Shown piece after piece: positions 1 to 64,000 of a stretch of DNA of 64,000 nt. Source of the stretch: Hyphomicrobium sp. Lineage in GTDB: Bacteria; Pseudomonadota; Alphaproteobacteria; Rhizobiales; Hyphomicrobiaceae. Each line of letters opens with the position of its first letter. The first letter of the stretch is position 1. The DNA lies in assembly GCF_019753045.1 (NCBI RefSeq), contig NZ_JAIELN010000010.1, positions 124,001 to 188,000 on the forward strand, read 5' to 3'. The position numbers and the translations under genes are program-made. Below the pieces are notes generated by a model. It saw nothing but the letters and a program-made list of their open reading frames with translations. It made no database searches and had not been told where the DNA came from.

Positions 1-173
1 GGTGCGAGCACGACCATGCGGTCTTCGTAGGCGTCGCGCAGCGCTTTGAGCAGTGTCGACTTGCCGGTTCCGGCGCGTCCGGTGACGAACAGGTTGCCCG
101 TCTCTTCTTCCATGAAGGCTGCCGCCCGCTCGAAAGCCGGTGTCGGCGTTACACCATTGGGCCAGTCGATCAC
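1..173 (-). CDS. PIF1-like/AAA helicase, N-terminal part (runs off window)
   Basis: Only the first 57 or so residues are inside the window. They contain a perfect Walker A loop, GRAGTGKST, preceded by NLFVTG and followed by LLKALRD and a hydrophobic MVVLAP strand, the arrangement seen at the start of PIF1-type and exonuclease-V-like DNA helicases. The proposed GTG start at 173 follows a 19-codon open frame that ends in an overlapping TGA; a TTG three codons upstream is the alternative. The subfamily cannot be settled because the helicase motifs lie outside the window. Confidence 0.7.
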   Translation of the reverse strand, partial: MIDWPNGVTPTPAFERAAAFMEEETGNLFVTGRAGTGKSTLLKALRDAYEDRMVVLA

Positions 174-441
174 TGCAGCCAACGGCTGTCGATGGCCGTC
201 TCCAATGAGGTGTCGATGGAAAGAGGCATTGTCAGGTGGTTCGGCCCATTTCCCCGGTGACGCCGAATTGGCGCCCGGAAGTCAAACCAAACGTCGTCTC
301 ATAAGTCAAATCAACGCCGAAGCCTGAGCGGCGGCGGGTCTGCTCAAGGGGCGTGATATGGTCCCGTTGGGTGATGGAGATAAAATTACGGGCGGAACTC
401 CGAAGGAGCCGCCCGAAATGTCAGTCAATGAGTTTGCGACG

Positions 442-699
442 TCAGTCGGCGCTCATGTCGATCAGCTTAAAGTTCTTATCAAACTTCAAGTCGTACTGGC
501 CGCCCTCTTTGCATTTGGCGTCGTCGAGTTCGTAAACGCCGGTGCCCTCGGATTCCTTTTCCCACTTGCCGCCTTCGCATCCCCATGCGGCTGCTGCGGC
601 AGTCGCGCGCTTCGCCTCATCCTCAGATAGGGGAGCATCGGCGAATGCCGGCAAAGACATCGCAAATACGGCGGATGCCACAACGGCGAAACGCTTCAT
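442..699 (-). CDS. Small secreted PepSY-like protein
   Basis: This 85-residue protein has a signal peptide (MKRFAVVASAVFAMSLPAFA, cleavage after AFA) and a short mature domain with a Cys-Glu-Gly-Gly-Lys turn, a VYELDDAKC segment and a final YDLKFDKNFKLI strand. The pattern resembles the short PepSY-like periplasmic proteins common in alphaproteobacteria, which are thought to bind peptides or inhibit proteases. The ATG at 699 is chosen because AGGAGA lies eight bases upstream. Two cysteines could form a periplasmic disulfide. It stands alone, transcribed in the same direction as typA. The specific role is unknown. Confidence 0.75.
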   Translation of the reverse strand: MKRFAVVASAVFAMSLPAFADAPLSEDEAKRATAAAAAWGCEGGKWEKESEGTGVYELDDAKCKEGGQYDLKFDKNFKLIDMSAD

Positions 700-818
700 C
701 AAATCGTTCTCCTATGCTTTCGTAATCGATCCCCTTTAAGTTGGGGCGCACATAGGCATTCGCAACCCGAGATTTTTTCCCGAGGATCCAAATCACGCCG
801 AAATGAAATTGTGTTACG

Positions 819-2657
819 CTAAGCAGCGCCGCTTTCGCGTTCGGCTTCGATCTTACGGCTCTGGCGCTTGCGCTCGTTGGGATCGAGCCAGCGCTTGCGC
901 AGGCGGATCGACTTCGGCGTCACCTCGACGAGTTCTTCGTCGGTGATGTAGCTCATCGCCTTTTCAAGCGTCAGCCGCATCGGCGGGGTCAGCAGAACGG
1001 CGTCGTCCTTGCCCGAGGCGCGGACGTTCGTCAGCTTCTTGCCTTTGATGACGTTGACTTCAAGGTCGTTCTCGCGCGAGTGCTCGCCGACGATCATGCC
1101 CTCATAGACGCGGTCCTGCGGGTTGATCATGAACGGCCCGCGATCCTGAAGGTTGAAGATCGCGTAGGCGACGGCTTCGCCAGGGCTGTTGGAAATCAGC
1201 ACGCCCGTGCGGCGTCCGGCAATTTCACCCCGGTATGGCTTATAGGAGTGAAAGAGCTTGTTCATGATGCCGGTGCCGCGGGTGTCCGACAGAAGCTCCG
1301 ACTGATAACCGAGAAGGCCGCGCGTCGGCACGTGGAATACCATGCGCGTGCGTCCACCGCCGGACGGGCGCATCTCAAGAAGATCGCCTTTGCGCTCAGC
1401 GAGCTTCTGCACGACGACGCCCGTATAGTTGTCGTCAACGTCGACGATGACTTCTTCGATCGGCTCGAGGCGTTGGTTGGTCTCAGGATCGGTCTCGAAC
1501 ACAACCTTCGGCCGCGACACGGTCAGCTCGAAGCCTTCGCGGCGCATGTTCTCGATCAAGATCGCGAGCTGAAGCTCGCCGCGGCCCGAGACGATGAAGC
1601 TGTCGTTGTCTTCGCTTTGTTCAATGCGAATGGCGATATTGCGTTCGGCTTCCTTCAGGAGGCGATCGCGAATGACGCGGCTTTGAACCTTGTCGCCTTC
1701 CTGGCCCGCAAACGGGCCGTCGTTGATGCGGAACGTCATCGACAGCGTCGGCGGGTCGACGGGCTGGGCGGGCAGCGGTTCGGTAACGACCGGATCACAG
1801 AGCGTGTCCGCAACGTTCGCCAAGCTCATGCCCGCGAGCGCGATGATGTCGCCGGCGCCGGCGGATTCAACAGGCGTGCGCTCCAGACCGTGGAATGCCA
1901 GAACCTTTTGAACGCGGAAGCTCTCCAGAAGCTTGCCCTCGCGGTCGAGGGCCTTCAGCTGCTGGTTCGGCTTAACGGTGCCCGACGTGACGCGGCCCGT
2001 GAGAATACGGCCAAGGAACGGATCGGCGTCCAGCGTCGTCGCGAGCATACGGAACGGGCCATCGTCGACGGCCGGCGGCGGCACGTGATCGAGGATGAGA
2101 TCGAACATCGGCGCCAGATTTTCCTGCGGACCTGCAGGATCGCGCGCCATCCAGCCGGAGCGGCCTGAGCCGTAAAGAACGGGGAAGTCGAGCTGCTCGT
2201 CGGTCGCGTCGAGGTTGGCGAAGAGGTCGAAGACTTCGTTCAAGACGTCGAGGTGACGTTCGTCCGGGCGGTCGATCTTGTTGATCGCAACGATCGGGCG
2301 GAGGCCGCGCTTCAGAGCCTTCGAGACGACGAATTTCGTCTGCGGCAGCGGGCCTTCGGAGGCGTCTACCAGAACGATGACGCCGTCGACCATGTTGAGG
2401 ATGCGTTCGACCTCGCCGCCGAAGTCGGCGTGGCCGGGCGTATCGACGATGTTGATGTGGGTACCTTTCCACTCAACGCTCGTACATTTGGCGAGGATGG
2501 TGATGCCCCGCTCGCGTTCGATGTCGTTCGAATCCATCGCGCGTTCGGCAACCTTCTGGTTTTCCCGGAACGAGCCGGACTGCTTCAGAAGCTCGTCGAC
2601 GAGTGTCGTCTTGCCATGGTCAACGTGAGCGATGATCGCGATATTGCGAAGGGCCAT
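819..2657 (-). CDS. typA: Ribosome-associated translational GTPase TypA/BipA
   Basis: The 612-residue protein is full length for TypA/BipA, a GTPase that binds the 70S ribosome and helps 50S assembly and stress adaptation. The G domain shows AHVDHGKTT (residues 10-18), the switch segment [20 protein letters not shown] and NKIDRPD. It is followed by the EF-G-like beta barrel and domain V, and by the TypA-specific C-terminal domain ([17 protein letters not shown], then [16 protein letters not shown]). The start gives [15 protein letters not shown], typical of the family. It has no operon partner in the window. Confidence 0.97.
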
Positions 2658-2897
2658 TTCAAACCTGAGTTATGGATGAGCGCCACGGGCTGTGCCGCTG
2701 CGGCGCAATATAGGGCTCGCACCTAGCATGGCGGCACTGCGCTGGGCTAGGGCAGCTTCCGAAATCTAGGGTGCGGCTTAACAGTCGGAAAGCGCGACAT
2801 GGCGCCTTTTGGCACGAAATTTGTTCTGTGGTGCCGCAGAGGCGCATATCCAACCCGATCAGGCCGCTCAGGACGTTGCTAGCGGACGGGGACGGTT

Positions 2898-3665
2898 TCA
2901 GCCGCCGGTTTTGGGGGCTTCTTCCTCGGCCCGCAGGGTTGTTAGAAATTCGTCAATATCGGGCCGCGGAGAGGGTTCGCGCGCAAGGCGCCGCCGCTGG
3001 TTTTCCGCAACGACGAGCGCCGAGACTGCGGCGCCCGGGGTCTTCAGACGGCGGCTTCCACGGACCAGTAACGGACGCCGCGGCTCCTCCAGGTCGAGTT
3101 CTTCCAGGAAGGTTTCGCGCAATGCGTTGAACGCTTGCTCTATGGCATCACGAGCGAGCGTCTTTTTCTCCTTCGGGACCTCCTCGGTTGTGAGGCGCGG
3201 ATCGAGCGTCTGAAGCGCGCGGCGCATGTCGTGCAATGGTTCGTAGGGATAAAGGCCGATCAGGCCATCGGTCTCGCCGGTGTTGCGATAGACGATCCGC
3301 ATCGTGTCGATCGTCTCGCTGATCCGGTAGTAGGCTGCCAGATAATCGTCGGTCGCGAGGTAAGGCTTCTCGCAGGTCGACAGCAGGACCGACTTCGTCC
3401 GCACGATGTTGCGCCATTCTTCTTCGAGGCTATCGATGAAATTCGACCGCTTCTGGAAGACGTTAGAAATATAGGCGACGCCGCCCGTCGCGATGAGCAA
3501 CGACATGTCGCGCATGAATTCGTAGACGTTGCTGGCGGCGGAGACGACGAAGGGCGGAAGCCCCGGAATGTCGTTGGCGAACTTCGACGCGAGCAGCAAA
3601 AGCAGTACGACGGCGAGCAGCCAGTACAGCCGCGAAAGCGTGCGGTTGACGGAGACGCGGGTCAT
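2898..3665 (-). CDS. Conserved hypothetical membrane protein
   Basis: I do not recognise a named family. Residues 10-27 form a strong N-terminal membrane segment (LYWLLAVVLLLLLASKF) and a second weaker hydrophobic stretch lies around residues 50-66. The remainder is predicted cytoplasmic, with charged helices and a proline- and arginine-rich end. The middle (residues 75-175) is helical, with conserved-looking tyrosines and arginines, as in bacterial regulatory membrane proteins that expose a long helical domain. It lies downstream of the site-2 protease gene in the same direction, 77 bases apart. Function is not assignable. Confidence 0.6.
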   Translation of the reverse strand: MTRVSVNRTLSRLYWLLAVVLLLLLASKFANDIPGLPPFVVSAASNVYEFMRDMSLLIATGGVAYISNVFQKRSNFIDSLEEEWRNIVRTKSVLLSTCEKPYLATDDYLAAYYRISETIDTMRIVYRNTGETDGLIGLYPYEPLHDMRRALQTLDPRLTTEEVPKEKKTLARDAIEQAFNALRETFLEELDLEEPRRPLLVRGSRRLKTPGAAVSALVVAENQRRRLAREPSPRPDIDEFLTTLRAEEEAPKTGG

Positions 3666-3742
3666 GACATCAAAACTCCGGCGGGCGCTACGCTACGCGT
3701 GAGATATGCCCGGAGAAGCCGGTCTTTTGCAAATGCCGCCTG

Positions 3743-4462
3743 CTAATTATTTTCCGCGTCGGCGGGCTGCTTCAGGATCGACCAGTTGATGATGGCGATC
3801 TGGGCGCCAATCAGCAGCATCACAAGATTGATGCGAAAGCCAGTGAAGGCGGCCCACAACCCGACAATGACGCCGAGCAGGGCAATTGTCCGGACGGCGC
3901 CCGATTCAGGAAGTATCGCGCCCAGCATGTCCCGATAGATCCTGCCGCCGTCGAGCGGAAACGCCGGGAGCAGATTGAAGACGAGCATCGCCAGGTTGAT
4001 GCCGCCAAGCGTCAATGCGGCTTGCAACTTCCAAGGACTGTCTTCGAGCCACGGTGCGGGGTCGATTGGGCCGAAGCGTCCATTGAAGCCGACATCGGGC
4101 TGGCCGAGAGCATTCCAGCACAGAAGAAAGATCAGTCCGTTGGTCAGAGGGCCCGCAAACAGGATGATGATGTTTGCGAGCTTGGACGGGGGTGGGCGGA
4201 GCATGCGGGTCCAGCCGTAGAAACCGCCGACGAGAATTTCACCGACCGGAACGGCGAAAAGCCGGGCGACGATTGCGTGGCCGATTTCGTGCAGCAGCAC
4301 CGACAGAAAAACGCCGGCCACGAGGACTGAAAAAGCAACCGGGGACTGCTGGAACATGCCGAGCAGGAACAGCGGCACCAGCGCGAATGTTATGTCGACC
4401 TTGATCGGAATTCCGGCGAGGCGGAAGATTTCCAATCTCGGCGTATCCGCAAGGTAATTCAT
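3743..4462 (-). CDS. Site-2 protease family zinc metalloprotease (M50)
   Basis: A 239-residue integral membrane protein with both site-2 protease signatures: the zinc-binding HEIGH (His58, Glu59, His62) inside one membrane segment, and PLDGGR (Asp171, the third zinc ligand) inside another. Hydrophobic segments flank each motif. There is no PDZ or CBS domain, so it belongs to the short SpoIVFB-like/rhizobial group rather than RseP. Such enzymes cut membrane-embedded substrates; the substrate is unknown here. Start MNYLADTPRLEIFRLAGIPIK fits the family. Confidence 0.9.
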   Translation of the reverse strand: MNYLADTPRLEIFRLAGIPIKVDITFALVPLFLLGMFQQSPVAFSVLVAGVFLSVLLHEIGHAIVARLFAVPVGEILVGGFYGWTRMLRPPPSKLANIIILFAGPLTNGLIFLLCWNALGQPDVGFNGRFGPIDPAPWLEDSPWKLQAALTLGGINLAMLVFNLLPAFPLDGGRIYRDMLGAILPESGAVRTIALLGVIVGLWAAFTGFRINLVMLLIGAQIAIINWSILKQPADAENN

Positions 4463-4518
4463 GTCAGCCCTGCTAATCCGCTGAGCGGGAGATCCTTCAG
4501 ACTTTTATCGCCCGGCCT

Positions 4519-5046
4519 CTACTCGGCTTGCCGGATGGCAAACTTTATCGAGTCCTTCTTAATGTTGCTGAACTCGACGGTAAACGGTCCGGCATCCAAA
4601 TTAAAACGAAGTGTCTTTCGGACGCCATCGCAATCGGATTTGCCGCTGTGTGCTGTCGGTTTCAACGGCTTGCCGTTCTGCACGATGTCAATCCAACCGG
4701 GAGATTGCAGAGTGATCTGATAAGAGCCGGGTGCGCTCCCCGGACTGTCGAAATCGACGATACCGCCGTAAGCCTTGCCTTCCGGCTTCAGCCGGCCGGT
4801 CGGGGCAACTGGAAAAGCCACCGCACTCATCGGTTGCAGCGAAAGTGCGATGGCTTTTGCCGGTGGGACGGGAAGCTTTGCGCCTGATGCTGCTGCTTCG
4901 CTGTCAGGCGCTTTCATCCATTCAAGTTCGGTTTTGATGGGCCAGGCGAAGCTTTCGCAACCGCCCGTTTCCGCAGCAAAAGCCGTCGATGCCGCTGTCA
5001 ACACGACCGTGCAGACAGCAACAGGCAACAATGCGTATTTTCTCAT
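4519..5046 (-). CDS. Periplasmic protein of unknown function beside Mop
   Basis: A 175-residue protein with a signal peptide ending AFAA and a small beta-rich mature domain. Two cysteines (CESFAW near the mature N-terminus and SDCDGVRK near the C-terminus) may form a disulfide. Its stop lies 56 bases from the convergent-side neighbour, and its start lies three bases after the stop of the Mop/TOBE gene, so the two are surely one operon. A truncated TonB-receptor remnant lies just upstream. That context suggests a periplasmic role in metal or oxyanion uptake, but this is inference; no domain is recognised. Confidence 0.7.
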   Translation of the reverse strand: MRKYALLPVAVCTVVLTAASTAFAAETGGCESFAWPIKTELEWMKAPDSEAAASGAKLPVPPAKAIALSLQPMSAVAFPVAPTGRLKPEGKAYGGIVDFDSPGSAPGSYQITLQSPGWIDIVQNGKPLKPTAHSGKSDCDGVRKTLRFNLDAGPFTVEFSNIKKDSIKFAIRQAE

Positions 5047-5049
5047 AAA

Positions 5050-5259
5050 TCAGCCCACCATCACCATGACGTCGGTCGCTTTGATTACGGCGGACGCCGC
5101 CATGCCTTTGACGAGTCCGAGGTCGTCAACAGCCTCGTTGGTGATCGATGCCATCACGATAGTGCCGCCGCCGACATCGATCCGGACGTGGGAGGTCGTC
5201 GCGCCCTTATGGACGTCGACGATCGTTCCCTTGATGACGTTTCTTGCGCTGATCTTCAT
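5050..5259 (-). CDS. Molbindin (Mop/TOBE-domain molybdate-binding protein)
   Basis: At 69 residues this is a single TOBE/Mop domain: MKISARNVIKGTIVDVHKGATTSHVRIDVGGG, then IVMASITNEAVDDLGLVKG and VIKATDVMV. The pattern matches free-standing molbindins, which form hexamers that store or buffer molybdate or tungstate in the cytoplasm. It is followed with a three-base gap by a periplasmic protein gene. Family knowledge gives the oxyanion role; nothing in the sequence tells Mo from W. Confidence 0.93.
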   Translation of the reverse strand: MKISARNVIKGTIVDVHKGATTSHVRIDVGGGTIVMASITNEAVDDLGLVKGMAASAVIKATDVMVMVG

Positions 5260-5274
5260 GTGAATTCCTCTGCG

Positions 5275-5631
5275 TCAGAAGCGGGCCCTCACATTAGCGA
5301 ACAACTGGCCGCCTGGCTCTGGGAAACCGTCTGCCAGAGAATAATTTTCGTCGAGCAGATTCATGGCGCCAATCGCAATTGAGGTGCCTTCGGCAAACGT
5401 ATATTCAGCCTGGAAGTTCACCAGAGCATAGGCGCCGAGATCGATGTAGTTCAGCCTGCCGGTGTAGCCGCTTGTCTTACCGCAGTTGCCGGTCGCGTTG
5501 GCTTGGCCCGACGTGTTGACGAGCGTCGATTTGCAGCTGGTGACGAGGGCCGTGCGGTCGGACGCGAGTTCGACGCTCGGCGTCAGCGTCAGCCTGTCGG
5601 TCGCTTTCCATGCAAGATAGATCAGACCCTT
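5275..5631 (-). pseudogene. TonB-dependent outer-membrane receptor, C-terminal remnant
   Basis: Reading the minus strand from 5631 to the TGA at 5275 gives about 118 residues ending NLLDENYSLADGFPEPGGQ and finally NVRARF. That is the closing beta-strand signature of TonB-dependent receptors, ending in the usual terminal aromatic Phe. Upstream the frame is closed by a TGA at 5632-5634, and the aguB stop lies only 12 bases further, so the plug domain and most of the barrel are missing. No start codon with a ribosome site is seen. The Mop gene begins 16 bases downstream, so the intact receptor probably headed that oxyanion cluster. Confidence 0.85.
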
Positions 5632-5645
5632 TCAAACACATCCGC

Positions 5646-6506
5646 TCAGATGATGCTCTTTGCGTAGAGATCGGTGCGGCGATCGCGGAAGAATCCCCAC
5701 TCGGCGCGATATGTTTCGATGAGGTCGAGATCGAAGGTGTGAATCAGAACGCCTTCATCCTCGGCACCGAATTTCTGGACGAGCTCGCCGCGGTGGTCCG
5801 AGATGAAAGAGTGGCCGTAGTACTTCTGCTTCACGCCGTCGTTGTCTTCCTCACCGATGCGATTGGCTGAAACGATCGGCACGGAGTTCGAAACGGCGTG
5901 ACCCTGCATCGCGCGCTGCCACTGCAGATGCGTGTCCAGTGACGGATCATAGGGTTCCGATCCAATTGCAGTCGGATAGAACAATATCTCGGCGCCTTGG
6001 AGAACCATGGAGCGGGCGCTTTCCGGGAACCACTGATCCCAGCAGATGCCGACGCCGATCTTGCCGCGTTTCGTATTCCACGTCTTGAAGCCGGTATCGC
6101 CCGGCCGGAAATAATATTTTTCCTGGTAGCCGGGGCCATCCGGAATGTGGCTCTTGCGATAGACGCCGAGGATTTCGCCGTCTGCGTCGGCAATTGCGAT
6201 GCTGTTATAGTAGCGGGGGCCGTCCTTCTCGAAGAACGATATCGGGATGACGACCTTCAGCGACTTCGCGACCTCGCGGAGTGCGATCACGCACGGATGC
6301 TCCATCACCGGATGCGCGGTTTCAAACCACTTCGGTTCCTGGCGCGTGCAGAAGTAGATGCCTTCGAACAGCTCGGACGGCAGAATGATTTCTGCGCCGC
6401 GATCAGCCGCCTCGCGAACAAGCGCTTCCGTCTTGGCGATATTGATTTTGATATCGTGTCCGTAGGACGTCTGAATGCTGCCGACCGTGATCGAGCGTCG
6501 CGCCAT
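5646..6506 (-). CDS. aguB: N-carbamoylputrescine amidase
   Basis: A 286-residue nitrilase-superfamily enzyme hydrolysing N-carbamoylputrescine to putrescine, CO2 and ammonia. The Glu-Lys-Cys triad is visible: Glu45 in PSELFEG, Lys118 in YRKSHIPDGPGY and Cys155 in GVGICWDQWFPE. The HIPDGPGYQEKYYF stretch is characteristic of the AguB group. The ATG follows directly on the stop of aguA with no gap, so the two steps of the agmatine route are translationally linked. Cytoplasmic; length is as expected. Confidence 0.95.
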   Translation of the reverse strand: MARRSITVGSIQTSYGHDIKINIAKTEALVREAADRGAEIILPSELFEGIYFCTRQEPKWFETAHPVMEHPCVIALREVAKSLKVVIPISFFEKDGPRYYNSIAIADADGEILGVYRKSHIPDGPGYQEKYYFRPGDTGFKTWNTKRGKIGVGICWDQWFPESARSMVLQGAEILFYPTAIGSEPYDPSLDTHLQWQRAMQGHAVSNSVPIVSANRIGEEDNDGVKQKYYGHSFISDHRGELVQKFGAEDEGVLIHTFDLDLIETYRAEWGFFRDRRTDLYAKSII

Positions 6507-7532
6507 CTACAGGGGCTCCTGTTGTGTGATGCAGTGAAATGATCCGCCGCCGGCCGTTCCGCAGCCAAGCAAACCGCGAGACGATACGCCGACAACTGCG
6601 CGGGTGGGAAAAACAGCCTGCAAAGCCTGAAGCGCGTCTGCCTCGGTCGCAGTTCCATAAATCGGCACAACGACAACATCGTTGGCGATTATGAAGTTCA
6701 TATGGGAAGCCGGTGAAACGTCTCCAAGAGCGTTGCGGTAAAGGCCGACACCCGGAATGCGAATGACCTCGAGCTTGCGGCCCATCGCGTCAGTCGCGGC
6801 TTCAAGGCGAGCCGCGATGGCGTTCAACGTTTCGGCGTTCGGATCGTCGGGGCCGGCGGGCGCCTGGCAGACGACGCGGCCCGGCGCGACGAAGCGAGCG
6901 ATGTTGTCGACGTGTCCGTCGGTGTGGTCGTTCTTGAGGCCTTCATCGATCCAGATGACCGTCTTCGCGCCGAAGGCCTGGCTTAGCGCCTGTTCGGCTG
7001 CCTCTTTCGTCCAGCCATTGCGATTGGGGTTGAGCAACGTCTGCCGCGTCGTCAGGATCGTACCTTCTCCGTCGTGATCGACGGCGCCGCCTTCGAGCAC
7101 AAAGTCAAAATGGCGAATGGGTGTCTTCGCGAGTTCGGCAACGTCGTCGCCAACGGTCGCGTCATCGGGGAGATCGTATTTTCCACCCCAGCTGTTTGTT
7201 TTGAAGCGAAGAGCAACGGCGCTGTTGCGGATCTGCGCGAAAATCGGGCCGGTGTCGCGCAACCAGATATCGCCGTACTTCGCGGGGATGATTTCGGCGG
7301 CGTTGCCGAGCGCTGCCAGCGCCGAGTTGCGCGCTTCTTCGCCGTTCGCGAGAAGCCGGACCTTGTTGCCGGCGATGCTGAGCGCGCGGATGAGCGCCGC
7401 CACGTCGCGACGGGGCGTTTCGAGATCGCCGCGCCATTCATCGGGATCGGCCGGCCATGCGGTCCAAATCGCCTTTTGAGGCGCCCATTCGGCGGGCGTC
7501 ACCACTGGCGTTCGATCCGCCGCTGCATTCAT
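6507..7532 (-). CDS. aguA: Agmatine deiminase
   Basis: A 341-residue member of the peptidyl-arginine-deiminase-like/agmatine deiminase family, converting agmatine to N-carbamoylputrescine and ammonia. Family landmarks are WTAWPADPDEW, DIWLRDTGPIF, FVLEGGAVDHDGEGT, DGHVDN and the C-terminal GGGSFHCITQQ holding the nucleophile Cys334. It forms a two-gene operon with aguB; the stop and the next start abut. The long non-coding stretch upstream presumably holds its promoter. Confidence 0.95.
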   Translation of the reverse strand: MNAAADRTPVVTPAEWAPQKAIWTAWPADPDEWRGDLETPRRDVAALIRALSIAGNKVRLLANGEEARNSALAALGNAAEIIPAKYGDIWLRDTGPIFAQIRNSAVALRFKTNSWGGKYDLPDDATVGDDVAELAKTPIRHFDFVLEGGAVDHDGEGTILTTRQTLLNPNRNGWTKEAAEQALSQAFGAKTVIWIDEGLKNDHTDGHVDNIARFVAPGRVVCQAPAGPDDPNAETLNAIAARLEAATDAMGRKLEVIRIPGVGLYRNALGDVSPASHMNFIIANDVVVVPIYGTATEADALQALQAVFPTRAVVGVSSRGLLGCGTAGGGSFHCITQQEPL

Positions 7533-7943
7533 TCTCAGGCCCTCACAATTATCGTTTCGAGACGCATTTTATCATCGAGCACGCGATGTCGGGGATCGAG
7601 ACACCCTCGTCAAGGCCAGAGATGGCCGAGGGGGTGCGTCACACCGCAAAATTCCGCGGGCGAGGGGTGCGTATCCGACAATGACGATGGGGAGATGACG
7701 GTTTCGGGCGGCCGAAGGGCGGCGGAAGCTGGCCGCGGACAATCGGGCCGGTTCTAGAGGCCCTGAAAAGTGCGAAACGGGAGCGACTGCCCGATGATTG
7801 GGGCGCGTGCCGAGTGAAACGCCCTGGACGCCATCGGGGGGCCAGCCGGTCCCGTTGAAACGTAAAATGCCGATTGATTCTTTAACGATCCGTTAACTCG
7901 TCAGCGTGCGGCGCGTTCCTTCGGATGAGCGCGCCGGAACGCC
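7533..7943. other. 411-base gap upstream of aguA
   Basis: No convincing reading frame is found. On the minus strand it separates the small membrane gene from aguA. It is rich in short hairpins: GGCC-AGAGAT-GGCC near 7614, GCGGCC pairing with GGCCGC near 7707-7734, and a nested helix set at 7776-7856 that is entered separately. A TTGACG word near 7598 on the minus strand could be part of an aguA promoter, but no good -10 was found. Confidence 0.5.
7776..7856 (+). ncRNA. Candidate structured RNA (nested hairpin), unassigned
   Basis: Three nested complementary blocks occur in order: AACGGGA (7776-7782) with TCCCGTT (7850-7856), CCCGATG (7790-7796) with CATCGGG (7832-7838), and GGGGCG (7800-7805) with CGCCCT (7820-7825), around a 14-base loop. 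An extra CTG/CAG pair extends the middle helix across a bulge. The rod shape suggests a small RNA or a leader, but I see no match to SRP RNA, 6S RNA, tmRNA or RNase P RNA. Strand is uncertain because the helices are symmetric. It may be chance in GC-rich DNA. Confidence 0.3.
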
Positions 7944-8162
7944 TTAAACGCGCTCGCCGAACATCGATGCGAACAGGCCGACGATGATCAGCGCCGGGAT
8001 GACGATGAGCGCGACGGTGCCGATCGTTATCGCGATCCCGAGCATCAGGAATGCCATGACGGCGAACAGCAGGACCGCCGCCATGAACACCAGAAACTTG
8101 ACTGCCCATTCGCGCCATCCGGTGAGCACCGTCGTCACGCCGTTTCTAGTAATGACGATCAT
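7944..8162 (-). CDS. Small two-helix membrane protein, unknown
   Basis: A 72-residue protein with a short charged N-terminus (VLTGWREWAVKF) followed by hydrophobic segments around residues 22-42 and 43-66, ending SMFGERV. This is a small conserved-looking inner-membrane protein. No catalytic residues are apparent. It follows the antiporter gene by 42 bases in the same direction, so co-transcription is likely; the context is ion homeostasis, but no function can be claimed. Confidence 0.6.
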   Translation of the reverse strand: MIVITRNGVTTVLTGWREWAVKFLVFMAAVLLFAVMAFLMLGIAITIGTVALIVIPALIIVGLFASMFGERV

Positions 8163-8204
8163 GATCTCGTTCTCTAATTAATGTCGGTTCAGTATTTAGT
8201 GTCG

Positions 8205-9872
8205 TCAGGGAACTCGTGCAGCCATAGCGTCAGCGATTTCCTGCGATCCTTGGATGACGATATCTGTGCCACAAGCTTTGAGGTGTGTAACCTCAGCGTC
8301 AGAATGACCTCGGACGATGATCGGTAACCCCGGGTTCGCCGCCCGCGCCTGGGCCACAATTTGCCCTGCTTCGAAGCTATCGGGAATAGCAACGAGCAGG
8401 CATTTCGCTTGCTGCAGGTTGGCAAATTTGAGAAGGGCGACGGCGTTGCCCGCGACCGCTTCAACCTTCTTTTCCTTGAGTTTATTCACGACTTCATCGT
8501 TCTCGTCGATGACGTACATCGGTATATTCCGCAGTTCCAGTGTTTCGCCGATAGGACGTCCTACACGGCCGTAGCCAATCAATACGGCGTGTTCCTGCAA
8601 CTTCGTCTTTTCGATTTTGACGGGCGGTGCGGGCTCAGGCGCCGCGTTCGCCGCCTCTCGCTTTTCGAGCTTCTCCTCATACCGGTCGAGCGCGAAGAAT
8701 AGCAGCGGGTTCAGCATTATCGAGCCAATGGCTCCCGCCAGGATGAGCTCCCGGCCAAGTTCGGGCAAGACGCCGAGCGTGACTCCCAAGCCCGCAAGAA
8801 TAAACGAGAACTCGCCGATCTGCGCCAAGCTGACGGAAATCGTGAGTGCGGTCGTCGCGGGATATCCGAATGCGCGAACGATCCCGTAGGCTGCCACCGA
8901 TTTGCCGACGATGATGATCGTCAGCGTCGCCACGACGGCAAGGGGATCACGGAGAAGAATGGCCGGATCAAACAACATGCCGACCGATATGAAGAACAGC
9001 ACGGCAAAGGCATCGCGCAGCGGAAGCGTTTCAGATGCCGCCTGCTGACTGAGCGTCGATTCGCTCAGGATCATGCCTGCAAAGAAGGCGCCGAGAGCGA
9101 ACGACACGCCGAACAGCTTCGCCGCCCCGAAGGCCGTTCCGAGCGCAATCGCGAGCACGGCCAAGCGGAACAGTTCTCGCGACCCGGTATGGGCTGCGTA
9201 ATGCAAAATCCATGGAATAATTCGGCGTCCCGCGACGAGCATCAGAACGACGAAGGCGACGATCTGGAATACGGTGATTCCAAATGTCTTCAGAAGATTG
9301 AAGCTTTCGGCATCGCTTACCGGTTGGTCCGCCGTGGCGACGTTGAACAGTGGGAGCAGCGCCGGCAGCAGCACCAGTGTCAGCACCATTACGATGTCTT
9401 CGACGATGAGCCAACCGACGGCTATGCGGCCACGCTCTGTATTGAGAAGCCGTCTCGCCTGCATCGCGCGCAACAATACGACGGTACTGGCGACGGAGAG
9501 CGCGAGGCCCATGACGATGCCGGCTCCCGGCTGCCAGCCGAGATGAAGCGAAAGGCCTAAGCCGAGCAGCGTCGCGACGACGATCTGCACGACTGCGCCG
9601 GGAATCGCGATCGCCCGAACCGAAAGAAGATCTTTCAGCGAGAAATGCAGTCCGACGCCGAACATCAATAGAATGATGCCGACTTCCGCGAGTTCGGAGG
9701 CGATCGTCTGATCTGCAACAAAGCCCGGCGTTCGTGGCCCGAGCACGACGCCTGCGAGAAGGTATCCGACTAACGGCGAGGCCCGGAGACGCTGCGCTAT
9801 CGCTCCAAACAAGAAGGCCAAGCTCAGGCCAACGACGATCGTAGCGATAAGAGGCGTTTCGTGGGGCATCAA
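8205..9872 (-). CDS. CPA2-family cation:proton antiporter with TrkA-N domain (YbaL/KefB-like)
   Basis: A 555-residue protein: an N-terminal Na+/H+-exchanger-type membrane domain of about 12 helices (residues 5-390) and a C-terminal RCK/TrkA-N nucleotide-binding domain (residues 415-550). The latter begins HAVLIGYGRVGRPIGETL, a Rossmann GxGxxG loop, followed by VIDENDEVV. The architecture and length match YbaL/KefB-type K+/H+ antiporters, which move cations under control of bound nucleotide. No KefF/KefG partner is nearby. A hairpin adjoins the ribosome site (entered separately). Confidence 0.9.
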   Translation of the reverse strand: MMPHETPLIATIVVGLSLAFLFGAIAQRLRASPLVGYLLAGVVLGPRTPGFVADQTIASELAEVGIILLMFGVGLHFSLKDLLSVRAIAIPGAVVQIVVATLLGLGLSLHLGWQPGAGIVMGLALSVASTVVLLRAMQARRLLNTERGRIAVGWLIVEDIVMVLTLVLLPALLPLFNVATADQPVSDAESFNLLKTFGITVFQIVAFVVLMLVAGRRIIPWILHYAAHTGSRELFRLAVLAIALGTAFGAAKLFGVSFALGAFFAGMILSESTLSQQAASETLPLRDAFAVLFFISVGMLFDPAILLRDPLAVVATLTIIIVGKSVAAYGIVRAFGYPATTALTISVSLAQIGEFSFILAGLGVTLGVLPELGRELILAGAIGSIMLNPLLFFALDRYEEKLEKREAANAAPEPAPPVKIEKTKLQEHAVLIGYGRVGRPIGETLELRNIPMYVIDENDEVVNKLKEKKVEAVAGNAVALLKFANLQQAKCLLVAIPDSFEAGQIVAQARAANPGLPIIVRGHSDAEVTHLKACGTDIVIQGSQEIADAMAARVP

Positions 9873-9874
9873 TC

Positions 9875-9897
9875 CTGCTTCCGAGTGGAGGAAGCAG
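9875..9897 (-). promoter_or_regulatory. Leader hairpin abutting the antiporter ribosome site
   Basis: On the minus strand CTGCTTCC, a seven-base loop and GGAAGCAG form an eight-pair stem that ends two bases before the AGGA-like ribosome site and five bases before the ATG at 9872. Such a position could sequester the start or only be an accidental palindrome. No trailing T-run makes it a terminator. Confidence 0.4.
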
Positions 9898-9987
9898 TAC
9901 TTTTCACTACGATCGCCATAAATTCAACCTCGTGACCATCACGACGCTTTGAGCGCGCCGCAGATGGTCACGTCGGGAGAAGCGAAA

Positions 9988-11217
9988 TTATGACTTGTTT
10001 CGGCGGCCGAGCGTGCGCAATCGCAGAGCGTTGAGCTTGATGAAGCCTTCCGCGTCCTTCTGATCGTAAGCGCCCTTGTCGTCCTCGAACGTGACGAGCG
10101 TCGGCGAGTAGAGCGACTTCGGGCTCGCGCGGCCAATGACGATGACATTGCCCTTATAGAGTTCGAGCGTGACTTCGCCCTCGACGTTCTCCTGGCTCTT
10201 GTCGATCAGAGCCTGAAGCATCTCGCGCTCTGGCGAGAACCAGAAGCCGTTGTAGATCAGCTCGGCATAGCGCGGCATGATCTCATCTTTGAGATGCGAT
10301 GCGCCGCGATCGAGCGTCAGGCTTTCAATGGCGCGATGGGCGGTGAGCAGAATCGTGCCGCCGGGCGTCTCGTAAACGCCACGCGATTTCATGCCGACGA
10401 AGCGGTTCTCGACGAGGTCGAGACGGCCGATGCCGTTGTCGCGGCCGAGATCGTTCAAGGCCTTCAAGAGAGTGGCGGGAGAAAGCTTCTTGCCATCGAG
10501 CGAAACCGGGTCGCCCTTTTCGAAGCCGATCTTGATGGTCGTCACCTTGTCGGGTGCGGTCATCGGCGAGATGGTTCGCTGATAGACCATCTCGGGCGGC
10601 TTCGTCGCGGGGTCTTCGAGCACTTTGCCTTCGGACGAGGAGTGCAGAAGGTTGGCGTCGACAGAGAATGGGCTCTCGCCTTCTTTGTCCTTCGCGACGG
10701 GGATCTGGTTCTGCCGTGCGAAATCCAGAAGGTCTTCGCGACCTTTGAACTTCCATTCGCGCCAGGGCGCGATGATCTTGATGCCGGGCTCGAGCGAGTA
10801 ATAGCCGAGTTCGAACCTCACCTGATCGTTGCCCTTGCCCGTTGCGCCATGGCAGACGGCGTCGGCGCCGACCTTGCGCGCGATCTCGATCTGCTTCTTT
10901 GCGATCAGCGGACGGGCGATGGACGTGCCGAGCAGATAAACGCCTTCGTAGACCGTGTTGGCGCGGAACATCGGGAAGACGAAATCGCGGACGAATTCCT
11001 CGCGCAGGTCTTCGATGAAGATGTTTTCTTCCTTGATGCCGAGCATCAGGGCCTTCTTGCGGGCCGGCTCCAGCTCTTCGCCCTGTCCGAGGTCGGCGGT
11101 GAACGTCACGACTTCGGCGCCGTAGGTCTCCTGCAGCCACTTGAGGATGATCGAAGTGTCTAAACCGCCGGAATAGGCGAGTACGACCTTTTTCACGGTC
11201 TTAGGCGCGGCGCTCAT
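9988..11217 (-). CDS. argG: Argininosuccinate synthase
   Basis: A 409-residue enzyme joining citrulline and aspartate with ATP to give argininosuccinate, the penultimate step of arginine synthesis. The ATP pyrophosphatase P-loop AYSGGLDTS is at residues 14-22. Family blocks include [30 protein letters not shown] and [15 protein letters not shown]. The ATG at 11217 ([18 protein letters not shown]) is preferred over an in-frame upstream start at 11316, which would add 33 unconserved residues. No other arg gene is adjacent. Confidence 0.97.
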
Positions 11218-11369
11218 GGGAGATCTGGCTTTCGAATTTGGAATGGGACGGAAACGCGCGGCACTATAGGGTTGGCGGCGCTGCCTGCAAGTCCGGTTGA
11301 TGCCATATCGCGACATGTCGCAATCGGCCCTTAGATATTAACGACAGCGGGCCCAACTGAGGAAGCGCA

Positions 11370-11978
11370 ATGAAACCGACTATCGTCTTCTGGTTCGAGT
11401 TCGCGTCGACCTACTCTTACCTGAGCGCCATGCGGATCGAGGAAACGGCCGCGCGGGCCGACGTCGCCGTCGACTGGAAGCCGTTCCTGCTCGGACCGAT
11501 TTTCAAATCGCAGGGCTGGGATACCTCGCCATTCAATATCTATCCGGCGAAGGGCCGCTACATGGTGCGCGATATTGCGCGCACGGCGTCGGCGCGCGAG
11601 ATTCCTTTCCATATGCCGGCGACATTTCCGGCCCATGGATTGAAGGCCGCGCGTCTTGCGATCGCGGCGCGTAGCCAAGGCGCCGACGCCGCGTTCAGCC
11701 GTGCGGTCTTTGCCGCTGCCTTCGCCAAAGGTTTGGACATCTCCGATGACGCTGTGTTGACGGATTGCCTAACAAGCGCCGGTCTCGAAGCCGACGACCT
11801 GCGGCGGCTCAGCACGGACATTGCGGTCAAATCGGAGTTGCGGGCCAATACGGAAGAAGCGCAGGCGCTCGGGATATTCGGTGCGCCGAGTTTCAGCACA
11901 CTGGACGGCGAAATGTTCTGGGGTGATGACCGGCTCGACCAGGCGTTGGCCTGGGCCAGGAAGCGCGCGCCCGCTTGA
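11370..11978 (+). CDS. 2-hydroxychromene-2-carboxylate isomerase family (DsbA-fold) protein
   Basis: A 202-residue thioredoxin-fold protein of the HCCA isomerase/GST-kappa group. The N-terminus reads VFWFEFASTYSYLSAMRIE, where Ser replaces the CxxC cysteines at the glutathione site. WKPFLLGPIFK and the late GIFGAPSFSTLDGEMFWGDDRL, with the cis-Pro loop, are typical. Real HCCA isomerases act in naphthalene breakdown, but no such pathway genes are near, so the substrate is unknown. GGAAG lies seven bases before the ATG. Divergent from argG. Confidence 0.88.
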   Translation: MKPTIVFWFEFASTYSYLSAMRIEETAARADVAVDWKPFLLGPIFKSQGWDTSPFNIYPAKGRYMVRDIARTASAREIPFHMPATFPAHGLKAARLAIAARSQGADAAFSRAVFAAAFAKGLDISDDAVLTDCLTSAGLEADDLRRLSTDIAVKSELRANTEEAQALGIFGAPSFSTLDGEMFWGDDRLDQALAWARKRAPA

Positions 11979-12192
11979 ATGAGGCTTGATTTTGCAATGT
12001 TTTGAGCAAGATGCAGGCTTCGGCCGATCACTTCTCGGCGGGTATTTGTGGCGCAAATGACGCGCATTAACCGCTCTCGCACCGCAGCAAACTCATGAAC
12101 ATAAAAAAGGCATGGCAAAGGTGTTTGCGGTGTTTCTAACCAATGTCAGCTGATACAAGCTCGGGAACATATCTCATCGGGGGAGAGCGGCC

Positions 12193-13032
12193 GTGATCAG
12201 GTCGAATCGCATCGTCAGGAATCTGGTGTGGTTAGGTTTGCTCGGCTGCGCCTTGGCGGCGCCGCTGGCTGCAGAAGAGGTCACCGTAACGATCCCGCCG
12301 GACGATCCGCCGGCACAACAAGCGGCGGCTCCTGCTCAGGCGGCGCCTCAGCCTTCGGCGGTCCCGGCGTTCACGCCTCACGACAATCTCCAGAAGTCAG
12401 CCGACAGCAGCGATCCGACGGCGCATCCGACCGACTCGGTCGCGGCGCCAGCTCCAGCTGCTCCGGTCAAACACAAGCAGAAGGCAGCGGCTGCACCAGC
12501 CGCCGCCGCGCCGGCTCCAGCGGCTGCTGATGGTTCGGCCAGCCCGGCTGCAACTGACGGAACGGCAAAGCCCGCCGAAAAGCCGAAGACGGCAAAGGCG
12601 AATTCGCCATGCTTCAATATCGATGAGAACGCCTGCGGCCAGCTCAGTAAAGTGTGCATCTGGGTTGCGGCAGGTACCAACGATGCGGGCAAGCCGACGA
12701 AAGCCCGGTGCCGGTCCCTCGCAATTCTGAAGAGAGAAGAAGCGAAGGCCGCAAAGGCTGCCAAGGCCACGGGTGCAACGCCGGAAGTTCTGCCGTGGGC
12801 CACGAACGGCGCAGCGGCAGCGCCAGCTGCCGCGCCCGCTGCCGATGGAGCCGCTGCGGCTGCTCCGGCCGACGCAACCAAACCGGCGAAGAAAACAAAG
12901 ACGGCAGCCGTCAAGAAGACGCCGAAGCCGAAGCCAGAAACGGTCAATGCCGCACCGGCTCCTGCGGCTGGTGAAGCAGAGGCCGCGCCTGCGCCTGCTT
13001 CCGGTTCAGCTCCGGAGCCCGACGCGCAATAG
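12193..13032 (+). CDS. Secreted alanine/proline-rich protein with a cysteine core
   Basis: A 279-residue protein starting at GTG after GGGGGAGAG. A signal peptide (residues 1-27, ending PLAAEE) is followed by low-complexity Ala/Pro/Lys linkers (residues 35-135 and 200-279). Between them a compact core of about 55 residues has four cysteines (CFNIDENACGQLSKVC ... KARC), consistent with two disulfides. It looks like a periplasmic or wall-associated protein whose functional part is that core. No family is recognised. High GC in the linkers makes other frames look open. Confidence 0.65.
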   Translation: MIRSNRIVRNLVWLGLLGCALAAPLAAEEVTVTIPPDDPPAQQAAAPAQAAPQPSAVPAFTPHDNLQKSADSSDPTAHPTDSVAAPAPAAPVKHKQKAAAAPAAAAPAPAAADGSASPAATDGTAKPAEKPKTAKANSPCFNIDENACGQLSKVCIWVAAGTNDAGKPTKARCRSLAILKREEAKAAKAAKATGATPEVLPWATNGAAAAPAAAPAADGAAAAAPADATKPAKKTKTAAVKKTPKPKPETVNAAPAPAAGEAEAAPAPASGSAPEPDAQ

Positions 13033-13100
13033 GGGTTTCAGGCTGAATACGTAGCGCCTGCCCGGTCGACTCCTGGTCGAGCGGCGCTGCTCTTTAGTCT

Positions 13101-13643
13101 TCAGTGCAAATAGGCGGACCACGGCGAACGCTGCGCGAAGTGCCGGTCCATCGCTTGGCGTCCCTCGGGATTTCCAAAGACAAGCCGCCACTGCGTGCAT
13201 GCGGCGTCCGCTGCGTCCATGGCTGACGTACTTGCCCGGGCCGTCGGCGCCGCCACTGCGTAGGGCACTCCGTAGGACAGCATCATCGCCATCATGGGAC
13301 CCTGATAGAGCGCCCAAGGCGTGCTGCTCCAATATGCCTGAACCGATGCCGGCCAGAACGTATCACCGCCGGGAAATACACGGGACGCGGCGACCGCTTG
13401 CTGCGCGCCGGGCCAGTAGGCGACAGAGGCGCTGGCCATCGCCAACCACGCCTGCATGATTTCGTTTTGCAGGGGTGCGGGCGCGTGGGCCACGAGGGTC
13501 CAATCACCGAACCAAGCAGACCAGGCTAAGTGTTGTGGAGCAGGAGGTTCAGGCGTGCGGAGTCCTTCGGGCGTCATTTCGTCGTAAAAGCGCTTCTGGC
13601 ACGCCAAGCCCGCGGCCACCGAGGCCTGTCCCATCTCGAACAT
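13101..13643 (-). CDS. Hypothetical protein, phasin-like composition
   Basis: A 180-residue protein rich in Ala, Trp and Met, with long helices (ATEAMFEMGQASVAAGLACQ, QNEIMQAWLAMASASVAYWP). Some phasins look similar, but no firm family is recognised. The ATG at 13643 with GGAAG four bases upstream is chosen. The frame stays open to a TTG at 13784 (227 residues), and the helix around the ATG appears to continue upstream, so the true start may be earlier. Gene order gives no clue. Confidence 0.55.
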   Translation of the reverse strand: MFEMGQASVAAGLACQKRFYDEMTPEGLRTPEPPAPQHLAWSAWFGDWTLVAHAPAPLQNEIMQAWLAMASASVAYWPGAQQAVAASRVFPGGDTFWPASVQAYWSSTPWALYQGPMMAMMLSYGVPYAVAAPTARASTSAMDAADAACTQWRLVFGNPEGRQAMDRHFAQRSPWSAYLH

Positions 13644-13816
13644 GGCTTCCGTCGCTTTCTGCAGAAAGCGGAAATGCAGGGCGCAATCGAACAAAATACA
13701 GTCCCTCGGTTCAGCTTTGACGGTACCAGGGATGGTGCGTCGCAGCAACGTTGAAGCCGTTCTGCCGCACTCTTGGTTAATCAACTGTTCGCGAGGTTGG
13801 TTCCGAAGGGCGGGTG

Positions 13817-14596
13817 TCAGTGCAGCGTCTGGGACTTGTCGCGGCCGTTTGGGGGCAGATCGCCGTTTCGATCGATCATCTCGTCGTCGCTCTCGTTCGC
13901 CGAGCCGGTGGCCGCGTAGTCGGACTGTTGGCGGCCAGACCTCGTCTTCGATAGCGTCAGGCGCTGCATGATCGGACGCCCACTGCGCGTTTGCTCGTCC
14001 ACGGTCGGTGGTCTCGTGATCACGACTTCGGCGCCGTCATTATTTTCGGCGCGTGGCGCTGCTTCAGGGGGCGCGGCAGCGGTCACTTCAGCTGTTTGGG
14101 GCACCGCATTCGTTCGCGCGCGATACTCGCCCTGCGGACGCCCTGCGAACTGACCCGCGGCGAGCCAGTAAAAGAAGCCGCCGAAGAAGCCGATCGTGAG
14201 GAATGCCTTGACCGCGTAGTTGTTGAGGATCGTCGTCGGCTGGCCCACGACCTCGCTCTCATATTGTGCGGTGAAGCCAAGCATCGAGATCGCGACGCCG
14301 GCGAACAGAAAGAACGTCAGCGAGCGGACGGAGAATGACTCGCTCAGGATCGCGATGATGAGAACGAAAACGGATGCGAAGATTCCGAGATGCGTTGCGG
14401 CGAGCAGACCGAGCTCGATTGTTTCGCTGGCCGTTTTCGGCAGCCGCTCTATGGGCTCCGTCAGCACGTCCATAGGCGTCGTGACGAACATGACGGTCAC
14501 GAGCCCCGCGGCCAAGCTCGCGAGGACGAACCCGAACACTACACGCGCTATTGTGCTGAGGAACCTTAGCACGACCACCCCGCCCCTTCGTCCCAT
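13817..14596 (-). CDS. Hypothetical four-helix membrane protein
   Basis: About 259 residues. Four hydrophobic segments lie in the first 150 residues (STIARVVFGFVLASLAAG; LGIFASVFVLIIAIL; SLTFFLFAGVAISMLG; AFLTIGFFGGFFYWLAAGQFAG). A long hydrophilic, Ala/Glu/Arg-rich cytoplasmic tail follows. The AGQFAGR step after the last helix and the layout match a conserved alphaproteobacterial hypothetical group of unknown role. The start is uncertain: ATG at 14596, GTG at 14578 (behind GAAGGGG), or TTG at 14635. Confidence 0.6.
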   Translation of the reverse strand: MGRRGGVVVLRFLSTIARVVFGFVLASLAAGLVTVMFVTTPMDVLTEPIERLPKTASETIELGLLAATHLGIFASVFVLIIAILSESFSVRSLTFFLFAGVAISMLGFTAQYESEVVGQPTTILNNYAVKAFLTIGFFGGFFYWLAAGQFAGRPQGEYRARTNAVPQTAEVTAAAPPEAAPRAENNDGAEVVITRPPTVDEQTRSGRPIMQRLTLSKTRSGRQQSDYAATGSANESDDEMIDRNGDLPPNGRDKSQTLH

Positions 14597-14670
14597 CTCG
14601 GGCGAAATGTATATGAGCGAGCGCGGCAGGCTCAATCAAAATAACGCGGCGATCGTGAGGGAACCGCTCG

Positions 14671-15864
14671 TCAGGCGCGCTCGGACGCGGTGTTCCGCTG
14701 GCTGGCTGAGAGCTTGAGGCTTTCGGACCTAAGTTGCCCGCAGGCCGCAAGAATATCGCGTCCGCGGGGTGTGCGAACGGGGCTCGCGTAACCGGCCCTA
14801 TTTACGACGTCTGCAAATCGTTCGATCGTTTCCCAATCCGAGCACTCGTAGCGCGTGTTCGGCCACGGGTTGAACGGTATCAAGTTGATTTTGGCGGGAA
14901 TTCCCGCGAGGAGGCGAACGAGCGCCCGCGCCTCCGCGAGGCTGTCATTGACGCCTTTCAGCATCACATATTCGAACGTGATGCGGCGCGCGTTCGAGAG
15001 GCCCGGATAATTTCGGCAGGCTTCGATAAGCTCGGCGATGGGATATTTACGATTGAGCGGCACGAGTTCGTCGCGCAGCGCATCGTTCGTTGCGTGCAGC
15101 GAGATGGCGAGCATGGTGTCGGCCTCTTCGCCCCAACGCGGAATTTCGGGAACGACCCCCGATGTCGACAGCGTGATGCGCCGCTTCGAGAGCGAGAGGC
15201 CTTCGCCGTCCGACGCGATGTCCATCGCAGCCTTGACGTTGTCGAAATTGTAGAGCGGCTCGCCCATGCCCATCAGCACGACGTTCGTTATCTTGCGTTC
15301 GCTTTGCGGGAGCAGCCGGCCGTCGCCGGGACCCTTGGCGCCGGGCCAGTCACCGATGCGGTCGCGCGCCAACATGATCTGGGCGACGATTTCTTCCGTT
15401 TCGAGATTGCGCACGAGCTTCTGCGTGCCGGTATGGCAGAACGAGCAATTCAGCGTGCAGCCGACTTGGCTCGAAATGCAAAGCGTGCCGCGGTCACTCT
15501 CGGGGATGTAGACGGTTTCGATTTCCGGCGCGCGCGCTTCGTGTCCGCGTTTCGGAAGTCTGAGTAGCCATTTGCGCGTACCGTCGACCGAGATCTGTTC
15601 GGAGACGATTTCGGGACGGTCTAACGTGTACAGCTCTTCGAGCTGGCGACGGAGGTCTTTCGACACGTCCGTCATGTCTTCGAAGCTGGTGACGCCGCGC
15701 ACGTAGATCCAGCTCCAGAGCTGGCCGACGCGCATGCGAAGCTGCTTTTCCGGAACGCCGGCCGCGGCGAGCGCCAGTTTCAAGCGGTCACGCGTCAGCC
15801 CCGCGAGCGAAGGCTTTGCGGCGGGCTGGTCGGTGTCGATCTTGATCAAAGGCGCGGCGGTCAT
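14671..15864 (-). CDS. rlmN: Dual-specificity 23S rRNA/tRNA adenine C2 methyltransferase RlmN
   Basis: A 397-residue radical-SAM enzyme that methylates C2 of A2503 in 23S rRNA and A37 in some tRNAs. The [4Fe-4S] motif CxxxCxxC is present in [12 protein letters not shown], with the downstream [30 protein letters not shown] and [17 protein letters not shown] blocks holding the second catalytic Cys. The start at 15864 ([14 protein letters not shown]) is chosen; an in-frame extension to 16005 would run into a repeat element. Confidence 0.96.
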
Positions 15865-15950
15865 AGAGAAAACACAAGCTTTCAGTTCGGAAAGGGCCCT
15901 TTTACAGGCGTTCGGTCCGGGTGAACAGGTCTCGGATGCCGCGCTGCCCT

Positions 15951-16070
15951 TCTCCCTCTCCCCGCGCGCGGGGAGAGGGTCGGGGTGAGGGGCCGCAACA
16001 GGCAACGGTTTCGGAGGCCGCCCCTCACCCTAACCCTCTCCCCATGCGAGAAAGAGCATGGGGAGAGGGA
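15951..16070. repeat. Paired palindromic intergenic repeat
   Basis: Two strong hairpins lie between hslU and rlmN. One is a perfect 26-base palindrome at 15954-15979 (arms CCCTCTCCCCGCG). The other has a 14-pair stem at 16034-16069 (arms CCCTCTCCCCATGC). Between them GGGGTGAGGGGC (15982-15993) is inverted as GCCCCTCACCC (16020-16030). The CCCTCACCCTAACCCTCTCCCC word is a widespread proteobacterial intergenic repeat. The hslU-proximal hairpin could also end hslU transcription. Confidence 0.85.
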
Positions 16071-16077
16071 ATTTTAA

Positions 16078-17382
16078 TCACAAAATGAAGCGGCTCAGAT
16101 CGGCATTCTTCGAAAGCGTTCCGACGCGTTCCGACACGTAGGGGCCGTCGATAATAACGGTTTGCACGCCACGATCGGAGGCTTCGAACGAGACGTCGTC
16201 AAGGACACGCTCGAGTACCGTCTGCAGCCGCCGCGCGCCGATGTTTTCAACGGTTGAGTTCACCTCGACGGCCGCGTCGGCAATGGCGTCGATCGCGTCC
16301 GGCTTGAATTCGAGCGTGACGCCTTCGGTCTGCATCAGGGCCACGGACTGCCTGATGAGGCTGACCTGCGGTTCCGTCAGGATGCGTTTCATGTCTTCGC
16401 GCGTCAAAGCGTTCAGCTCGACGCGGATCGGGAGACGGCCCTGCAATTCCGGCAAGAGGTCGGAAGGCTTCGAGACGTGGAACGCGCCCGAGGCGATGAA
16501 GAGGATATGATCTGTCTTCACGGGGCCGTGCTTGGTCGCGACGGTCGTGCCTTCGATCAACGGCAGGAGATCGCGCTGCACGCCTTCGCGCGAGACGTCG
16601 GCACCACCGCGTGTGCCGTCGCCGCGGGATGAAATCTTGTCGATCTCGTCGAGGAAGACGATGCCGTTGTTCTCGACCGCAGCGATCGCTTCGCCGGTAA
16701 TCTGATCGCTGTCGATCAGCTTGTCGCTTTCTTCTGCGATCAGGATATCGAAGCTATCCTTGACAGTGACGCGCCGGGGCTTCGTTCGCTGTCCGAGCGC
16801 CTTGCCAAGCATCTCGCCGATGTTGATCGTCGCCATCGTGCCGCCCGGCATGTCGAAAGAGGGAATGGGCGAGGACGTATCGGCGACGAGGATATCGATC
16901 TCCTTGTCGTTCAACTCGTTATTGCGGAGGCGCTTGCGGAAGCTGTCGCGCGTCGCGGGTGATGCGCCGGAGCCGACGAGCGCATCGAGTACGCGCTCTT
17001 CCGCGGCCTTCTCGGCCTTCGCGCGCACGCCATGGCGCTTCGCTTCCTTGACGAGAGCGATGCCGACCTCGACCAAATCGCGAACGATACTGTCGACGTC
17101 GCGGCCGACGTAACCGACCTCGGTGAACTTCGTCGCCTCGACCTTCAGGAACGGGGCGCCGGCAAGCTTCGCCAAGCGGCGCGAAATTTCGGTCTTGCCG
17201 ACGCCAGTCGGGCCGATCATCAAAATGTTCTTCGGCAGAACTTCTTCGCGAAGCTCGCCGGTCAACTGCTGACGGCGCCAGCGGTTACGAAGGGCTATAG
17301 CGACGGCACGCTTGGCGTCGGCTTGTCCGACGATATAGCGGTCGAGTTCAGATACGATTTCGCGCGGTGAAAAATTCGTCAT
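16078..17382 (-). CDS. hslU: HslUV protease ATPase subunit
   Basis: A 434-residue AAA+ unfoldase that feeds substrates to the HslV peptidase. Visible are [17 protein letters not shown] at the N-terminus, Walker [10 protein letters not shown], the pore motif GYVGRD, Walker [11 protein letters not shown] and the family-specific C-terminus ending SRFIL. That C-terminal tail inserts into HslV and activates it. Its ATG overlaps the stop of the preceding membrane gene (ATGA), so it is translated as part of hslV-membrane gene-hslU. Confidence 0.97.
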
Positions 17383-18470
17383 TGTCTCGATTCAGGAAGG
17401 TAGGGAGCTAGGATAGTTTTCTGCAGGCCTGGCAGCACGCGGTTTCTGATGGGGTGCCAAAAGACGCCCAGAAACAGCACAAATGCGCCGACGACGCCGA
17501 GCGTCAGCACAAACGAGCCCGAGCCTCCGTCGCCGCCCGGCAAAGGAATGCTGCCGTTCAACAAATCGTAGACGGCGACCGTGAAATAGACGAGCGAGGA
17601 AACGAGCAGTGCGCGCCGGTCGATGGCGAGCGCGAACAGGGCGAGGAAGAACACCGTCGCCAGGATGGCGGCGGAGGTCGCCGCGCCGATCGTGGTGCCT
17701 TTGATTAGAAGGATGACCGGCGAGACGATCAGCGGCGCCGCCACGAGCTGCAGCCAGAAAGCACAATCGGAAAGGCGCGTCTGACGCTTCGGGTCGCGGG
17801 CATCGTATGCAAGTGCGACCACGAGGACGGCAAGGCCATAGCCCAACGCGACGAAGGACGGGCCGATCTCCGCAAACTGGTAGAGGCCCTTGCTGACGAC
17901 GGCGTAGCCAAAGAAGGCGATCAAGGCGAGCGCGAAGGGCAGGCGGAAGCGTATGTAGTAGATGATCGCGGCGATAAGGGCGGGCATTCCGAACCTGAGC
18001 GAGGGGTTTCGCCAGAATGCGAATTCGGAATCGACGCTCCAGTTCGACGAGCTGAAGCTCGTCCAGTGCATTTGAACGACGACGGCCGCAGCAGCGAAGG
18101 CGACGAACAGCACCGAGAGAACCATTCCGGGCAGCACGGCGCGGAGGCGACCGACGAGAATTTCGCTCAAGATCCAGAACGTGGCTGCAGCGAGCGCGAG
18201 GGTGCCGAACCAGCTCATGCCAAACGTGCTGGCCGTCGAGCTGGCGATGAGGAACGCGCCGGCGACGAGCAGCACACCGATCGTCAGGAAAACGTCGTTG
18301 AAGCCGTTGAGGAAGCGAAAGCGCTCTTCATCGGCGATGGCCGGTTCTCCATCCGGACCCAAAACTGCGGAACCGCGGCGCATGGCTTTCAGCTTCTCGG
18401 CTTGCGCCGCATCGATGACGCCGGCTTCGACCGCAGCCTTCAGGTCTTCTGGTGATAATGCGCTCGGCAT
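17379..18470 (-). CDS. Polytopic membrane protein between hslV and hslU
   Basis: A 363-residue protein with a short N-terminal soluble region ([25 protein letters not shown], a helical motif like the N-terminus of DUF2157-type proteins) and then about nine or ten membrane helices. No catalytic motif is visible. It sits between hslV (63 bases) and hslU (four-base overlap), a slot that in related genomes often holds an acetyltransferase gene. Co-expression with the heat-shock protease is therefore likely; function is unknown. Confidence 0.75.
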
Positions 18471-18533
18471 CTGTCAGTCATCCGGCTGTTGGTTTTTCGC
18501 TCGGTAGCGGGCCTAGATTTTCCGTGCCTGTCG

Positions 18534-19103
18534 TTAGCTCGCCGTATCGAGGGCTTCGACGACGATGTTCTTGTTCGTATAGACGCAAATGTCGGCGGCA
18601 ATGGACATCGCCTTGCGGGCGATGGCTTCGGCGTCGAGAGGCTGGTCAATCAGCGCGCGGGCGGCCGCGAGCGCATAATTGCCGCCGGAGCCGATGCCGG
18701 CGATGGCGTTTTCGGGCTCGAGAACGTCCCCGGTGCCGGTCAGGACGAGGGTCGTCGACGCATCGGCAACGATCATCATGGCTTCGAGGCGGCGCAGGAA
18801 ACGGTCGGTGCGCCAGTCCTTCGCAAGCTCGACGGCGGCGCGGGTCAGCTGGCCGGGGTACATCTCGAGCTTGGCTTCCAGCCGCTCGAATAATGTGAAG
18901 GCGTCCGCCGTCGCGCCGGCGAACCCGCCGATCACGTCGCCCTTCCCGAGGCGACGGACCTTCTTGGCATTGGCCTTGATGATCGTCTGGCCGAGGCTAA
19001 CCTGGCCGTCACCGGCAACTACAACACGGCCGCCCTTGCGAACGGTAAGTATTGTGGTGGCGTGCCACGACGAATCGCCAGCATTTGGGCTCTGGTGGGT
19101 CAT
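18534..19103 (-). CDS. hslV: HslUV protease peptidase subunit
   Basis: A 189-residue threonine peptidase of the proteasome-beta fold. The mature N-terminus should be Thr16 of [12 protein letters not shown], so 15 residues form a propeptide, as in several alphaproteobacteria, instead of Met alone. [25 protein letters not shown] and [16 protein letters not shown] are family blocks. The ATG at 19103 is selected; the frame stays open to 19268 but that part is unconserved. It faces hisB divergently. Confidence 0.96.
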
Positions 19104-19306
19104 TTGTACCGCGTCAGTTAAGCTTTTGCAGGCAGGATGCAAGTGAAGCCGGGTGCCTGCGGCCACGGGGCCGTTGCGGCGACCTTGGCCGGGCGGGCCA
19201 CAAGCTGATAAACGCTCTCGCATGTGTCGGGCAACCGGAAGAGTTTCTGTCGGCCCCGATGCTCTCATCCGGAGAGCCGGCCGACCGAGTAGAATGGGTT
19301 AAGGAT

Positions 19307-19930
19307 ATGACGGGCGTCGGAGAGATTCACGTGAAGCAGCGGCAAGCCTCGATCACGCGCAAGACCAAGGAGACGGAGATCTCCGCGACCGTCGATCTCG
19401 ATGGGACGGGCGCATACGATATTTCGACGGGGATCGGGTTTCTCGATCATATGCTGGAGCAACTCGCCCGGCATTCGCTGATCGACATCACGCTCAGGGC
19501 CAAGGGCGACCTGCATATCGACTTCCACCACACGGCCGAAGACACCGGCATCGTCATCGGGCAGGCGATTGCGAAGGCGCTTGGCGATAAAGCCGGGATC
19601 GTGCGTTATGCCGACGTGCATCTGCCGATGGACGAAACCCTGACGCGCGTTGCGCTCGATGTCTCGGGGCGGCCCTTTCTGATCTGGAAGGCGGAGTTCT
19701 CGCGGCACAAGGTCGGCGAGATGGACACGGAGCTATTCCGCGAGTGGTTCCAGGCCTTTGCGCAGAACGCCGGCATCACGCTGCACGTCGAAAACCTTTA
19801 CGGCGAGAACAATCACCATATTGCCGAGACCTGCTATAAGGGTTTGGCGCGGGCGCTGAGGGCCGCTATTGCTCTCGATCCGCGGCAGGCGGGCCGTATC
19901 CCGTCGACAAAGGGCATGCTGCAAGGCTGA
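19307..19930 (+). CDS. hisB: Imidazoleglycerol-phosphate dehydratase
   Basis: A 207-residue monofunctional HisB catalysing the sixth step of histidine synthesis. Metal-binding signatures [29 protein letters not shown] and [21 protein letters not shown] are complete. ATG at 19307 ([18 protein letters not shown]) is preceded by AAGG. It heads the plus-strand his genes, followed by a DUF2628 gene and hisH. Confidence 0.96.
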
Positions 19931-20002
19931 GTTCCGGCGAAGCCTTTCGTAGCATTGGCTCCCGCTAGCCTGAGTTCGATGGACCAAGGAGTTTTGAGTT
20001 CC

Positions 20003-20479
20003 GTGGCGACCTACACCGTGCACGAACCCCCCGTTTCCGATTCCGACCGGGTCGACCGTGCTGTCGAACTCGCATTCGTGAAGGACGGATTTTCCTGGCT
20101 GACGGCCATTTTTCCGCCGTTCGGCTTTCTTGCCCACGGCCTGTGGCTGATGGCAATCGCCTACCTCGCCGGAACGGGTCTTCTCAGCTACGTGCTCACC
20201 AAGGCCAAAGTCGACCCCGACTGGATCGGGCTGATCATCCTCATGTTCAATATCTATCTCGGCTTCGAGATTTCCACGTTGCGGCGCTGGATGCTCGATC
20301 AAAAAGGCTGGCGCATGCTGGGTGTCGTCAACGGCCGCTCGATCGCAGAATGCGAACGGCGCTTCTTCGAGAGCTGGCTGCCCGATCAGCCGGTCATTCA
20401 GAGCGATACGCCGAAAGCGCCAGGCAATCCCACGTCGGCGGGCGGTTCGCGCTTCTGGCCGTTCGGGGCGAGGGCTTGA
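20003..20479 (+). CDS. DUF2628 membrane protein in his cluster
   Basis: A 158-residue small membrane protein: a soluble start (VATYTVHEPPVSDSD, then AVELAFVKDGFSWLTAIFPPFGFL), two to three hydrophobic segments (LWLMAIAYLAG; WIGLIILMFNIYLGFEI) and a basic C-terminus. The FVKDGFSW-type motif and the location between hisB and hisH match the DUF2628 family. GTG at 20003 is preferred because AAGGAG lies 11 bases upstream and homologues start at this sequence; ATG 19979 and TTG 19955 are alternatives. Function unknown. Confidence 0.8.
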   Translation: MATYTVHEPPVSDSDRVDRAVELAFVKDGFSWLTAIFPPFGFLAHGLWLMAIAYLAGTGLLSYVLTKAKVDPDWIGLIILMFNIYLGFEISTLRRWMLDQKGWRMLGVVNGRSIAECERRFFESWLPDQPVIQSDTPKAPGNPTSAGGSRFWPFGARA

Positions 20480-20492
20480 GGCCGCAGCACTG

Positions 20493-21146
20493 ATGCAGAA
20501 CGTCGTCATTATCGATTACGGGTCGGGAAATCTCCATTCGGCCGCCAAAGCATTCGAGAGCGCTGCTCGCGATAGCTCCACTCCATCCAAAATCGTCGTC
20601 AGTCCGCGGCCGGAGGACGTGCTCGCAGCCGATCGTATTGTGCTGCCGGGTGTCGGCGCCTATGGCGACTGCAAACACGGTCTCGAGCGCGTTCCGGGGT
20701 TGATCGCGGCGCTCGAGGAAGCCGTTCGGCAGAAGGGCCGGCCGTTTCTCGGCATTTGCGTCGGCATGCAGCTCTTGAGCGAGCGCGGCCTCGAGTTCGT
20801 CGAAACGCCTGGGCTCGGATGGATCAAGGGCGAAGTTCGGGCGATCGAGCCCAAGGATCCGGCGCTCAAAATCCCTCACATGGGCTGGAACACGCTCAAT
20901 GTCGTCAGCCCGCATGCGCTGCTTGACGGCATTCCGACGGGCTCCGATGGCTGGCACGCGTATTTCGTGCACTCATTCGCGATGGTGCCCAAGGAGCGCC
21001 GCGTCGTCGTCGCCGAGACGGACTACGGCGGGCCGATTACGGCGCTCGTTGCGGATGGCAATATCGCGGGCACGCAGTTCCACCCCGAGAAGAGCCAGAA
21101 GCTCGGCCTCAAGCTGATTGCGAACTTTCTCGGCTGGAAGCCGTAA
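20493..21146 (+). CDS. hisH: Imidazole glycerol phosphate synthase, glutaminase subunit
   Basis: A 217-residue class I glutamine amidotransferase that supplies ammonia to HisF. The nucleophile lies in FLGICVGMQLL, and the His/Glu pair lies in GTQFHPEKSQ. The N-terminus VVIIDYGSGNLHS is typical. It starts 14 bases after the DUF2628 gene. Its 3' end overlaps the 3' end of the convergent minus-strand gene by 38 bases. Confidence 0.96.
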   Translation: MQNVVIIDYGSGNLHSAAKAFESAARDSSTPSKIVVSPRPEDVLAADRIVLPGVGAYGDCKHGLERVPGLIAALEEAVRQKGRPFLGICVGMQLLSERGLEFVETPGLGWIKGEVRAIEPKDPALKIPHMGWNTLNVVSPHALLDGIPTGSDGWHAYFVHSFAMVPKERRVVVAETDYGGPITALVADGNIAGTQFHPEKSQKLGLKLIANFLGWKP

Positions 21147-21519
21147 CTGCGTCCTTGGCTGATGCGGCTGCGCCCGTCAGCATTTCGACGGCGGAATTGA
21201 GCGTCGACCAGACGCCGCGGGGCATGTGCCACGATGATCCGTCGGGTTCATCCTCTTCGAGGCGGCCTTGCAGCCAATTCAGCCGTGCCGTCGAAGCCCG
21301 GTCGGCGCGGCCGAGTTCGTGCACGCCGAGTTCGTCCGGGTGATCGAAGAGGATCGCGAGGCGGCGCTTGATCTGATCGGCTCCGAGCCACGTCCGCACG
21401 TACCAGACGCCATTACCGGCGGGGGCGTATTCGGTCGCGATGTAGGGGAGCGAGAACGTCACCGTCCAGGTGTCCTGGTTGGCGGACTTGGGGGTGTGAT
21501 GGAGAAGGAACGTTTTCAT
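21109..21519 (-). CDS. Cas2-like small protein, paralogue B
   Basis: A 136-residue protein starting MKTFLLHHTPKSANQ. The first 75 residues line up with the neighbour at 21788-22156 almost without gaps: M-K/R-T-F/Y-L at the start, a W-Y-V strand at residues 39-41 in both, then a helix with an L-L pattern and a final strand. This is the beta-alpha-beta layout of Cas2/SinR-like ferredoxin folds, but the Tyr-Asp of the first strand is His-Thr here, so nuclease activity is doubtful. The C-terminal 45 residues look disordered. It overlaps the end of hisH. Confidence 0.65.
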   Translation of the reverse strand: MKTFLLHHTPKSANQDTWTVTFSLPYIATEYAPAGNGVWYVRTWLGADQIKRRLAILFDHPDELGVHELGRADRASTARLNWLQGRLEEDEPDGSSWHMPRGVWSTLNSAVEMLTGAAASAKDAVTASSRESSQSA

Positions 21520-21590
21520 GGGGAGCATTCCGGTGCGGGGGGCTGGGAAAGCGGGAACGCAGGAACGCAACTTGGGTACAAACTAGCCGA

Positions 21591-21623
21591 CTGACTTGGC
21601 TAGGAACTGACTTAACCTAGGAA
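21591..21623. repeat. Two tandem 16/17-base units upstream of paralogue B
   Basis: CTGACTTGGCTAGGAA (21591-21606) is followed directly by CTGACTTAACCTAGGAA (21607-21623). They lie 72-104 bases upstream of the ATG at 21519. A tandem pair at this distance could be operator half-sites. The gap around it (21520-21787) otherwise holds no gene. Confidence 0.55.
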
Positions 21624-21676
21624 CTCTGGGGTTATTCAAAAAGGGAGCCCAGGGGGACCAAGCTTCCTTTCCAGTC

Positions 21677-21687
21677 GGGTCTAACAC
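21677..21687. promoter_or_regulatory. GGGTCTAACAC motif, copy 1
   Basis: An 11-base word identical to one 27 bases upstream of the sister gene (22182-22192). Here it lies about 160 bases upstream of the paralogue B start and about 100 bases after the stop of paralogue A. Being shared between paralogous genes suggests either a common regulator or a trace of their duplication. Confidence 0.4.
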
Positions 21688-21787
21688 CGGGGCTTTGGAC
21701 GGGACGGACCCGTTGGGAACGGCGAGGGGGGAGAAAGTCCGCCCCGCCCAAAGACCGGAATTCGTTTGTTCGAGATCAGCCGGCCTT

Positions 21788-22156
21788 TCAACCAGCTCTG
21801 GCGAACGGCAGCTCTGGCTCCATCGGCTCGGCGGCGGCGACTGCCGGCAGCGGGAACGCGATGACGTTGCCATCGGGAGCAAGGTCGAGACCCGGACGGC
21901 GCTGGCGGAACCAGCGGAGCGACGTGTTCGTCATCACCGCCTCGCGCTTCGTCGCCTGGATCACCAGACCGTCCTCTTCGGCGAGAAGTTCTTTGAGCTC
22001 GGTCTCAAGCTCGAACTCTTCGCGGTCCGACGTCACGTACCAGGTGTTGGAGAGCGGCCGTGCCCACTTATCGCCGAGGCCCATGATGACCTGCGCAAGG
22101 ACGTGCTGGTTGCGGTTCGGTTGGGCGAGATCGTACGAGATGAGGTAGGTGCGCAT
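21788..22156 (-). CDS. Cas2-like/SinR-like small protein, paralogue A
   Basis: A 122-residue protein beginning MRTYLISYDLAQPNRNQ, followed by VIMGLGDKWARPLSNTWYV and ELKELLAEEDGLVIQATK. The YDL first strand with conserved Asp9, the LG..W..P..NTWYV middle and the D-L-V-I last strand match the SinR-like/Cas2-like group (stand-alone relatives of the CRISPR integration subunit and VapD-type RNases). No cas1 or CRISPR array is present. AGGAGAG lies seven bases before the ATG. Two LexA-type boxes lie upstream. Residues 85-122 are a Pro/Ala tail. Confidence 0.72.
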   Translation of the reverse strand: MRTYLISYDLAQPNRNQHVLAQVIMGLGDKWARPLSNTWYVTSDREEFELETELKELLAEEDGLVIQATKREAVMTNTSLRWFRQRRPGLDLAPDGNVIAFPLPAVAAAEPMEPELPFARAG

Positions 22157-22181
22157 GGGGGCTCTCCTAGTGTTGTGGGGA

Positions 22182-22192
22182 GGGTCTAACAC
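22182..22192. promoter_or_regulatory. GGGTCTAACAC motif, copy 2
   Basis: This second copy of the 11-base word lies 26 bases upstream of the paralogue A ATG, between the ribosome site and a GGCGCC-containing inverted pair at 22211-22230. See copy 1 at 21677. Confidence 0.4.
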
Positions 22193-22233
22193 GCTACTCT
22201 GACCCGGGGAGGCGCCTCTTTTAGGGCGCCAGT

Positions 22234-22248
22234 GAACATAGACAGAAC
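22234..22248. promoter_or_regulatory. LexA (SOS) box, GAAC-N7-GAAC
   Basis: GAAC at 22234-22237 and GAAC at 22245-22248 are exactly seven bases apart. On the gene's strand this reads GTTC-N7-GTTC, the alphaproteobacterial LexA operator. It is 78 bases upstream of the paralogue A start. By chance roughly two such words are expected in a 64-kb window, but a second lies only 33 bases away. Confidence 0.6.
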
Positions 22249-22280
22249 ATGCCACGACTCACAGGCTTTGTCCAGCGTTT

Positions 22281-22295
22281 GTTCCAAAAATGTTC
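22281..22295. promoter_or_regulatory. LexA (SOS) box, GTTC-N7-GTTC
   Basis: GTTC at 22281-22284 and GTTC at 22292-22295 are separated by seven A-rich bases (CAAAAAT), as in known alphaproteobacterial boxes. With the box at 22234 it flanks a TGGACA-like -35 hexamer read on the minus strand. The only gene they can serve downstream on that strand is the Cas2-like gene. Confidence 0.6.
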
Positions 22296-22446
22296 TTGCG
22301 AAGTACTTAACGGCATTGCTTATGCAAGGCGCGAATTTAACCAGGAAATCGCGTGATTTCGGTAATTCTCAACCATGTCTTGGCGGTTACGCGCGGCACC
22401 CGCGTGCCGAGGCATTCTCGTTCTGCACGGCGCGTCTCCTCAGAAC

Positions 22447-22755
22447 TTACGGAAAGAGGCTGAGCTGATCGGGATGCGGCGCGAGAGGGATTCGCCGATG
22501 CGGCCCCGGGTCAAAGCGCGGTTCTAGACCCGGGAAGCGGCTCTGAAACTCCTCGAGCGCCCGCTTGCGGCTGCCGGGAAAGCGTGTCTCTTCCCAGATT
22601 TCGTAGAGCCGGCGCGGATCGCAGGCGTAGCGCCGCTGGAGGTCCACGGGGCGGATCTTGAGCCAGCGCGCAATCCAGATATCTACGGCGTCGTCATCGG
22701 TCAGGGGACGGCGTGCGACGCTTGGCGGTGGCTCGTTAAGGAACGCAATGGCCAT
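22447..22755 (-). CDS. Conserved hypothetical protein, possibly HTH-like
   Basis: A 102-residue protein. Residues 18-60 (LTDDDAVDIWIARWLKIRPVDLQRRYACDPRRLYEIWE in part) form three predicted helices with a turn that could be a helix-turn-helix. The tail is Pro/Arg-rich and ends DQLSLFP. No family is named with confidence. ATG 22755 is chosen; the frame is open to 22866. It is divergent from hisA and points towards the Cas2-like pair, 290 bases away. Confidence 0.6.
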   Translation of the reverse strand: MAIAFLNEPPPSVARRPLTDDDAVDIWIARWLKIRPVDLQRRYACDPRRLYEIWEETRFPGSRKRALEEFQSRFPGLEPRFDPGPHRRIPLAPHPDQLSLFP

Positions 22756-22925
22756 CGGACTCTTCTGGTTTGCGCATTGCGACTCCCCTCCGGGGAGCCG
22801 GCCGCAATGCGCGCTTGACGTAGCGTGCGATCCGCGATTGATCGCACGGGAAAAATAGAAACCCAAGATAGCAATCTGATGGCCGCGCGCGCTTCATTCG
22901 GCGTCGCGGAGGCAAGCGAGACCCG

Positions 22926-23654
22926 TTGATCCTTTTTCCTGCAATTGACCTCAAGGACGGCCAGTGCGTCCGGCTGAAGCTCGGCGAGATGGACGCCGCG
23001 ACCGTGTTCAACGACGATCCGGCGGCGCAGGCGGCCAGCTTCGAGCGCCAGGGCTTCAAATATTTGCATATCGTGGACCTCAACGGCGCGTTCGCGGGCA
23101 AGCCCGTGAACGGCGCGGCGGTCGAAGCAATTTTGAAGGCGATTTCGATCCCGGCGCAGCTCGGCGGGGGTATCCGCGATCTGGCGACGATCGAGGCTTG
23201 GCTCGAGAAGGGCATTCGCCGGGTCATCCTCGGCACTATCGCGGTGCGCGATCCGGCGCTCGTTCGTGAGGCTGCGAAGCGCTTTCCTGGGCGGGTTGCC
23301 GTCGGCATCGATGCGAAGGGCGGCAAGGTCGCCGTCGAAGGCTGGGCGGAGACGTCGGAACTCACGGCCGCCGATCTGGCCAAAAGATTCGAGGATGCGG
23401 GTGTCGCCGCGATCATCTATACGGACATCGAGCGCGACGGGGTCCTGAAGGGCCTCAATTTGCCGGCGACGGCGGCCTTGGCCAACGCGACGCGCATTCC
23501 GGTCATCGCGTCCGGCGGACTCGCCTCGATCGCCGACGTCCGCGAGCTCATAAAGCCCGAATACCGCATGCTCGAAGGCGCGATCACTGGCCGTGCACTA
23601 TATGATGGGCGGATCGATCCCAAAGAGGCGCTCGAACTTCTGGAGACGGCATGA
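22926..23654 (+). CDS. hisA: ProFAR isomerase
   Basis: A 242-residue TIM-barrel enzyme converting ProFAR to PRFAR in histidine synthesis. It starts [19 protein letters not shown], with the catalytic Asp in AIDLK, the phosphate loop LGGGIRDL and the second catalytic Asp in [12 protein letters not shown]. The last phosphate-binding segment is [11 protein letters not shown]. Its stop overlaps the ATG of the next small gene. The start is TTG because no ATG lies upstream of the conserved first strand. Confidence 0.96.
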
Positions 23655-23875
23655 AGATAGGTGACAAAGTCCGCGTTATCAGAGCGCCTGCTGACCTGCC
23701 GAAGGACAACAAGCAGCTGACAACGCTTTTCCGCGGCTGCATCGGCAAGACCTTCCCGATCGTCAAATTCGACGACGGCCTGGTCGAGCTGCACGTAGGC
23801 GAAGTTTTCGGAAAGCCCGCCGAATATCACCAGATCTGGCTCGAACCGAGCCACGTTTCGCTCGTCGAGGCCTGA
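23651..23875 (+). CDS. Small conserved hypothetical, SH3-like
   Basis: A 74-residue protein translationally coupled to hisA (ATGA overlap). [17 protein letters not shown], then [26 protein letters not shown] and [13 protein letters not shown], give a short run of beta strands as in SH3-like or KOW-type small domains. It is probably cytoplasmic. There is no evidence for a histidine-related role beyond position. Confidence 0.75.
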
Positions 23876-23880
23876 TCCTT

Positions 23881-25503
23881 TTGAACGTGATGCCCCAATC
23901 CTCGCTCGCCCAAGCGGAGCTGCCGCCCGAGATCTCGCGCCGGCGCACGTTCGCGATCATTTCGCATCCTGACGCCGGCAAGACGACGCTGACGGAAAAG
24001 CTTCTTCTGTTCGGGGGAGCGATCCAGATGGCGGGCGCCGTCAAGGCGCGCGGCGAGCGGCGGCGTACGCGCTCCGACTGGATGCAGATCGAGCAGCAGC
24101 GCGGCATCTCCGTCACGTCATCGGTCATGACGTTCGAGCGGAACGGCATCGTCTTCAATCTACTCGATACGCCGGGCCACTCCGACTTCAGCGAAGACAC
24201 GTACCGGACGCTTTCGGCCGTCGACGCGGCCGTCATGGTCATGGACGCGGCGAAGGGCATCGAAAGCCAGACACGGAAGCTGTTCGAAGTTTGCCGTCTG
24301 CGCGACATTCCGATCATCACGTTCATCAACAAGATCGACCGTGAAGCCGAAGATCCGCTGACGCTGCTCGATCAGATCGCGTCCGACCTGGCGCTCGATC
24401 TCGTGCCGATGGGTTGGCCGGTCGGCATGGGTTCCGATTTCCGCGGCGTTCTCGATCTCGTGGGCAACAAGATATTGCTGCCGGAAAGCGACGACCGCGG
24501 TGCGTCCTATGGGCGTTCGCAGCCGCTCGACACATTCGAGGGCTTGCGGCGGATCGAGGGTATCGACGAGCGGATCGTGGACCGGACCATCGAAGGCGTT
24601 GAACTCGCGCAGGGCGCGCTTCCCCAGTTCGATCTCGAGGCATTCCGCGAGGGGCATCTGTCGCCCGTCTTCTTCGGCAGTGCGCTGAAGAATTTCGGCG
24701 TCGAGCAGCTGCTCGACGCGCTCGGGCAATGGGCGCCCGGTCCGTTGCCGAGGGCCGCGACACAGCGAACCGTCGAGCCCGGCGAAGAGCAGGTGACGGG
24801 CTTCGTCTTCAAGGTGCAGGCGAACATGGATCCGAACCATCGGGATCGCATGGCGTTCGTGCGTCTTTGTTCAGGACGCTTCAAGCGCGGCATGAAGCTC
24901 ATTCACGTGCGCGAAAACAAGGCGATGACGATATCGTCGCCGACGTTCTTCTTCGGACAGGGGCGGGAAACGGCCGACGAAGCATGGGCCGGCGATATCA
25001 TCGGCGTGCCGAACCACGGAACGCTACGTGTCGGCGATACACTGACGGAGAAGGAAAGCCTGAAATTCACCGGCATTCCGAATTTTGCGCCGGAGCTTTT
25101 GCGCCGCGTCGTCATTCAGGATGCGATGAAGGCGAAACAGCTCAATCGCGCGCTCGACGATTTGGCGGAAGAAGGCATCGTGCAGGTGTTCACGCCGATT
25201 GCCGGCGGTCGCCAGATTCTCGGCGTTGTCGGACAGCTGCAATTCGAGGTGCTGCAGTCGCGGGTCGCAGTCGAATACGGCGTGCCGGTGACGCTCGAGC
25301 AATCGCCTTACGAGTTGGCGCGCTGGATTTCGGCCGACGACCCGGCGAAGCTTCAGAAGTTCGTCGATGCGCATCGCGGCGAGATCGCGACAGATCGCGA
25401 CGGGGCACTGATCTACCTCGCCGAGAGCCCCTGGATGCTGAAGTACAAGAGCGAGAAATTCCCCGACATAAAATTCGCCGCACTCAGGGAGCGCGGCGAA
25501 TAG
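23881..25503 (+). CDS. prfC: Peptide chain release factor 3
   Basis: A 540-residue translational GTPase that recycles RF1/RF2 from the ribosome. G motifs: SHPDAGKTTLTEKLL, RGISVTSSVM, DTPGHSDFSEDT and NKIDREAEDP. Domain II and the RF3 C-terminal block (VVGQLQFEVLQSRVAVEYG) follow. A TTG at 23881 with GAGG ten bases upstream is used; the ATG at 23890 is possible but its spacing is long. It starts six bases after the small gene and interrupts the his genes. Confidence 0.95.
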   Translation: MNVMPQSSLAQAELPPEISRRRTFAIISHPDAGKTTLTEKLLLFGGAIQMAGAVKARGERRRTRSDWMQIEQQRGISVTSSVMTFERNGIVFNLLDTPGHSDFSEDTYRTLSAVDAAVMVMDAAKGIESQTRKLFEVCRLRDIPIITFINKIDREAEDPLTLLDQIASDLALDLVPMGWPVGMGSDFRGVLDLVGNKILLPESDDRGASYGRSQPLDTFEGLRRIEGIDERIVDRTIEGVELAQGALPQFDLEAFREGHLSPVFFGSALKNFGVEQLLDALGQWAPGPLPRAATQRTVEPGEEQVTGFVFKVQANMDPNHRDRMAFVRLCSGRFKRGMKLIHVRENKAMTISSPTFFFGQGRETADEAWAGDIIGVPNHGTLRVGDTLTEKESLKFTGIPNFAPELLRRVVIQDAMKAKQLNRALDDLAEEGIVQVFTPIAGGRQILGVVGQLQFEVLQSRVAVEYGVPVTLEQSPYELARWISADDPAKLQKFVDAHRGEIATDRDGALIYLAESPWMLKYKSEKFPDIKFAALRERGE

Positions 25504-25538
25504 AGGTCAGTTGTGTAGAGGTTAGAGCGTTTAAGTTT

Positions 25539-25850
25539 TCACATCGAAATGTTGGGCTCACGGCGCTTTGCACTGGCGAAGCGGGTCTCGACGGTTCCGA
25601 GCCACTCGGTCAACGCCTTTTCGAGCGCATCGGTCTGAGCGGACGCCTTGCTGTGCTGGAGCTCGGTTACGGTGCCCTCGGTGTCCAGAGAACCCCGGAT
25701 TGCGTCGTGCTGATCGATAAAGTTGGTCAGCGCGTCGCCCTGGTCGCCGATGAAGCCGTGGGCCTCGAGCTGGGTCCTGGCCTGGGCAATGCGATCCTGC
25801 ACCGCGTCGAGACGGGCGCGAAGGTTCTTAGGGGCAAATTCGTCGACCAT
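25539..25850 (-). CDS. Hypothetical helical protein
   Basis: A 103-residue, charged and almost entirely helical protein (LRARLDAVQDRIAQARTQLE, then ALEKALTEWLGTVETRFAS) likely to form a coiled coil. No membrane segment, cysteine or known motif. It lies between prfC and hisF on the opposite strand. No function can be proposed. Confidence 0.6.
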   Translation of the reverse strand: MVDEFAPKNLRARLDAVQDRIAQARTQLEAHGFIGDQGDALTNFIDQHDAIRGSLDTEGTVTELQHSKASAQTDALEKALTEWLGTVETRFASAKRREPNISM

Positions 25851-26006
25851 TAATTTCAGTTCCTTGAAAGCTAGCGCGCAACCGCACGTGACAGCTTAAC
25901 TGCCAGATCAATCCAAAGTTCCAGGCGGTTCGGTTAAAATTCTCGACGCCGTCTCACGCTCCGTGATACTTGGCGGCGCTGACAGCAGAAAGAAAACTTT
26001 GCCAAT

Positions 26007-26783
26007 ATGCTGAAAATCCGGATCATTCCATGCCTCGACGTCAAGGACGGCCGCGTCGTCAAAGGGGTTAATTTCGTCGACCTCATCGATGCCGGAGATC
26101 CGGTCGAGGCGGCGGCGGCTTACGATGCCGCGGGCGCGGATGAACTCTGTTTTCTCGACATCACGGCAAGCCACGAGAACCGGGATACGATTTTCGATGT
26201 CGTCGAACGCACCGCCAACCGGTGCTTCATGCCGCTGACGGTCGGCGGCGGCGTTCGCACGGTCGAGGATATTCGCAAACTGCTCGAAGCGGGTGCGGAC
26301 AAGGTCTCGATCAATACGGCAGCCGTCGACAATCGCGCCTTCGTCAAGGAAGCGAGCGAGAAGTTCGGCGCGCAGTGCATTGTCGTGGCGATCGACGCGA
26401 AGAAGGTTTCTGCCGAGGGCGAGACGCCGCGCTGGGAGATCTTCACGCACGGCGGCCGTAAGGCGACGGGGCTGGACGCTGTCGCCTATGCGCGCGAGGT
26501 CGCCGAACTCGGGGCGGGCGAAATTCTGCTCACGTCAATGGATCGCGACGGCACGAAGGCCGGTTTCGACGTGGCGCTGACGCGCGCGATTGCGGATGCC
26601 GTTACGATCCCCGTCATCGCTTCGGGTGGCGTCGGCACGCTGCAGCATCTGGTCGATGGCGTCGAGAAGGGTCACGCCAGCGCAGTGCTCGCCGCGTCGA
26701 TCTTCCACTTCGGCACGTATTCGATCCCCGAGGCGAAAGACTACATGGCCAAGGCCGGCCTCGCGATGCGGCTGGATACATGA
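26007..26783 (+). CDS. hisF: Imidazole glycerol phosphate synthase, cyclase subunit
   Basis: A 258-residue TIM barrel forming IGP and AICAR with HisH-derived ammonia. The N-terminus [23 protein letters not shown] contains the catalytic Asp, the second Asp is in [15 protein letters not shown], and phosphate loops GGGVRTVED and [10 protein letters not shown] are intact. It is separated from hisA by prfC and an antisense gene, so it probably has its own promoter. Confidence 0.97.
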
Positions 26784-26790
26784 AATCTGA

Positions 26791-27072
26791 ATGATTGATC
26801 CTATCAGAACCCTAGAACGCGAGGCTTTCGATGCGCAAAAGCGGGGAGATCTTATGCTCGCCGCTGATTGCTGGCTACGCATCCTAAGTGCTCATGACAA
26901 TTGGGAGCACGGCTACGCGCACTATAATCTCGCGAACTGCTATACGAGTCTCGGCAGACTTGACGACGCGGAGAGCGAGTATCGCAATGCGATACGCATA
27001 GCGCCGAACGACGCGCTCTTTGCTGAGGCGCTTTCCTCCCTACAGGCCGCAAGAAGAGATGGTCTTATTTAG
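26791..27072 (+). CDS. Tetratricopeptide-repeat protein
   Basis: A 93-residue soluble protein with one clear TPR (GYAHYNLANCYTSLGRLDDAESEYRNAIRIAP in part, residues 41-73) and a partial repeat before it (ALAADCWLRIL-type). TPRs mediate protein contacts. It starts seven bases after hisF, so it is probably co-transcribed. Its 3' end overlaps nth, which is convergent, by eight bases. No partner is evident. Confidence 0.8.
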   Translation: MIDPIRTLEREAFDAQKRGDLMLAADCWLRILSAHDNWEHGYAHYNLANCYTSLGRLDDAESEYRNAIRIAPNDALFAEALSSLQAARRDGLI

Positions 27073-27832
27073 CCGTAGGCGCAGGCGTCTTGTCCGGGAA
27101 GAGGCAGAGGTCGTTGACGATGCAGCGCCAGCATTCGGGTTTGCGGGCCTTGCAGACGTAGCGGCCGTGCAGGATTAGCCAATGGTGCGCGTGCATCAGA
27201 TATTCGGGCGGGACGACGCGCAGCAAATCTTCTTCGACGGCGAGCGGCGTCGTTCCGTGCGACAAGCCGATGCGATTGGCGACGCGAAAGACGTGCGTGT
27301 CGACGGCGATCGTCGGGTGTTGAAACGCGATGTTCATCACGACGTTCGCGGTCTTGCGGCCGACGCCGGGTAACGATTCCAAGATGCCGCTGTCGGCCGG
27401 AACCTCTCCCCCGAAATCATCGACGAGCCGTTGCGAGAGCCCGATGACGTTCTTTGCCTTGGCCCGATAGAGGCCGATGGTCTTTATGTAGTCGCGGACC
27501 TTCTCCTCGCCCAATGCCAGCATCTTCTCCGGCGTGTCGGCGGCTTTGAACAGCGCGCGCGTCGCTTTGTTGACGCCTGCATCGGTCGCCTGTGCCGAAA
27601 GGACCACTGCAACCAAGAGCGTATACGGATTAATATGCTCAAGCTCGCCCTTGGGTTCGGGGTTTGCGGCGTGAAAACGCCGGAAAACCTCGCGAATTTT
27701 CGCTTCGCTCAAGAGGCTTGGCTTGGCGCTTTTCTTGGTGCCTCCCCCTTTAGCTGCCGACTTTCTAGGCTTGCCTTTTGAAACGGAACTTCGGATGCTT
27801 GCTGATCTTATGTCAGAGGACGCTTTGGCCAT
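27065..27832 (-). CDS. nth: Endonuclease III
   Basis: A 255-residue DNA glycosylase/AP lyase removing oxidised pyrimidines. The helix-hairpin-helix LPGVGRKTANVV holds the catalytic Lys, the catalytic Asp is in AVDTHVFRVANR, and the [4Fe-4S] cluster ligands follow the C-x6-C-x2-C-x5-C spacing near the C-terminus. An extra basic, Ser/Lys-rich N-terminal tail of about 40 residues precedes the core. ATG 27832 is chosen. Divergent from the DUF2244 gene. Confidence 0.95.
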   Translation of the reverse strand: MAKASSDIRSASIRSSVSKGKPRKSAAKGGGTKKSAKPSLLSEAKIREVFRRFHAANPEPKGELEHINPYTLLVAVVLSAQATDAGVNKATRALFKAADTPEKMLALGEEKVRDYIKTIGLYRAKAKNVIGLSQRLVDDFGGEVPADSGILESLPGVGRKTANVVMNIAFQHPTIAVDTHVFRVANRIGLSHGTTPLAVEEDLLRVVPPEYLMHAHHWLILHGRYVCKARKPECWRCIVNDLCLFPDKTPAPTAK

Positions 27833-27907
27833 CAGAACTCCGTTTCGTTGATGCGCAGCGCCCTTGGGAAAATCACGCGAGAGACGTACGACGGGCAGTG
27901 TTGCGAA

Positions 27908-28405
27908 ATGATCGATAATCGATCCGAAAATCAATCCTCGAAAGAGGCGCAGTTCGTGCTTCATCCGCACCGGTCGCTGCCGCCAAGCGGTTTCGTGATC
28001 ATGATGGTGCTGATCAGTCTCGTCAGTTTCATCGTCGGCATGGTCTTCTTCCTCATGGGGGCGTGGCCGGTCTTCGGATTTTTCGGGCTCGACGTGGCGT
28101 TGATCTATTGGGCGTTCAAGCTCAACTACCGTGCGGGCCGCCTTTACGAGACGGTGACGCTATCGCCGGAGCTTCTGAAGCTGACGCGGGTGTATCCATC
28201 GGGGAAGCGCGAGGAGTTCGATTTCAATCCCTATTGGGCGCGCGTTCGCTGTATTGTCGACCGGCCTGACGGACGGACGTCGCTGCACCTCGTGGCGCAA
28301 GGCAAGGACATCCTGTTCGGACAATTCCTGACGGATGATGAGCGGCGCACTTTTGCCGATGCGCTCTCGGGTGCGCTCGTCGCGACACGGGGCTCGCAAT
28401 TCTAG
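27908..28405 (+). CDS. DUF2244 membrane protein
   Basis: A 165-residue protein with two adjacent membrane helices (GFVIMMVLISLVSFIVGMVFF; WPVFGFFGLDVALIYWAF) followed by a soluble beta-rich domain including YETVTLSPELLKLTRVYPSG, FDFNPYWARV and GRFLTDDERRTFADAL-type segments. This is the DUF2244 layout, and the place beside nth is conserved in related bacteria. The ATG at 27908 is used; earlier in-frame starts exist at 27848-27851. Function is unknown. Confidence 0.85.
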   Translation: MIDNRSENQSSKEAQFVLHPHRSLPPSGFVIMMVLISLVSFIVGMVFFLMGAWPVFGFFGLDVALIYWAFKLNYRAGRLYETVTLSPELLKLTRVYPSGKREEFDFNPYWARVRCIVDRPDGRTSLHLVAQGKDILFGQFLTDDERRTFADALSGALVATRGSQF

Positions 28406-28413
28406 AACTCTCG

Positions 28414-29166
28414 TTACACGAAGACCATTCGAACGCCCGCCGCCAGCAGAAGGCCGGCGAGAATGTAGCGCAATGTCTTCGGCTGCAGGAATTGGATGCC
28501 GAGGCTGGAGCCGAGCAGTCCACCTATTCCGACCGCGATCATCCACCAGGGCAGCTGTTCGGGCATTGCGGGGATCACCGTCCAAATCGCGGCGAGCGCT
28601 GCGGCGGAGTTCAAGAGATTGAAGACAGCGGAAACGCCGGCCGCCTGTCGCGTGCCGATCCAGCCGAAAGCGAGCACAAGGGGGCTAAGAAATATGCCGC
28701 CGCCGACTCCCGTCATGCCCGAGACGTATCCGACAATCGCTCCGACTAGGAGCGACGGCCCGAATGGCGGCGTGGCTGAGGCGGTCTGATCGATCTCGGC
28801 GGCGCGTGCAGCCGAACGAAGCATCAAAGCGCTTGCGGCGATCAATAACGCTCCGACGACGGGCTGATAGAGGCGATGCGGCAAGTCGCTGATGCCGCCG
28901 AGAACCGAGAACGGCGCGCCGAGGATGGCGAAGGGATAGAAGCTTCGCCACGTCAGCAGTCGTGCGCGGGCAAATCTCACGCAGCCGATGGCAGCGACGA
29001 TGACGTTCAGCGCGAGGGCGGTGGGTTTGATGACCTCTGGGCCGTAGCCTGCGAGGCCCATGATTGCGATGTAACCGGTGCCGCCTGCCTGTCCTACGGA
29101 TGCGTAGAGCGCGGCCACAATCGCGAAGACGAGGGGTAGCAGCGCATGCTCGAAGGTGAGGGCCAT
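28414..29166 (-). CDS. TauE/SafE family sulfite/sulfonate exporter-like permease
   Basis: A 250-residue inner-membrane protein with seven or eight helices. The N-terminal repeat has ASVGQAGGTGYIA and the second repeat has GYVSGMTGVGGGIFLSPLVL, the paired glycine-rich signature of TauE/SafE permeases (DUF81). These move sulfite, sulfonates or related anions; the substrate cannot be read from the sequence. No sulfur genes adjoin. Confidence 0.88.
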   Translation of the reverse strand: MALTFEHALLPLVFAIVAALYASVGQAGGTGYIAIMGLAGYGPEVIKPTALALNVIVAAIGCVRFARARLLTWRSFYPFAILGAPFSVLGGISDLPHRLYQPVVGALLIAASALMLRSAARAAEIDQTASATPPFGPSLLVGAIVGYVSGMTGVGGGIFLSPLVLAFGWIGTRQAAGVSAVFNLLNSAAALAAIWTVIPAMPEQLPWWMIAVGIGGLLGSSLGIQFLQPKTLRYILAGLLLAAGVRMVFV

Positions 29167-29181
29167 GCGCTTTGGTGGCCG

Positions 29182-29394
29182 CTAATCGTTCAGCATCGTC
29201 AAAGCGGCGCGGCGGTCACCGGGCTTCAGCCGCAGGAATTGCGTGCGCGCGGCCTTGATGTCTTTTTCCGCCCCGCTCTCGGATGCGGCCTTCAGGGCTT
29301 TCGTTGCCGCATGATCGGCGCCGACGAGGAAAGACAGCGCGCCAGCAAGGCGACCCATCACGGCCGCGTCGAACTTGAAGTCGTCATCGGCCAT
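29182..29394 (-). CDS. Small hypothetical protein
   Basis: A 70-residue, mostly helical protein (MADDDFKFDAAVMGRLAGALSFL in part, then KDIKAARTQFLRLKPGDRRAAL). No motif. It lies between the glyoxalase-like gene and the permease on the same strand with gaps of 15-17 bases, so it is probably in that operon. A real gene is supported by the close packing. Confidence 0.6.
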   Translation of the reverse strand: MADDDFKFDAAVMGRLAGALSFLVGADHAATKALKAASESGAEKDIKAARTQFLRLKPGDRRAALTMLND

Positions 29395-29411
29395 GATCGT
29401 CGAGACCCCGG

Positions 29412-29807
29412 TTATTGAAAGCGTCCGCCGCGCTGAAGGACCTCAATCTTGTAGCCGTCCGGATCTTCGACGAAGAAGAACGTGCCGAACGGTTTGCCTT
29501 CGAAGTTCATCGTCTTGATGTCTTTCGGCTGGTAGCCGGCGGCTGCGATCCGCTTGTGGTCCGCTTCGAGATCACCGGTGACGAATGCGAGATGGCCGTA
29601 GCCGTCGCCCAGATTGTAAGGCTCTGTGCGGCCTTTGTTGACGGTCAGCTCAACCTCGAAATCGGTCTCGAGGTTCTTCATGTAGATGAGCGTGAAGTCA
29701 GGCCATTCCTTCCGGTCTTCAACCTTGAGGCCGAAGCACGCCTCATAGAATCTCACCGAGCGGGCCTCGTCGAGTACGCGGATCATCATGTGGATGGTTT
29801 TGGCCAT
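29412..29807 (-). CDS. gloA: Lactoylglutathione lyase (glyoxalase I) family protein
   Basis: A 131-residue VOC-fold enzyme. It has the metal ligands of glyoxalase I: His in TIHMMIRVLD, Glu in DFEVELTVN, His in GYGHLAFVTGD, and Glu in GYKIEVLQRG. The short bacterial GloA form converts the methylglyoxal-glutathione hemithioacetal to lactoylglutathione and usually uses Ni2+. It is 17 bases from leuD, same strand. Confidence 0.88.
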   Translation of the reverse strand: MAKTIHMMIRVLDEARSVRFYEACFGLKVEDRKEWPDFTLIYMKNLETDFEVELTVNKGRTEPYNLGDGYGHLAFVTGDLEADHKRIAAAGYQPKDIKTMNFEGKPFGTFFFVEDPDGYKIEVLQRGGRFQ

Positions 29808-29824
29808 CTCGGTTGTTCCTCAGT

Positions 29825-30433
29825 TCAGAGCCAGGGGCGCGTTGAGGCGGTCGACGTTTCGAATGACGAGATCTGCTTACCCTTCTCGAGCGTCAGGCCG
29901 ATGTTATCGAGTCCGTTCAAGAGGCAATGCTTGCGGAACGGATCGATTTCGAACTTGATGACGCCGCCGTCGGGACCGCTGATTTCCTGCTTCTCGAGAT
30001 CGATGGTGATCTTCGCGTTGGCGCCGCGGTTGGCGTCGTCCATCAGTTTGTCGACGTCGCTCTGCGGCAGCTTGATCGGCAGGATGCCGTTCTGGAAGCA
30101 GTTGTTGTAGAAGATGTCGGCGAAGTCGGTTGCGATCACGCAGCGGATGCCGAAATCCAGCAATGCCCAGGGTGCGTGTTCGCGCGACGAACCGCAGCCG
30201 AAGTTATCGCCAGCAACGAGGATCGTCGCGTCGCGGTACTGCGGCTTGTTCAGGACGAAATCCGGAATTTCCTTACCGGTCTCCGGATCGTAGCGCATTT
30301 CGTAGAACAGCGACTTGCCGAGGCCCGTGCGCTTGATCGTTTTCAGGAACTGCTTCGGGATGATCATGTCGGTGTCGACGTTGCGGATCGGCAGGGGTGC
30401 CGCGACGCCAGTCAGAACCGTGAATTTGTCCAT
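29825..30433 (-). CDS. leuD: 3-isopropylmalate dehydratase small subunit
   Basis: A 202-residue swivel domain of the aconitase family that pairs with LeuC in leucine synthesis. Landmarks: the N-terminal [16 protein letters not shown], the substrate loop [17 protein letters not shown], and [13 protein letters not shown]. leuC lies about 4 kb away on the same strand rather than adjacent, so the two are separately transcribed. Confidence 0.96.
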
Positions 30434-30466
30434 GCTTACGTAGGTCTCCGCTTAAGTCTCGGGGTG

Positions 30467-30898
30467 TCAGGCGCGCAACGTATCCGCAAGCGCCCGGAAA
30501 TAGCCTTCGGCCGAGGCGAGACGCCGGGCGTGCCGGAAAGCACCGAACTCCCGGATGGCGGCCTCGAGATCGAAGGGCTGCAAATGTTCTAGGCGTCGTT
30601 TAACGCCAGCGCGCTTACGCCCGTCAAGATGATCTTCAAGCGTCGCCACAATCGTCTCGACGTAGCCGGCGATGCGCCCGAGTTCACGGGTGGCCGAAAG
30701 TAGCGCTGGGCGGTCGTTTGGGTAAACTTCCAATGTCGCAAGGTTCGCGGCCGCCCGGGCGAGGGTCGCCGCCACTTCCTCGGCGTAAAGTGCGACCTTC
30801 TCGCGCCGAAGGACGTCGAGCCGTGCCGCCAGCGCTAACCAACGGTTAACGGTTCGGGCAAGCTCGGAAAGGCGCTCAGTATATTCGGCAAGCCGCAT
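30467..30898 (-). CDS. Hypothetical helical protein upstream of leuD
   Basis: A 143-residue all-helical protein (YTERLSELARTVNRWLALAAR, then EEVAATLARAAANLATLEV and ETIVATLEDHLDGRKRAG). No membrane segment or motif. The ATG at 30898 is preferred; the frame remains open to 30985, where it approaches a repeat. It lies 33 bases upstream of leuD on the same strand. Function unknown. Confidence 0.6.
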   Translation of the reverse strand: MRLAEYTERLSELARTVNRWLALAARLDVLRREKVALYAEEVAATLARAAANLATLEVYPNDRPALLSATRELGRIAGYVETIVATLEDHLDGRKRAGVKRRLEHLQPFDLEAAIREFGAFRHARRLASAEGYFRALADTLRA

Positions 30899-30992
30899 TG
30901 CAGATCCTCGGGTCGGCGGATCTGCAATTTTAAGGGGCGGGCGACGCGCGGGGATAAGTTTCTTCGATTGAGGTAGATGGTCCAACCCCTAA

Positions 30993-31083
30993 CGTCATCC
31001 CGGCGAAGGCCGGGATCTGTCCAGGCCCAGGGTTTGGCGCACACTTGAAACTTGGACGGATCCCCGCCTACGCGGGGATGACG
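30993..31083. repeat. GTCATCC-ended palindromic intergenic repeat
   Basis: An inverted element starting CGTCATCCCGGCG and ending GGGATGACG, with inner hairpins CCCGGC-GAA-GGCCGGG and CCCCGC-CTA-CGCGGGG. This is the common alphaproteobacterial palindrome class with GTCATCC termini. A second member is at 47004-47085. No gene lies in this gap (30899-31137). Confidence 0.8.
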
Positions 31084-31137
31084 ATGCTGAGAGTGACGGG
31101 GCGGGATTAGGCAGCGATGGCTTCGACCCAACCCGCT

Positions 31138-31701
31138 TCAGCGGATATTCGGGTCCTCGTAGCACTTGCGCATGTACTCGCAGCGATAGGAGCCGGAGAA
31201 ATGCATGCTGTCGCCCTTCGCGGGGGTGATGAAGGTGCAGATCTCTTCGAGACCGTCAGGCTTCAACCATCCCTGGCGGCGGCCGCGCTGGACGGCGAAA
31301 CAGTCTGCCGTTTCCTCATCGGGGCCGCGGAACTGGTGGCCGCATTCGTGCGCATAGATCCATTGCTTGACCGGCGTCGAGACGCGATCGAGCAATTTGG
31401 GGTTCATGATGAGAAAGCCCGGATAAGCAGCGCCGTAATCGTCGAGCTTGTTGTCGATCACGGTCGGCCGCTGGCCGCAGTATTGCGTACGGCCGTCGAG
31501 CTTGAATTCGCCGGGCGCGACGAGATGGCTGTCACCGCCGACTGTCGAGATGTACTGCTCGGGCGTCGGGATGCCATCGCGTATGGGCGTCGTGGTGTCT
31601 TGGGCGTACACGGCAGGGGCGTAGGCGAACGGCGGCAACGCCAGCGATAAAACCGAAGTTACACCCAAGACGAATCCGTGAATGAATCGTCGCACTCTCA
31701 T
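31138..31701 (-). CDS. Exported putative zinc metallopeptidase
   Basis: A 187-residue protein with a signal peptide ending VYAQ. The mature domain contains WIYAHECGHQFRGPDEETADCFAVQ: His-Glu-x-x-His plus a downstream Glu, an arrangement typical of small zincins. Five or so cysteines suggest disulfides. The peptidase call is from the motif alone; the family name and substrate are unknown. Isolated between a repeat and the next zincin gene. Confidence 0.7.
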   Translation of the reverse strand: MRVRRFIHGFVLGVTSVLSLALPPFAYAPAVYAQDTTTPIRDGIPTPEQYISTVGGDSHLVAPGEFKLDGRTQYCGQRPTVIDNKLDDYGAAYPGFLIMNPKLLDRVSTPVKQWIYAHECGHQFRGPDEETADCFAVQRGRRQGWLKPDGLEEICTFITPAKGDSMHFSGSYRCEYMRKCYEDPNIR

Positions 31702-31837
31702 ACGTCCATGCTTTCAGAAGAGCCCCGCCTGCCCGCTCGGCCTGCCACTACAACATGGCCCGAAATTTCTCTCGGCTCAAGCTGCGGTATCTTGTGACAC
31801 AAAGGGAGTTAAGCCGGTGTGACTTCCGGCCACGGGC

Positions 31838-32248
31838 TCAGTCTGAGACCCGTTCCTCGATCTGCTCCATGTCGTCGTCGGAAAAGCCGAAATGATGGCC
31901 AATCTCGTGTATCAGCACATGGGCGACGAGATGGCCGAGCTCTTCCTCGCCGGAGGCCCATTCGTCGAGGATGGCGCGGCGGTAGAGAATAACCATGTCG
32001 GGCTCGCGGGTTTCGGGCGTCGCGCCCTGCCGGTCAAGGCTCACGCCGTGGTAAAGGCCGGTCAGCTCGAACGGATCGTCGATGTCCATTTCGTCGAGGA
32101 GATCGTCGGACGCCAAGTCCTCGATGCGAATCACGACATCGCCGGCCATCGAGCGGAACTCGGACGGCAGTGAATTCCATGCCGCCTGCGCAAGCGCTTC
32201 GAAATCAGCCAGCGTTGGCGGTGTCGCGTGATTCCAATCTGTCGACAT
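31838..32248 (-). CDS. Metallopeptidase-family protein (zincin-like)
   Basis: A 136-residue cytoplasmic protein with HVLIHEIGHHFGFSDDDMEQIE at the C-terminus, the HExxHxxG-type motif of the minimal zincin family (PF06262-like). Blocks GLYHGVSLDRQG and MVILYRRAILDEWA also fit. Whether members are active proteases is unsettled. The ATG at 32248 (MSTDWNHATPPTL) is preferred to an upstream one at 32371. Confidence 0.85.
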   Translation of the reverse strand: MSTDWNHATPPTLADFEALAQAAWNSLPSEFRSMAGDVVIRIEDLASDDLLDEMDIDDPFELTGLYHGVSLDRQGATPETREPDMVILYRRAILDEWASGEEELGHLVAHVLIHEIGHHFGFSDDDMEQIEERVSD

Positions 32249-32306
32249 TGAGCGCACTCCCGGAGTTGAGTGCAGGAGATAAGTCCGGTTGGACCAAATA
32301 GGAAGG

Positions 32307-33128
32307 CTATTCGGTTCGATCTGTCCGATCGGCCACAAGGAGCAGTTCTTGCAGCGTGAAATGCAAGGCACCGTTCTCGTCGAGCCGCGGCTTCAGAAAT
32401 GATCGCAAGTGTGCCGGGCCCGAGTCCAAAATACGCTTCAGCTCGGAAATGACCGCGGGCGTACAGCGCATGCGGGAGACCCAAGGATCGAAGTCGAGTT
32501 CTTTTTCGATCTGTTCCTCAGCCACAATCGCTAATCCGGCGTTGCGCACGAGATCGAGCCAATATTCGGGTGGCGGCGCAAAACCGTGACTCGGATCGCG
32601 CAATTTCTCGAAGGCATTGTAGGCGGAGATCGCGTCGTCGATGTCGTCGTCGGTCGCGCCCGGCAGGCGCTCCTGGTCGGGCGCGACGTTGTCGACGAGG
32701 GCGAAGCGTCCGCCCTTTTTCAAAACGCGGCGAACTTCGGCGACGAACTTTTCGAGATCCGGGAAGTGATGTGCCGCCAAGCGACAGCAAACGAGATCGA
32801 AGCTTTCATTCGGGAACGGTAACGCGCCGGCCGATGCCGTCGCCGTCGACATATTCGCGAGCCCTCGCGCCGTTGCGAGTTTCGCGGCTTCTTTCAGCAT
32901 CTCATCGGTGATGTCGCTCGCGATGACGGTCGCGACATGGGGCGCGAAGACGGCGGCCGTATGCCCGGCGCCCGTCGCAACATCGAGGGCAACCCAAGTT
33001 TTTTGCGGTGCCGCAAGCTCGACGATCCGAGCGAGGCTTTCGCCTTTCGCATGCACCTCGGATGTCGCGTAGTCGGCCGCGGCCGCACCGAACTTCGAGC
33101 GGACGACGGCATCCGAATCCCTGGTCAC
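32307..33128 (-). CDS. Class I SAM-dependent methyltransferase
   Basis: A 273-residue enzyme with motif I ALDVATGAGHTAAVFAPHV, the acidic loop VIASDITDEML, SAGALPFPNESFDLVCCRLAAHHF and VLKKGGRFALVDN, as in UbiE/Methyltransf_11 proteins. Substrate unknown. GTG at 33128 is chosen because AGAGG is five bases upstream; the ATG at 33143 has no ribosome site. Divergent from the FeeM-like gene. Confidence 0.88.
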   Translation of the reverse strand: MTRDSDAVVRSKFGAAAADYATSEVHAKGESLARIVELAAPQKTWVALDVATGAGHTAAVFAPHVATVIASDITDEMLKEAAKLATARGLANMSTATASAGALPFPNESFDLVCCRLAAHHFPDLEKFVAEVRRVLKKGGRFALVDNVAPDQERLPGATDDDIDDAISAYNAFEKLRDPSHGFAPPPEYWLDLVRNAGLAIVAEEQIEKELDFDPWVSRMRCTPAVISELKRILDSGPAHLRSFLKPRLDENGALHFTLQELLLVADRTDRTE

Positions 33129-33298
33129 GTGGCACCTCTGCATCAGTATCGAAAACGTTTTTGTGTCCGTAGGGTAACTAGGAAATCTTAATGCAACAAA
33201 AGAACAAATGCCGCGTTGTTGTCGGCTAAAAGCCTCCTATCTCTCCGCGAACTTTCTATTCGCATAGCTCACTGCCCGCCAATTCGAGAATTCCATAT

Positions 33299-34060
33299 AT
33301 GTCGATACCGCTGTCGTTTCGCCCCCGGCAAGACACTCTGCCGCCCGATGAGGGATCTTGGCATGGCGACACGCAAAGTTTCGAGCTCAAGGTGTTGTCG
33401 AAGGAAAGCGACGTCAGCGATGCGACGGCGCTTCGGCTGCGGGCCTATCAGGCGATCGGCTACGACGTCTCGAGCGACAACGGGAAATATACCGACAGGT
33501 TCGATGCGCTTCCGACCACGGTGCTGCTCGGCGCCTACGATCACGGCCGTCTCGTCGGCAGCGTAAGACTTTGCTTCAATCATCCGTGGCAGACGGTTTC
33601 GTCGTTGCCATGCGGTCCCTATTATCCCGCGCTGAAAGAGATCAAAAGCAAAGTTGATGGCGCGCTCGTCGAAGTCTCGCGCCTTTCCATCGAGCCGGGC
33701 ATCAACAACACGTCATACCGGACGACGCTCTACGCTTTTCTCGTGCGCGCGGCGCTGACAGCGGCGCAGGCAGCTGAGGTTTCGATGCTGCTGATCGCGA
33801 CGCGGCCCGACTGGGTGAAGTTCTATAAATATATGCTGGGCTTCCAGCCGATCGGCGAACCCGCTTTTTATCCGCCGGGCGATTTCAAGATCACGCTGTT
33901 GGGCGGGAGCTTGAAACTGGCCGAGAAGCGCCAGAAGCTGCAGAACCGCTTCTTCAAGATTACGCCGGAAGAGGTCGCCAGCATGCGGGTTGCTATTCAA
34001 CCCGCGCTTGCCGCTTCGGCCGTTCGGGACGACGACGATAAGGTGGCAGTTACGGGGTAA
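33299..34060 (+). CDS. FeeM-like N-acyl amino acid synthase/GNAT-family protein
   Basis: A 253-residue GNAT-fold protein of the N-acyl-amino-acid-synthase (FeeM) and autoinducer-synthase-like group. Landmarks: a TALRLRAYQAIGYD opening, FDALPTTVLLGAYDHGRLVGSVRL, VEVSRLSIEPG and FYKYMLGFQPIGEP. Such enzymes join an acyl chain from acyl-ACP to an amino acid. No luxR-type regulator or acyl carrier protein is adjacent. Its end is marked by a strong terminator. The C-terminal 40 residues are a tail. Confidence 0.72.
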   Translation: MSIPLSFRPRQDTLPPDEGSWHGDTQSFELKVLSKESDVSDATALRLRAYQAIGYDVSSDNGKYTDRFDALPTTVLLGAYDHGRLVGSVRLCFNHPWQTVSSLPCGPYYPALKEIKSKVDGALVEVSRLSIEPGINNTSYRTTLYAFLVRAALTAAQAAEVSMLLIATRPDWVKFYKYMLGFQPIGEPAFYPPGDFKITLLGGSLKLAEKRQKLQNRFFKITPEEVASMRVAIQPALAASAVRDDDDKVAVTG

Positions 34061-34094
34061 TCGGCGTTCGATCTATTGGATCGACGCAAATGAT

Positions 34095-34123
34095 GGCAGG
34101 CCGTTTGGCCTGCCAATTTTTTT
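34095..34123 (+). terminator. Rho-independent terminator after FeeM-like gene
   Basis: GGCAGGCC-GTTT-GGCCTGCC, an eight-pair GC stem with a four-base loop, is followed by AATTTTTTT. It closes the plus-strand gene and touches the stop codon of the convergent leuC. Confidence 0.9.
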
Positions 34124-35525
34124 ACTGCCAGTTTCTCACGTCGACGAAGTGGCCTTCGAGCGCTGCAGCTGCCGCCATGATCGGCGAGACGAGGTGCGTG
34201 CGGCCCTTGTAGCCCTGGCGGCCTTCGAAGTTACGGTTCGACGTCGAGGCGCAACGCTGGCCCGGCTTCAGCTGATCCGGGTTCATGCCGAGGCACATCG
34301 AGCAGCCCGGTTCGCGCCATTCGAATCCGGCATCCTTGAAGATCTTGTCGAGGCCTTCGGCTTCCGCCTGCTCTTTAACGAGGCCCGATCCCGGAACGAT
34401 CATCGCGTAGGCGAGGCGCGAAGAGATTTTCTTGCCGTCGACAACCTTGGCAACAGCGCGCAGGTCTTCGATGCGGCCGTTCGTGCAGCTTCCGATCCAC
34501 ACGACGTCGAGCGCGATATCGGTGATCTTCGTGCCGGGCGTCAGGCCCATGTATTCGAGCGCGCGCTGCATCGAGTTGCGCTTGTTCTCGTCGTGCACGT
34601 CGGCGGGATTGGGAACAGAGGACGCAACCGACGTCACGTCCTCAGGGCTCGTGCCCCAGGAAACGATCGGCGGCAGCTTCGCGGCGTCGAGGCGAACTTC
34701 GCGATCGAAGTGCGCGCCTTCATCCGTACGCAGCGTTTCCCAGTATTTCATCGCCATGTCCCAAGCTGCGCCTTTGGGCGCCTTGGGCCGATCCTTGAGG
34801 AAAGCGAAGGTTTTCTCGTCGGGCGCGATCATGCCGGCGCGGGCGCCGCCTTCGATCGACATGTTGCAGACCGTCATCCGGCCTTCCATCGACAGCGCGC
34901 GAATGGCTTCGCCCGCGTACTCGATGACTGAGCCGGTGCCGCCTGCGGTGCCGATCTCGCCGATGATCGCCAAGGTGATGTCCTTGGCGCCGACGCCGTG
35001 CGGGGCGACGCCGTCGACCGTCACGCGCATATTCTTGGCTTTTTTCTGGATCAGCGTCTGGGTGGCGAGCACGTGCTCAACCTCGGACGTGCCGATGCCG
35101 TGGGCCAATGCGCCGAACGCGCCATGCGTCGAGGTGTGGCTGTCGCCGCAGACGATCGTGGTGCCGGGAAGGGTGAAGCCCTGCTCCGGACCGACGACGT
35201 GAACGATGCCCTGGCGCTTGTCGAGTTCGTTGAAGTACTGGATCCCGAAGTCGCGGGCGTTTGCCGCCAAGGTCTCGACCTGGACGCGGCTTTGCTCATC
35301 GGCGATGCCTTTGGAGCGGTCGGTGGTCGGGACGTTGTGATCGACGACGGCGAGCGTCTTTTCCGGAGCGCGAACCTTGCGGCCGGCCATGCGGAGGCCC
35401 TCGAAGGCCTGCGGGCTCGTGACTTCGTGGACAAGGTGGCGGTCGATATAGAGGAGGCTCGTTCCGTCCGGCGACTGTTCAACTACGTGATCGTCGAAGA
35501 TTTTATCGTACAGCGTTTTTGCCAT
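34122..35525 (-). CDS. leuC: 3-isopropylmalate dehydratase large subunit
   Basis: A 467-residue aconitase-family [4Fe-4S] enzyme isomerising isopropylmalate with LeuD. Cluster cysteines are in [14 protein letters not shown] and [27 protein letters not shown] and [26 protein letters not shown] are standard. Start [15 protein letters not shown]. Upstream (35526-35682) I see no clear attenuator. Confidence 0.97.
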
Positions 35526-35682
35526 GACTTCGTTGAGCCTTTGGAGAACGGCGGATGATGATGAGCCGGTTAGATAGCGTCTGGCGCCGGTTTCCGCAAA
35601 TCAGTGCTCGTCGCAGGTGCGATAAGCCGAGAAGGGCTCCGTAGCGCCAGCCGGATCGCGATTTAGACCATCGCGATTAACG

Positions 35683-36576
35683 TCAAGTGTTTCTATTTTT
35701 CGAGATCTTCGAGATCAGGAAGTCACGCAGCAGCTGGACTTTTTTCGAGGATTTGAGCTCTTCCGGGTAGGCGAAGACCATATTCAGCGAGGGCTGCTCG
35801 ATATCCGTCAGCACGGGCACGAGGTCGGTTAGCTCCTCGGTCAGGTAATCCGGGATCATCCCGACGCCGATACCGGCGCGGATTGCATATTTGATCGCTA
35901 CGACGCTGTTGACCCGGAGGGCCGCGTCGCGCGTGCCCGAGCCGTTGCGGCCCGCCGTCTCGATCCAAGACATGGCGTCGAGATGCTGGGCTGATGGCCC
36001 CGTGTAGCCGATGATGCGGTGCTGATCGAGGTCGGCGAGGCTTTTGGGCGCGCCGTATTTCCGGATGTATTGTGCGGATGCGAAGGCGCGGACACGGCTT
36101 TCGAACAGGGGCCGGCGGATGAGGTCGGCCTGCTCAGGTTCGCGGGTCCAGATGGCCGCGTCGGCGGCACGCATGCCGATATCGACCTGATCGTCGTTGA
36201 GGATCAGTTCGACGCGGATATCGGGATAGAGTTCGCCAAACTCGCGAAGGCGCGGCGTCAACCACATCGTGCCAAAGCCGATCGGCGCCGTAATCCTGAG
36301 GTCGCCGGCCGGCTTCGTCGTGGAATCGGACAGTAGTGTCTCGGCCGTCTGGAGCTTTGCAAAGACCTCTGCGACCGTCCGGTTCAGAAGCTCGCCCTGC
36401 TCGGTGAGCACGAGACCGCGCGCATGGCGGTGAAACAGGGTGACGCGAAGGTTTGCTTCGAGGGCCGAAATCTGCCGGCTGACGGCCGATTGGCTCATGT
36501 GGAGCTGTTCGCCCGCATGGGTGAAACTGCCAGCCTCAGCGGCCGCATGGAAGATGCGAAGCTTATCCCAATCCAT
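35683..36576 (-). CDS. LysR-family regulator, LsrB/VtlR type
   Basis: A 297-residue LysR protein: N-terminal winged HTH (MDWDKLRIFHAAAEAGSFTHAG, then SQSAVSRQISALE, FHRHARGLVLTEQGE) and a substrate-binding domain. The opening closely resembles the LsrB/VtlR group, which also sits beside trxB and controls redox and envelope genes in rhizobia and Brucella. The ATG at 36576 matches that group; an ATG at 36609 adds 11 residues. It follows trxB by 117 bases on the same strand. Confidence 0.87.
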   Translation of the reverse strand: MDWDKLRIFHAAAEAGSFTHAGEQLHMSQSAVSRQISALEANLRVTLFHRHARGLVLTEQGELLNRTVAEVFAKLQTAETLLSDSTTKPAGDLRITAPIGFGTMWLTPRLREFGELYPDIRVELILNDDQVDIGMRAADAAIWTREPEQADLIRRPLFESRVRAFASAQYIRKYGAPKSLADLDQHRIIGYTGPSAQHLDAMSWIETAGRNGSGTRDAALRVNSVVAIKYAIRAGIGVGMIPDYLTEELTDLVPVLTDIEQPSLNMVFAYPEELKSSKKVQLLRDFLISKISKNRNT

Positions 36577-36725
36577 TGTGGAAGCCTGCGAATGCAGTTG
36601 ATGGGCCATAGCATTTAGCTATGCACTGGACGCAATGCAACCCGTGCATGGCGGAATAGCAACAGGACGTGTTGGCCGAGTGCCGTCTTGTCGCGCTATT
36701 CAGCGTTTCAAATGGCGCCCGGATC

Positions 36726-37739
<1,014 letters not shown>

Positions 37740-37861
37740 TTAGGGGGGCCATCGACCAATCGTCAATGTCGCTGGGCATGGCGTCCCCGTTACGAGCAGA
37801 ACTGCGGCACTCCGGCGCGGCGCGTGCTAGATTCGTCGAAAAATGCGGAGGGAAAAGGCGC

Positions 37862-39163
37862 GTGCAAGACATAAAGGCCACGCCGGCGCTGAGCATGCCT
37901 CAGCGGATAAAGGCCATTCTGATCGGTTCGTCGGGCAATCTGGTCGAGTGGTACGATTTCTACGTTTACACGGCCTTTTCGCTCTATTTCGCCAAAGCGT
38001 TCTTCCCCGAGGGCAACCAGACCGCCCAGCTCTTGAACACGGCGGCGATCTTCGCTGTCGGCTTTCTGATGCGTCCGATCGGGGCTTGGTTTTTCGGCCG
38101 GATGGCCGACCGGCATGGACGCCGTGTGGCTCTGACGACTTCGGTGCTGCTGATGTGCTGCGGTTCGGCCCTCATCGCGGTGACGCCGGTCTATGCAACC
38201 ATCGGTGTCGCGGCGCCGATCATTCTGCTTCTCTCGCGCATGATTCAGGGTCTCAGTCTCGGCGGCGAATACGGCACGAGCGCCACCTATCTTTCCGAGA
38301 TGGCGACATCCGAGCGTCGCGGGTTCTATTCGAGCTTTCAGTATGTGACGCTGATCGGCGGGCAGCTGGCTGCCATGTCGGTGCTGATCGTGCTGCAAAG
38401 GTTTGTTCTGACGCCGGCTGAGCTCGAAGCGTGGGGCTGGCGAATTCCGTTCGCCATCGGAGCGTTTCTCGCCGTCATCGCGTTCGTGATGCGCCGCGAT
38501 CTCGTCGAGACGGAGTCCTTCCGGCGCGCGAAGTCCCATGAGGGCTCGATAGCGGCGCTGATGAGGCACCCGCGGGAAGTCGCGATCGTCGTCGGGCTGA
38601 CGCTTGGCGGCACGTTGGCGTTCTACACTTTCACGACGTACATGCAGAAATTCCTCGTCAACACGTCCGGTTTTTCGAAAGACACCGCGACGATGATCTC
38701 CGCGTCGGCGCTGTTGATCTACATGCTGCTGCAGCCGATCGTCGGTGCGCTGTCGGATATCGTCGGCCGTCGTCCCGTGCTGATCGCCTTCGGCGTGCTC
38801 GGATCGCTTTGCACCGTACCGATCCTCACCACACTGCAAACAGTGAACGAGCCATTACAGGCGTTCGCTCTGGTGATGGCGGGGCTCGCTATCGTCTCCT
38901 GTTACACGGCCATCAACGCGGTCGTTAAGGCCGAGCTTTTTCCGACATCCGTTCGGGCGCTGGGCGTCGGCCTGCCGTACGCGATCACGGTTGCGGTGTT
39001 CGGCGGCACGGCGGAATGGATTGCGCTGTGGCTAAAGCAGATGGGGAACGAGACATACTTCTACTGGTATGTGTCGGGCTGCATCGCCGTCTCGCTCTGC
39101 GTCTATTGGACGATGCGAGATACGCGTTACGACAGTGCGATCGACAAAGCGGGTGGGGCTTAA
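37862..39163 (+). CDS. MFS metabolite:H+ symporter, KgtP-like
   Basis: A 433-residue 12-helix transporter of the MHS subfamily. Signatures: SSGNLVEWYDFYVYTAFSLYFA, MRPIGAWFFGRMADRHGRR, QGLSLGGEYGTSATYLSEMA and ELFPTSVRALGVGLPYA. These match alpha-ketoglutarate/dicarboxylate permeases; the exact substrate is unproved. GTG at 37862 behind GGAGG is chosen; earlier in-frame codons overlap trxB. The stop overlaps a minus-strand radC remnant. Confidence 0.92.
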   Translation: MQDIKATPALSMPQRIKAILIGSSGNLVEWYDFYVYTAFSLYFAKAFFPEGNQTAQLLNTAAIFAVGFLMRPIGAWFFGRMADRHGRRVALTTSVLLMCCGSALIAVTPVYATIGVAAPIILLLSRMIQGLSLGGEYGTSATYLSEMATSERRGFYSSFQYVTLIGGQLAAMSVLIVLQRFVLTPAELEAWGWRIPFAIGAFLAVIAFVMRRDLVETESFRRAKSHEGSIAALMRHPREVAIVVGLTLGGTLAFYTFTTYMQKFLVNTSGFSKDTATMISASALLIYMLLQPIVGALSDIVGRRPVLIAFGVLGSLCTVPILTTLQTVNEPLQAFALVMAGLAIVSCYTAINAVVKAELFPTSVRALGVGLPYAITVAVFGGTAEWIALWLKQMGNETYFYWYVSGCIAVSLCVYWTMRDTRYDSAIDKAGGA

Positions 39164-39250
39164 GACGATCCAGCCCAGATCAGGCGCAGGACCTTAAGAC
39201 TCGCGTAACCATCGCGGCCGACGACGATATGCTCATGAACGGCGCTGCTC
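39160..39250 (-). pseudogene. RadC C-terminal remnant
   Basis: The minus strand encodes AVHEHIVVGRDGYASLKVLRLI (split here: AVHEHIVVGRDG, YASLKVLRLI) followed by a read-through WAGSS and stop. It matches the last 22 residues of the intact RadC 1.2 kb away at 17 positions. Only about 30 codons of the frame look related; the JAMM core and the rest are missing. It is separated from radC by the hydrolase gene at 39300-40367. Confidence 0.8.
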
Positions 39251-39299
39251 GATAAACTGGCCGCGGTCCCGCGTTTTCCAAATCCGATCTGGACATGTC

Positions 39300-40367
39300 A
39301 TGAAAAAAATCAAGACATCACTTGTCAACGCCTGTATGGCGGGCGGCCTTGCCGGAGCCATGACCTTTACGCCAGCTGCAGATGCCTGCACCCGCCTCGT
39401 CTATCTTGGCGCCAACAATCTGAACATGACGGCCCGGTCCATGGATTGGAGCGAAGAGATCGGCACCAACTTATGGATTCTGCCGCGCGGCATGGAACGT
39501 AACGGCGCTGCGGGCCCGAATTCGGTGAAGTGGACTGCGAAATACGGCAGCGTCATCGCGACCGCCTATGACATCTCTACGACCGATGGAATGAACGAGG
39601 CGGGCCTCGTCGCCAATGTGCTGTGGCTGGCAGAGTCGCAGTATCCGGAATACGACGGCAAAACGCCGGGGCTCGCGATTTCGGCCTGGGCGCAATACGT
39701 GCTCGACCAGTTCGGGACGGTTGATGAAGCGGTGAAGCATCTGCAGTCCGAACCCTTCACCCTGGTGACCGACAAGGTGCCGGGGCAGGACCGTCTGGCC
39801 ACGCTTCATCTGTCGATCTCGGACGCAAGCGGCGACAGCGCCATCATCGAATACCTCGACGGCAAGCAGATTATTCACCACGGTCGTGAGTTCCAAGTCA
39901 TGACCAACTCGCCATCTTTCAAACAGCAGTTGGCGCTGAACGCATACTGGAAGGACATCGGCGGCACGGTGATGCTGCCGGGAACGAACCGCGCGGCGGA
40001 CCGCTTCGCCCGCGCAGCGTTCTATGTGAATGCCATTCCGAGGTCAGAGGATACCCGCGAGGCGACCGCCAGCGTTTTCAGCGTTATCCGCAACGCCTCG
40101 GTGCCCTACGGCATCAGCACCCCAAACCAACCCAACATTGCCTCCACGCGCTGGCGCACCGTCGCTGACCAGAAGAACCTGACCTATTTCTTCGACTCGG
40201 CCCTGACCCCGAATGTGTTCTGGGTGAATTTCAGCAAGGTCGATTTCTCGAAGGAGACCGGCAAGGTGCGCAAGCTGGATTTGGGGCCGGATCAGCGCAA
40301 TACCTATTCCGGCCCGGCCAATGACAGCTTCGTCGAGACAAAGCCGTTCAAGTTCCTCGGGCTCTGA
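39300..40367 (+). CDS. Choloylglycine hydrolase/penicillin V acylase family protein (exported)
   Basis: A 355-residue linear amide C-N hydrolase of the Ntn fold. The signal peptide ends ...AADA and cleavage exposes Cys30 (DACTRLVYLG), the N-terminal nucleophile. Family features: ARSMDWSEEIGTNLWILPRG, DGMNEAGLVANVLWL, and VMTNSPSFKQQL with the catalytic Asn. Members cleave bile salts, penicillin V or acyl-homoserine lactones. Flanked by a radC relic and radC, so possibly inserted. Confidence 0.93.
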   Translation: MKKIKTSLVNACMAGGLAGAMTFTPAADACTRLVYLGANNLNMTARSMDWSEEIGTNLWILPRGMERNGAAGPNSVKWTAKYGSVIATAYDISTTDGMNEAGLVANVLWLAESQYPEYDGKTPGLAISAWAQYVLDQFGTVDEAVKHLQSEPFTLVTDKVPGQDRLATLHLSISDASGDSAIIEYLDGKQIIHHGREFQVMTNSPSFKQQLALNAYWKDIGGTVMLPGTNRAADRFARAAFYVNAIPRSEDTREATASVFSVIRNASVPYGISTPNQPNIASTRWRTVADQKNLTYFFDSALTPNVFWVNFSKVDFSKETGKVRKLDLGPDQRNTYSGPANDSFVETKPFKFLGL

Positions 40368-40393
40368 CGACAGGGCTTTGTTGCAGAAAAGGG

Positions 40394-40423
40394 AAGCGCT
40401 GGCGGGCTTGCCAGCGCTTTTTC
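40394..40423. terminator. Bidirectional terminator between hydrolase gene and radC
   Basis: AAGCGCTGGC, a short loop, and GCCAGCGCTT form a ten-pair stem followed by TTT on the plus strand and preceded by AAAA (T-run on the minus strand). It serves the convergent genes ending at 40367 and 40440. Confidence 0.88.
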
Positions 40424-40439
40424 CGTGTGCACGTCCGCT

Positions 40440-41225
40440 TCAAATCAACCGCAGCGCCTTCAGGCTCGCATGACCGTTGCGGCCGACGATGATGTGATCG
40501 TGCACGGCGACGCCGAGCGGGCGCGACGCTTCTATGATCTGCTTGGTCATGTCGATGTCGGCGCGTGATGGCGTCGGATCGCCAGACGGATGATTGTGCA
40601 CGAGGATGATAGCGCTCGCCGAGAGCTCGAGGGCGCGCTTCACGACCTCACGCACGTAGACGGGCGTGTGATCGACCGTGCCGTGTCCCTGCACCTCGTC
40701 GGCGAGGAGCTGGTTCTTCTTGTCGAGAAACAGAATGCGGAATTGTTCGCGCGTTTCGAAGCCCTGCACGAGGCGCAAATAATCGAGCACGCCGTTCCAA
40801 GATGACAGCGCGGGCCGGGCGGCGATCTGACCTCGTGTCAGGCGCTCAGCCGCGGCCTTGATCAGCTTCAGTTCTTCGACGGCACGATCGCCGACGCCTT
40901 CCACTTCCTTCAGCCGGTTGGCGGGCGCCGAAACCACATCGGCGAACGAGCCGAATTTCGCGATCAGCCGCTTGGCGATCGGCTTCGTGTCGATCCGCGG
41001 AAAGGCGCGGAACAGGATCATTTCAAGAAGTTCGTAATCCGGTAGGGCGTCGGCGCCGCCGTTCTCAAAGCGCTCGCGCAGCCGGCGGCGATGGCCCACC
41101 TTGTCGTCCGCCGCCTTTGCGCCGGGTGCGCGTTTCACTTCGGTCTCGGGCGCGACGGAAAAAAAGGTCGTTTGCTCGGCAGCGCTTGTCTTGTCGCGAA
41201 ATCCATCGGAGCGCGACATCGACAT
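40440..41225 (-). CDS. radC: RadC family JAMM protein
   Basis: A 261-residue protein: an N-terminal helix-hairpin-helix part ([21 protein letters not shown], residues 65-85) and the C-terminal JAMM metalloprotease-like domain with [14 protein letters not shown], giving His210, His212 and Asp223. Despite its name RadC has no proven repair role. It ends eight bases... downstream of map on the same strand: map's stop is nine bases from its ATG, so they are co-transcribed. Confidence 0.94.
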
Positions 41226-41233
41226 TCACTCCA

Positions 41234-42067
41234 TCAAGCGGCGGCGCGAACGCCGTATGGCGGAAAATGATATCCGGCGGGACTTTCGGTGAAAATCTCG
41301 CAGCCGGTTTCGGTTACGCCGACCGTGTGCTCGAACTGGGCGGAAAGCTCGCGGTCACGCGTCACGGCGGTCCAACCGTCCGCCAGAATTTTCACGTGCG
41401 GCTTACCGAGGTTGATCATGGGCTCGATCGTGAACAGCATCCCCGGCTCAAGCACGGTGCCTTCGCCCGGCTCGCCGTAATGCAGGATGTTCGGGCGGTC
41501 GTGGAAGACGCGGCCGAGGCCGTGTCCGCAGAAGTCGCGGACGACGCTGCAGCGTTCGCCTTCGGCAAAGCGCTGAATTGCAGCGCCGATGTCGCCCGTG
41601 GTGTTTCCTGGCTTCACGACGGCGATGCCACGCATCAGGGATTCATACGTTACATGCATCAGGCGTTCGGCGCGGCGCGAAACATCGCCGATGGCATACA
41701 TGCGGCTCGTGTCGCCGTGCCAGCCATCGACGATCAACGTGACGTCGATGTTGACGATGTCGCCCGACTTCAGGGGCTTGTCGTTGGGCATGCCGTGGCA
41801 GACGACGTGATTGATCGACGTGCACGTTGCGTAGCGATAGCCGCGATAATTGAGCGTCGCGGGGATAGCGCCGTTGTCGAGCGCGAAGGAGAGCACCAGT
41901 TCATCGATCGTCGCGGTCGTGACGCCCGGCTGGACGATGGGAACGAGCATATCGAGCGCTTCGGCTGCGAGCTTTCCAGCTTTGCGCATCGCGGCGAACG
42001 CTTCGGGACCGTGCAGCGGAATCTTGCCGTCGCGACTGGCCGTTTTCGATACTTCGATGTTGGACAT
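41234..42067 (-). CDS. map: Type I methionine aminopeptidase
   Basis: A 277-residue enzyme removing N-terminal Met. Metal ligands: Asp in VNIDVTLIVDGWHGDTSRM, His in GHGLGRVFHDRP and the Glu residues of FTIEPMI and FEHTVGVTE. SINHVVCHGMP is also typical. The ATG at 42067 (MSNIEVSKTASRDG) is used; another start five codons upstream exists. It precedes radC by nine bases. Confidence 0.96.
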   Translation of the reverse strand: MSNIEVSKTASRDGKIPLHGPEAFAAMRKAGKLAAEALDMLVPIVQPGVTTATIDELVLSFALDNGAIPATLNYRGYRYATCTSINHVVCHGMPNDKPLKSGDIVNIDVTLIVDGWHGDTSRMYAIGDVSRRAERLMHVTYESLMRGIAVVKPGNTTGDIGAAIQRFAEGERCSVVRDFCGHGLGRVFHDRPNILHYGEPGEGTVLEPGMLFTIEPMINLGKPHVKILADGWTAVTRDRELSAQFEHTVGVTETGCEIFTESPAGYHFPPYGVRAAA

Positions 42068-42168
42068 ATGACTCCACGCCACTTCGGACGGTGCTTACGA
42101 TTCTATATCTAGTGCGAAATGTTCGCCGGCAAAATACCTTGTGACACCGCGCGGCAATTCTAATGCAA

Positions 42169-42203
42169 AAAGCGCCGGAGAGATTCCCCGGCGCCTTTTT
42201 AAT
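42169..42203. terminator. Terminator after rplS
   Basis: AAAAAGCGCCGG, a seven-base loop and CCGGCGCCTTTTT form a GC stem with A and T runs on both sides. Read on the minus strand it lies 30 bases after the rplS stop. Confidence 0.9.
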
Positions 42204-42232
42204 TCGATAGCCACCTTCAGCCGAAGCTGGGG

Positions 42233-42931
42233 TTAAGCCTTGGCTTCTTCAGCGGGGACTTCAGAGGCCGTCAGCTCAGCGAGAAGACGCTGTGCCTGTC
42301 CAACCCAGTCCTGCTTCTCGATCGCGCCCTTGAGGGCCAAGGTCTCGTCGAGGTTGGCGATATCCTCGTCCGAAAGGTTGGCGATCTGCTCCACCTTGTA
42401 GCAGTTGAGCTGCTTCAGGCGGTTCTGCAGGTCGATATCGATGCCCTTGATCTGCGTCAGATCCTCGGCCTCGCCCTTCGGCTTCTTGAAGCCCTTCCAG
42501 GCAGCGTTCAGGCGGCGAGCGCGTGCGTCCGTACGTTCGAAAATACGGGCGGCTTTGCCGCGGCGGCCGCGGAGGTAATAGAGCTTGGCGCGGCGGACTT
42601 TGCCGCGGCGCACGACTTCAATTTCGCCGATGTAGGGCGAATAGACCGGGAATACGCGCTCAACGCCTTCACCATAGGAAATCTTGCGGACGGTGAAGTT
42701 CTCGTTGAGGCCGGCGCCGGAACGCGCGATCACGACGCCTTCGTATGCCTGAAAGCGGATCGTCGGCTCCTTGGCGGCGCCGCCCTTCTTCTTCTTGTCC
42801 TTGGGGTCATCGGCGGCCTCGACGACCTTGACCATCACCTTGACGGTATCGCCGGGACCGAATTCGGGGACGCCTCGCTTTGCGAGGATGGCGTCCATCT
42901 GCTCGCGCTCGAGCTGCTGGATAATGTTCAT
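42233..42931 (-). CDS. rplS: Ribosomal protein L19 with extra C-terminal HhH domain
   Basis: A 232-residue L19, nearly twice the usual length (about 115-125). The core is clear: [48 protein letters not shown] and [15 protein letters not shown]. Two additions stand out: a Lys-rich loop ([11 protein letters not shown], residues 41-51) inside the barrel, and residues 155-215 with a helix-hairpin-helix-like segment ([19 protein letters not shown] ... [12 protein letters not shown]) of the type often seen as the tail of alphaproteobacterial L21. The start at 42931 is standard. Confidence 0.95.
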
Positions 42932-43263
42932 CTTATTGATTCCATTTCGTTTTTTGATGACGCAGAGGATCGACTTGGCGTCCATCAGGACCCGAGCCGG
43001 TCATGCAGCCCACGAGGGCAACCCGTTTGAGGGAATTATTGTTGGGCGCGTGATAGCGGAAGAGGCTGGTTTTGTCGAGTGGGCCCAAGCCCATATCGCG
43101 GGCCGCGGGGCCTTCTGCGTCAAACTTTCTGGGCCGGGCTTGCGGGTCGGACTTCCCCAGGGGGGGCCGATCGGCGCCGGGTGTCATCGTGGGAACAGCG
43201 GCGGCGCGAGAGACCGCTGAAACATATGGCGATCCAACTCATCTCAAAGGGAGAGATGCCGCC
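42932..43263. other. 332-base gap upstream of rplS
   Basis: No supported gene. On the minus strand this is the rplS leader and promoter region, and on the plus strand the promoter region of the gene at 43264. A stem GGGCTTGGGCCC (near 43079) and the pair CCGGC/GCCGG near 42993-43001 are visible. A ribosomal-protein leader is possible but I cannot match one. Confidence 0.4.
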
Positions 43264-43635
43264 ATGTTTACCGCAGAGACTATCATTTATTGCGTTAGCG
43301 CGACGCTGATTTCGGCTTTTATCATCTATCGCGTTGTTTACGGCTTCGATGCCGGAAGCACCACGCCTCCGACGCCGCCGGGGAAGTCTCCGATGACTCG
43401 TGTGGAGCGCGCCGAGAGGAGGCGCGACGCCGCCGCAAACATCATCAACATCGTGGTCTTGCTCGGAGCCACGATGAAGGCTCTGAACCATTTCGGTTGG
43501 GTTGCCCTGAGTTGGAAGGCCGTTCTTGTTCCGGTTCTCGTGATACCGCTTCTGCTTTCAATTGCCGTCTACCTGAAAACGCAATGGGATGTGAAGCGCG
43601 CGAACGCGGCTGCGGATGTCGGGCTACCTGCCTAG
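43264..43635 (+). CDS. Hypothetical membrane protein
   Basis: A 123-residue protein with three hydrophobic segments (AETIIYCVSATLISAFIIYRV; NIINIVVLLGATMKAL; AVLVPVLVIPLLLSIAVYL) and a short Pro/Thr-rich loop after the first. GGGAGAG lies eight bases before the ATG. It lies between divergent rplS and an unknown gene. No family recognised. Confidence 0.65.
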   Translation: MFTAETIIYCVSATLISAFIIYRVVYGFDAGSTTPPTPPGKSPMTRVERAERRRDAAANIINIVVLLGATMKALNHFGWVALSWKAVLVPVLVIPLLLSIAVYLKTQWDVKRANAAADVGLPA

Positions 43636-43769
43636 GGGGAGCCTGAGGTCGTCGCCCGCGCAATTTGGTTGGTTTGCCACACTGCACCGAGCGTCGTGAG
43701 CGGACGCCGACCGAAAGCCGCCTCGGTCTGTTATGATTCTCGTCGAATCACACTCCTTGGAGGCGCGGA

Positions 43770-44156
43770 ATGGCCGAATGTCCGCTCGTCATTATCAGGT
43801 GGCTCGATAGCAGGCAGCCGTGCGGCCAGTGGCGCTATCTTTCGGCACTGCCCGATGCGCGGCCGGTGGAAGTCGCGAGCGTCGGTTGGCTCGTCAAGGA
43901 TACGGCGGACGTCAAGGTCGTCTGCCAAAATGTTGGCGATCTCGAGCACCCTGAAAAAGCGCAAGCGAGCGGGATCATGACGATACCCACCCGCTGCGTC
44001 CTTTCGATCGAAAGGCTGACGGAAGACGAAAGCAGACCTAACGCTTCTGCTGACTTTGCGACTGAGGGTTCGACTGATTTTGTTGGTTCTGAGCGTTTTG
44101 CTGCGATTTCTGATGATCTGAAGATTGTGTCAGAACAGATGCGGCGAGCTCTTTAA
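43770..44156 (+). CDS. Conserved hypothetical protein, two-strand sheet type
   Basis: A 128-residue protein with GGAGG seven bases before the ATG. Residues 1-88 (IIRWLDSRQPCGQWRYLSALP, VEVASVGWLVKDTADVKVVCQN, GIMTIPTRCVLSIERL) resemble a widespread alphaproteobacterial hypothetical family whose members end near residue 90. The extra 40 residues look like read-through into the antisense of the next gene, with which it overlaps by 119 bases. Confidence 0.65.
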   Translation: MAECPLVIIRWLDSRQPCGQWRYLSALPDARPVEVASVGWLVKDTADVKVVCQNVGDLEHPEKAQASGIMTIPTRCVLSIERLTEDESRPNASADFATEGSTDFVGSERFAAISDDLKIVSEQMRRAL

Positions 44157-44244
44157 TTTCATCGGCATTCAGCGACTGAGGGTTCTGCAGGGCCCTGGAG
44201 GCAAGCGCACTCACGCGTGCAGATGTTTTCTCATTCTGTGCCAT
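44038..44244 (-). CDS. Small conserved hypothetical protein with Gln-rich tail
   Basis: A 68-residue protein. The first 45 residues (AQNEKTSARVSALASRALQN, then ADEIKELAASVLTQ) match a common family of short helical proteins found in proteobacterial chromosomes and plasmids. The tail is a Gln/Asn/Ser run that may be disordered. ATG 44244 is preferred over 44256. It overlaps the 3' end of the convergent gene. Function unknown. Confidence 0.65.
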   Translation of the reverse strand: MAQNEKTSARVSALASRALQNPQSLNADEIKELAASVLTQSSDHQKSQQNAQNQQNQSNPQSQSQQKR

Positions 44245-44444
44245 GTCGATACTCACTTTCTCTCAAATTGAGGAACGACTTTCTTGCACAGGCAACTGAC
44301 CACGTTAGGTCTGGCGAGTCCCATTACGAGAGAGAGTTATCCACGGTTTAGTGCGTATGCGGTATAAGTTCCCGGCCGCTGCCAACGCGCGCATTTGCGG
44401 TGCCCGGGCAACGGCTTGGCGTTTCGGTTGCGTGATCGGCCGTA

Positions 44445-46133
44445 TTAGAAGTTGAGGCCGAAGGCGTTGCCGATGATGTCGCCGACGGTTGCGCTCTTCT
44501 TCGTCTTGGAAGTCGGGCCGTACTGACCGTAATCGTTTTCGAGGTTCTGACTGCGCGCGGCGACGGCGGACGGGTCGAATGAAGGCTCGACGGGCGCCAG
44601 GTGATCACGGCCCTTGTTGATCTTGTTCCATTGGCCATCGAGCGCCTGCGTAACGCGCTTCTCGTGACCGTAGACGTCGCGGAAGGTCTTCAGCTTGCCG
44701 TCTTCGCCAACCCACGCCGTGAAATAGACGAGGTGGATCGGGATTTCCTTCGTGATCGGGATCTCATTGTTGAGCGGACCCGACCGGTCGAGCTCGGCGA
44801 TCTTGTCGGTGTCCCAGCCCTTGTCTTCCTTGAGGATAAGCTCTGCCAACTGCATCGGCTTCCAGACCCGCAGACAGCCGTGGCTCAGTGTTCGCTGCGC
44901 CGGTTTGAACATCCACTTGTCGGGCGTGTCGTGCATGTAGATCGTGTGCTGACTTGGGAACGAGAACTTGACGTGGCCGAGCACGCTCTTCGGCCCCGGC
45001 GGCTGCACCACGTCATAGTTGCGGATGTCGGTCGTTGCCCAGTTGATGCTGCGGTAGTCGACAGGGCGCTGGCTGTCCTTGGTCACGATCTGCAGGCCGT
45101 ACTGGCGCATCATGCCGCCGCCGCGGATGAGGTTCGGCCAAAGCTCGTTGACCATGATGCTTTCGGGCACGCGCCAGGCCGGGCGAAGTACGACGTATTT
45201 CAAGGGACGCGAAAATATCGTCGTCTGCTTGTCGAGGAGACCGACGACGATCTTCTCCGAGCGGATGATTTCGCCGTCCTTGTAGACGTACTGCATGTAC
45301 TCGGGGATGTTGTTCAGGACGTAGAAATCGCCCATGTTGGTCCACATCCAGCGCCACATTTCCATATTGGAGCGGATGCGCTTGGCGTCGGGGCTGAGCT
45401 TCCCGGATTTGCCGTCCTTGGGCAGCATCGTCAGATAAACCTGGCGCAGTTTTTCGAACTGCGGCTGCTGCGGCTGAAGGTTGCGAAGATAGGCGTCGGG
45501 CTCGCGCGTTGCTGCGAGCGCTTCGATGACGATCTTGGGTTCGATCCATTGCGGACGCCGGTCGAAGTTCGTCGTCAGCATTTCGGCGGGATCGGGAATG
45601 CGGCCGCCGCGCGCGTCGCGGGCGTAAAGAAGAGCGGCTTTCGAATATTCGATTTCTGCGTCGGCAAGTGAGTCCGTGTCGGTTGCGGCCAGTGCGCCTT
45701 CGTTCAGAACCGGAAGTTTGAACCTCGCCGGATCGAGACCGTACGCCCAGGCATTCGCGATTTCGGTCGCGAGCGTCTTGGCTTCAGGCTTCACGCCGGC
45801 CGCCGTTACCCAGAGCGCCTCTCCGTGGCGCGCCGCATAGAAATCGATGAGTGCGGTTTGGTCCTTGCGGTCGCGGTCTTCCTCAGCTGCCGGGCCAGCG
45901 GCGAGCTTGCTGCGTACCGCCATCAGAACGGCGTCGTCGTGCACTTCAGGGGGCTGAACTTCGGGCGCCGCTGCGGCAGGCGCGATATCAGCCGTCGCAG
46001 GGGGGGTTACGACGGGGGGCGGCGAGACTTCTTCTGCAAACGCCGGATATGCAACCAGCGCCCCGGCGATCAGCAGTCCGCTGGCAAGCGTCCGGCGCGG
46101 CAGAGCAAGCAGAAGGTTCTTGAAACTCTTCAT
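44445..46133 (-). CDS. L,D-transpeptidase, YcbB/LdtD type
   Basis: A 562-residue exported protein: signal peptide (ALVAYPAFAEE), Pro-rich linker, a scaffold domain (LIDFYAARHGEALWVTAAG, GLDPARFKLP), then a YkuD domain with HDTPDKWMF and SHGCLRVWKP bearing the catalytic Cys. It builds 3-3 peptidoglycan cross-links in the periplasm. This and the enzyme at 47550 flank trmD. Confidence 0.93.
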   Translation of the reverse strand: MKSFKNLLLALPRRTLASGLLIAGALVAYPAFAEEVSPPPVVTPPATADIAPAAAAPEVQPPEVHDDAVLMAVRSKLAAGPAAEEDRDRKDQTALIDFYAARHGEALWVTAAGVKPEAKTLATEIANAWAYGLDPARFKLPVLNEGALAATDTDSLADAEIEYSKAALLYARDARGGRIPDPAEMLTTNFDRRPQWIEPKIVIEALAATREPDAYLRNLQPQQPQFEKLRQVYLTMLPKDGKSGKLSPDAKRIRSNMEMWRWMWTNMGDFYVLNNIPEYMQYVYKDGEIIRSEKIVVGLLDKQTTIFSRPLKYVVLRPAWRVPESIMVNELWPNLIRGGGMMRQYGLQIVTKDSQRPVDYRSINWATTDIRNYDVVQPPGPKSVLGHVKFSFPSQHTIYMHDTPDKWMFKPAQRTLSHGCLRVWKPMQLAELILKEDKGWDTDKIAELDRSGPLNNEIPITKEIPIHLVYFTAWVGEDGKLKTFRDVYGHEKRVTQALDGQWNKINKGRDHLAPVEPSFDPSAVAARSQNLENDYGQYGPTSKTKKSATVGDIIGNAFGLNF

Positions 46134-46267
46134 CCCCGTCTCTCAATTGGCAACGCGCACGTGGCCATAAGCCCTGTTCGCGATATGCCGTCGGGCCGCC
46201 GCGAATCTTTTCCCTCCGTATTTGCCCAAGAAATCCTGGCCATGCAAAGGCGAAGCGCCTTGCGAAG

Positions 46268-46996
46268 TCACTTTGAGGTTCGGGTGGTACGCAAGAGATC
46301 GGGGCGACGGTCGGCCGTCAGCTGCTCGCTCTGGCGCCGCCGCCATTCCGCGACTTTCTTGTGGTCGCCAGAGAGGAGAATATCCGGGATTGAGAGGCCC
46401 TCCCAATCACGCGGCTTCGTGTACTGCGGGTATTCGAGGAGGCCCGTTTCGAAGCTTTCGCTCGCGAGGCTTTCGGCGGCGCCGAGAACGCCCGGCAGAA
46501 GCCGGACGCAGGCTTCGATGAGGACCATCGCAGCCAGCTCGCCGCCGGCGAGCACATAATCGCCGATTGAAATTTCCTTGAGGCCTTTTGCATCGATAAC
46601 GCGCTGATCGATGCCTTCGAAGCGGCCGGCGAGCAGGGTTACGCCCGGTCCTTCGGCAAGATCTCGCGCCAAGCTCTGCGTCAGCGGCGTGCCGCGCGGC
46701 GACAGATAGATGAGCGGCGAACCCGGCGAGATGGTTTTCGCATGATCGAGGGCAGGGCCCAGAACGTCGGCGCGCAGCACCATGCCCGCCCCGCCGCCTG
46801 CGGGCGTGTCGTCCACCTGGCGGTGACGACCGAGGCCGAAGTCGCGGATCTGCAATGTGTCGAGGGACCAGATGTTCGCTGCGCGGGCTTGACCGAGGAG
46901 CGAGACATCAAGCGGTCCCGGAAACATCTCCGGGAACAATGTCAGGACGAGTGCCTGCCATGCCGGCCGTCCATCATTGGCGGGAAAGTGGGCCAT
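46268..46996 (-). CDS. trmD: tRNA (guanine-N1)-methyltransferase
   Basis: A 242-residue SPOUT enzyme making m1G37 in tRNA. Blocks: VLTLFPEMFPGPL, RDFGLGRHRQVDDTPAGGGAGM, YLSPRGTPL, AGRFEGIDQRVID, IGDYVLAGGELAAM and YPQYTKPRDWEGLSIPDILLSG. The start is uncertain: ATG 46996 is preferred because the ATG at 47008 lies inside a repeat. It is separated from rplS by about 3.3 kb instead of the usual adjacency. Confidence 0.95.
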   Translation of the reverse strand: MAHFPANDGRPAWQALVLTLFPEMFPGPLDVSLLGQARAANIWSLDTLQIRDFGLGRHRQVDDTPAGGGAGMVLRADVLGPALDHAKTISPGSPLIYLSPRGTPLTQSLARDLAEGPGVTLLAGRFEGIDQRVIDAKGLKEISIGDYVLAGGELAAMVLIEACVRLLPGVLGAAESLASESFETGLLEYPQYTKPRDWEGLSIPDILLSGDHKKVAEWRRRQSEQLTADRRPDLLRTTRTSK

Positions 46997-47003
46997 TGTG
47001 ATT

Positions 47004-47085
47004 GTCATCCTCGGCTTTATGCCGAGGATCCATTTGGCAGAAAACGCGATGGACGATGGATCCTCGGGACAAGCCCGAGGATGAC
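47004..47085. repeat. GTCATCC-ended palindromic intergenic repeat
   Basis: Perfect inverted ends GTCATCCTCGG (47004-47014) and CCGAGGATGAC (47075-47085) enclose inner arms CCGAGGATCC and GGATCCTCGG. It is a relative of the element at 30993-31083, sharing the outer GTCATCC/GGATGAC ends. It lies between trmD and the DUF1330 gene and may end transcription from upstream. Confidence 0.8.
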
Positions 47086-47101
47086 ATTGCCCAGAGGTTG
47101 A

Positions 47102-47389
47102 TCAGACGCCTTCGACGATCGTCATGTCGAGCGTTCCGGCGCCCTGGCGAAGGACCTTCGCTTCCGCATATTCGGGCGACGTCGCGTAGCTGCGGGCGAG
47201 CTCGTAGCTCGGGAACTCGAGGATGACGTTGCGCGGCGTTCCGTTGCCTTCAACGACCTCGCTCTTACCGCCGCGGGCGATCGGCTTGCCTTCGTACTTT
47301 TCGAGCGCGATTTTCGATTTCGCCACGTACTCAGCCCATTTCTCAGGGTTCGTGATTGTGGCGTGGGCGATGACGTATCCCTTCGGCAT
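47102..47389 (-). CDS. DUF1330 protein
   Basis: A 95-residue protein matching DUF1330, a small ferredoxin-like dimer family: MPKGYVIAHATITNPEKWAEY, ARGGKSEVVEGNGTPRNVILEFPSYE and YATSPEYAEAKVLR. The role is unknown in this family. ATG 47389 is used; the frame stays open upstream to 47467. Confidence 0.93.
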   Translation of the reverse strand: MPKGYVIAHATITNPEKWAEYVAKSKIALEKYEGKPIARGGKSEVVEGNGTPRNVILEFPSYELARSYATSPEYAEAKVLRQGAGTLDMTIVEGV

Positions 47390-47549
47390 TGCAATCTCTT
47401 TCGTGGAAGTTGGGGCCTCAAAGTTTTGGGCCTTCAAGTCGGGCGCAGTTGTCCGGCGAGGAGCCATAGCCGGACCGGCACCGTTTCGGCAACTGGACTC
47501 GTTAATGGGGAGCCAGAGACAGGGAGCCGAGCGGCGAAGCCGAAGTCCG

Positions 47550-48557
47550 TCAGCGCTTCACGATGGGCTGCATGGCGCCGAGTGCCGCGTCGCTTTCGTT
47601 TTGAGAGGGTTTGCCGGGCCGTGCGCTCGGCGTGGCGCTTTCGGTGCCCCATGCGAACATCGGTGCTTTCCAGCCCAAGTTGGCCTCGGCCGACTTCAGT
47701 TTGGGGCCTTGGGCTTCGAGGCGAGGATCGGCTTTGACGAGACGCTTGGACGACCGCGGCGACAGCGGCGCGATGCGCTTTCCAATGACAGCCGGGCAGT
47801 CGGCATTGGGATCGTTGCCGACGGGCGTCAGGGCATTGACGACGTAGCGCTTGCCGCACATTCCAATCTTCGGCGGTTCGCGGGTTCGTGCGAAATCGTC
47901 GAAGGCTTCCCGCAGAGGCTTCCAGGTGGCCCGCGCCTCGTTCTCGGAATGGCGCTTCATGTTCTCGGCCGTCATGCGAAACGGGAAAACATGGATCGGA
48001 ATGCTGGGTTCGCCCGCGTTCAACGCATCGCGCACGAATGCATAGATTTCTTCGATGTATTTGTCGGACATCGCGAAGCAGCCGACGCTTCGGCAGTCGC
48101 CGTGCACCATGATGTAGGCGCCGGTCCGGCCGAGCGCGCGGTCGAGGGCGTTCGGATAGCCGATGTTGAAAGCGAGATGGTATTTGCTGTCGGGCTTCAG
48201 CCCTTCAGGCGTCACGCGGTAGAAGCCTTCGGGCGACATGCTATCGCCCATCACGCGTTTGGGTCCGAGCGTGCCGCCCCAGTTGCAGACCGGGAATGTT
48301 TTAACGAGGGCGTAGCGGCCATTCGGGCGGGCCTTCCACACCTCGAGTTCCGATTCTTCCTTGAAGACGCGGATATAGACCGGCGCTTCCGGCACGATCT
48401 CTTTCATGATGAGGGCGGCTTCGATGGCCGAGGGCAGCGGCTTCTCGGCGGCGACTTCGTCGGCACGGGCGCGGCTCTGCATCACGGCCGATCCGGCGAC
48501 AAGGACCATTGCGGCAAGCAACAGGGCTTGCTTGGTCAAATGCCAACGCCAACGCAT
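47550..48557 (-). CDS. L,D-transpeptidase, YafK/ErfK type
   Basis: A 335-residue exported protein with a signal sequence (QALLLAAMVLVAGSAVMQSRA). The YkuD-type catalytic region reads YIMVHGDCRSVGCFAMSDKYIEE, with His and the nucleophilic Cys. YALVKTFPVCNWGGTLGPKRV and the R/S/P-rich C-terminus fit DpaA/YafK relatives, one of which removes Lpp from peptidoglycan. The exact activity is open. Confidence 0.9.
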   Translation of the reverse strand: MRWRWHLTKQALLLAAMVLVAGSAVMQSRARADEVAAEKPLPSAIEAALIMKEIVPEAPVYIRVFKEESELEVWKARPNGRYALVKTFPVCNWGGTLGPKRVMGDSMSPEGFYRVTPEGLKPDSKYHLAFNIGYPNALDRALGRTGAYIMVHGDCRSVGCFAMSDKYIEEIYAFVRDALNAGEPSIPIHVFPFRMTAENMKRHSENEARATWKPLREAFDDFARTREPPKIGMCGKRYVVNALTPVGNDPNADCPAVIGKRIAPLSPRSSKRLVKADPRLEAQGPKLKSAEANLGWKAPMFAWGTESATPSARPGKPSQNESDAALGAMQPIVKR

Positions 48558-48715
48558 CACGCTTTCAAAACCCCGCCTACTCTCACCCTCGGGCCGACTC
48601 AGCTAATCCCCGGGACGGTTAAGGGTGGGTAAACTGCGAGTATGGGCTCGGCGTGGTCAGAGATGGGCGATGCTGTGGCAAGGCCATGATCAGCCAGAAG
48701 AATTAGGCGAGATGC

Positions 48716-49417
48716 TTAAGCCCCGGCGATATGCGCGAGGAACGTCTCGGCAGCCGCCTTGGGGTCGCGTGCGGCGTTGATCGGCCGGCCGACGACGAGG
48801 TGGTTGGCGCCAAAACGAAGTGCTTCTTCCGGTGTGGTGATACGGCTCTGATCGCCGGTCTCGGCGCCCGGCAGCCGAATGCCCGGTGTGACGATCAGAA
48901 ACTTCGGACCGGTCTCAGCGCGGACGGCGGCTGCTTCTTGACCCGAGGCGATCACGCCGTCGAAGCCTGCGTTCTCCGCCATGCGCGCACGTCCGACGAC
49001 CAAGCCGCCCGGCGTCGCCGCGATGCCCTGCTCGTCGAGGTCGGATTGATCGAGATTCGTCAGCACGGTGACGGCGAGCAGTTTCAGATTGGATGCGCCA
49101 CGTCCGCGGACGGCCGCCGTCATCGTCTTCGTGTCGTGGCCGTGCACCGTTATGAAATCGACGCCGAGCTTCGCCGCCGCGGCGACGGCGTGCTCGACGG
49201 TATTGCCGATGTCGAGGAACTTCAGGTCGAGAAAGACGCGCTTGCCTTCACGCTTCAGTTCCTGAGCCAACGACAGGCCGTCGGCGAACAGAAGCTCAAG
49301 TCCGATCTTGTAGAAGCTGACGGTGTCGCCCAGGCGATCGACCAGGGCGCGCGCCTCGTCATAGGTCGGCAGGTCGAGAGCGACGATAAGTTTGTCCCGG
49401 GTGGCGCGGTCGATCAT
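48716..49417 (-). CDS. pyrF: Orotidine 5'-phosphate decarboxylase
   Basis: A 233-residue TIM-barrel enzyme for the last UMP step. Landmarks: LIVALDLPTYDEA, FLDLKFLDIGNTV with the catalytic Lys-Asp pair, ITVHGHD, VTPGIRLPGAETGDQSRI-type phosphate loop and HLVVGRPINAARDP. It is followed by DUF1330/LD-transpeptidase genes and preceded by the FMN-reductase gene eight bases upstream, on the same strand. Confidence 0.96.
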   Translation of the reverse strand: MIDRATRDKLIVALDLPTYDEARALVDRLGDTVSFYKIGLELLFADGLSLAQELKREGKRVFLDLKFLDIGNTVEHAVAAAAKLGVDFITVHGHDTKTMTAAVRGRGASNLKLLAVTVLTNLDQSDLDEQGIAATPGGLVVGRARMAENAGFDGVIASGQEAAAVRAETGPKFLIVTPGIRLPGAETGDQSRITTPEEALRFGANHLVVGRPINAARDPKAAAETFLAHIAGA

Positions 49418-49424
49418 TTTTCTC

Positions 49425-50024
49425 TCAGCCGTGGAGCACGCGGGCGGCGCGTGCGAGTTTCTGGATGACGGCCTTCAGTTGCTCGGTCTGGTCCTTGTTT
49501 TTCAAGTGACCGTTGTCGTCGAAGGCGTCGCGCACGCGGGGCAGCGCGAATTGCTCGGGAAGTACCAGGGCTCCGGTGCCGAGTTCGAGAACGGCGCGGA
49601 GCTGTATCAGACCACGAAGGCCGCCTAGACCGCCTCCCGAGGCCGACGCAAGTGCAAAGACGCGTGTCCTGAAGACTTCGAGCGGTGCTTCGCCCTCGTC
49701 GCGGGTGTGGCTGACCCAGTCGATGACGTTCTTGAGGAGAGGCGAGAACGAGGCGTTGTACTCAGGGCTGACGATGAAAATGCCGGTATGAGCCTTCATC
49801 AAGTTCTTCAGCTTGCGGGCGTTGTCGGGCGGACCTTCTTCCTCTTCGAGGTCGCCATGATAGATCGGCATCGGATAGTCGGCGAGGTCGACGAACGTCG
49901 AGGGAATGCTGTTGGCTTCCGCGATCATGGCGCCGAGTTTCGCCAACCGCTTGTTGAACGAGTTCAGGCGGGCACTGCCCGCGAAGAAGAGAAGACGCGG
50001 GTCGGAAGGGGTGTCGGCTGACAT
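49425..50024 (-). CDS. NADPH-dependent FMN reductase family protein
   Basis: A 199-residue flavodoxin-like protein with FFAGSARLNSFNKRLA (phosphate loop), DLADYPMPIYHGDLEEEEG and GIFIVSPEYNASFSPLLKNVIDWVS. It reduces FMN, quinones or azo compounds with NADPH; the substrate is unknown. Its stop is eight bases from pyrF, so the two are probably co-transcribed. Confidence 0.93.
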   Translation of the reverse strand: MSADTPSDPRLLFFAGSARLNSFNKRLAKLGAMIAEANSIPSTFVDLADYPMPIYHGDLEEEEGPPDNARKLKNLMKAHTGIFIVSPEYNASFSPLLKNVIDWVSHTRDEGEAPLEVFRTRVFALASASGGGLGGLRGLIQLRAVLELGTGALVLPEQFALPRVRDAFDDNGHLKNKDQTEQLKAVIQKLARAARVLHG

Positions 50025-50083
50025 GGAATTCGCGCGTCGGGGCTGGAGCGAGGTTTCTAGGCCAAGACCCTAACGGCTTTCAA

Positions 50084-50116
50084 GCCTTTGGCAAGGTTGG
50101 GGCCTTTGGCAAGGTT
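50084..50116. repeat. Tandem 15-base repeat, 18-base period
   Basis: GCCTTTGGCAAGGTT occurs at 50084-50098 and 50102-50116, upstream of the FMN-reductase start and 29 bases after dnaJ. It may be a recent slip duplication. No gene. Confidence 0.6.
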
Positions 50117-50144
50117 CGGCTGCCGCGAACGTCAGAGCGTTCCG

Positions 50145-51299
50145 TCAGCCGCTCTTGCCTTCGAAGAATTCCTTAACCCGCGAGAAGAATCCGGCGCTCT
50201 CGGGGCTTGTTTCCTTGTGGCTTGCCCGCTCGAATTCCTCGAGCAGCTCGCGCTGTTTGCGCGTCAGGTTCTTCGGCGTCTCGACATCGACCTCGATGTA
50301 CATGTCGCCGGAGACCTTCGAGCGGAGCACGGGCATGCCCTTGCCACGGAGGCGGAACTGCTTGCGGGTTTCGGTACCCTCCGGGATTTTCACGCGCGTC
50401 GTCGTACCTTCGAGCGTCGGCACATCGATCTGGCCTCCGAGCGCGGCAGTCGTCATCGCGATCGGCACCTTGCAGAAGATGTCGGCTCCATCGCGCTGGA
50501 AGAACTCGTGGGGCTTGATCGACAGGAAGATATAAAGATCGCCCGGCGCGCCGCCTCTGAGGCCGGCTTCGCCTTCGCCTGCAAGACGGATGCGCGTCCC
50601 ATCTTCGACGCCGGCCGGGATGTTCACCGATAGCGTGCGTTCTTTCTGAACGCGGCCCGATCCGGCGCAGTCGACACACGGGTCGTCGATCATCTCGCCG
50701 CGGCCCTGACATACGGGGCAGGTGCGCTCGATCGTGAAGAAGCCCTGGCTGGCGCGGACTTTACCCATGCCGCCGCAGGTCGTGCAGGTTTTGGCTTTCG
50801 TTCCGGGCTTGGCGCCCGCGCCCGAGCACGTTTCGCATTTGACGCTCGCCGGGACGCGGATTTGCGCGGTCTTGCCGGCGTAGGCTTCCGCGAGCGTGAT
50901 TTCGAGATTGTAGCGAAGGTCTGCGCCTGCTTCGCGGCCTGTTCGCGACCGGCCGCCGCCACCCTGGCCTCGCCGGCCGCCCATGAACTCGCCGAACAGA
51001 TCGTCGAAGATGTCCGACATCGAGGAGGCGAAGTCAGGTCCAAAGCCTGGGCCGCCACGACCTCCCATGCCCCCTTCGAACGCCGCATGGCCGAATTGGT
51101 CATAGGCGGCGCGTTTCTGGGGATCTTTCAGGGCTTCGTAGGCCTCATTCAGCTCCTTGAAACGGCGCTCCGCTTCCTTGTCGCCCGCGTTCCGGTCGGG
51201 GTGACATTCCTTTGCGAGGGTACGATAGGAGGATTTAAGCTCAATATCGGTGGCGCTCCGCTTGACGCCGAGAATTTCATAATAATCGCGCTTAGCCAT
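50145..51299 (-). CDS. dnaJ: Chaperone DnaJ
   Basis: A 384-residue Hsp40: J domain with HPD at residues 33-35, Gly-rich linker, zinc domain with four CxxCxGxG repeats ([32 protein letters not shown]) and the C-terminal substrate domain. It stimulates DnaK. It lies 157 bases downstream of dnaK on the same strand. Confidence 0.97.
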
Positions 51300-51456
51300 G
51301 ATGCGCTGTTCTATGACCTGTTAGGTGAAATGTTGCTGGTCGGCGAATGGTCGCAACGATTACTAGCGTGTTTATCTCAATTTTTCGCCCTCAGGCCAGC
51401 CCGGCCCTCCATTCGGGAGGGGCCGGGGGGTCCGAGGGCGATTTCGCGGTCGACTC

Positions 51457-53385
<1,929 letters not shown>

Positions 53386-53508
53386 TCTAGTCAATCCTTC
53401 TTAGTTGCGGCAGACCGGGTGGACCCTGTTTGTTTGGCATCCGTCGTGCGCCCTAACGAGAGGTTAGAGGCACCGGTCCCCAGGATTTCAATTGCGTAAC
53501 CGACGGTT

Positions 53509-53538
53509 ATATAGGGGCCTGTTTTGGGGGTGCAACGC
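53509..53538 (-). promoter_or_regulatory. RpoH-type promoter of dnaK
   Basis: On the minus strand GTTGCA (-35-like) is followed after 15 bases by CCTATAT (-10), close to the alphaproteobacterial heat-shock form CTTGNN-N15-CYTATNT. It lies about 125 bases upstream of the dnaK ATG. No CIRCE inverted repeat is seen. The rest of the gap 53386-53744 holds only a small GGCGGCT/AGCCGCC hairpin at 53633-53650 and the grpE terminator. Confidence 0.65.
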
Positions 53539-53685
53539 TTCTTCCACCCGCTACAGATCACTTTCTAGCCTTTTCAATTACACGACTGCGGTCGGCACGG
53601 GTCTGGTAAAAGCATCTATTTTCAGGGCTTTCGGCGGCTGGTTAGCCGCCTGGCCGATGTGGGCCCCCCCTTTATGAGAGGCCGA

Positions 53686-53724
53686 TATTTTAAAATCCCT
53701 AAGGTCTGTTTCCAGACCCTAGGG
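53686..53724 (-). terminator. Terminator after grpE
   Basis: Minus strand: CCCTAGGGTCTG, GAAA tetraloop and CAGACCTTAGGG form a long stem, followed by ATTTTAAAAT. It begins 21 bases after the grpE stop and separates grpE from dnaK. Confidence 0.85.
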
Positions 53725-53744
53725 GGGAGCCGTCAAGCGCCGAC

Positions 53745-54398
53745 TCACGCATCGGACTGGGGTTTATCCTGCGGAGCCTCCTGTGGCGCATCGCCGGGCT
53801 TTCCGGCTTTCGGGCCGCCTCGGGAAACAACGACCATGGCGGGGCGCAAGCAACGGTCATCAAGAAGATAACCGACCTGATAGACCTGCAGCACGGTGCC
53901 GGCCGGGACGCCCGTATCTTCCTGTTCCATGACGGCTTGATGGTGATGCGGGTTGAACGGCTGACCCACCGGGTCGACGACGCGGACACCGTGCCGCTCG
54001 AGAGCCGATTTATAGTCGCGCTCTGCCAAAACGACGCCGTCGAGCAGCGATTTCAACGCCGGGTCGGTTTCGATCGCATCCTTAGGCACCGCGGCTATGG
54101 CGCGCTGGAAATTGTCGCCCACGGACAGAATGTCCTTCGCGAACTTGGCGATCGCGTACTTCGCCGTATCTTCCTTCTCGCGTTCGAGACGCCGCCGGAC
54201 GTTTTCGGTTTCGGCAACCGCGCGAAGGTATTGATCCTGCTTGCCAGCCAGGTCGTCGATCCGCTTGTCGAGATCGCTCTGGAGGGCACCGATCATGGCC
54301 TTGAGCTGCTCAACGCCGACGCCGTCCGGCGTGGAGGTCGCTCCTGCCTCGGATGGCGATTGAACAGTGTCGTCGACCGGCTTCTTTTCGTCGCTCAT
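53745..54398 (-). CDS. grpE: Nucleotide exchange factor GrpE
   Basis: A 217-residue GrpE: N-terminal coiled coil (LKAMIGALQSDLDKRIDDLAGKQ), RAVAETENVRRRLEREKEDTAKYAIAKFAKDILSVGDN and a C-terminal beta domain with FNPHHHQAVMEQEDTGVPAGTV and LLDDRCLRPAMV. It releases ADP from DnaK. The ATG at 54398 (MSDEKKPVDD, with GAAGAG six bases upstream) is preferred over one seven codons earlier. Confidence 0.96.
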   Translation of the reverse strand: MSDEKKPVDDTVQSPSEAGATSTPDGVGVEQLKAMIGALQSDLDKRIDDLAGKQDQYLRAVAETENVRRRLEREKEDTAKYAIAKFAKDILSVGDNFQRAIAAVPKDAIETDPALKSLLDGVVLAERDYKSALERHGVRVVDPVGQPFNPHHHQAVMEQEDTGVPAGTVLQVYQVGYLLDDRCLRPAMVVVSRGGPKAGKPGDAPQEAPQDKPQSDA

Positions 54399-54521
54399 TT
54401 TTCTCTTCGCTAATGCCAATGGTGAATTTCGAAGGGTGCCGGGATATCGGCCGCGGAACGGGAAAAATCAAGGCGGTTCAAAATGCCCTCGTCTCGCGGA
54501 TGCTTGGGGCAGGCCAAAATC

Positions 54522-55595
54522 TCAACCGATGAGGCGGCTTACGAGCTTCGCCGTATAGTCCACCATCGGGATGATCCGGGCGTAGTTGAGCCGCGTCGGC
54601 CCGATGACACCCAACACGCCAACCACGTGGCGCGTCTGGTCCCGGAATGGCGCGACAATCAATGATGAGCCCGAAAGAGAGAACAACTTGTTTTCCGAGC
54701 CGATAAAAATGCGCACGCCTTCTGCCGTTTCGGATGCGCCCAACAGCTCCACAATATCCTGCTTCGACTCGAAAGCGTCGAAGAGCTGACGGATGCGATC
54801 GAGATCTTCGGTCGCGGTCACGTCTTTCAGGAGATTGCTTTGGCCGCGAACGATTAGGCTTTTGCGATCATCGGAAACTCCAGACCACTCGGCGAGCCCG
54901 GCCTTAATGACCTTCTGGGTCAGCTGGTCGAGTTCGGCTTTCGCCGCATTCAACGACTTTTCGATCTCGGTCTTGGCTTCCGCAAGCGTCATGCCGCGAA
55001 GGTGGGTGTTCAGATAATTCGATGCTTCCTGGAGCGCGGAGGGCGGCAGGCCTTCGGGTAAATTGATGATGCGGTTCTCGACGTTCTGATCCTCGTCCAC
55101 CAGGATCACCAAGCCGCGCCGTGGTTCCAGCGGTACGAACTCGATATGGCGCAGGCGTGCCACCTGCTTCTCGGCGAGCACCACGCCTGCGCAATGGGAT
55201 AGGCCGGAAATCAGCTCGCCGGCTTCGCTCAAAAGCTGGTCGACGGACTTGTCGCGCCGATAGGCGATCTGCGCCTCGATCTGGCGGCGCTCTTCCATCG
55301 AGACGTCGCCGACTTCGAGCAGGCCATCAACGAAGAGCCTCAGACCGAGCTGGGTCGGCAGGCGGCCTGCCGAGGTATGGGGTGAAATGATCAAGCCGAG
55401 CTGTTCCAGATCCGACATAACGTTGCGGATCGACGCCGGCGACAGCGCCATCGGTAGGGCGCGAGACAGGTTGCGCGAACCGACCGGCTCACCCGTGGCG
55501 AGGTAACTTTCGACAATTCTTCGAAGAATAGTCCGGGACCGCTCGTCCAGCCTCTGGAGCTGGGTTTTGCCGTCGAGCAGCGTCGCACTCACCAT
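54522..55595 (-). CDS. hrcA: Heat-inducible transcription repressor HrcA
   Basis: A 357-residue repressor with an N-terminal winged helix ([29 protein letters not shown]), [18 protein letters not shown] and [19 protein letters not shown], then a GAF-like domain. It binds CIRCE at groE-type genes; none is in this window. The ATG at 55595 is chosen because GAGG is close upstream; a GTG six codons earlier has none. Divergent from rph, a conserved pair. Confidence 0.96.
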
Positions 55596-55750
55596 ATGTT
55601 CCTCTATTCTCACGGTTCGAATCTATGAACCGCGGGGCCCGGCGTCAAATGCCGCGCGCGTCATGAGGCAAAGTTAGCCTTGTTTCCGGTTGATGGACCT
55701 TGGGCCCTTCATTAGGGTCGCGGCCGCAACGTTAACATTTCAGGGAAATC

Positions 55751-56464
55751 ATGCGACCTTCTAAACGCAAGCCGGACGAGCTGCGCCGCGTTTCAATTGA
55801 ACGCGCCGTCTCTAAACACGCCGAGGGCTCCTGCCTGATCAAGTTCGGCGATACGCATGTCCTGTGCACCGCCAGCTTGGAAGAACGCCTGCCGCAGTGG
55901 CTCAAGGGTCAGGGCCGCGGCTGGGTTACCGCCGAATATGCGATGTTGCCGCGCGCCACGCATGAGCGCACGCGGCGGGAAGTGACGAGCGGTCACCCGT
56001 CGGGGCGTACGCAAGAAATTCAGCGGCTTGTCGGCCGGGCGCTCAGGGCGGTCGTTGATCTGACGAAGCTCGGTGAACGCCAGATCACGGTTGATTGCGA
56101 TGTCATCCAGGCAGACGGGGGCACGCGTACAGCTTCGATCACCGGCGCCTGGGTTGCTCTTCATGATTGCATCCAATGGATGAAAATGCGCGACATGGTG
56201 AAGGAAAACGTCTTGCGCGACCATGTGGCGGCGGTTTCCTGCGGACTTTACAAGGGCGAACCGGTTCTCGACCTCGATTATGCCGAGGACAGCAACGCGG
56301 ACGCGGACGCGAATTTCGTCATGACCGGGACCGGCGGAATCGTTGAAATTCAGGGAACGGCAGAGACGACGCCCTTCAGCGAGGAGCGCTTTACCGACCT
56401 TATGCAACTCGCGAAGAAGGGTATCGGGGAGCTGGTCCAACTTCAGAAGCTGACGGTCGCGTAA
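55751..56464 (+). CDS. rph: Ribonuclease PH
   Basis: A 237-residue phosphorolytic 3' exonuclease maturing tRNA ends. Blocks: [93 protein letters not shown] and [19 protein letters not shown]. Complete, with the usual start. Confidence 0.97.
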
Positions 56465-56485
56465 CGCCTTACAAAGGTGAGAGCC

Positions 56486-56911
56486 ATGTTCGGAGAGCTC
56501 ACGCTCGTCGTCGCCGCGCTCTTCACGGGCGCGGCTATTTACGTCAGTTGGGCGGAACAGCCGGCGCGGCTCGAACTCGATAACCAGGCCATGCTCGCTG
56601 AATGGAAGCCGAGCTATGCGCGAGGTCTGTTGATGCAGGCCTCGCTCGCAGTGATCGGGTTCGTCCTCGGCACGCTCGAATGGCTCGTCACGGGACAGTG
56701 GCTCTGGCTCGCGGGCGCGGTGGCGCTCGTTGCCAATTGGCCGTTTACTCTTTTTGTGATCATGCCCGTTAATAAGAAGCTTGAAGCAACGCCCATCGAG
56801 AGCGCTGACGAAAATACACGCGCGCTTGTCGAGAGGTGGGGGAGGCTGCACAGTGTTCGAAGCGCGCTCGGCGCGCTCAGCGTTGGATTGTTCCTATGGG
56901 CGTCGATCTGA
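56486..56911 (+). CDS. DUF1772 membrane protein
   Basis: A 141-residue protein with four hydrophobic segments ([73 protein letters not shown]). It resembles DUF1772: the N-terminal helix, NWPFTLFVIMPVNKKL and RWGRLHSVRSALG. ATG 56486 with AAAGGTGAG upstream is preferred to GTG 56477. It overlaps the next gene by 16 bases. Confidence 0.82.
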   Translation: MFGELTLVVAALFTGAAIYVSWAEQPARLELDNQAMLAEWKPSYARGLLMQASLAVIGFVLGTLEWLVTGQWLWLAGAVALVANWPFTLFVIMPVNKKLEATPIESADENTRALVERWGRLHSVRSALGALSVGLFLWASI

Positions 56912-57330
56912 ACTCCTCCCCCACGCCGCTGAGAATTCTTGAAACGGTTCTTTACGCTCCCGATCTTGCGCGGATCGAGGATTTCTATCGACGCGCACTT
57001 GGATTGGAGCCGTTCGCCGTGGAGCCGGGGCGCCACATATTTTATCGCTGCGGAGACCAGATGCTGCTGATTTTCAATCCTGACGCGACGCAATTTCCAA
57101 CCGCCAATGCGTCGCTTCCTGTGCCCCCGCATGGTGCGGAGGGTGAGGGACACGTTTGCTTTGGTGCGTCGGGCGAAGACATCGAGCAGTGGCTGAAGAA
57201 ACTTGAAAGCCTCGGCGTGTCTATCGAGGCTGACTTCGAGTGGCCGCGCGGGGGAAGGTCGATCTATTTCCGCGATCCGGCGGGTAACTGTCTCGAGATC
57301 GCCGAGCCGCGTATTTGGGGAATTGCATGA
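56896..57330 (+). CDS. VOC-family (glyoxalase/bleomycin-resistance-like) protein
   Basis: A 144-residue VOC protein: [27 protein letters not shown], then [26 protein letters not shown] and [19 protein letters not shown]. The metal-ligand pattern (His/Glu) is present in the second half. Substrate unknown. ATG 56896 overlaps the end of the DUF1772 gene, and its TGA overlaps the start of rdgB, so three genes are translationally coupled. Confidence 0.9.
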
Positions 57331-58211
57331 TGCGGCTTTCTAAAGGTACGCGACTCGTCGTCGCGAGCCACAATCCGGGCAAGGTGTGGGAAATCAACCA
57401 GCTCATTCATCCCTATGGGCTCGATGCCGTATCGGCGGGCGAGCTTGGTCTGGCGGAGCCCGAGGAGACCGAGACGACGTTCGAAGGCAATGCGCGGCTC
57501 AAGGCCGTCGCTGCGGCGCAGGGATCGGGATTGCCGGCGCTCGCGGACGATTCCGGTCTCGAGGTCGATTGTCTCGACGGTGCTCCGGGCATCTATTCGG
57601 CGCGCTGGGCGGGATCCGGCAAGGACTTCGGGCTCGCGATGAAGAAGGTCGCTGACGAAATCACGGGCCGCGACGGCTGGAACGGCAGCGGTCCGCGCGC
57701 CAACTTCATCTCCGTCCTTTGTCTTGCCTGGCCGAACGGCGACGTCAAAACTTTCGAGGGCAAGGTCTTCGGAAATCTTGTTTGGCCGCCGCGCGGTGGG
57801 AACGGCTTCGGCTACGATCCGATGTTCGTACCCAAGGGGGATACGCGGACGTTCGGCGAGATGAAGCCGGAAGAAAAATATGCGATCTCGCACCGGACGC
57901 GCGCGTTCGCCGCCTTCAAAGCCGCGATGCTCGACGAAATTTCGCCCGGGGCGGCGTCAGATGAAGCCGAGACGCGGGACATCGCCGCATTTTCGGCGGC
58001 TGCCGCCAGTCTTTCGACGCGCGTCGAGGCGGCGGCTTTTATCGAGCGTTTGAAAGACGATCTTGCTGCACACCGGCAGGACTGGAAAAACGCGACGCTT
58101 GAATCCTATCTCGATGCTTTGGCGCGTGCGCTCGGGAGGATGCCGGCGAGCGAGGAACCGGCGTGGCGGCAGTTGTCCAAGGCCATGTTGGCCGCGAGCA
58201 GTCATGACTGA
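57327..58211 (+). CDS. rdgB: ITP/XTP pyrophosphatase with extra C-terminal domain
   Basis: A 294-residue protein. Residues 1-205 are a complete RdgB/HAM1 enzyme ([62 protein letters not shown], and ISHRTRA). It clears non-canonical purine nucleotides such as dITP. The extra 85 residues contain [20 protein letters not shown] and [16 protein letters not shown], a helical domain resembling the DUF7660-like 'W.N.TL..FLEAL' type. Start is ATG 57327, overlapping the VOC stop. Confidence 0.94.
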
Positions 58212-59523
58212 TGTGGGTCAGACATTCGGCGTTTATGTGCACTGGCCGTTCTGCGCCCAGAAGTGCCCCTATTGCGATTTCAATAGTCACGTGCGTTTCG
58301 GTGGTTGGGACGAGGCGCGCTTTCTCGAAGCGTATAAACGCGAGATCGATTGGGTCGCCGAACGCATAGGTTCGCGCACAGTTACGAGTATCTTCTTCGG
58401 CGGGGGAACGCCGTCGCTGATGCAGGCGCATACTGTTGCGTCGATCATCGAGCATATCGCGAAGCGCTGGGGCATTGCGCCGGACGCCGAGATTACGCTC
58501 GAGGCTAATCCGGGCAGCGTCGAAGCCGGCCGTTTTCGCGGGTTTCGGGAAGCGGGCGTCAATCGCGTTTCAGTCGGCGTGCAGTCGTTGAACGATCAGG
58601 AGCTACGCAAGCTCGGTCGTATTCATAGCGTTGCGGAAGCCAAGGCTGCGCTCGAGATTGCGCGCGGAACATTCGAGCGGTTCTCATTCGATCTCATTTA
58701 CGCGCGTCCTGGTCAGACGGCTGAGGCTTGGCGCGCGGAGCTTCGAGAAGCTCTCGATCTCGCGGGTGATCACCTGTCGCTCTATCAGCTGACGATCGAG
58801 CCAGATACTCCGTACGCTGCGCTCTATGCTGCGGGGAAGCTGATCATTCCGGATGATCATGACGCGAGCGCGCTCTACGAAATTACGGAAGAGATGACGG
58901 GCGAGCGCGGGCTCGCGGCATATGAGGTTTCGAACTACGCGCGGCCCGGTTCGGAGAGCCGGCACAACCTCCTCTATTGGCGCTACGGCGAATACGCGGG
59001 CGTGGGCCCCGGCGCGCATGGCCGCATTCTCATCGGCAACACCCGCACGGCGACGGTCGCCGAACGCAACCCGGAAGCCTGGGCTGCCCGGGTCGAGGAG
59101 GCGGGTCACGGCTTCACCGAGATGACCGCGCTTGCGCGCGAGGAGCAGGCGGATGAAATGCTCCTGATGGGTCTACGCCTCAGCGAGGGTATCGATCTCG
59201 GCCGGCTGGCGGCGCTTGGCGGCGCCCGCCCTTCCCGGCCGGTCATCACAGAACTCGAAGATCTCGGCCTGCTTCAGTCCGCAGTCGACCTTCCGTCGGC
59301 TGTTGACCGGGCGCCTGACACTTCGGGAAACTGGCGCCGAAACGAGCTGGACGACATCGTCGCCTGCGCAGGCCCGGGGTTGCGGCCTGAAACGGTTGCG
59401 CCCGGTCCCGATCGAATTCGCGTGACGCCTCAGGGCCGTCTCGTGCTTAACGCGGTTGTCGCAAAGCTTTCAAAAAGTTTTCAATCGCCGGAACGCGTAG
59501 ACAACCTTCGAAGCGCCGGTTAA
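58204..59523 (+). CDS. hemW: HemW heme chaperone (radical SAM)
   Basis: A 439-residue radical-SAM protein of the HemN-like HemW group. The cluster ligands are Cys17, Cys21 and Cys24 in [48 protein letters not shown] and [10 protein letters not shown] follow. HemW proteins act in heme delivery rather than coproporphyrinogen oxidation; older annotations call it HemN. Its ATG overlaps the rdgB stop by eight bases. Confidence 0.93.
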
Positions 59524-59532
59524 TCAGCGAAG

Positions 59533-60114
59533 ATGCTTCGGGGAATTTACGATTGGACGATGCGGATGGCGGCCAGCGCGCGGGCGCCGTGGGCGCTTGC
59601 GGGCGTCTCGTTCGCGGAAAGCTCGTTCTTCCCCATTCCTCCCGACATCATGCTCATCCCGATGGTGCTCAGCCAGCCGCGGAAGGCGTGGTGGTACGCG
59701 ACGATCGCAACCGTCGCCTCCGTTGTCGGCGGATTGCTCGGATACGCAATCGGCTATTACCTTTATGACGCCGTCGGCGCACCCATTCTGAAGTTCTACG
59801 GACGCGAACACGCGCTCGACGCCTTCCAGACCTTCGTTCAGGAGTACGGCGTCACCGCCGTCATCGTCAAAGGCATGACGCCGATCCCTTACAAGGTCGT
59901 GACCATCGCGGCGGGTGTCGGCAAGATGGATATCCTGGCGTTCGTCGGCGCAAGCATCGTTGCCCGCGCCATGCGCTTCTATCTCGTCGCCGGTCTCTTA
60001 TATTTCTTCGGTGAGCCTATCCGCTCCTTTATCGAGGGCCGGCTTGCGCTGGTGACCACGGCATTTCTCGTGCTGCTCATCGGCGGGTTCGTGGCGGTTC
60101 GGTACATCTTCTAG
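59533..60114 (+). CDS. YqaA/DedA-like SNARE-associated membrane protein
   Basis: A 193-residue inner-membrane protein with about four or five helices. APWALAGVSFAESSFFPIPPDIMLIPMVLSQP and KGMTPIPYKVVTIAAGVGKMD, with reentrant-loop prolines, are DedA/VTT features. These proteins are linked to membrane lipid flipping and proton gradients. It sits between hemW and dsbB on the same strand. Confidence 0.9.
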   Translation: MLRGIYDWTMRMAASARAPWALAGVSFAESSFFPIPPDIMLIPMVLSQPRKAWWYATIATVASVVGGLLGYAIGYYLYDAVGAPILKFYGREHALDAFQTFVQEYGVTAVIVKGMTPIPYKVVTIAAGVGKMDILAFVGASIVARAMRFYLVAGLLYFFGEPIRSFIEGRLALVTTAFLVLLIGGFVAVRYIF

Positions 60115-60128
60115 TTCGGATCTCGATC

Positions 60129-60671
60129 ATGGCGTTTGGCGAGCGAATTGCGCGAGGGACGGATTACCAGCTGGGCGCGCTCGCGCTTTTCCTGTCGATT
60201 GCGACGATCGCGGCTGCGCTCGGATTTCAATATATCGGCGGCTATGTGCCGTGCATGCTCTGCCTGATCGAGCGCTACGCCTATTATGCGGCCATCCCGC
60301 TGCTGTTCATCGCGCTGGTGCTGACGGCTGGCGGCCATCGCCGGTTTGCCGCCGCGCTCTTTCTGATCGTCGGGCTCGCGTTTCTGGCGAATACTGTGCT
60401 CGGCATCTACCACGCAGGCGCCGAGTGGAAATTCTGGCCGGGACCGGCGGCATGCGGTGGCGGGCAATCATTGGCGACGTCGGCCGGCAATCTCTTGAGC
60501 GAGATTGAGAACATCCACGTCATCAAGTGCGATGAGGCGTCTTTGCGCTTTCTCGGCATATCCTTCGCCGGGTGGAATGCCGTCGCGTCGTTTTTCCTAA
60601 TGATGATCTCATTCGCCGCCGCTTTGGCTGCTCGCGAGCAGAGCTACGAGACGACCGCCACCGATCTCTGA
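60129..60671 (+). CDS. dsbB: Disulfide bond formation protein B
   Basis: A 180-residue four-helix membrane protein that reoxidises DsbA by passing electrons to quinone. Cys42-Met-Leu-Cys45 (PCMLCLIERY) is the first redox pair, and Cys109 and Cys134 in the second periplasmic loop form the other. The GIYHAGAEWKFWPGP region is typical of alphaproteobacterial DsbB. It is the last gene of the compact plus-strand run. Confidence 0.93.
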   Translation: MAFGERIARGTDYQLGALALFLSIATIAAALGFQYIGGYVPCMLCLIERYAYYAAIPLLFIALVLTAGGHRRFAAALFLIVGLAFLANTVLGIYHAGAEWKFWPGPAACGGGQSLATSAGNLLSEIENIHVIKCDEASLRFLGISFAGWNAVASFFLMMISFAAALAAREQSYETTATDL

Positions 60672-60811
60672 CTCTTGTCCACAAATGTCGTGGCGCGGAA
60701 AAACGTTGATTTCGTTGCCTCATCGATACTGTCAAGCAAACAAAGTTTGAATTTCATCCCAGAGACAGAATCGTGCCTTCCCGTTGCCCGAATGTGACGG
60801 CTATTCTTGCT

Positions 60812-60832
60812 TCGTTCGCGGGACACGAACGA
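60812..60832. promoter_or_regulatory. Inverted repeat upstream of candidate gene
   Basis: TCGTTCG-CGGGACA-CGAACGA, a seven-pair palindrome with a seven-base centre, lies 44 bases upstream of the GTG at 60876. It could be an operator. It is not the GTTC-N7-GTTC LexA form. Confidence 0.35.
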
Positions 60833-60875
60833 GTTGGATTGTGTGGATATCGGTAAAGCGTAGGGAGCCTTCTCT

Positions 60876-61265
60876 GTGGCGTATGCGTTGCGTTTTTCGA
60901 GTGGCTTGCTCGGAACAGATATCACTCGTTCAACTGAGCCTGTCTCCGCTCCGGATTTGAGTAAGCGTGGCGTTGTTGCGTTTCGTAAGCGTTCGTTGCG
61001 TAGCGTTGAGTTCGAGTGCGGCCAGACCCCGAAAGAGGTTCTGTCCGGTGCGTTCAAAAATCTCAGGCGAGCCGCCTCGACAACCTCGTCGTCGCGTATG
61101 TCCCGGCGGTTCGCCCGCACTTCCGACGACGGCCCTTGTGCCGATCCGTGGGTGAGTGCGAATGCAGAAGATTGGGCTTGGCGTCCGATTGGAGATGTTG
61201 CGCTGACCGTCATGCGGAGCGCCGCTCTTTCAGCCGCCGTCGCGAAGTTGCGATTGCCCCAGTAG
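60876..61265 (+). CDS. Doubtful hypothetical protein
   Basis: A 129-residue frame beginning GTG with AGGGAG eight bases upstream, in a region (60672-61511) that otherwise has no supported gene. The product is Arg/Ser/Ala-rich, without a recognised domain or membrane segment. Base composition in the third codon position is less biased than in neighbours, so it may not be coding; a long frame on the other strand (60644-61360) is also open. Confidence 0.3.
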   Translation: MAYALRFSSGLLGTDITRSTEPVSAPDLSKRGVVAFRKRSLRSVEFECGQTPKEVLSGAFKNLRRAASTTSSSRMSRRFARTSDDGPCADPWVSANAEDWAWRPIGDVALTVMRSAALSAAVAKLRLPQ

Positions 61266-61511
61266 CCTGACCGTTGCGTTCGCGTGCGTGTCGAATTGTA
61301 AGGCGTTGGACAAAAGGATTTCGGAGAGCAGCTGGCTTTCCAACGAGCTGGCAGACGCACGGAGCGTGATCGAGTTAGCCCTCAATCGAGACATCATGTG
61401 ACAAGGTCTCGCGTAGTGATGTCAGGGCGCTCTGTGTGTCTGCCGCCATTTGGAACGGCCAAACCTCGGGAATCGTTCCTCGAAGAACGTTTTTTTGCGG
61501 AGTTCGCCCAG

Positions 61512-61730
61512 ATGACCCCGTCTGTTCCAGATTATCTCAGTCCCATTCAGTGGCATCAGGCCGTGGCTGTCAGCCGCGAGCAGTGCGCACGAATTTTCCG
61601 GGATGGTGGCGCGCCGACCGATGCGCTTCTCGCGTTCGGGCTTCATGCTGAGGCTGGCGCCAATTGGGAACGCGTCGTCGATCTGATCGCCGCAGAGCTT
61701 TGCGCGCATCCGATAAAGCACGCCGCTTAG
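61512..61730 (+). CDS. Small conserved hypothetical protein
   Basis: A 72-residue protein chosen at ATG 61512 because GGAG lies ten bases upstream. The sequence DYLSPIQWHQAVAVSREQCARIFRDGGAPTDALLAFGLHAE resembles short alphaproteobacterial hypotheticals. An in-frame extension to GTG 61398 is possible. Function unknown. Confidence 0.6.
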   Translation: MTPSVPDYLSPIQWHQAVAVSREQCARIFRDGGAPTDALLAFGLHAEAGANWERVVDLIAAELCAHPIKHAA

Positions 61731-61754
61731 TACGGGCTTGTAGGCGGCACGAGC

Positions 61755-62315
61755 CTACGGTTCGAGTTCGGTATCCCAGTAGAGATAATCGAGCCAGCTT
61801 TCGTGCAGATAGTTCGGCGGGAATAGCCGACCGTTGCGATGCAGTTCGAAGACGGTCGGCCGATAGGGTTCGTGAGCGGGGAACATGCCCGCCGCCCTCG
61901 GCATCAAACCACCCTTCTTGAGATTGCATGGTGCGCACGCGGTGACGACGTTGTCCCATCGCGTTTGTCCGCCGCGCGAGCGCGGGATCAAGTGATCGAA
62001 CGTCAGGTCGCTCTTGTCGCCGCAATACTGGCAGCTGAAGCGGTCGCGCAGGAAAACATTGAATCGTGTGAAAGCCGGATACAGCGCGGGCTTCACGTAC
62101 GTCTTCAGGGACACGACACTCGGAAGCTTAAGCTCGAACGACGGGCTTCGGACGTATCTCTCGTATTCGGAGACGATGTTCACGCGGTCGAGGAAGACCG
62201 CTTTTACAGTATCCTGCCAGCTCCAGAGCGACAGGGGATAGTAGCTGAGCGGCCGGAAGTCGGCGTTCAGTACAAGAGCCGGACAATTGTCCGGTAATGT
62301 CACGTGAGCATTCAC
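61755..62315 (-). CDS. HNH endonuclease family protein
   Basis: A 186-residue protein. Residues 70-150 hold the HNH fold: FLRDRFSCQYCGDKSDLTFDHLIPRSRGGQTRWDNVVTACAPCN, with zinc cysteine pairs and the HNH triad, split here by text only for length (CQYCGDK, TFDHLIPRSRGGQ, ACAPCN). PALVLNADFRPLSYYPLSLW opens the protein. Alphaproteobacterial homologues of this length are common; the role is unknown. The start at GTG 62315 is chosen from homologue length; GTG 62366 is possible. Confidence 0.82.
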   Translation of the reverse strand: MNAHVTLPDNCPALVLNADFRPLSYYPLSLWSWQDTVKAVFLDRVNIVSEYERYVRSPSFELKLPSVVSLKTYVKPALYPAFTRFNVFLRDRFSCQYCGDKSDLTFDHLIPRSRGGQTRWDNVVTACAPCNLKKGGLMPRAAGMFPAHEPYRPTVFELHRNGRLFPPNYLHESWLDYLYWDTELEP

Positions 62316-62446
62316 GTCGCGCAAACCTCGCGGTTTAGATCCGCCGAATCGCGTTTTTGGCCCCACTTGAACGCGGGGATACTAGCCGCGCATATCAATT
62401 CTGTGAAGCATTCGGTCGGATGTGTCGCGGCGGCTAATTTCGAGCT

Positions 62447-63142
62447 TTATTTCAATATCTTGTACGTTTTTGTGACAATCGGCTTTGCGGGTTTCCCCAG
62501 AAGAGCGCGGCGGGCAAATGCGTAATCGGCCCAGAGGAGGCGCGCGGCAACGGCGCGTGCGGGGCGCCAGCGTTCGGCGATTTCCTCGAGTTCATCGGAC
62601 GTCGGGCGCGCTGCAAGCTTGAAGTGGTGTTGAACCGCGAGCTGAAGAGCGAGATCGCCAGGCGCGAAGGCATCCCGCCTAGCCAATACAAAGAGAAGAT
62701 AGATGTCGGCGGTCCACGGACCAATGCCGTGAATGGATGTGAGCCGTTCGACGATGATTTGCTCGTCGGCAGCATTGAGCGTCGGGAAATCGAGACCGTC
62801 TTCGAGCACTGCGTGCGAAAGCGCTTTAAGCGTCCGTATCTTCCCGTTCGAGAGGCCGAGATTTTTTAGATCGTCGTCGCTTCGCGACAGCATCGCTTCA
62901 GGCGTGAAGGGCAACAATGCTCCCTCCACGCGAGACCATATCGCGGCGGCGCTCTGTGCCGAAAGCTGTTGGCCGACGACGATTTTGGCGAGCCCTGCAA
63001 AACCGGCAGGAAAATTTCGTATCGGCGGTGTTCCCGTGCGTTTGAATATGAGCGACATGACTTTGCATTGCTGCGCGAGTTTCGCAGCAGCAGCTTTGAG
63101 CTGGCGCTCGGTCGTCACGGTCGGATATCGTTGCGCGGCCAA
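62447..63142 (-). CDS. DNA-3-methyladenine glycosylase II (AlkA-like)
   Basis: A 231-residue HhH-GPD glycosylase that removes alkylated bases. FAGLAKIVVGQQLSAQSA, the HhH motif LTSIHGIGPWTADIYLLFVLARRDAF and catalytic Asp in APGDLALQ are present. Shorter than E. coli AlkA because the N-terminal domain is missing, as in many short AlkA-type enzymes. TTG start at 63142 with GGAG eight bases upstream. Confidence 0.9.
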   Translation of the reverse strand: MAAQRYPTVTTERQLKAAAAKLAQQCKVMSLIFKRTGTPPIRNFPAGFAGLAKIVVGQQLSAQSAAAIWSRVEGALLPFTPEAMLSRSDDDLKNLGLSNGKIRTLKALSHAVLEDGLDFPTLNAADEQIIVERLTSIHGIGPWTADIYLLFVLARRDAFAPGDLALQLAVQHHFKLAARPTSDELEEIAERWRPARAVAARLLWADYAFARRALLGKPAKPIVTKTYKILK

Positions 63143-63218
63143 ACCTTTGCTCCAGAGTTGCGCTTAAAGAGCGAAGCCGGGTTTTTTGATGCGTCTCGCG
63201 TGCTGGGAGTGCGTAAGA

Positions 63219-63743
63219 ATGGCAAGAATAGCTCGAATCCTATTTGCCGCAATTTTATATGTAAGCGGCGTTTCGCAAGCCGATGCACGATCTTGGCAAG
63301 ACAGCTGGGTCACTGTCATCAATGAGCGTCACGGTTTTGCCATTGCCTACCCCGACAATATTTTCACGCAGAAGAGCGATCAACCGAAGACCGATGAGGG
63401 TGGTGTCTACTTGTCGAAGGACGGCAAGGCCAAGTTACTTGTCGGGGCATTCGAAAATGCAGATCGCCAGTCTTTAGAGGACTATCGCCAATTCCTGATT
63501 TCCGACCAGTATGCGACCGCGAAGATCGACTACGCGCCGGTGAAGGCGCGCTGGTTCGTGTTATCGGGAGATCGCAACGGCGAAACGTTTTATCAACGCG
63601 TCAGCTTTACGTGCGGCGGCAAACTCATAAATAGTTGGGCCATGCTTTATCCGACCAGTGAACGAAAAACATACGACCGCGTCGTCGAGGCGGTTGCGCG
63701 GACGTATACGCCGGGAGCGGGCCGAACGGGCTCTTGCGACTGA
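63219..63743 (+). CDS. Exported hypothetical protein
   Basis: A 174-residue protein with a signal peptide (MARIARILFAAILYVSGVSQADA) and a mature domain including WQDSWVTVINERHGFAIAYPDNIF and FVLSGDRNGETFYQRVSFTC. The VTVINERHGFAIAYP block recurs in conserved alphaproteobacterial periplasmic proteins. ATG 63219 with GGGAG upstream is chosen; a TTG at 63186 adds 11 residues. Its TGA overlaps the gluQ ATG. Confidence 0.75.
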   Translation: MARIARILFAAILYVSGVSQADARSWQDSWVTVINERHGFAIAYPDNIFTQKSDQPKTDEGGVYLSKDGKAKLLVGAFENADRQSLEDYRQFLISDQYATAKIDYAPVKARWFVLSGDRNGETFYQRVSFTCGGKLINSWAMLYPTSERKTYDRVVEAVARTYTPGAGRTGSCD

Positions 63744-64000
63744 TGTCTTCCGTCACTCGTTTTGCGCCCTCGCCCAACGGGCTCTTGCACGTTGGCCATG
63801 CGCTCTCCGCCATTATCGCCCACGACGTCGCGCGCAAGAACGGCGGTCGCTTCCTGCTCCGGATCGAGGACATCGATATCGAGCGGCGGCGTCCGGAGTT
63901 CGTGACCGCTATCTTCGAGGATCTGAATTGGCTCGGCCTTACTTGGGAAGAGCCCGTCCTCGTGCAATCGGAGCATTTTTCCGAATATCTCGCGGCTGCG
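63743..64000 (+). CDS. gluQ: Glutamyl-Q tRNA(Asp) synthetase, N-terminal part (runs off window)
   Basis: The first 86 residues are inside the window: SSVTRFAPSPNGLLHVGHALSA, the class I HIGH motif as HVGH, and RFLLRIEDIDIERRRPEF. That is the GluQRS/GlxR opening, which attaches Glu to queuosine at position 34 of tRNA-Asp. A full-length glutamyl-tRNA synthetase is less likely but cannot be excluded without the C-terminal half. Translationally coupled to the upstream gene (TGATG). Confidence 0.82.
   Translation, partial: MSSVTRFAPSPNGLLHVGHALSAIIAHDVARKNGGRFLLRIEDIDIERRRPEFVTAIFEDLNWLGLTWEEPVLVQSEHFSEYLAAA

What the first reader, a model, noticed from the sequence alone, without database searches (positions are those of the whole stretch)
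22234..22295. Double LexA (SOS) box upstream of the Cas2-like gene
GAAC-N7-GAAC at 22234 and GTTC-N7-GTTC at 22281 are both exact alphaproteobacterial LexA half-site spacings, 33 bases apart and 78-139 bases upstream of the Cas2-like start. No other gene can use them. It suggests that the Cas2-like pair is induced by DNA damage, which would be an undescribed link.
Basis: partly seen in the sequence, partly recalled or inferred. Interest (0 to 1): 0.75.

Follow-up and report, generated by a model that had tools for sequence, protein, structure and literature searches.

The report
Damage-controlled Cas2-like gene in Hyphomicrobium relatives
A small gene that looks like the CRISPR protein Cas2, but sits outside any CRISPR system, carries a deeply conserved pair of binding sites for the DNA-damage repressor LexA, so it is very probably switched on when the DNA of these bacteria is damaged.

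Summary
Exact GTTC-N7-GTTC matches are common by chance (137 in the genome, 123 for the reversed control), so the motif alone proves little. But all 89 orthologues found in 103 genomes of the bacterial family carry at least one exact box within 250 bp upstream, and 76 of 89 two or more; shuffles give 0.98 and 0.005. In one genome from each of 24 genera, conservation is concentrated in the two boxes, a -35 element, part of the spacer and the -10/box 1 overlap. The same motif lies upstream of lexA in 44 of 44 loci read. I conclude that these are LexA operators of the Cas2-like gene (no experiment). The protein has no Pfam or NCBIfam match; its model is ferredoxin-like and its best solved-structure matches are Cas2, at weak E-values. 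The genome has no Cas1 or PF09827 Cas2. The second gene of the 'pair' is a paralogue without the catalytic Asp, behind two strong hairpins and without an operator; co-induction is unsupported. Leading guess for the product: an SOS-induced, non-CRISPR Cas2-fold nuclease.

The parts
22234..22248 (-). LexA box 1, GTTCTGTCTATGTTC in gene sense; overlaps the putative -10 element
   Evidence: family form close to GTTCYnnnTAYGTTC
22281..22295 (+). LexA box 2 (inverted relative to box 1), GTTCCAAAAATGTTC; 6 bp upstream of the putative -35 element
   Evidence: a start-to-start distance of 47 bp occurs 58 times among the box pairs of the 89 orthologues
22269..22274 (-). putative -35 element TGGACA
   Evidence: at the same place 26-21 bp before box 1, TGGAC in 14 and TAGAC in 4 of 24 genus representatives; the generic sigma-70 scan did not call it
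22246..22251 (-). putative -10 element CATGTT, 17 bp from the -35, overlapping box 1
   Evidence: inferred from spacing and conservation; not called by the consensus scan
21788..22156 (-). Cas2-like gene, 122 aa (MRTYLISYDLAQPNRNQHV...)
   Evidence: orthologue in 89 of 103 family genomes; AF2 ferredoxin-like fold, best PDB matches Cas2
21690..21756 (-). long GC-rich hairpin just downstream of the Cas2-like gene (ends approximate, read by eye from the fold)
21637..21664 (-). terminator-like hairpin with T run between the two genes
   Evidence: scan: 1 found, 2.1 expected in shuffles, so weak by itself
21109..21519 (-). downstream paralogue, 136 aa, Tyr8-Asp9 replaced (MKTFLLHHTPKS...); no LexA box

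Best explanation
The two boxes are a dual LexA operator that controls one gene, the Cas2-like gene at 21788-22156 (-). In undamaged cells LexA sits on box 1, covering the putative -10 element, and on box 2, just upstream of the putative -35, and keeps RNA polymerase off. RecA activated by DNA damage makes LexA cleave itself, and the gene is expressed as part of the SOS response (LexA/RecA mechanism: established knowledge, recalled). The product is a non-CRISPR Cas2-fold protein that keeps the Cas2-type Tyr-Asp, most likely a small nuclease acting on RNA or DNA during SOS (growth arrest, damage processing or defence). Shown by sequence: the sites, their conservation, the promoter footprint, the predicted fold class. 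Inferred: LexA binding, induction, nuclease activity and its purpose. The confidence given is for LexA control of this gene; for nuclease activity I would say about 0.5.
For: Boxes in 89 of 89 orthologues, two or more in 76 of 89, shuffle means 0.98 and 0.005. With one genome per genus, 24 of 24 have one and 19 of 24 two or more, and conservation concentrates in box 2, the -35, part of the spacer and box 1. The motif lies upstream of lexA in 44 of 44 loci read and of nrdJ in 19 of 30, with nrdJ boxes such as GTTCTTTTTATGTTC close to box 1. GTTC-N7-GTTC is the published alphaproteobacterial LexA motif (passages of PMC8565304, and of PMC12700426 for Caulobacter). [quoted passage not shown] of the first 18 Foldseek matches 15 are titled as CRISPR/Cas2 and one is BPSL1038. 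Asp9 is kept in 88 of 89.
Against: No binding or expression data. A spacer matrix from lexA boxes alone ranks box 1 only 47th and box 2 24th against 98 background sites; with nrdJ added they rank 3rd and 21st, with nrdJ and recA 2nd and 14th. 13 of 89 orthologues show only one box within 250 bp. Exact boxes are absent from uvrA in 29 of 30 loci and from recA in 24 of 30, three of which were read at a wrong offset, so the usual SOS genes give a thin reference set. No Foldseek match reaches E 0.001 (best 3.4e-3), and the model is of low confidence from about residue 71 on. Nuclease activity is an inference; some Cas2 proteins have none reported (PMC10491678 passage).
Confidence: 0.88

Rival explanations
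1. The boxes are operators of another regulator (for example a second LexA-like or phage-type repressor) that also reads GTTC direct repeats.
For: The genome holds a second LexA-like gene at C13:56411; the lexA-only spacer matrix does not favour the Cas2-like boxes.
Against: The canonical lexA promoter carries the same motif in 44 of 44 loci read, and 89 of 89 orthologues keep an exact 7-base spacer. The 300 bp before the second LexA-like gene hold no such box even with one mismatch allowed.
Confidence: 0.07
2. The conserved words are only the core promoter and a transcription-start region, and the GTTC repeats are incidental.
For: Box 1 overlaps the putative -10; nearly invariant T9-A10 inside box 1 could be promoter bases.
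Against: Box 2 lies upstream of the -35, is inverted, and two or more boxes are kept in 19 of 24 genera; spacers of 5, 6, 8, 9 or 10 are rare.
Confidence: 0.03
3. The two exact matches are chance, as their number in the genome suggests.
For: 137 sites against 123 control sites in the genome; 2.87 expected in the window.
Against: Conservation in 89 of 89 orthologues and 24 of 24 genera tested.
Confidence: 0.01
4. Operators are real, but the product is not a nuclease: it is a Cas2-fold nucleic-acid-binding or structural protein (or, with the Asp-less paralogue, a regulator pair).
For: Cas2 in CRISPR adaptation has a scaffolding role, as the BPSL1038 paper states (passages); family-specific conserved residues around WARPL and W82 have no assigned role.
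Against: Tyr8-Asp9 retained in 87 of 89 and Asp9 in 88 of 89, as expected of an active site.
Confidence: 0.4

Closest known systems
Alphaproteobacterial LexA/SOS regulon (Caulobacter type, GTTC-N7-GTTC)
   Same: Operator sequence and spacing; box over the putative promoter; same motif upstream of lexA itself
   Different: The target is a Cas2-fold gene, with two inverted boxes mostly 47 bp apart around the -35. Three searches combining LexA or SOS words with Cas2 listed no paper that by title or abstract start describes such a target; open-licence papers only, and of the 99 papers only 12 were listed
CRISPR Cas2 (PF09827)
   Same: Predicted fold and Tyr-Asp at the end of strand 1 (the Cas2 active-site position is recalled and in the passages)
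   Different: No PF09827 match; no Cas1 or PF09827 Cas2 in the genome; the gene sits between hisH and hisA, not in a cas operon
BPSL1038 Cas2/VapD-type nuclease (7vxr; PMC10491678, passages read)
   Same: Stand-alone Cas2 fold in a bacterium without CRISPR; rank 7 of the Foldseek matches
   Different: The D-(X20)-SST motif is absent: in the window protein positions 30-32 are KWA; the paper's main text has the term SOS 0 times
VapD and GhoS RNases of toxin-antitoxin systems
   Same: Cas2-related fold (GhoS 2llz at rank 19); VapD homology to Cas2 per PMC3506569 passages
   Different: No toxin-antitoxin pairing shown; the paralogue lies behind hairpins

Membership tests
LexA-controlled (SOS) gene | Exact GTTC-N7-GTTC over or next to the promoter | tested here: met
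   the promoter itself is inferred (not called)
LexA-controlled (SOS) gene | Operator conserved upstream of orthologues | tested here: met
   89 of 89; 24 of 24 genera
LexA-controlled (SOS) gene | Same motif is used by the organism's own lexA | tested here: met
   own lexA GTTCTTGTCTCGTTC; 44 of 44 loci read
LexA-controlled (SOS) gene | Box scores well against a family-specific LexA matrix | tested here: inconclusive
   lexA-only matrix ranks 47 and 24 against 98 sites; mixed matrices 2-3 for box 1 and 14-21 for box 2
LexA-controlled (SOS) gene | Induction by DNA damage, dependent on LexA and RecA | not testable with these tools
   no expression data
CRISPR Cas2 | Match to PF09827 | tested here: not met
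   0 families for the window protein; PF09827 not among the 10 families matched by any of 42 members; 0 in own genome
CRISPR Cas2 | Accompanied by Cas1 | tested here: not met
   no Cas1 match in own genome; 22 of 102 family genomes have one
Cas2 fold (superfamily) | Ferredoxin-like fold with Asp at the end of strand 1 | tested here: met
   predicted model only, Foldseek E at best 3.4e-3
BPSL1038 subfamily | D-(X20)-SST motif | tested here: not met
   sequences and alignment A1; motif from PMC10491678
VapD/GhoS type toxin-antitoxin | Operonic partner that neutralises or is targeted | tested here: inconclusive
   paralogue found in 23 of 89 loci (tblastn, E up to 1e-3), behind hairpins in the window

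The most novel reading that the evidence does not exclude
A lineage-fixed, non-CRISPR Cas2-fold nuclease serves as an SOS effector in the Hyphomicrobium family: LexA keeps it off through two operators, and DNA damage (or phage attack that triggers SOS) releases it to cleave nucleic acid and arrest or protect the cell. In some genera an Asp-less paralogue, made from a separate promoter, modulates it by heterodimer formation.
Probability: 0.25. Interest if true: 0.8.

Novelty: new variant of a known kind. Interest (0 to 1): 0.62.

Why it matters
What Cas2-fold proteins do outside CRISPR, and why Cas2 proteins show nuclease activity, are open questions (the second is called unresolved in PMC10491678, passage). 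A stand-alone Cas2-fold gene tied by conserved LexA operators to the DNA-damage response in a bacterial family gives a physiological handle: induce with mitomycin C, delete, assay. It also adds a candidate core member to the SOS regulon of this family, in which uvrA lacks an exact box in 29 of 30 loci read.

Tried and rejected
Chance: rejected by conservation. CRISPR membership: rejected. Mobile element: no match in plasmid or phage records, and conserved neighbours hisA (71 of 89 loci), gene X (73 of 89) and hisH (53 of 89) within 1.5 kb, so the gene looks vertically inherited. Co-regulated pair: unsupported in the window. Wider spread of the SOS link: in 397 genomes of the order, 24 outside the family have a remote Cas2-like relative; all 24 were read (plus a second copy in G052, no box) and 3 of 24 have a box (L297, L306, L308), where about 0.2 would be expected at the own-genome density (my arithmetic). 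They are not conserved in near relatives where checked: L294, L298, L301 and L302 beside L297 have none; for L306 only 2 of 28 genomes of its family have a relative, and the other one, G300, has no box. L308 was not followed. Left as a lead. The lexA-only matrix did not support the boxes. In box 2 the pyrimidines of the lexA form are kept less well: both in 27 of 54 distinct boxes (20 of 98 background, 36 of 36 box 1, 25 of 31 lexA). recA was a poor reference: 6 of 30 loci with an exact box, three read at a wrong offset (L092, L100, L107). For lexA locus L087 the gene start was misplaced, so its box position is uncertain; it is counted in the 44. The consensus promoter scan found no promoter. 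The partner's fold search was ambiguous. PHROGs and PADLOC were not searched.

Full report
Observation. The two exact GTTC-N7-GTTC sites exist at the stated places and are the only two in the 64-kb window. They stand upstream of an ORF whose natural start is the ATG at 22156 on the - strand. Box 1 (22234-22248) is at -92 to -78 and box 2 (22281-22295) at -139 to -125. As motif matches they are not unusual: 2.87 expected per window, and the genome holds 137 matches against 123 for the reversed pattern.

Conservation test. The window protein was sought in 103 genomes of its family; 89 have an orthologue, in 24 of 25 genera. I read all 89 upstream regions: 30 came as loci, and 59 were fetched. 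At least one exact box lies within 250 bp upstream in 89 of 89, and two or more in 76 of 89; 13 show only one. Controls: 1 of 88 in the stretch 300-550 bp upstream, 0 of 89 inside the gene, 1 of 89 for the reversed motif; spacers of 5, 6, 8, 9 and 10 give 3, 8, 2, 0 and 1 of 89. In 200 dinucleotide shuffles of the same regions the means are 0.98 and 0.005, with at most 5 of 89 for the first. With one genome per genus, chosen by me, it is 24 of 24 and 19 of 24. Start-to-start distances of the inverted pairs cluster at 47 bp (58 pairs), with 46 (3), 48 (8), 35 (3), 58 (11), 59 (2) and 66 (1). The steps of about 11 suggest helical phasing or a shared extra half-site (inference).

Footprint. Aligned on box 1, the 24 genus representatives keep, above a low background, box 2, a -35-like word at a fixed place (TGGAC in 14 and TAGAC in 4 of 24), part of the spacer (GATTCG-like) and the stretch CATGTTCYnnnTAYGTTC, that is, the -10 and box 1. 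The distance from box 1 to the ATG varies from 47 to 219 bp in these rows, so this is not coding or leader conservation. I place the -35 at 22269-22274 and the -10 at 22246-22251 by inference; the generic scan found no promoter there.

Is the binder LexA? The motif is the published alphaproteobacterial LexA motif (passages of PMC8565304 and PMC12700426). In this family the lexA gene carries it in 30 of 30 loci read and in 14 of 14 further genus loci: 44 loci, out of 95 of 102 genomes with a lexA match; in one, L087, the gene start was misplaced. The class II ribonucleotide reductase gene nrdJ carries it in 19 of 30 loci, with spacers like box 1; the own nrdJ has GTTCACTATATGTTC 44 bp before its start (identified). 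Against this: uvrA has an exact box in 1 of 30 loci, recA in 6 of 30, three of the 30 read at a wrong offset (own recA one mismatch). A matrix from lexA spacers alone ranks box 1 47th and box 2 24th against 98 background sites. With nrdJ they rank 3rd and 21st, with nrdJ and recA 2nd and 14th, with nrdJ alone 2nd and 7th, of 98. Background sites may include real operators, and only 100 of 137 sites were listed.

The protein. No Pfam or NCBIfam family for the window protein; among 42 of the orthologues only weak, unrelated Pfam matches; no PDB sequence match for their profile; no plasmid or phage match. Invariant or nearly so in these 42: Y8, D9, WARPL, W39, Q67, N77, W82. Asp9 is kept in 88 of 89 and Tyr8-Asp9 in 87 of 89. 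[quoted passage not shown] No Foldseek match reaches E 0.001; of the first 18 (prob 0.99-1.00, E 3.4e-3 to 2.2e-2) 15 are titled as CRISPR or Cas2, one is BPSL1038 (rank 7), and two (3exc, 'RNA'se SSO8090'; 1zpw, 'hypothetical protein TT1823') are Cas2 proteins by recall; GhoS is at rank 19. So 'Cas2-like' is right at fold level, but membership in CRISPR Cas2 fails: no PF09827 and no Cas1 in the genome. Of 77 named loci of relatives most bear Hyphomicrobium, Filomicrobium or Hyphomicrobiaceae names; others are labelled Devosia, Bradyrhizobiaceae, Hyphomonadaceae, or only by phylum, class or order, and one weak match is a Moraniibacteriota record.

The partner. The gene at 21109-21519 is a diverged paralogue: its tblastn search also hits Cas2-like genes of other genera, and profile A1 hits it weakly (E 7.1e-5). 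As a separate downstream gene it was found in 23 of 89 loci (E up to 1e-3), including all 19 loci of the genus, and none of the 23 keeps Tyr-Asp. Its model has the same fold order but ambiguous matches, Cas2 among them. In the window 268 bp lie between the genes, with two strong hairpins, the second terminator-like; strong hairpins are also seen in the five other genus loci printed (G041, G044, G045, G047, G052). Exact boxes in the intergenic region: 1 of 23 (G044, inside the hairpin); one-mismatch boxes in its last 150 bp: 1 of 23 (G047). Against my reading: in G085 the gap is only 73 bp with no strong hairpin, so joint transcription is possible there, and read-through in the window is not excluded. 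I do not find co-induction of the pair supported.

Context. The gene lies between hisH and hisA: hisA within 1.5 kb in 71 of 89 loci, gene X in 73, hisH in 53. Outside the family, remote Cas2-like proteins occur in 24 genomes of the 397 searched in the order; 3 of these 24 have a box, and follow-up of one found no conserved case. In what I searched, a conserved SOS link appears only in this family.

Literature. Searches LexA+SOS+Cas2+alphaproteobacteria (2 papers), SOS response+Cas2+LexA+toxin (7 papers), any two of Cas2, mitomycin C, LexA box, SOS-regulated (12 of 99 listed) and LexA+Hyphomicrobium (4 papers) listed, by title and abstract start, no report of a LexA-controlled Cas2-fold gene. 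The library is open-licence papers only, and I read only passages of four papers.

Verdict. The sequence evidence for LexA operators is strong; SOS induction of the first gene is very likely but untested; induction of the second is unsupported; the biochemical role is open, a nuclease being the leading guess. PMC3506569 (passages) predicts CRISPR Cas2 to be an mRNA interferase linked to dormancy or suicide, with genotoxic stress among the triggers; an SOS-driven Cas2-fold gene would be a natural test of a related idea, though this protein is not a CRISPR Cas2.

Noticed in passing
G000 C5:124183- (L318, L363): Class II ribonucleotide reductase gene nrdJ has GTTCACTATATGTTC 44 bp before its start; 19 of 30 family nrdJ loci have a GTTC-N7-GTTC box, a likely further LexA target.
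   Followed up: partly
uvrA loci L332-L361: uvrA lacks an exact LexA box in 29 of 30 loci of this family.
   Followed up: partly
21640-21760: Two strong GC-rich hairpins between the Cas2-like gene and its paralogue; the first (GGTCTTTGGGCGGGGCGG...) recurs in the genus loci printed and may be more than a terminator.
   Followed up: no
22447-22755 (-): Gene X, 102 aa, no Pfam or NCBIfam match, found by tblastn in 73 of 89 loci near the Cas2-like gene.
   Followed up: no
G000 C13:56411-56986 (L194): Second LexA-like gene next to uvrA without a GTTC box; its upstream region has GGAGAAATTTTGGAGAAA-like repeats.
   Followed up: no
L297, L306 and L308: Remote Cas2-like genes in other families of the order with single GTTC-N7-GTTC boxes (3 of 24 read); conservation not shown.
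   Followed up: partly
G000 C5:223722 (L319): GTTCTTTGTTTGTTC, the best background score under the nrdJ-based matrices, lies between two divergent ORFs: candidate SOS target.
   Followed up: no
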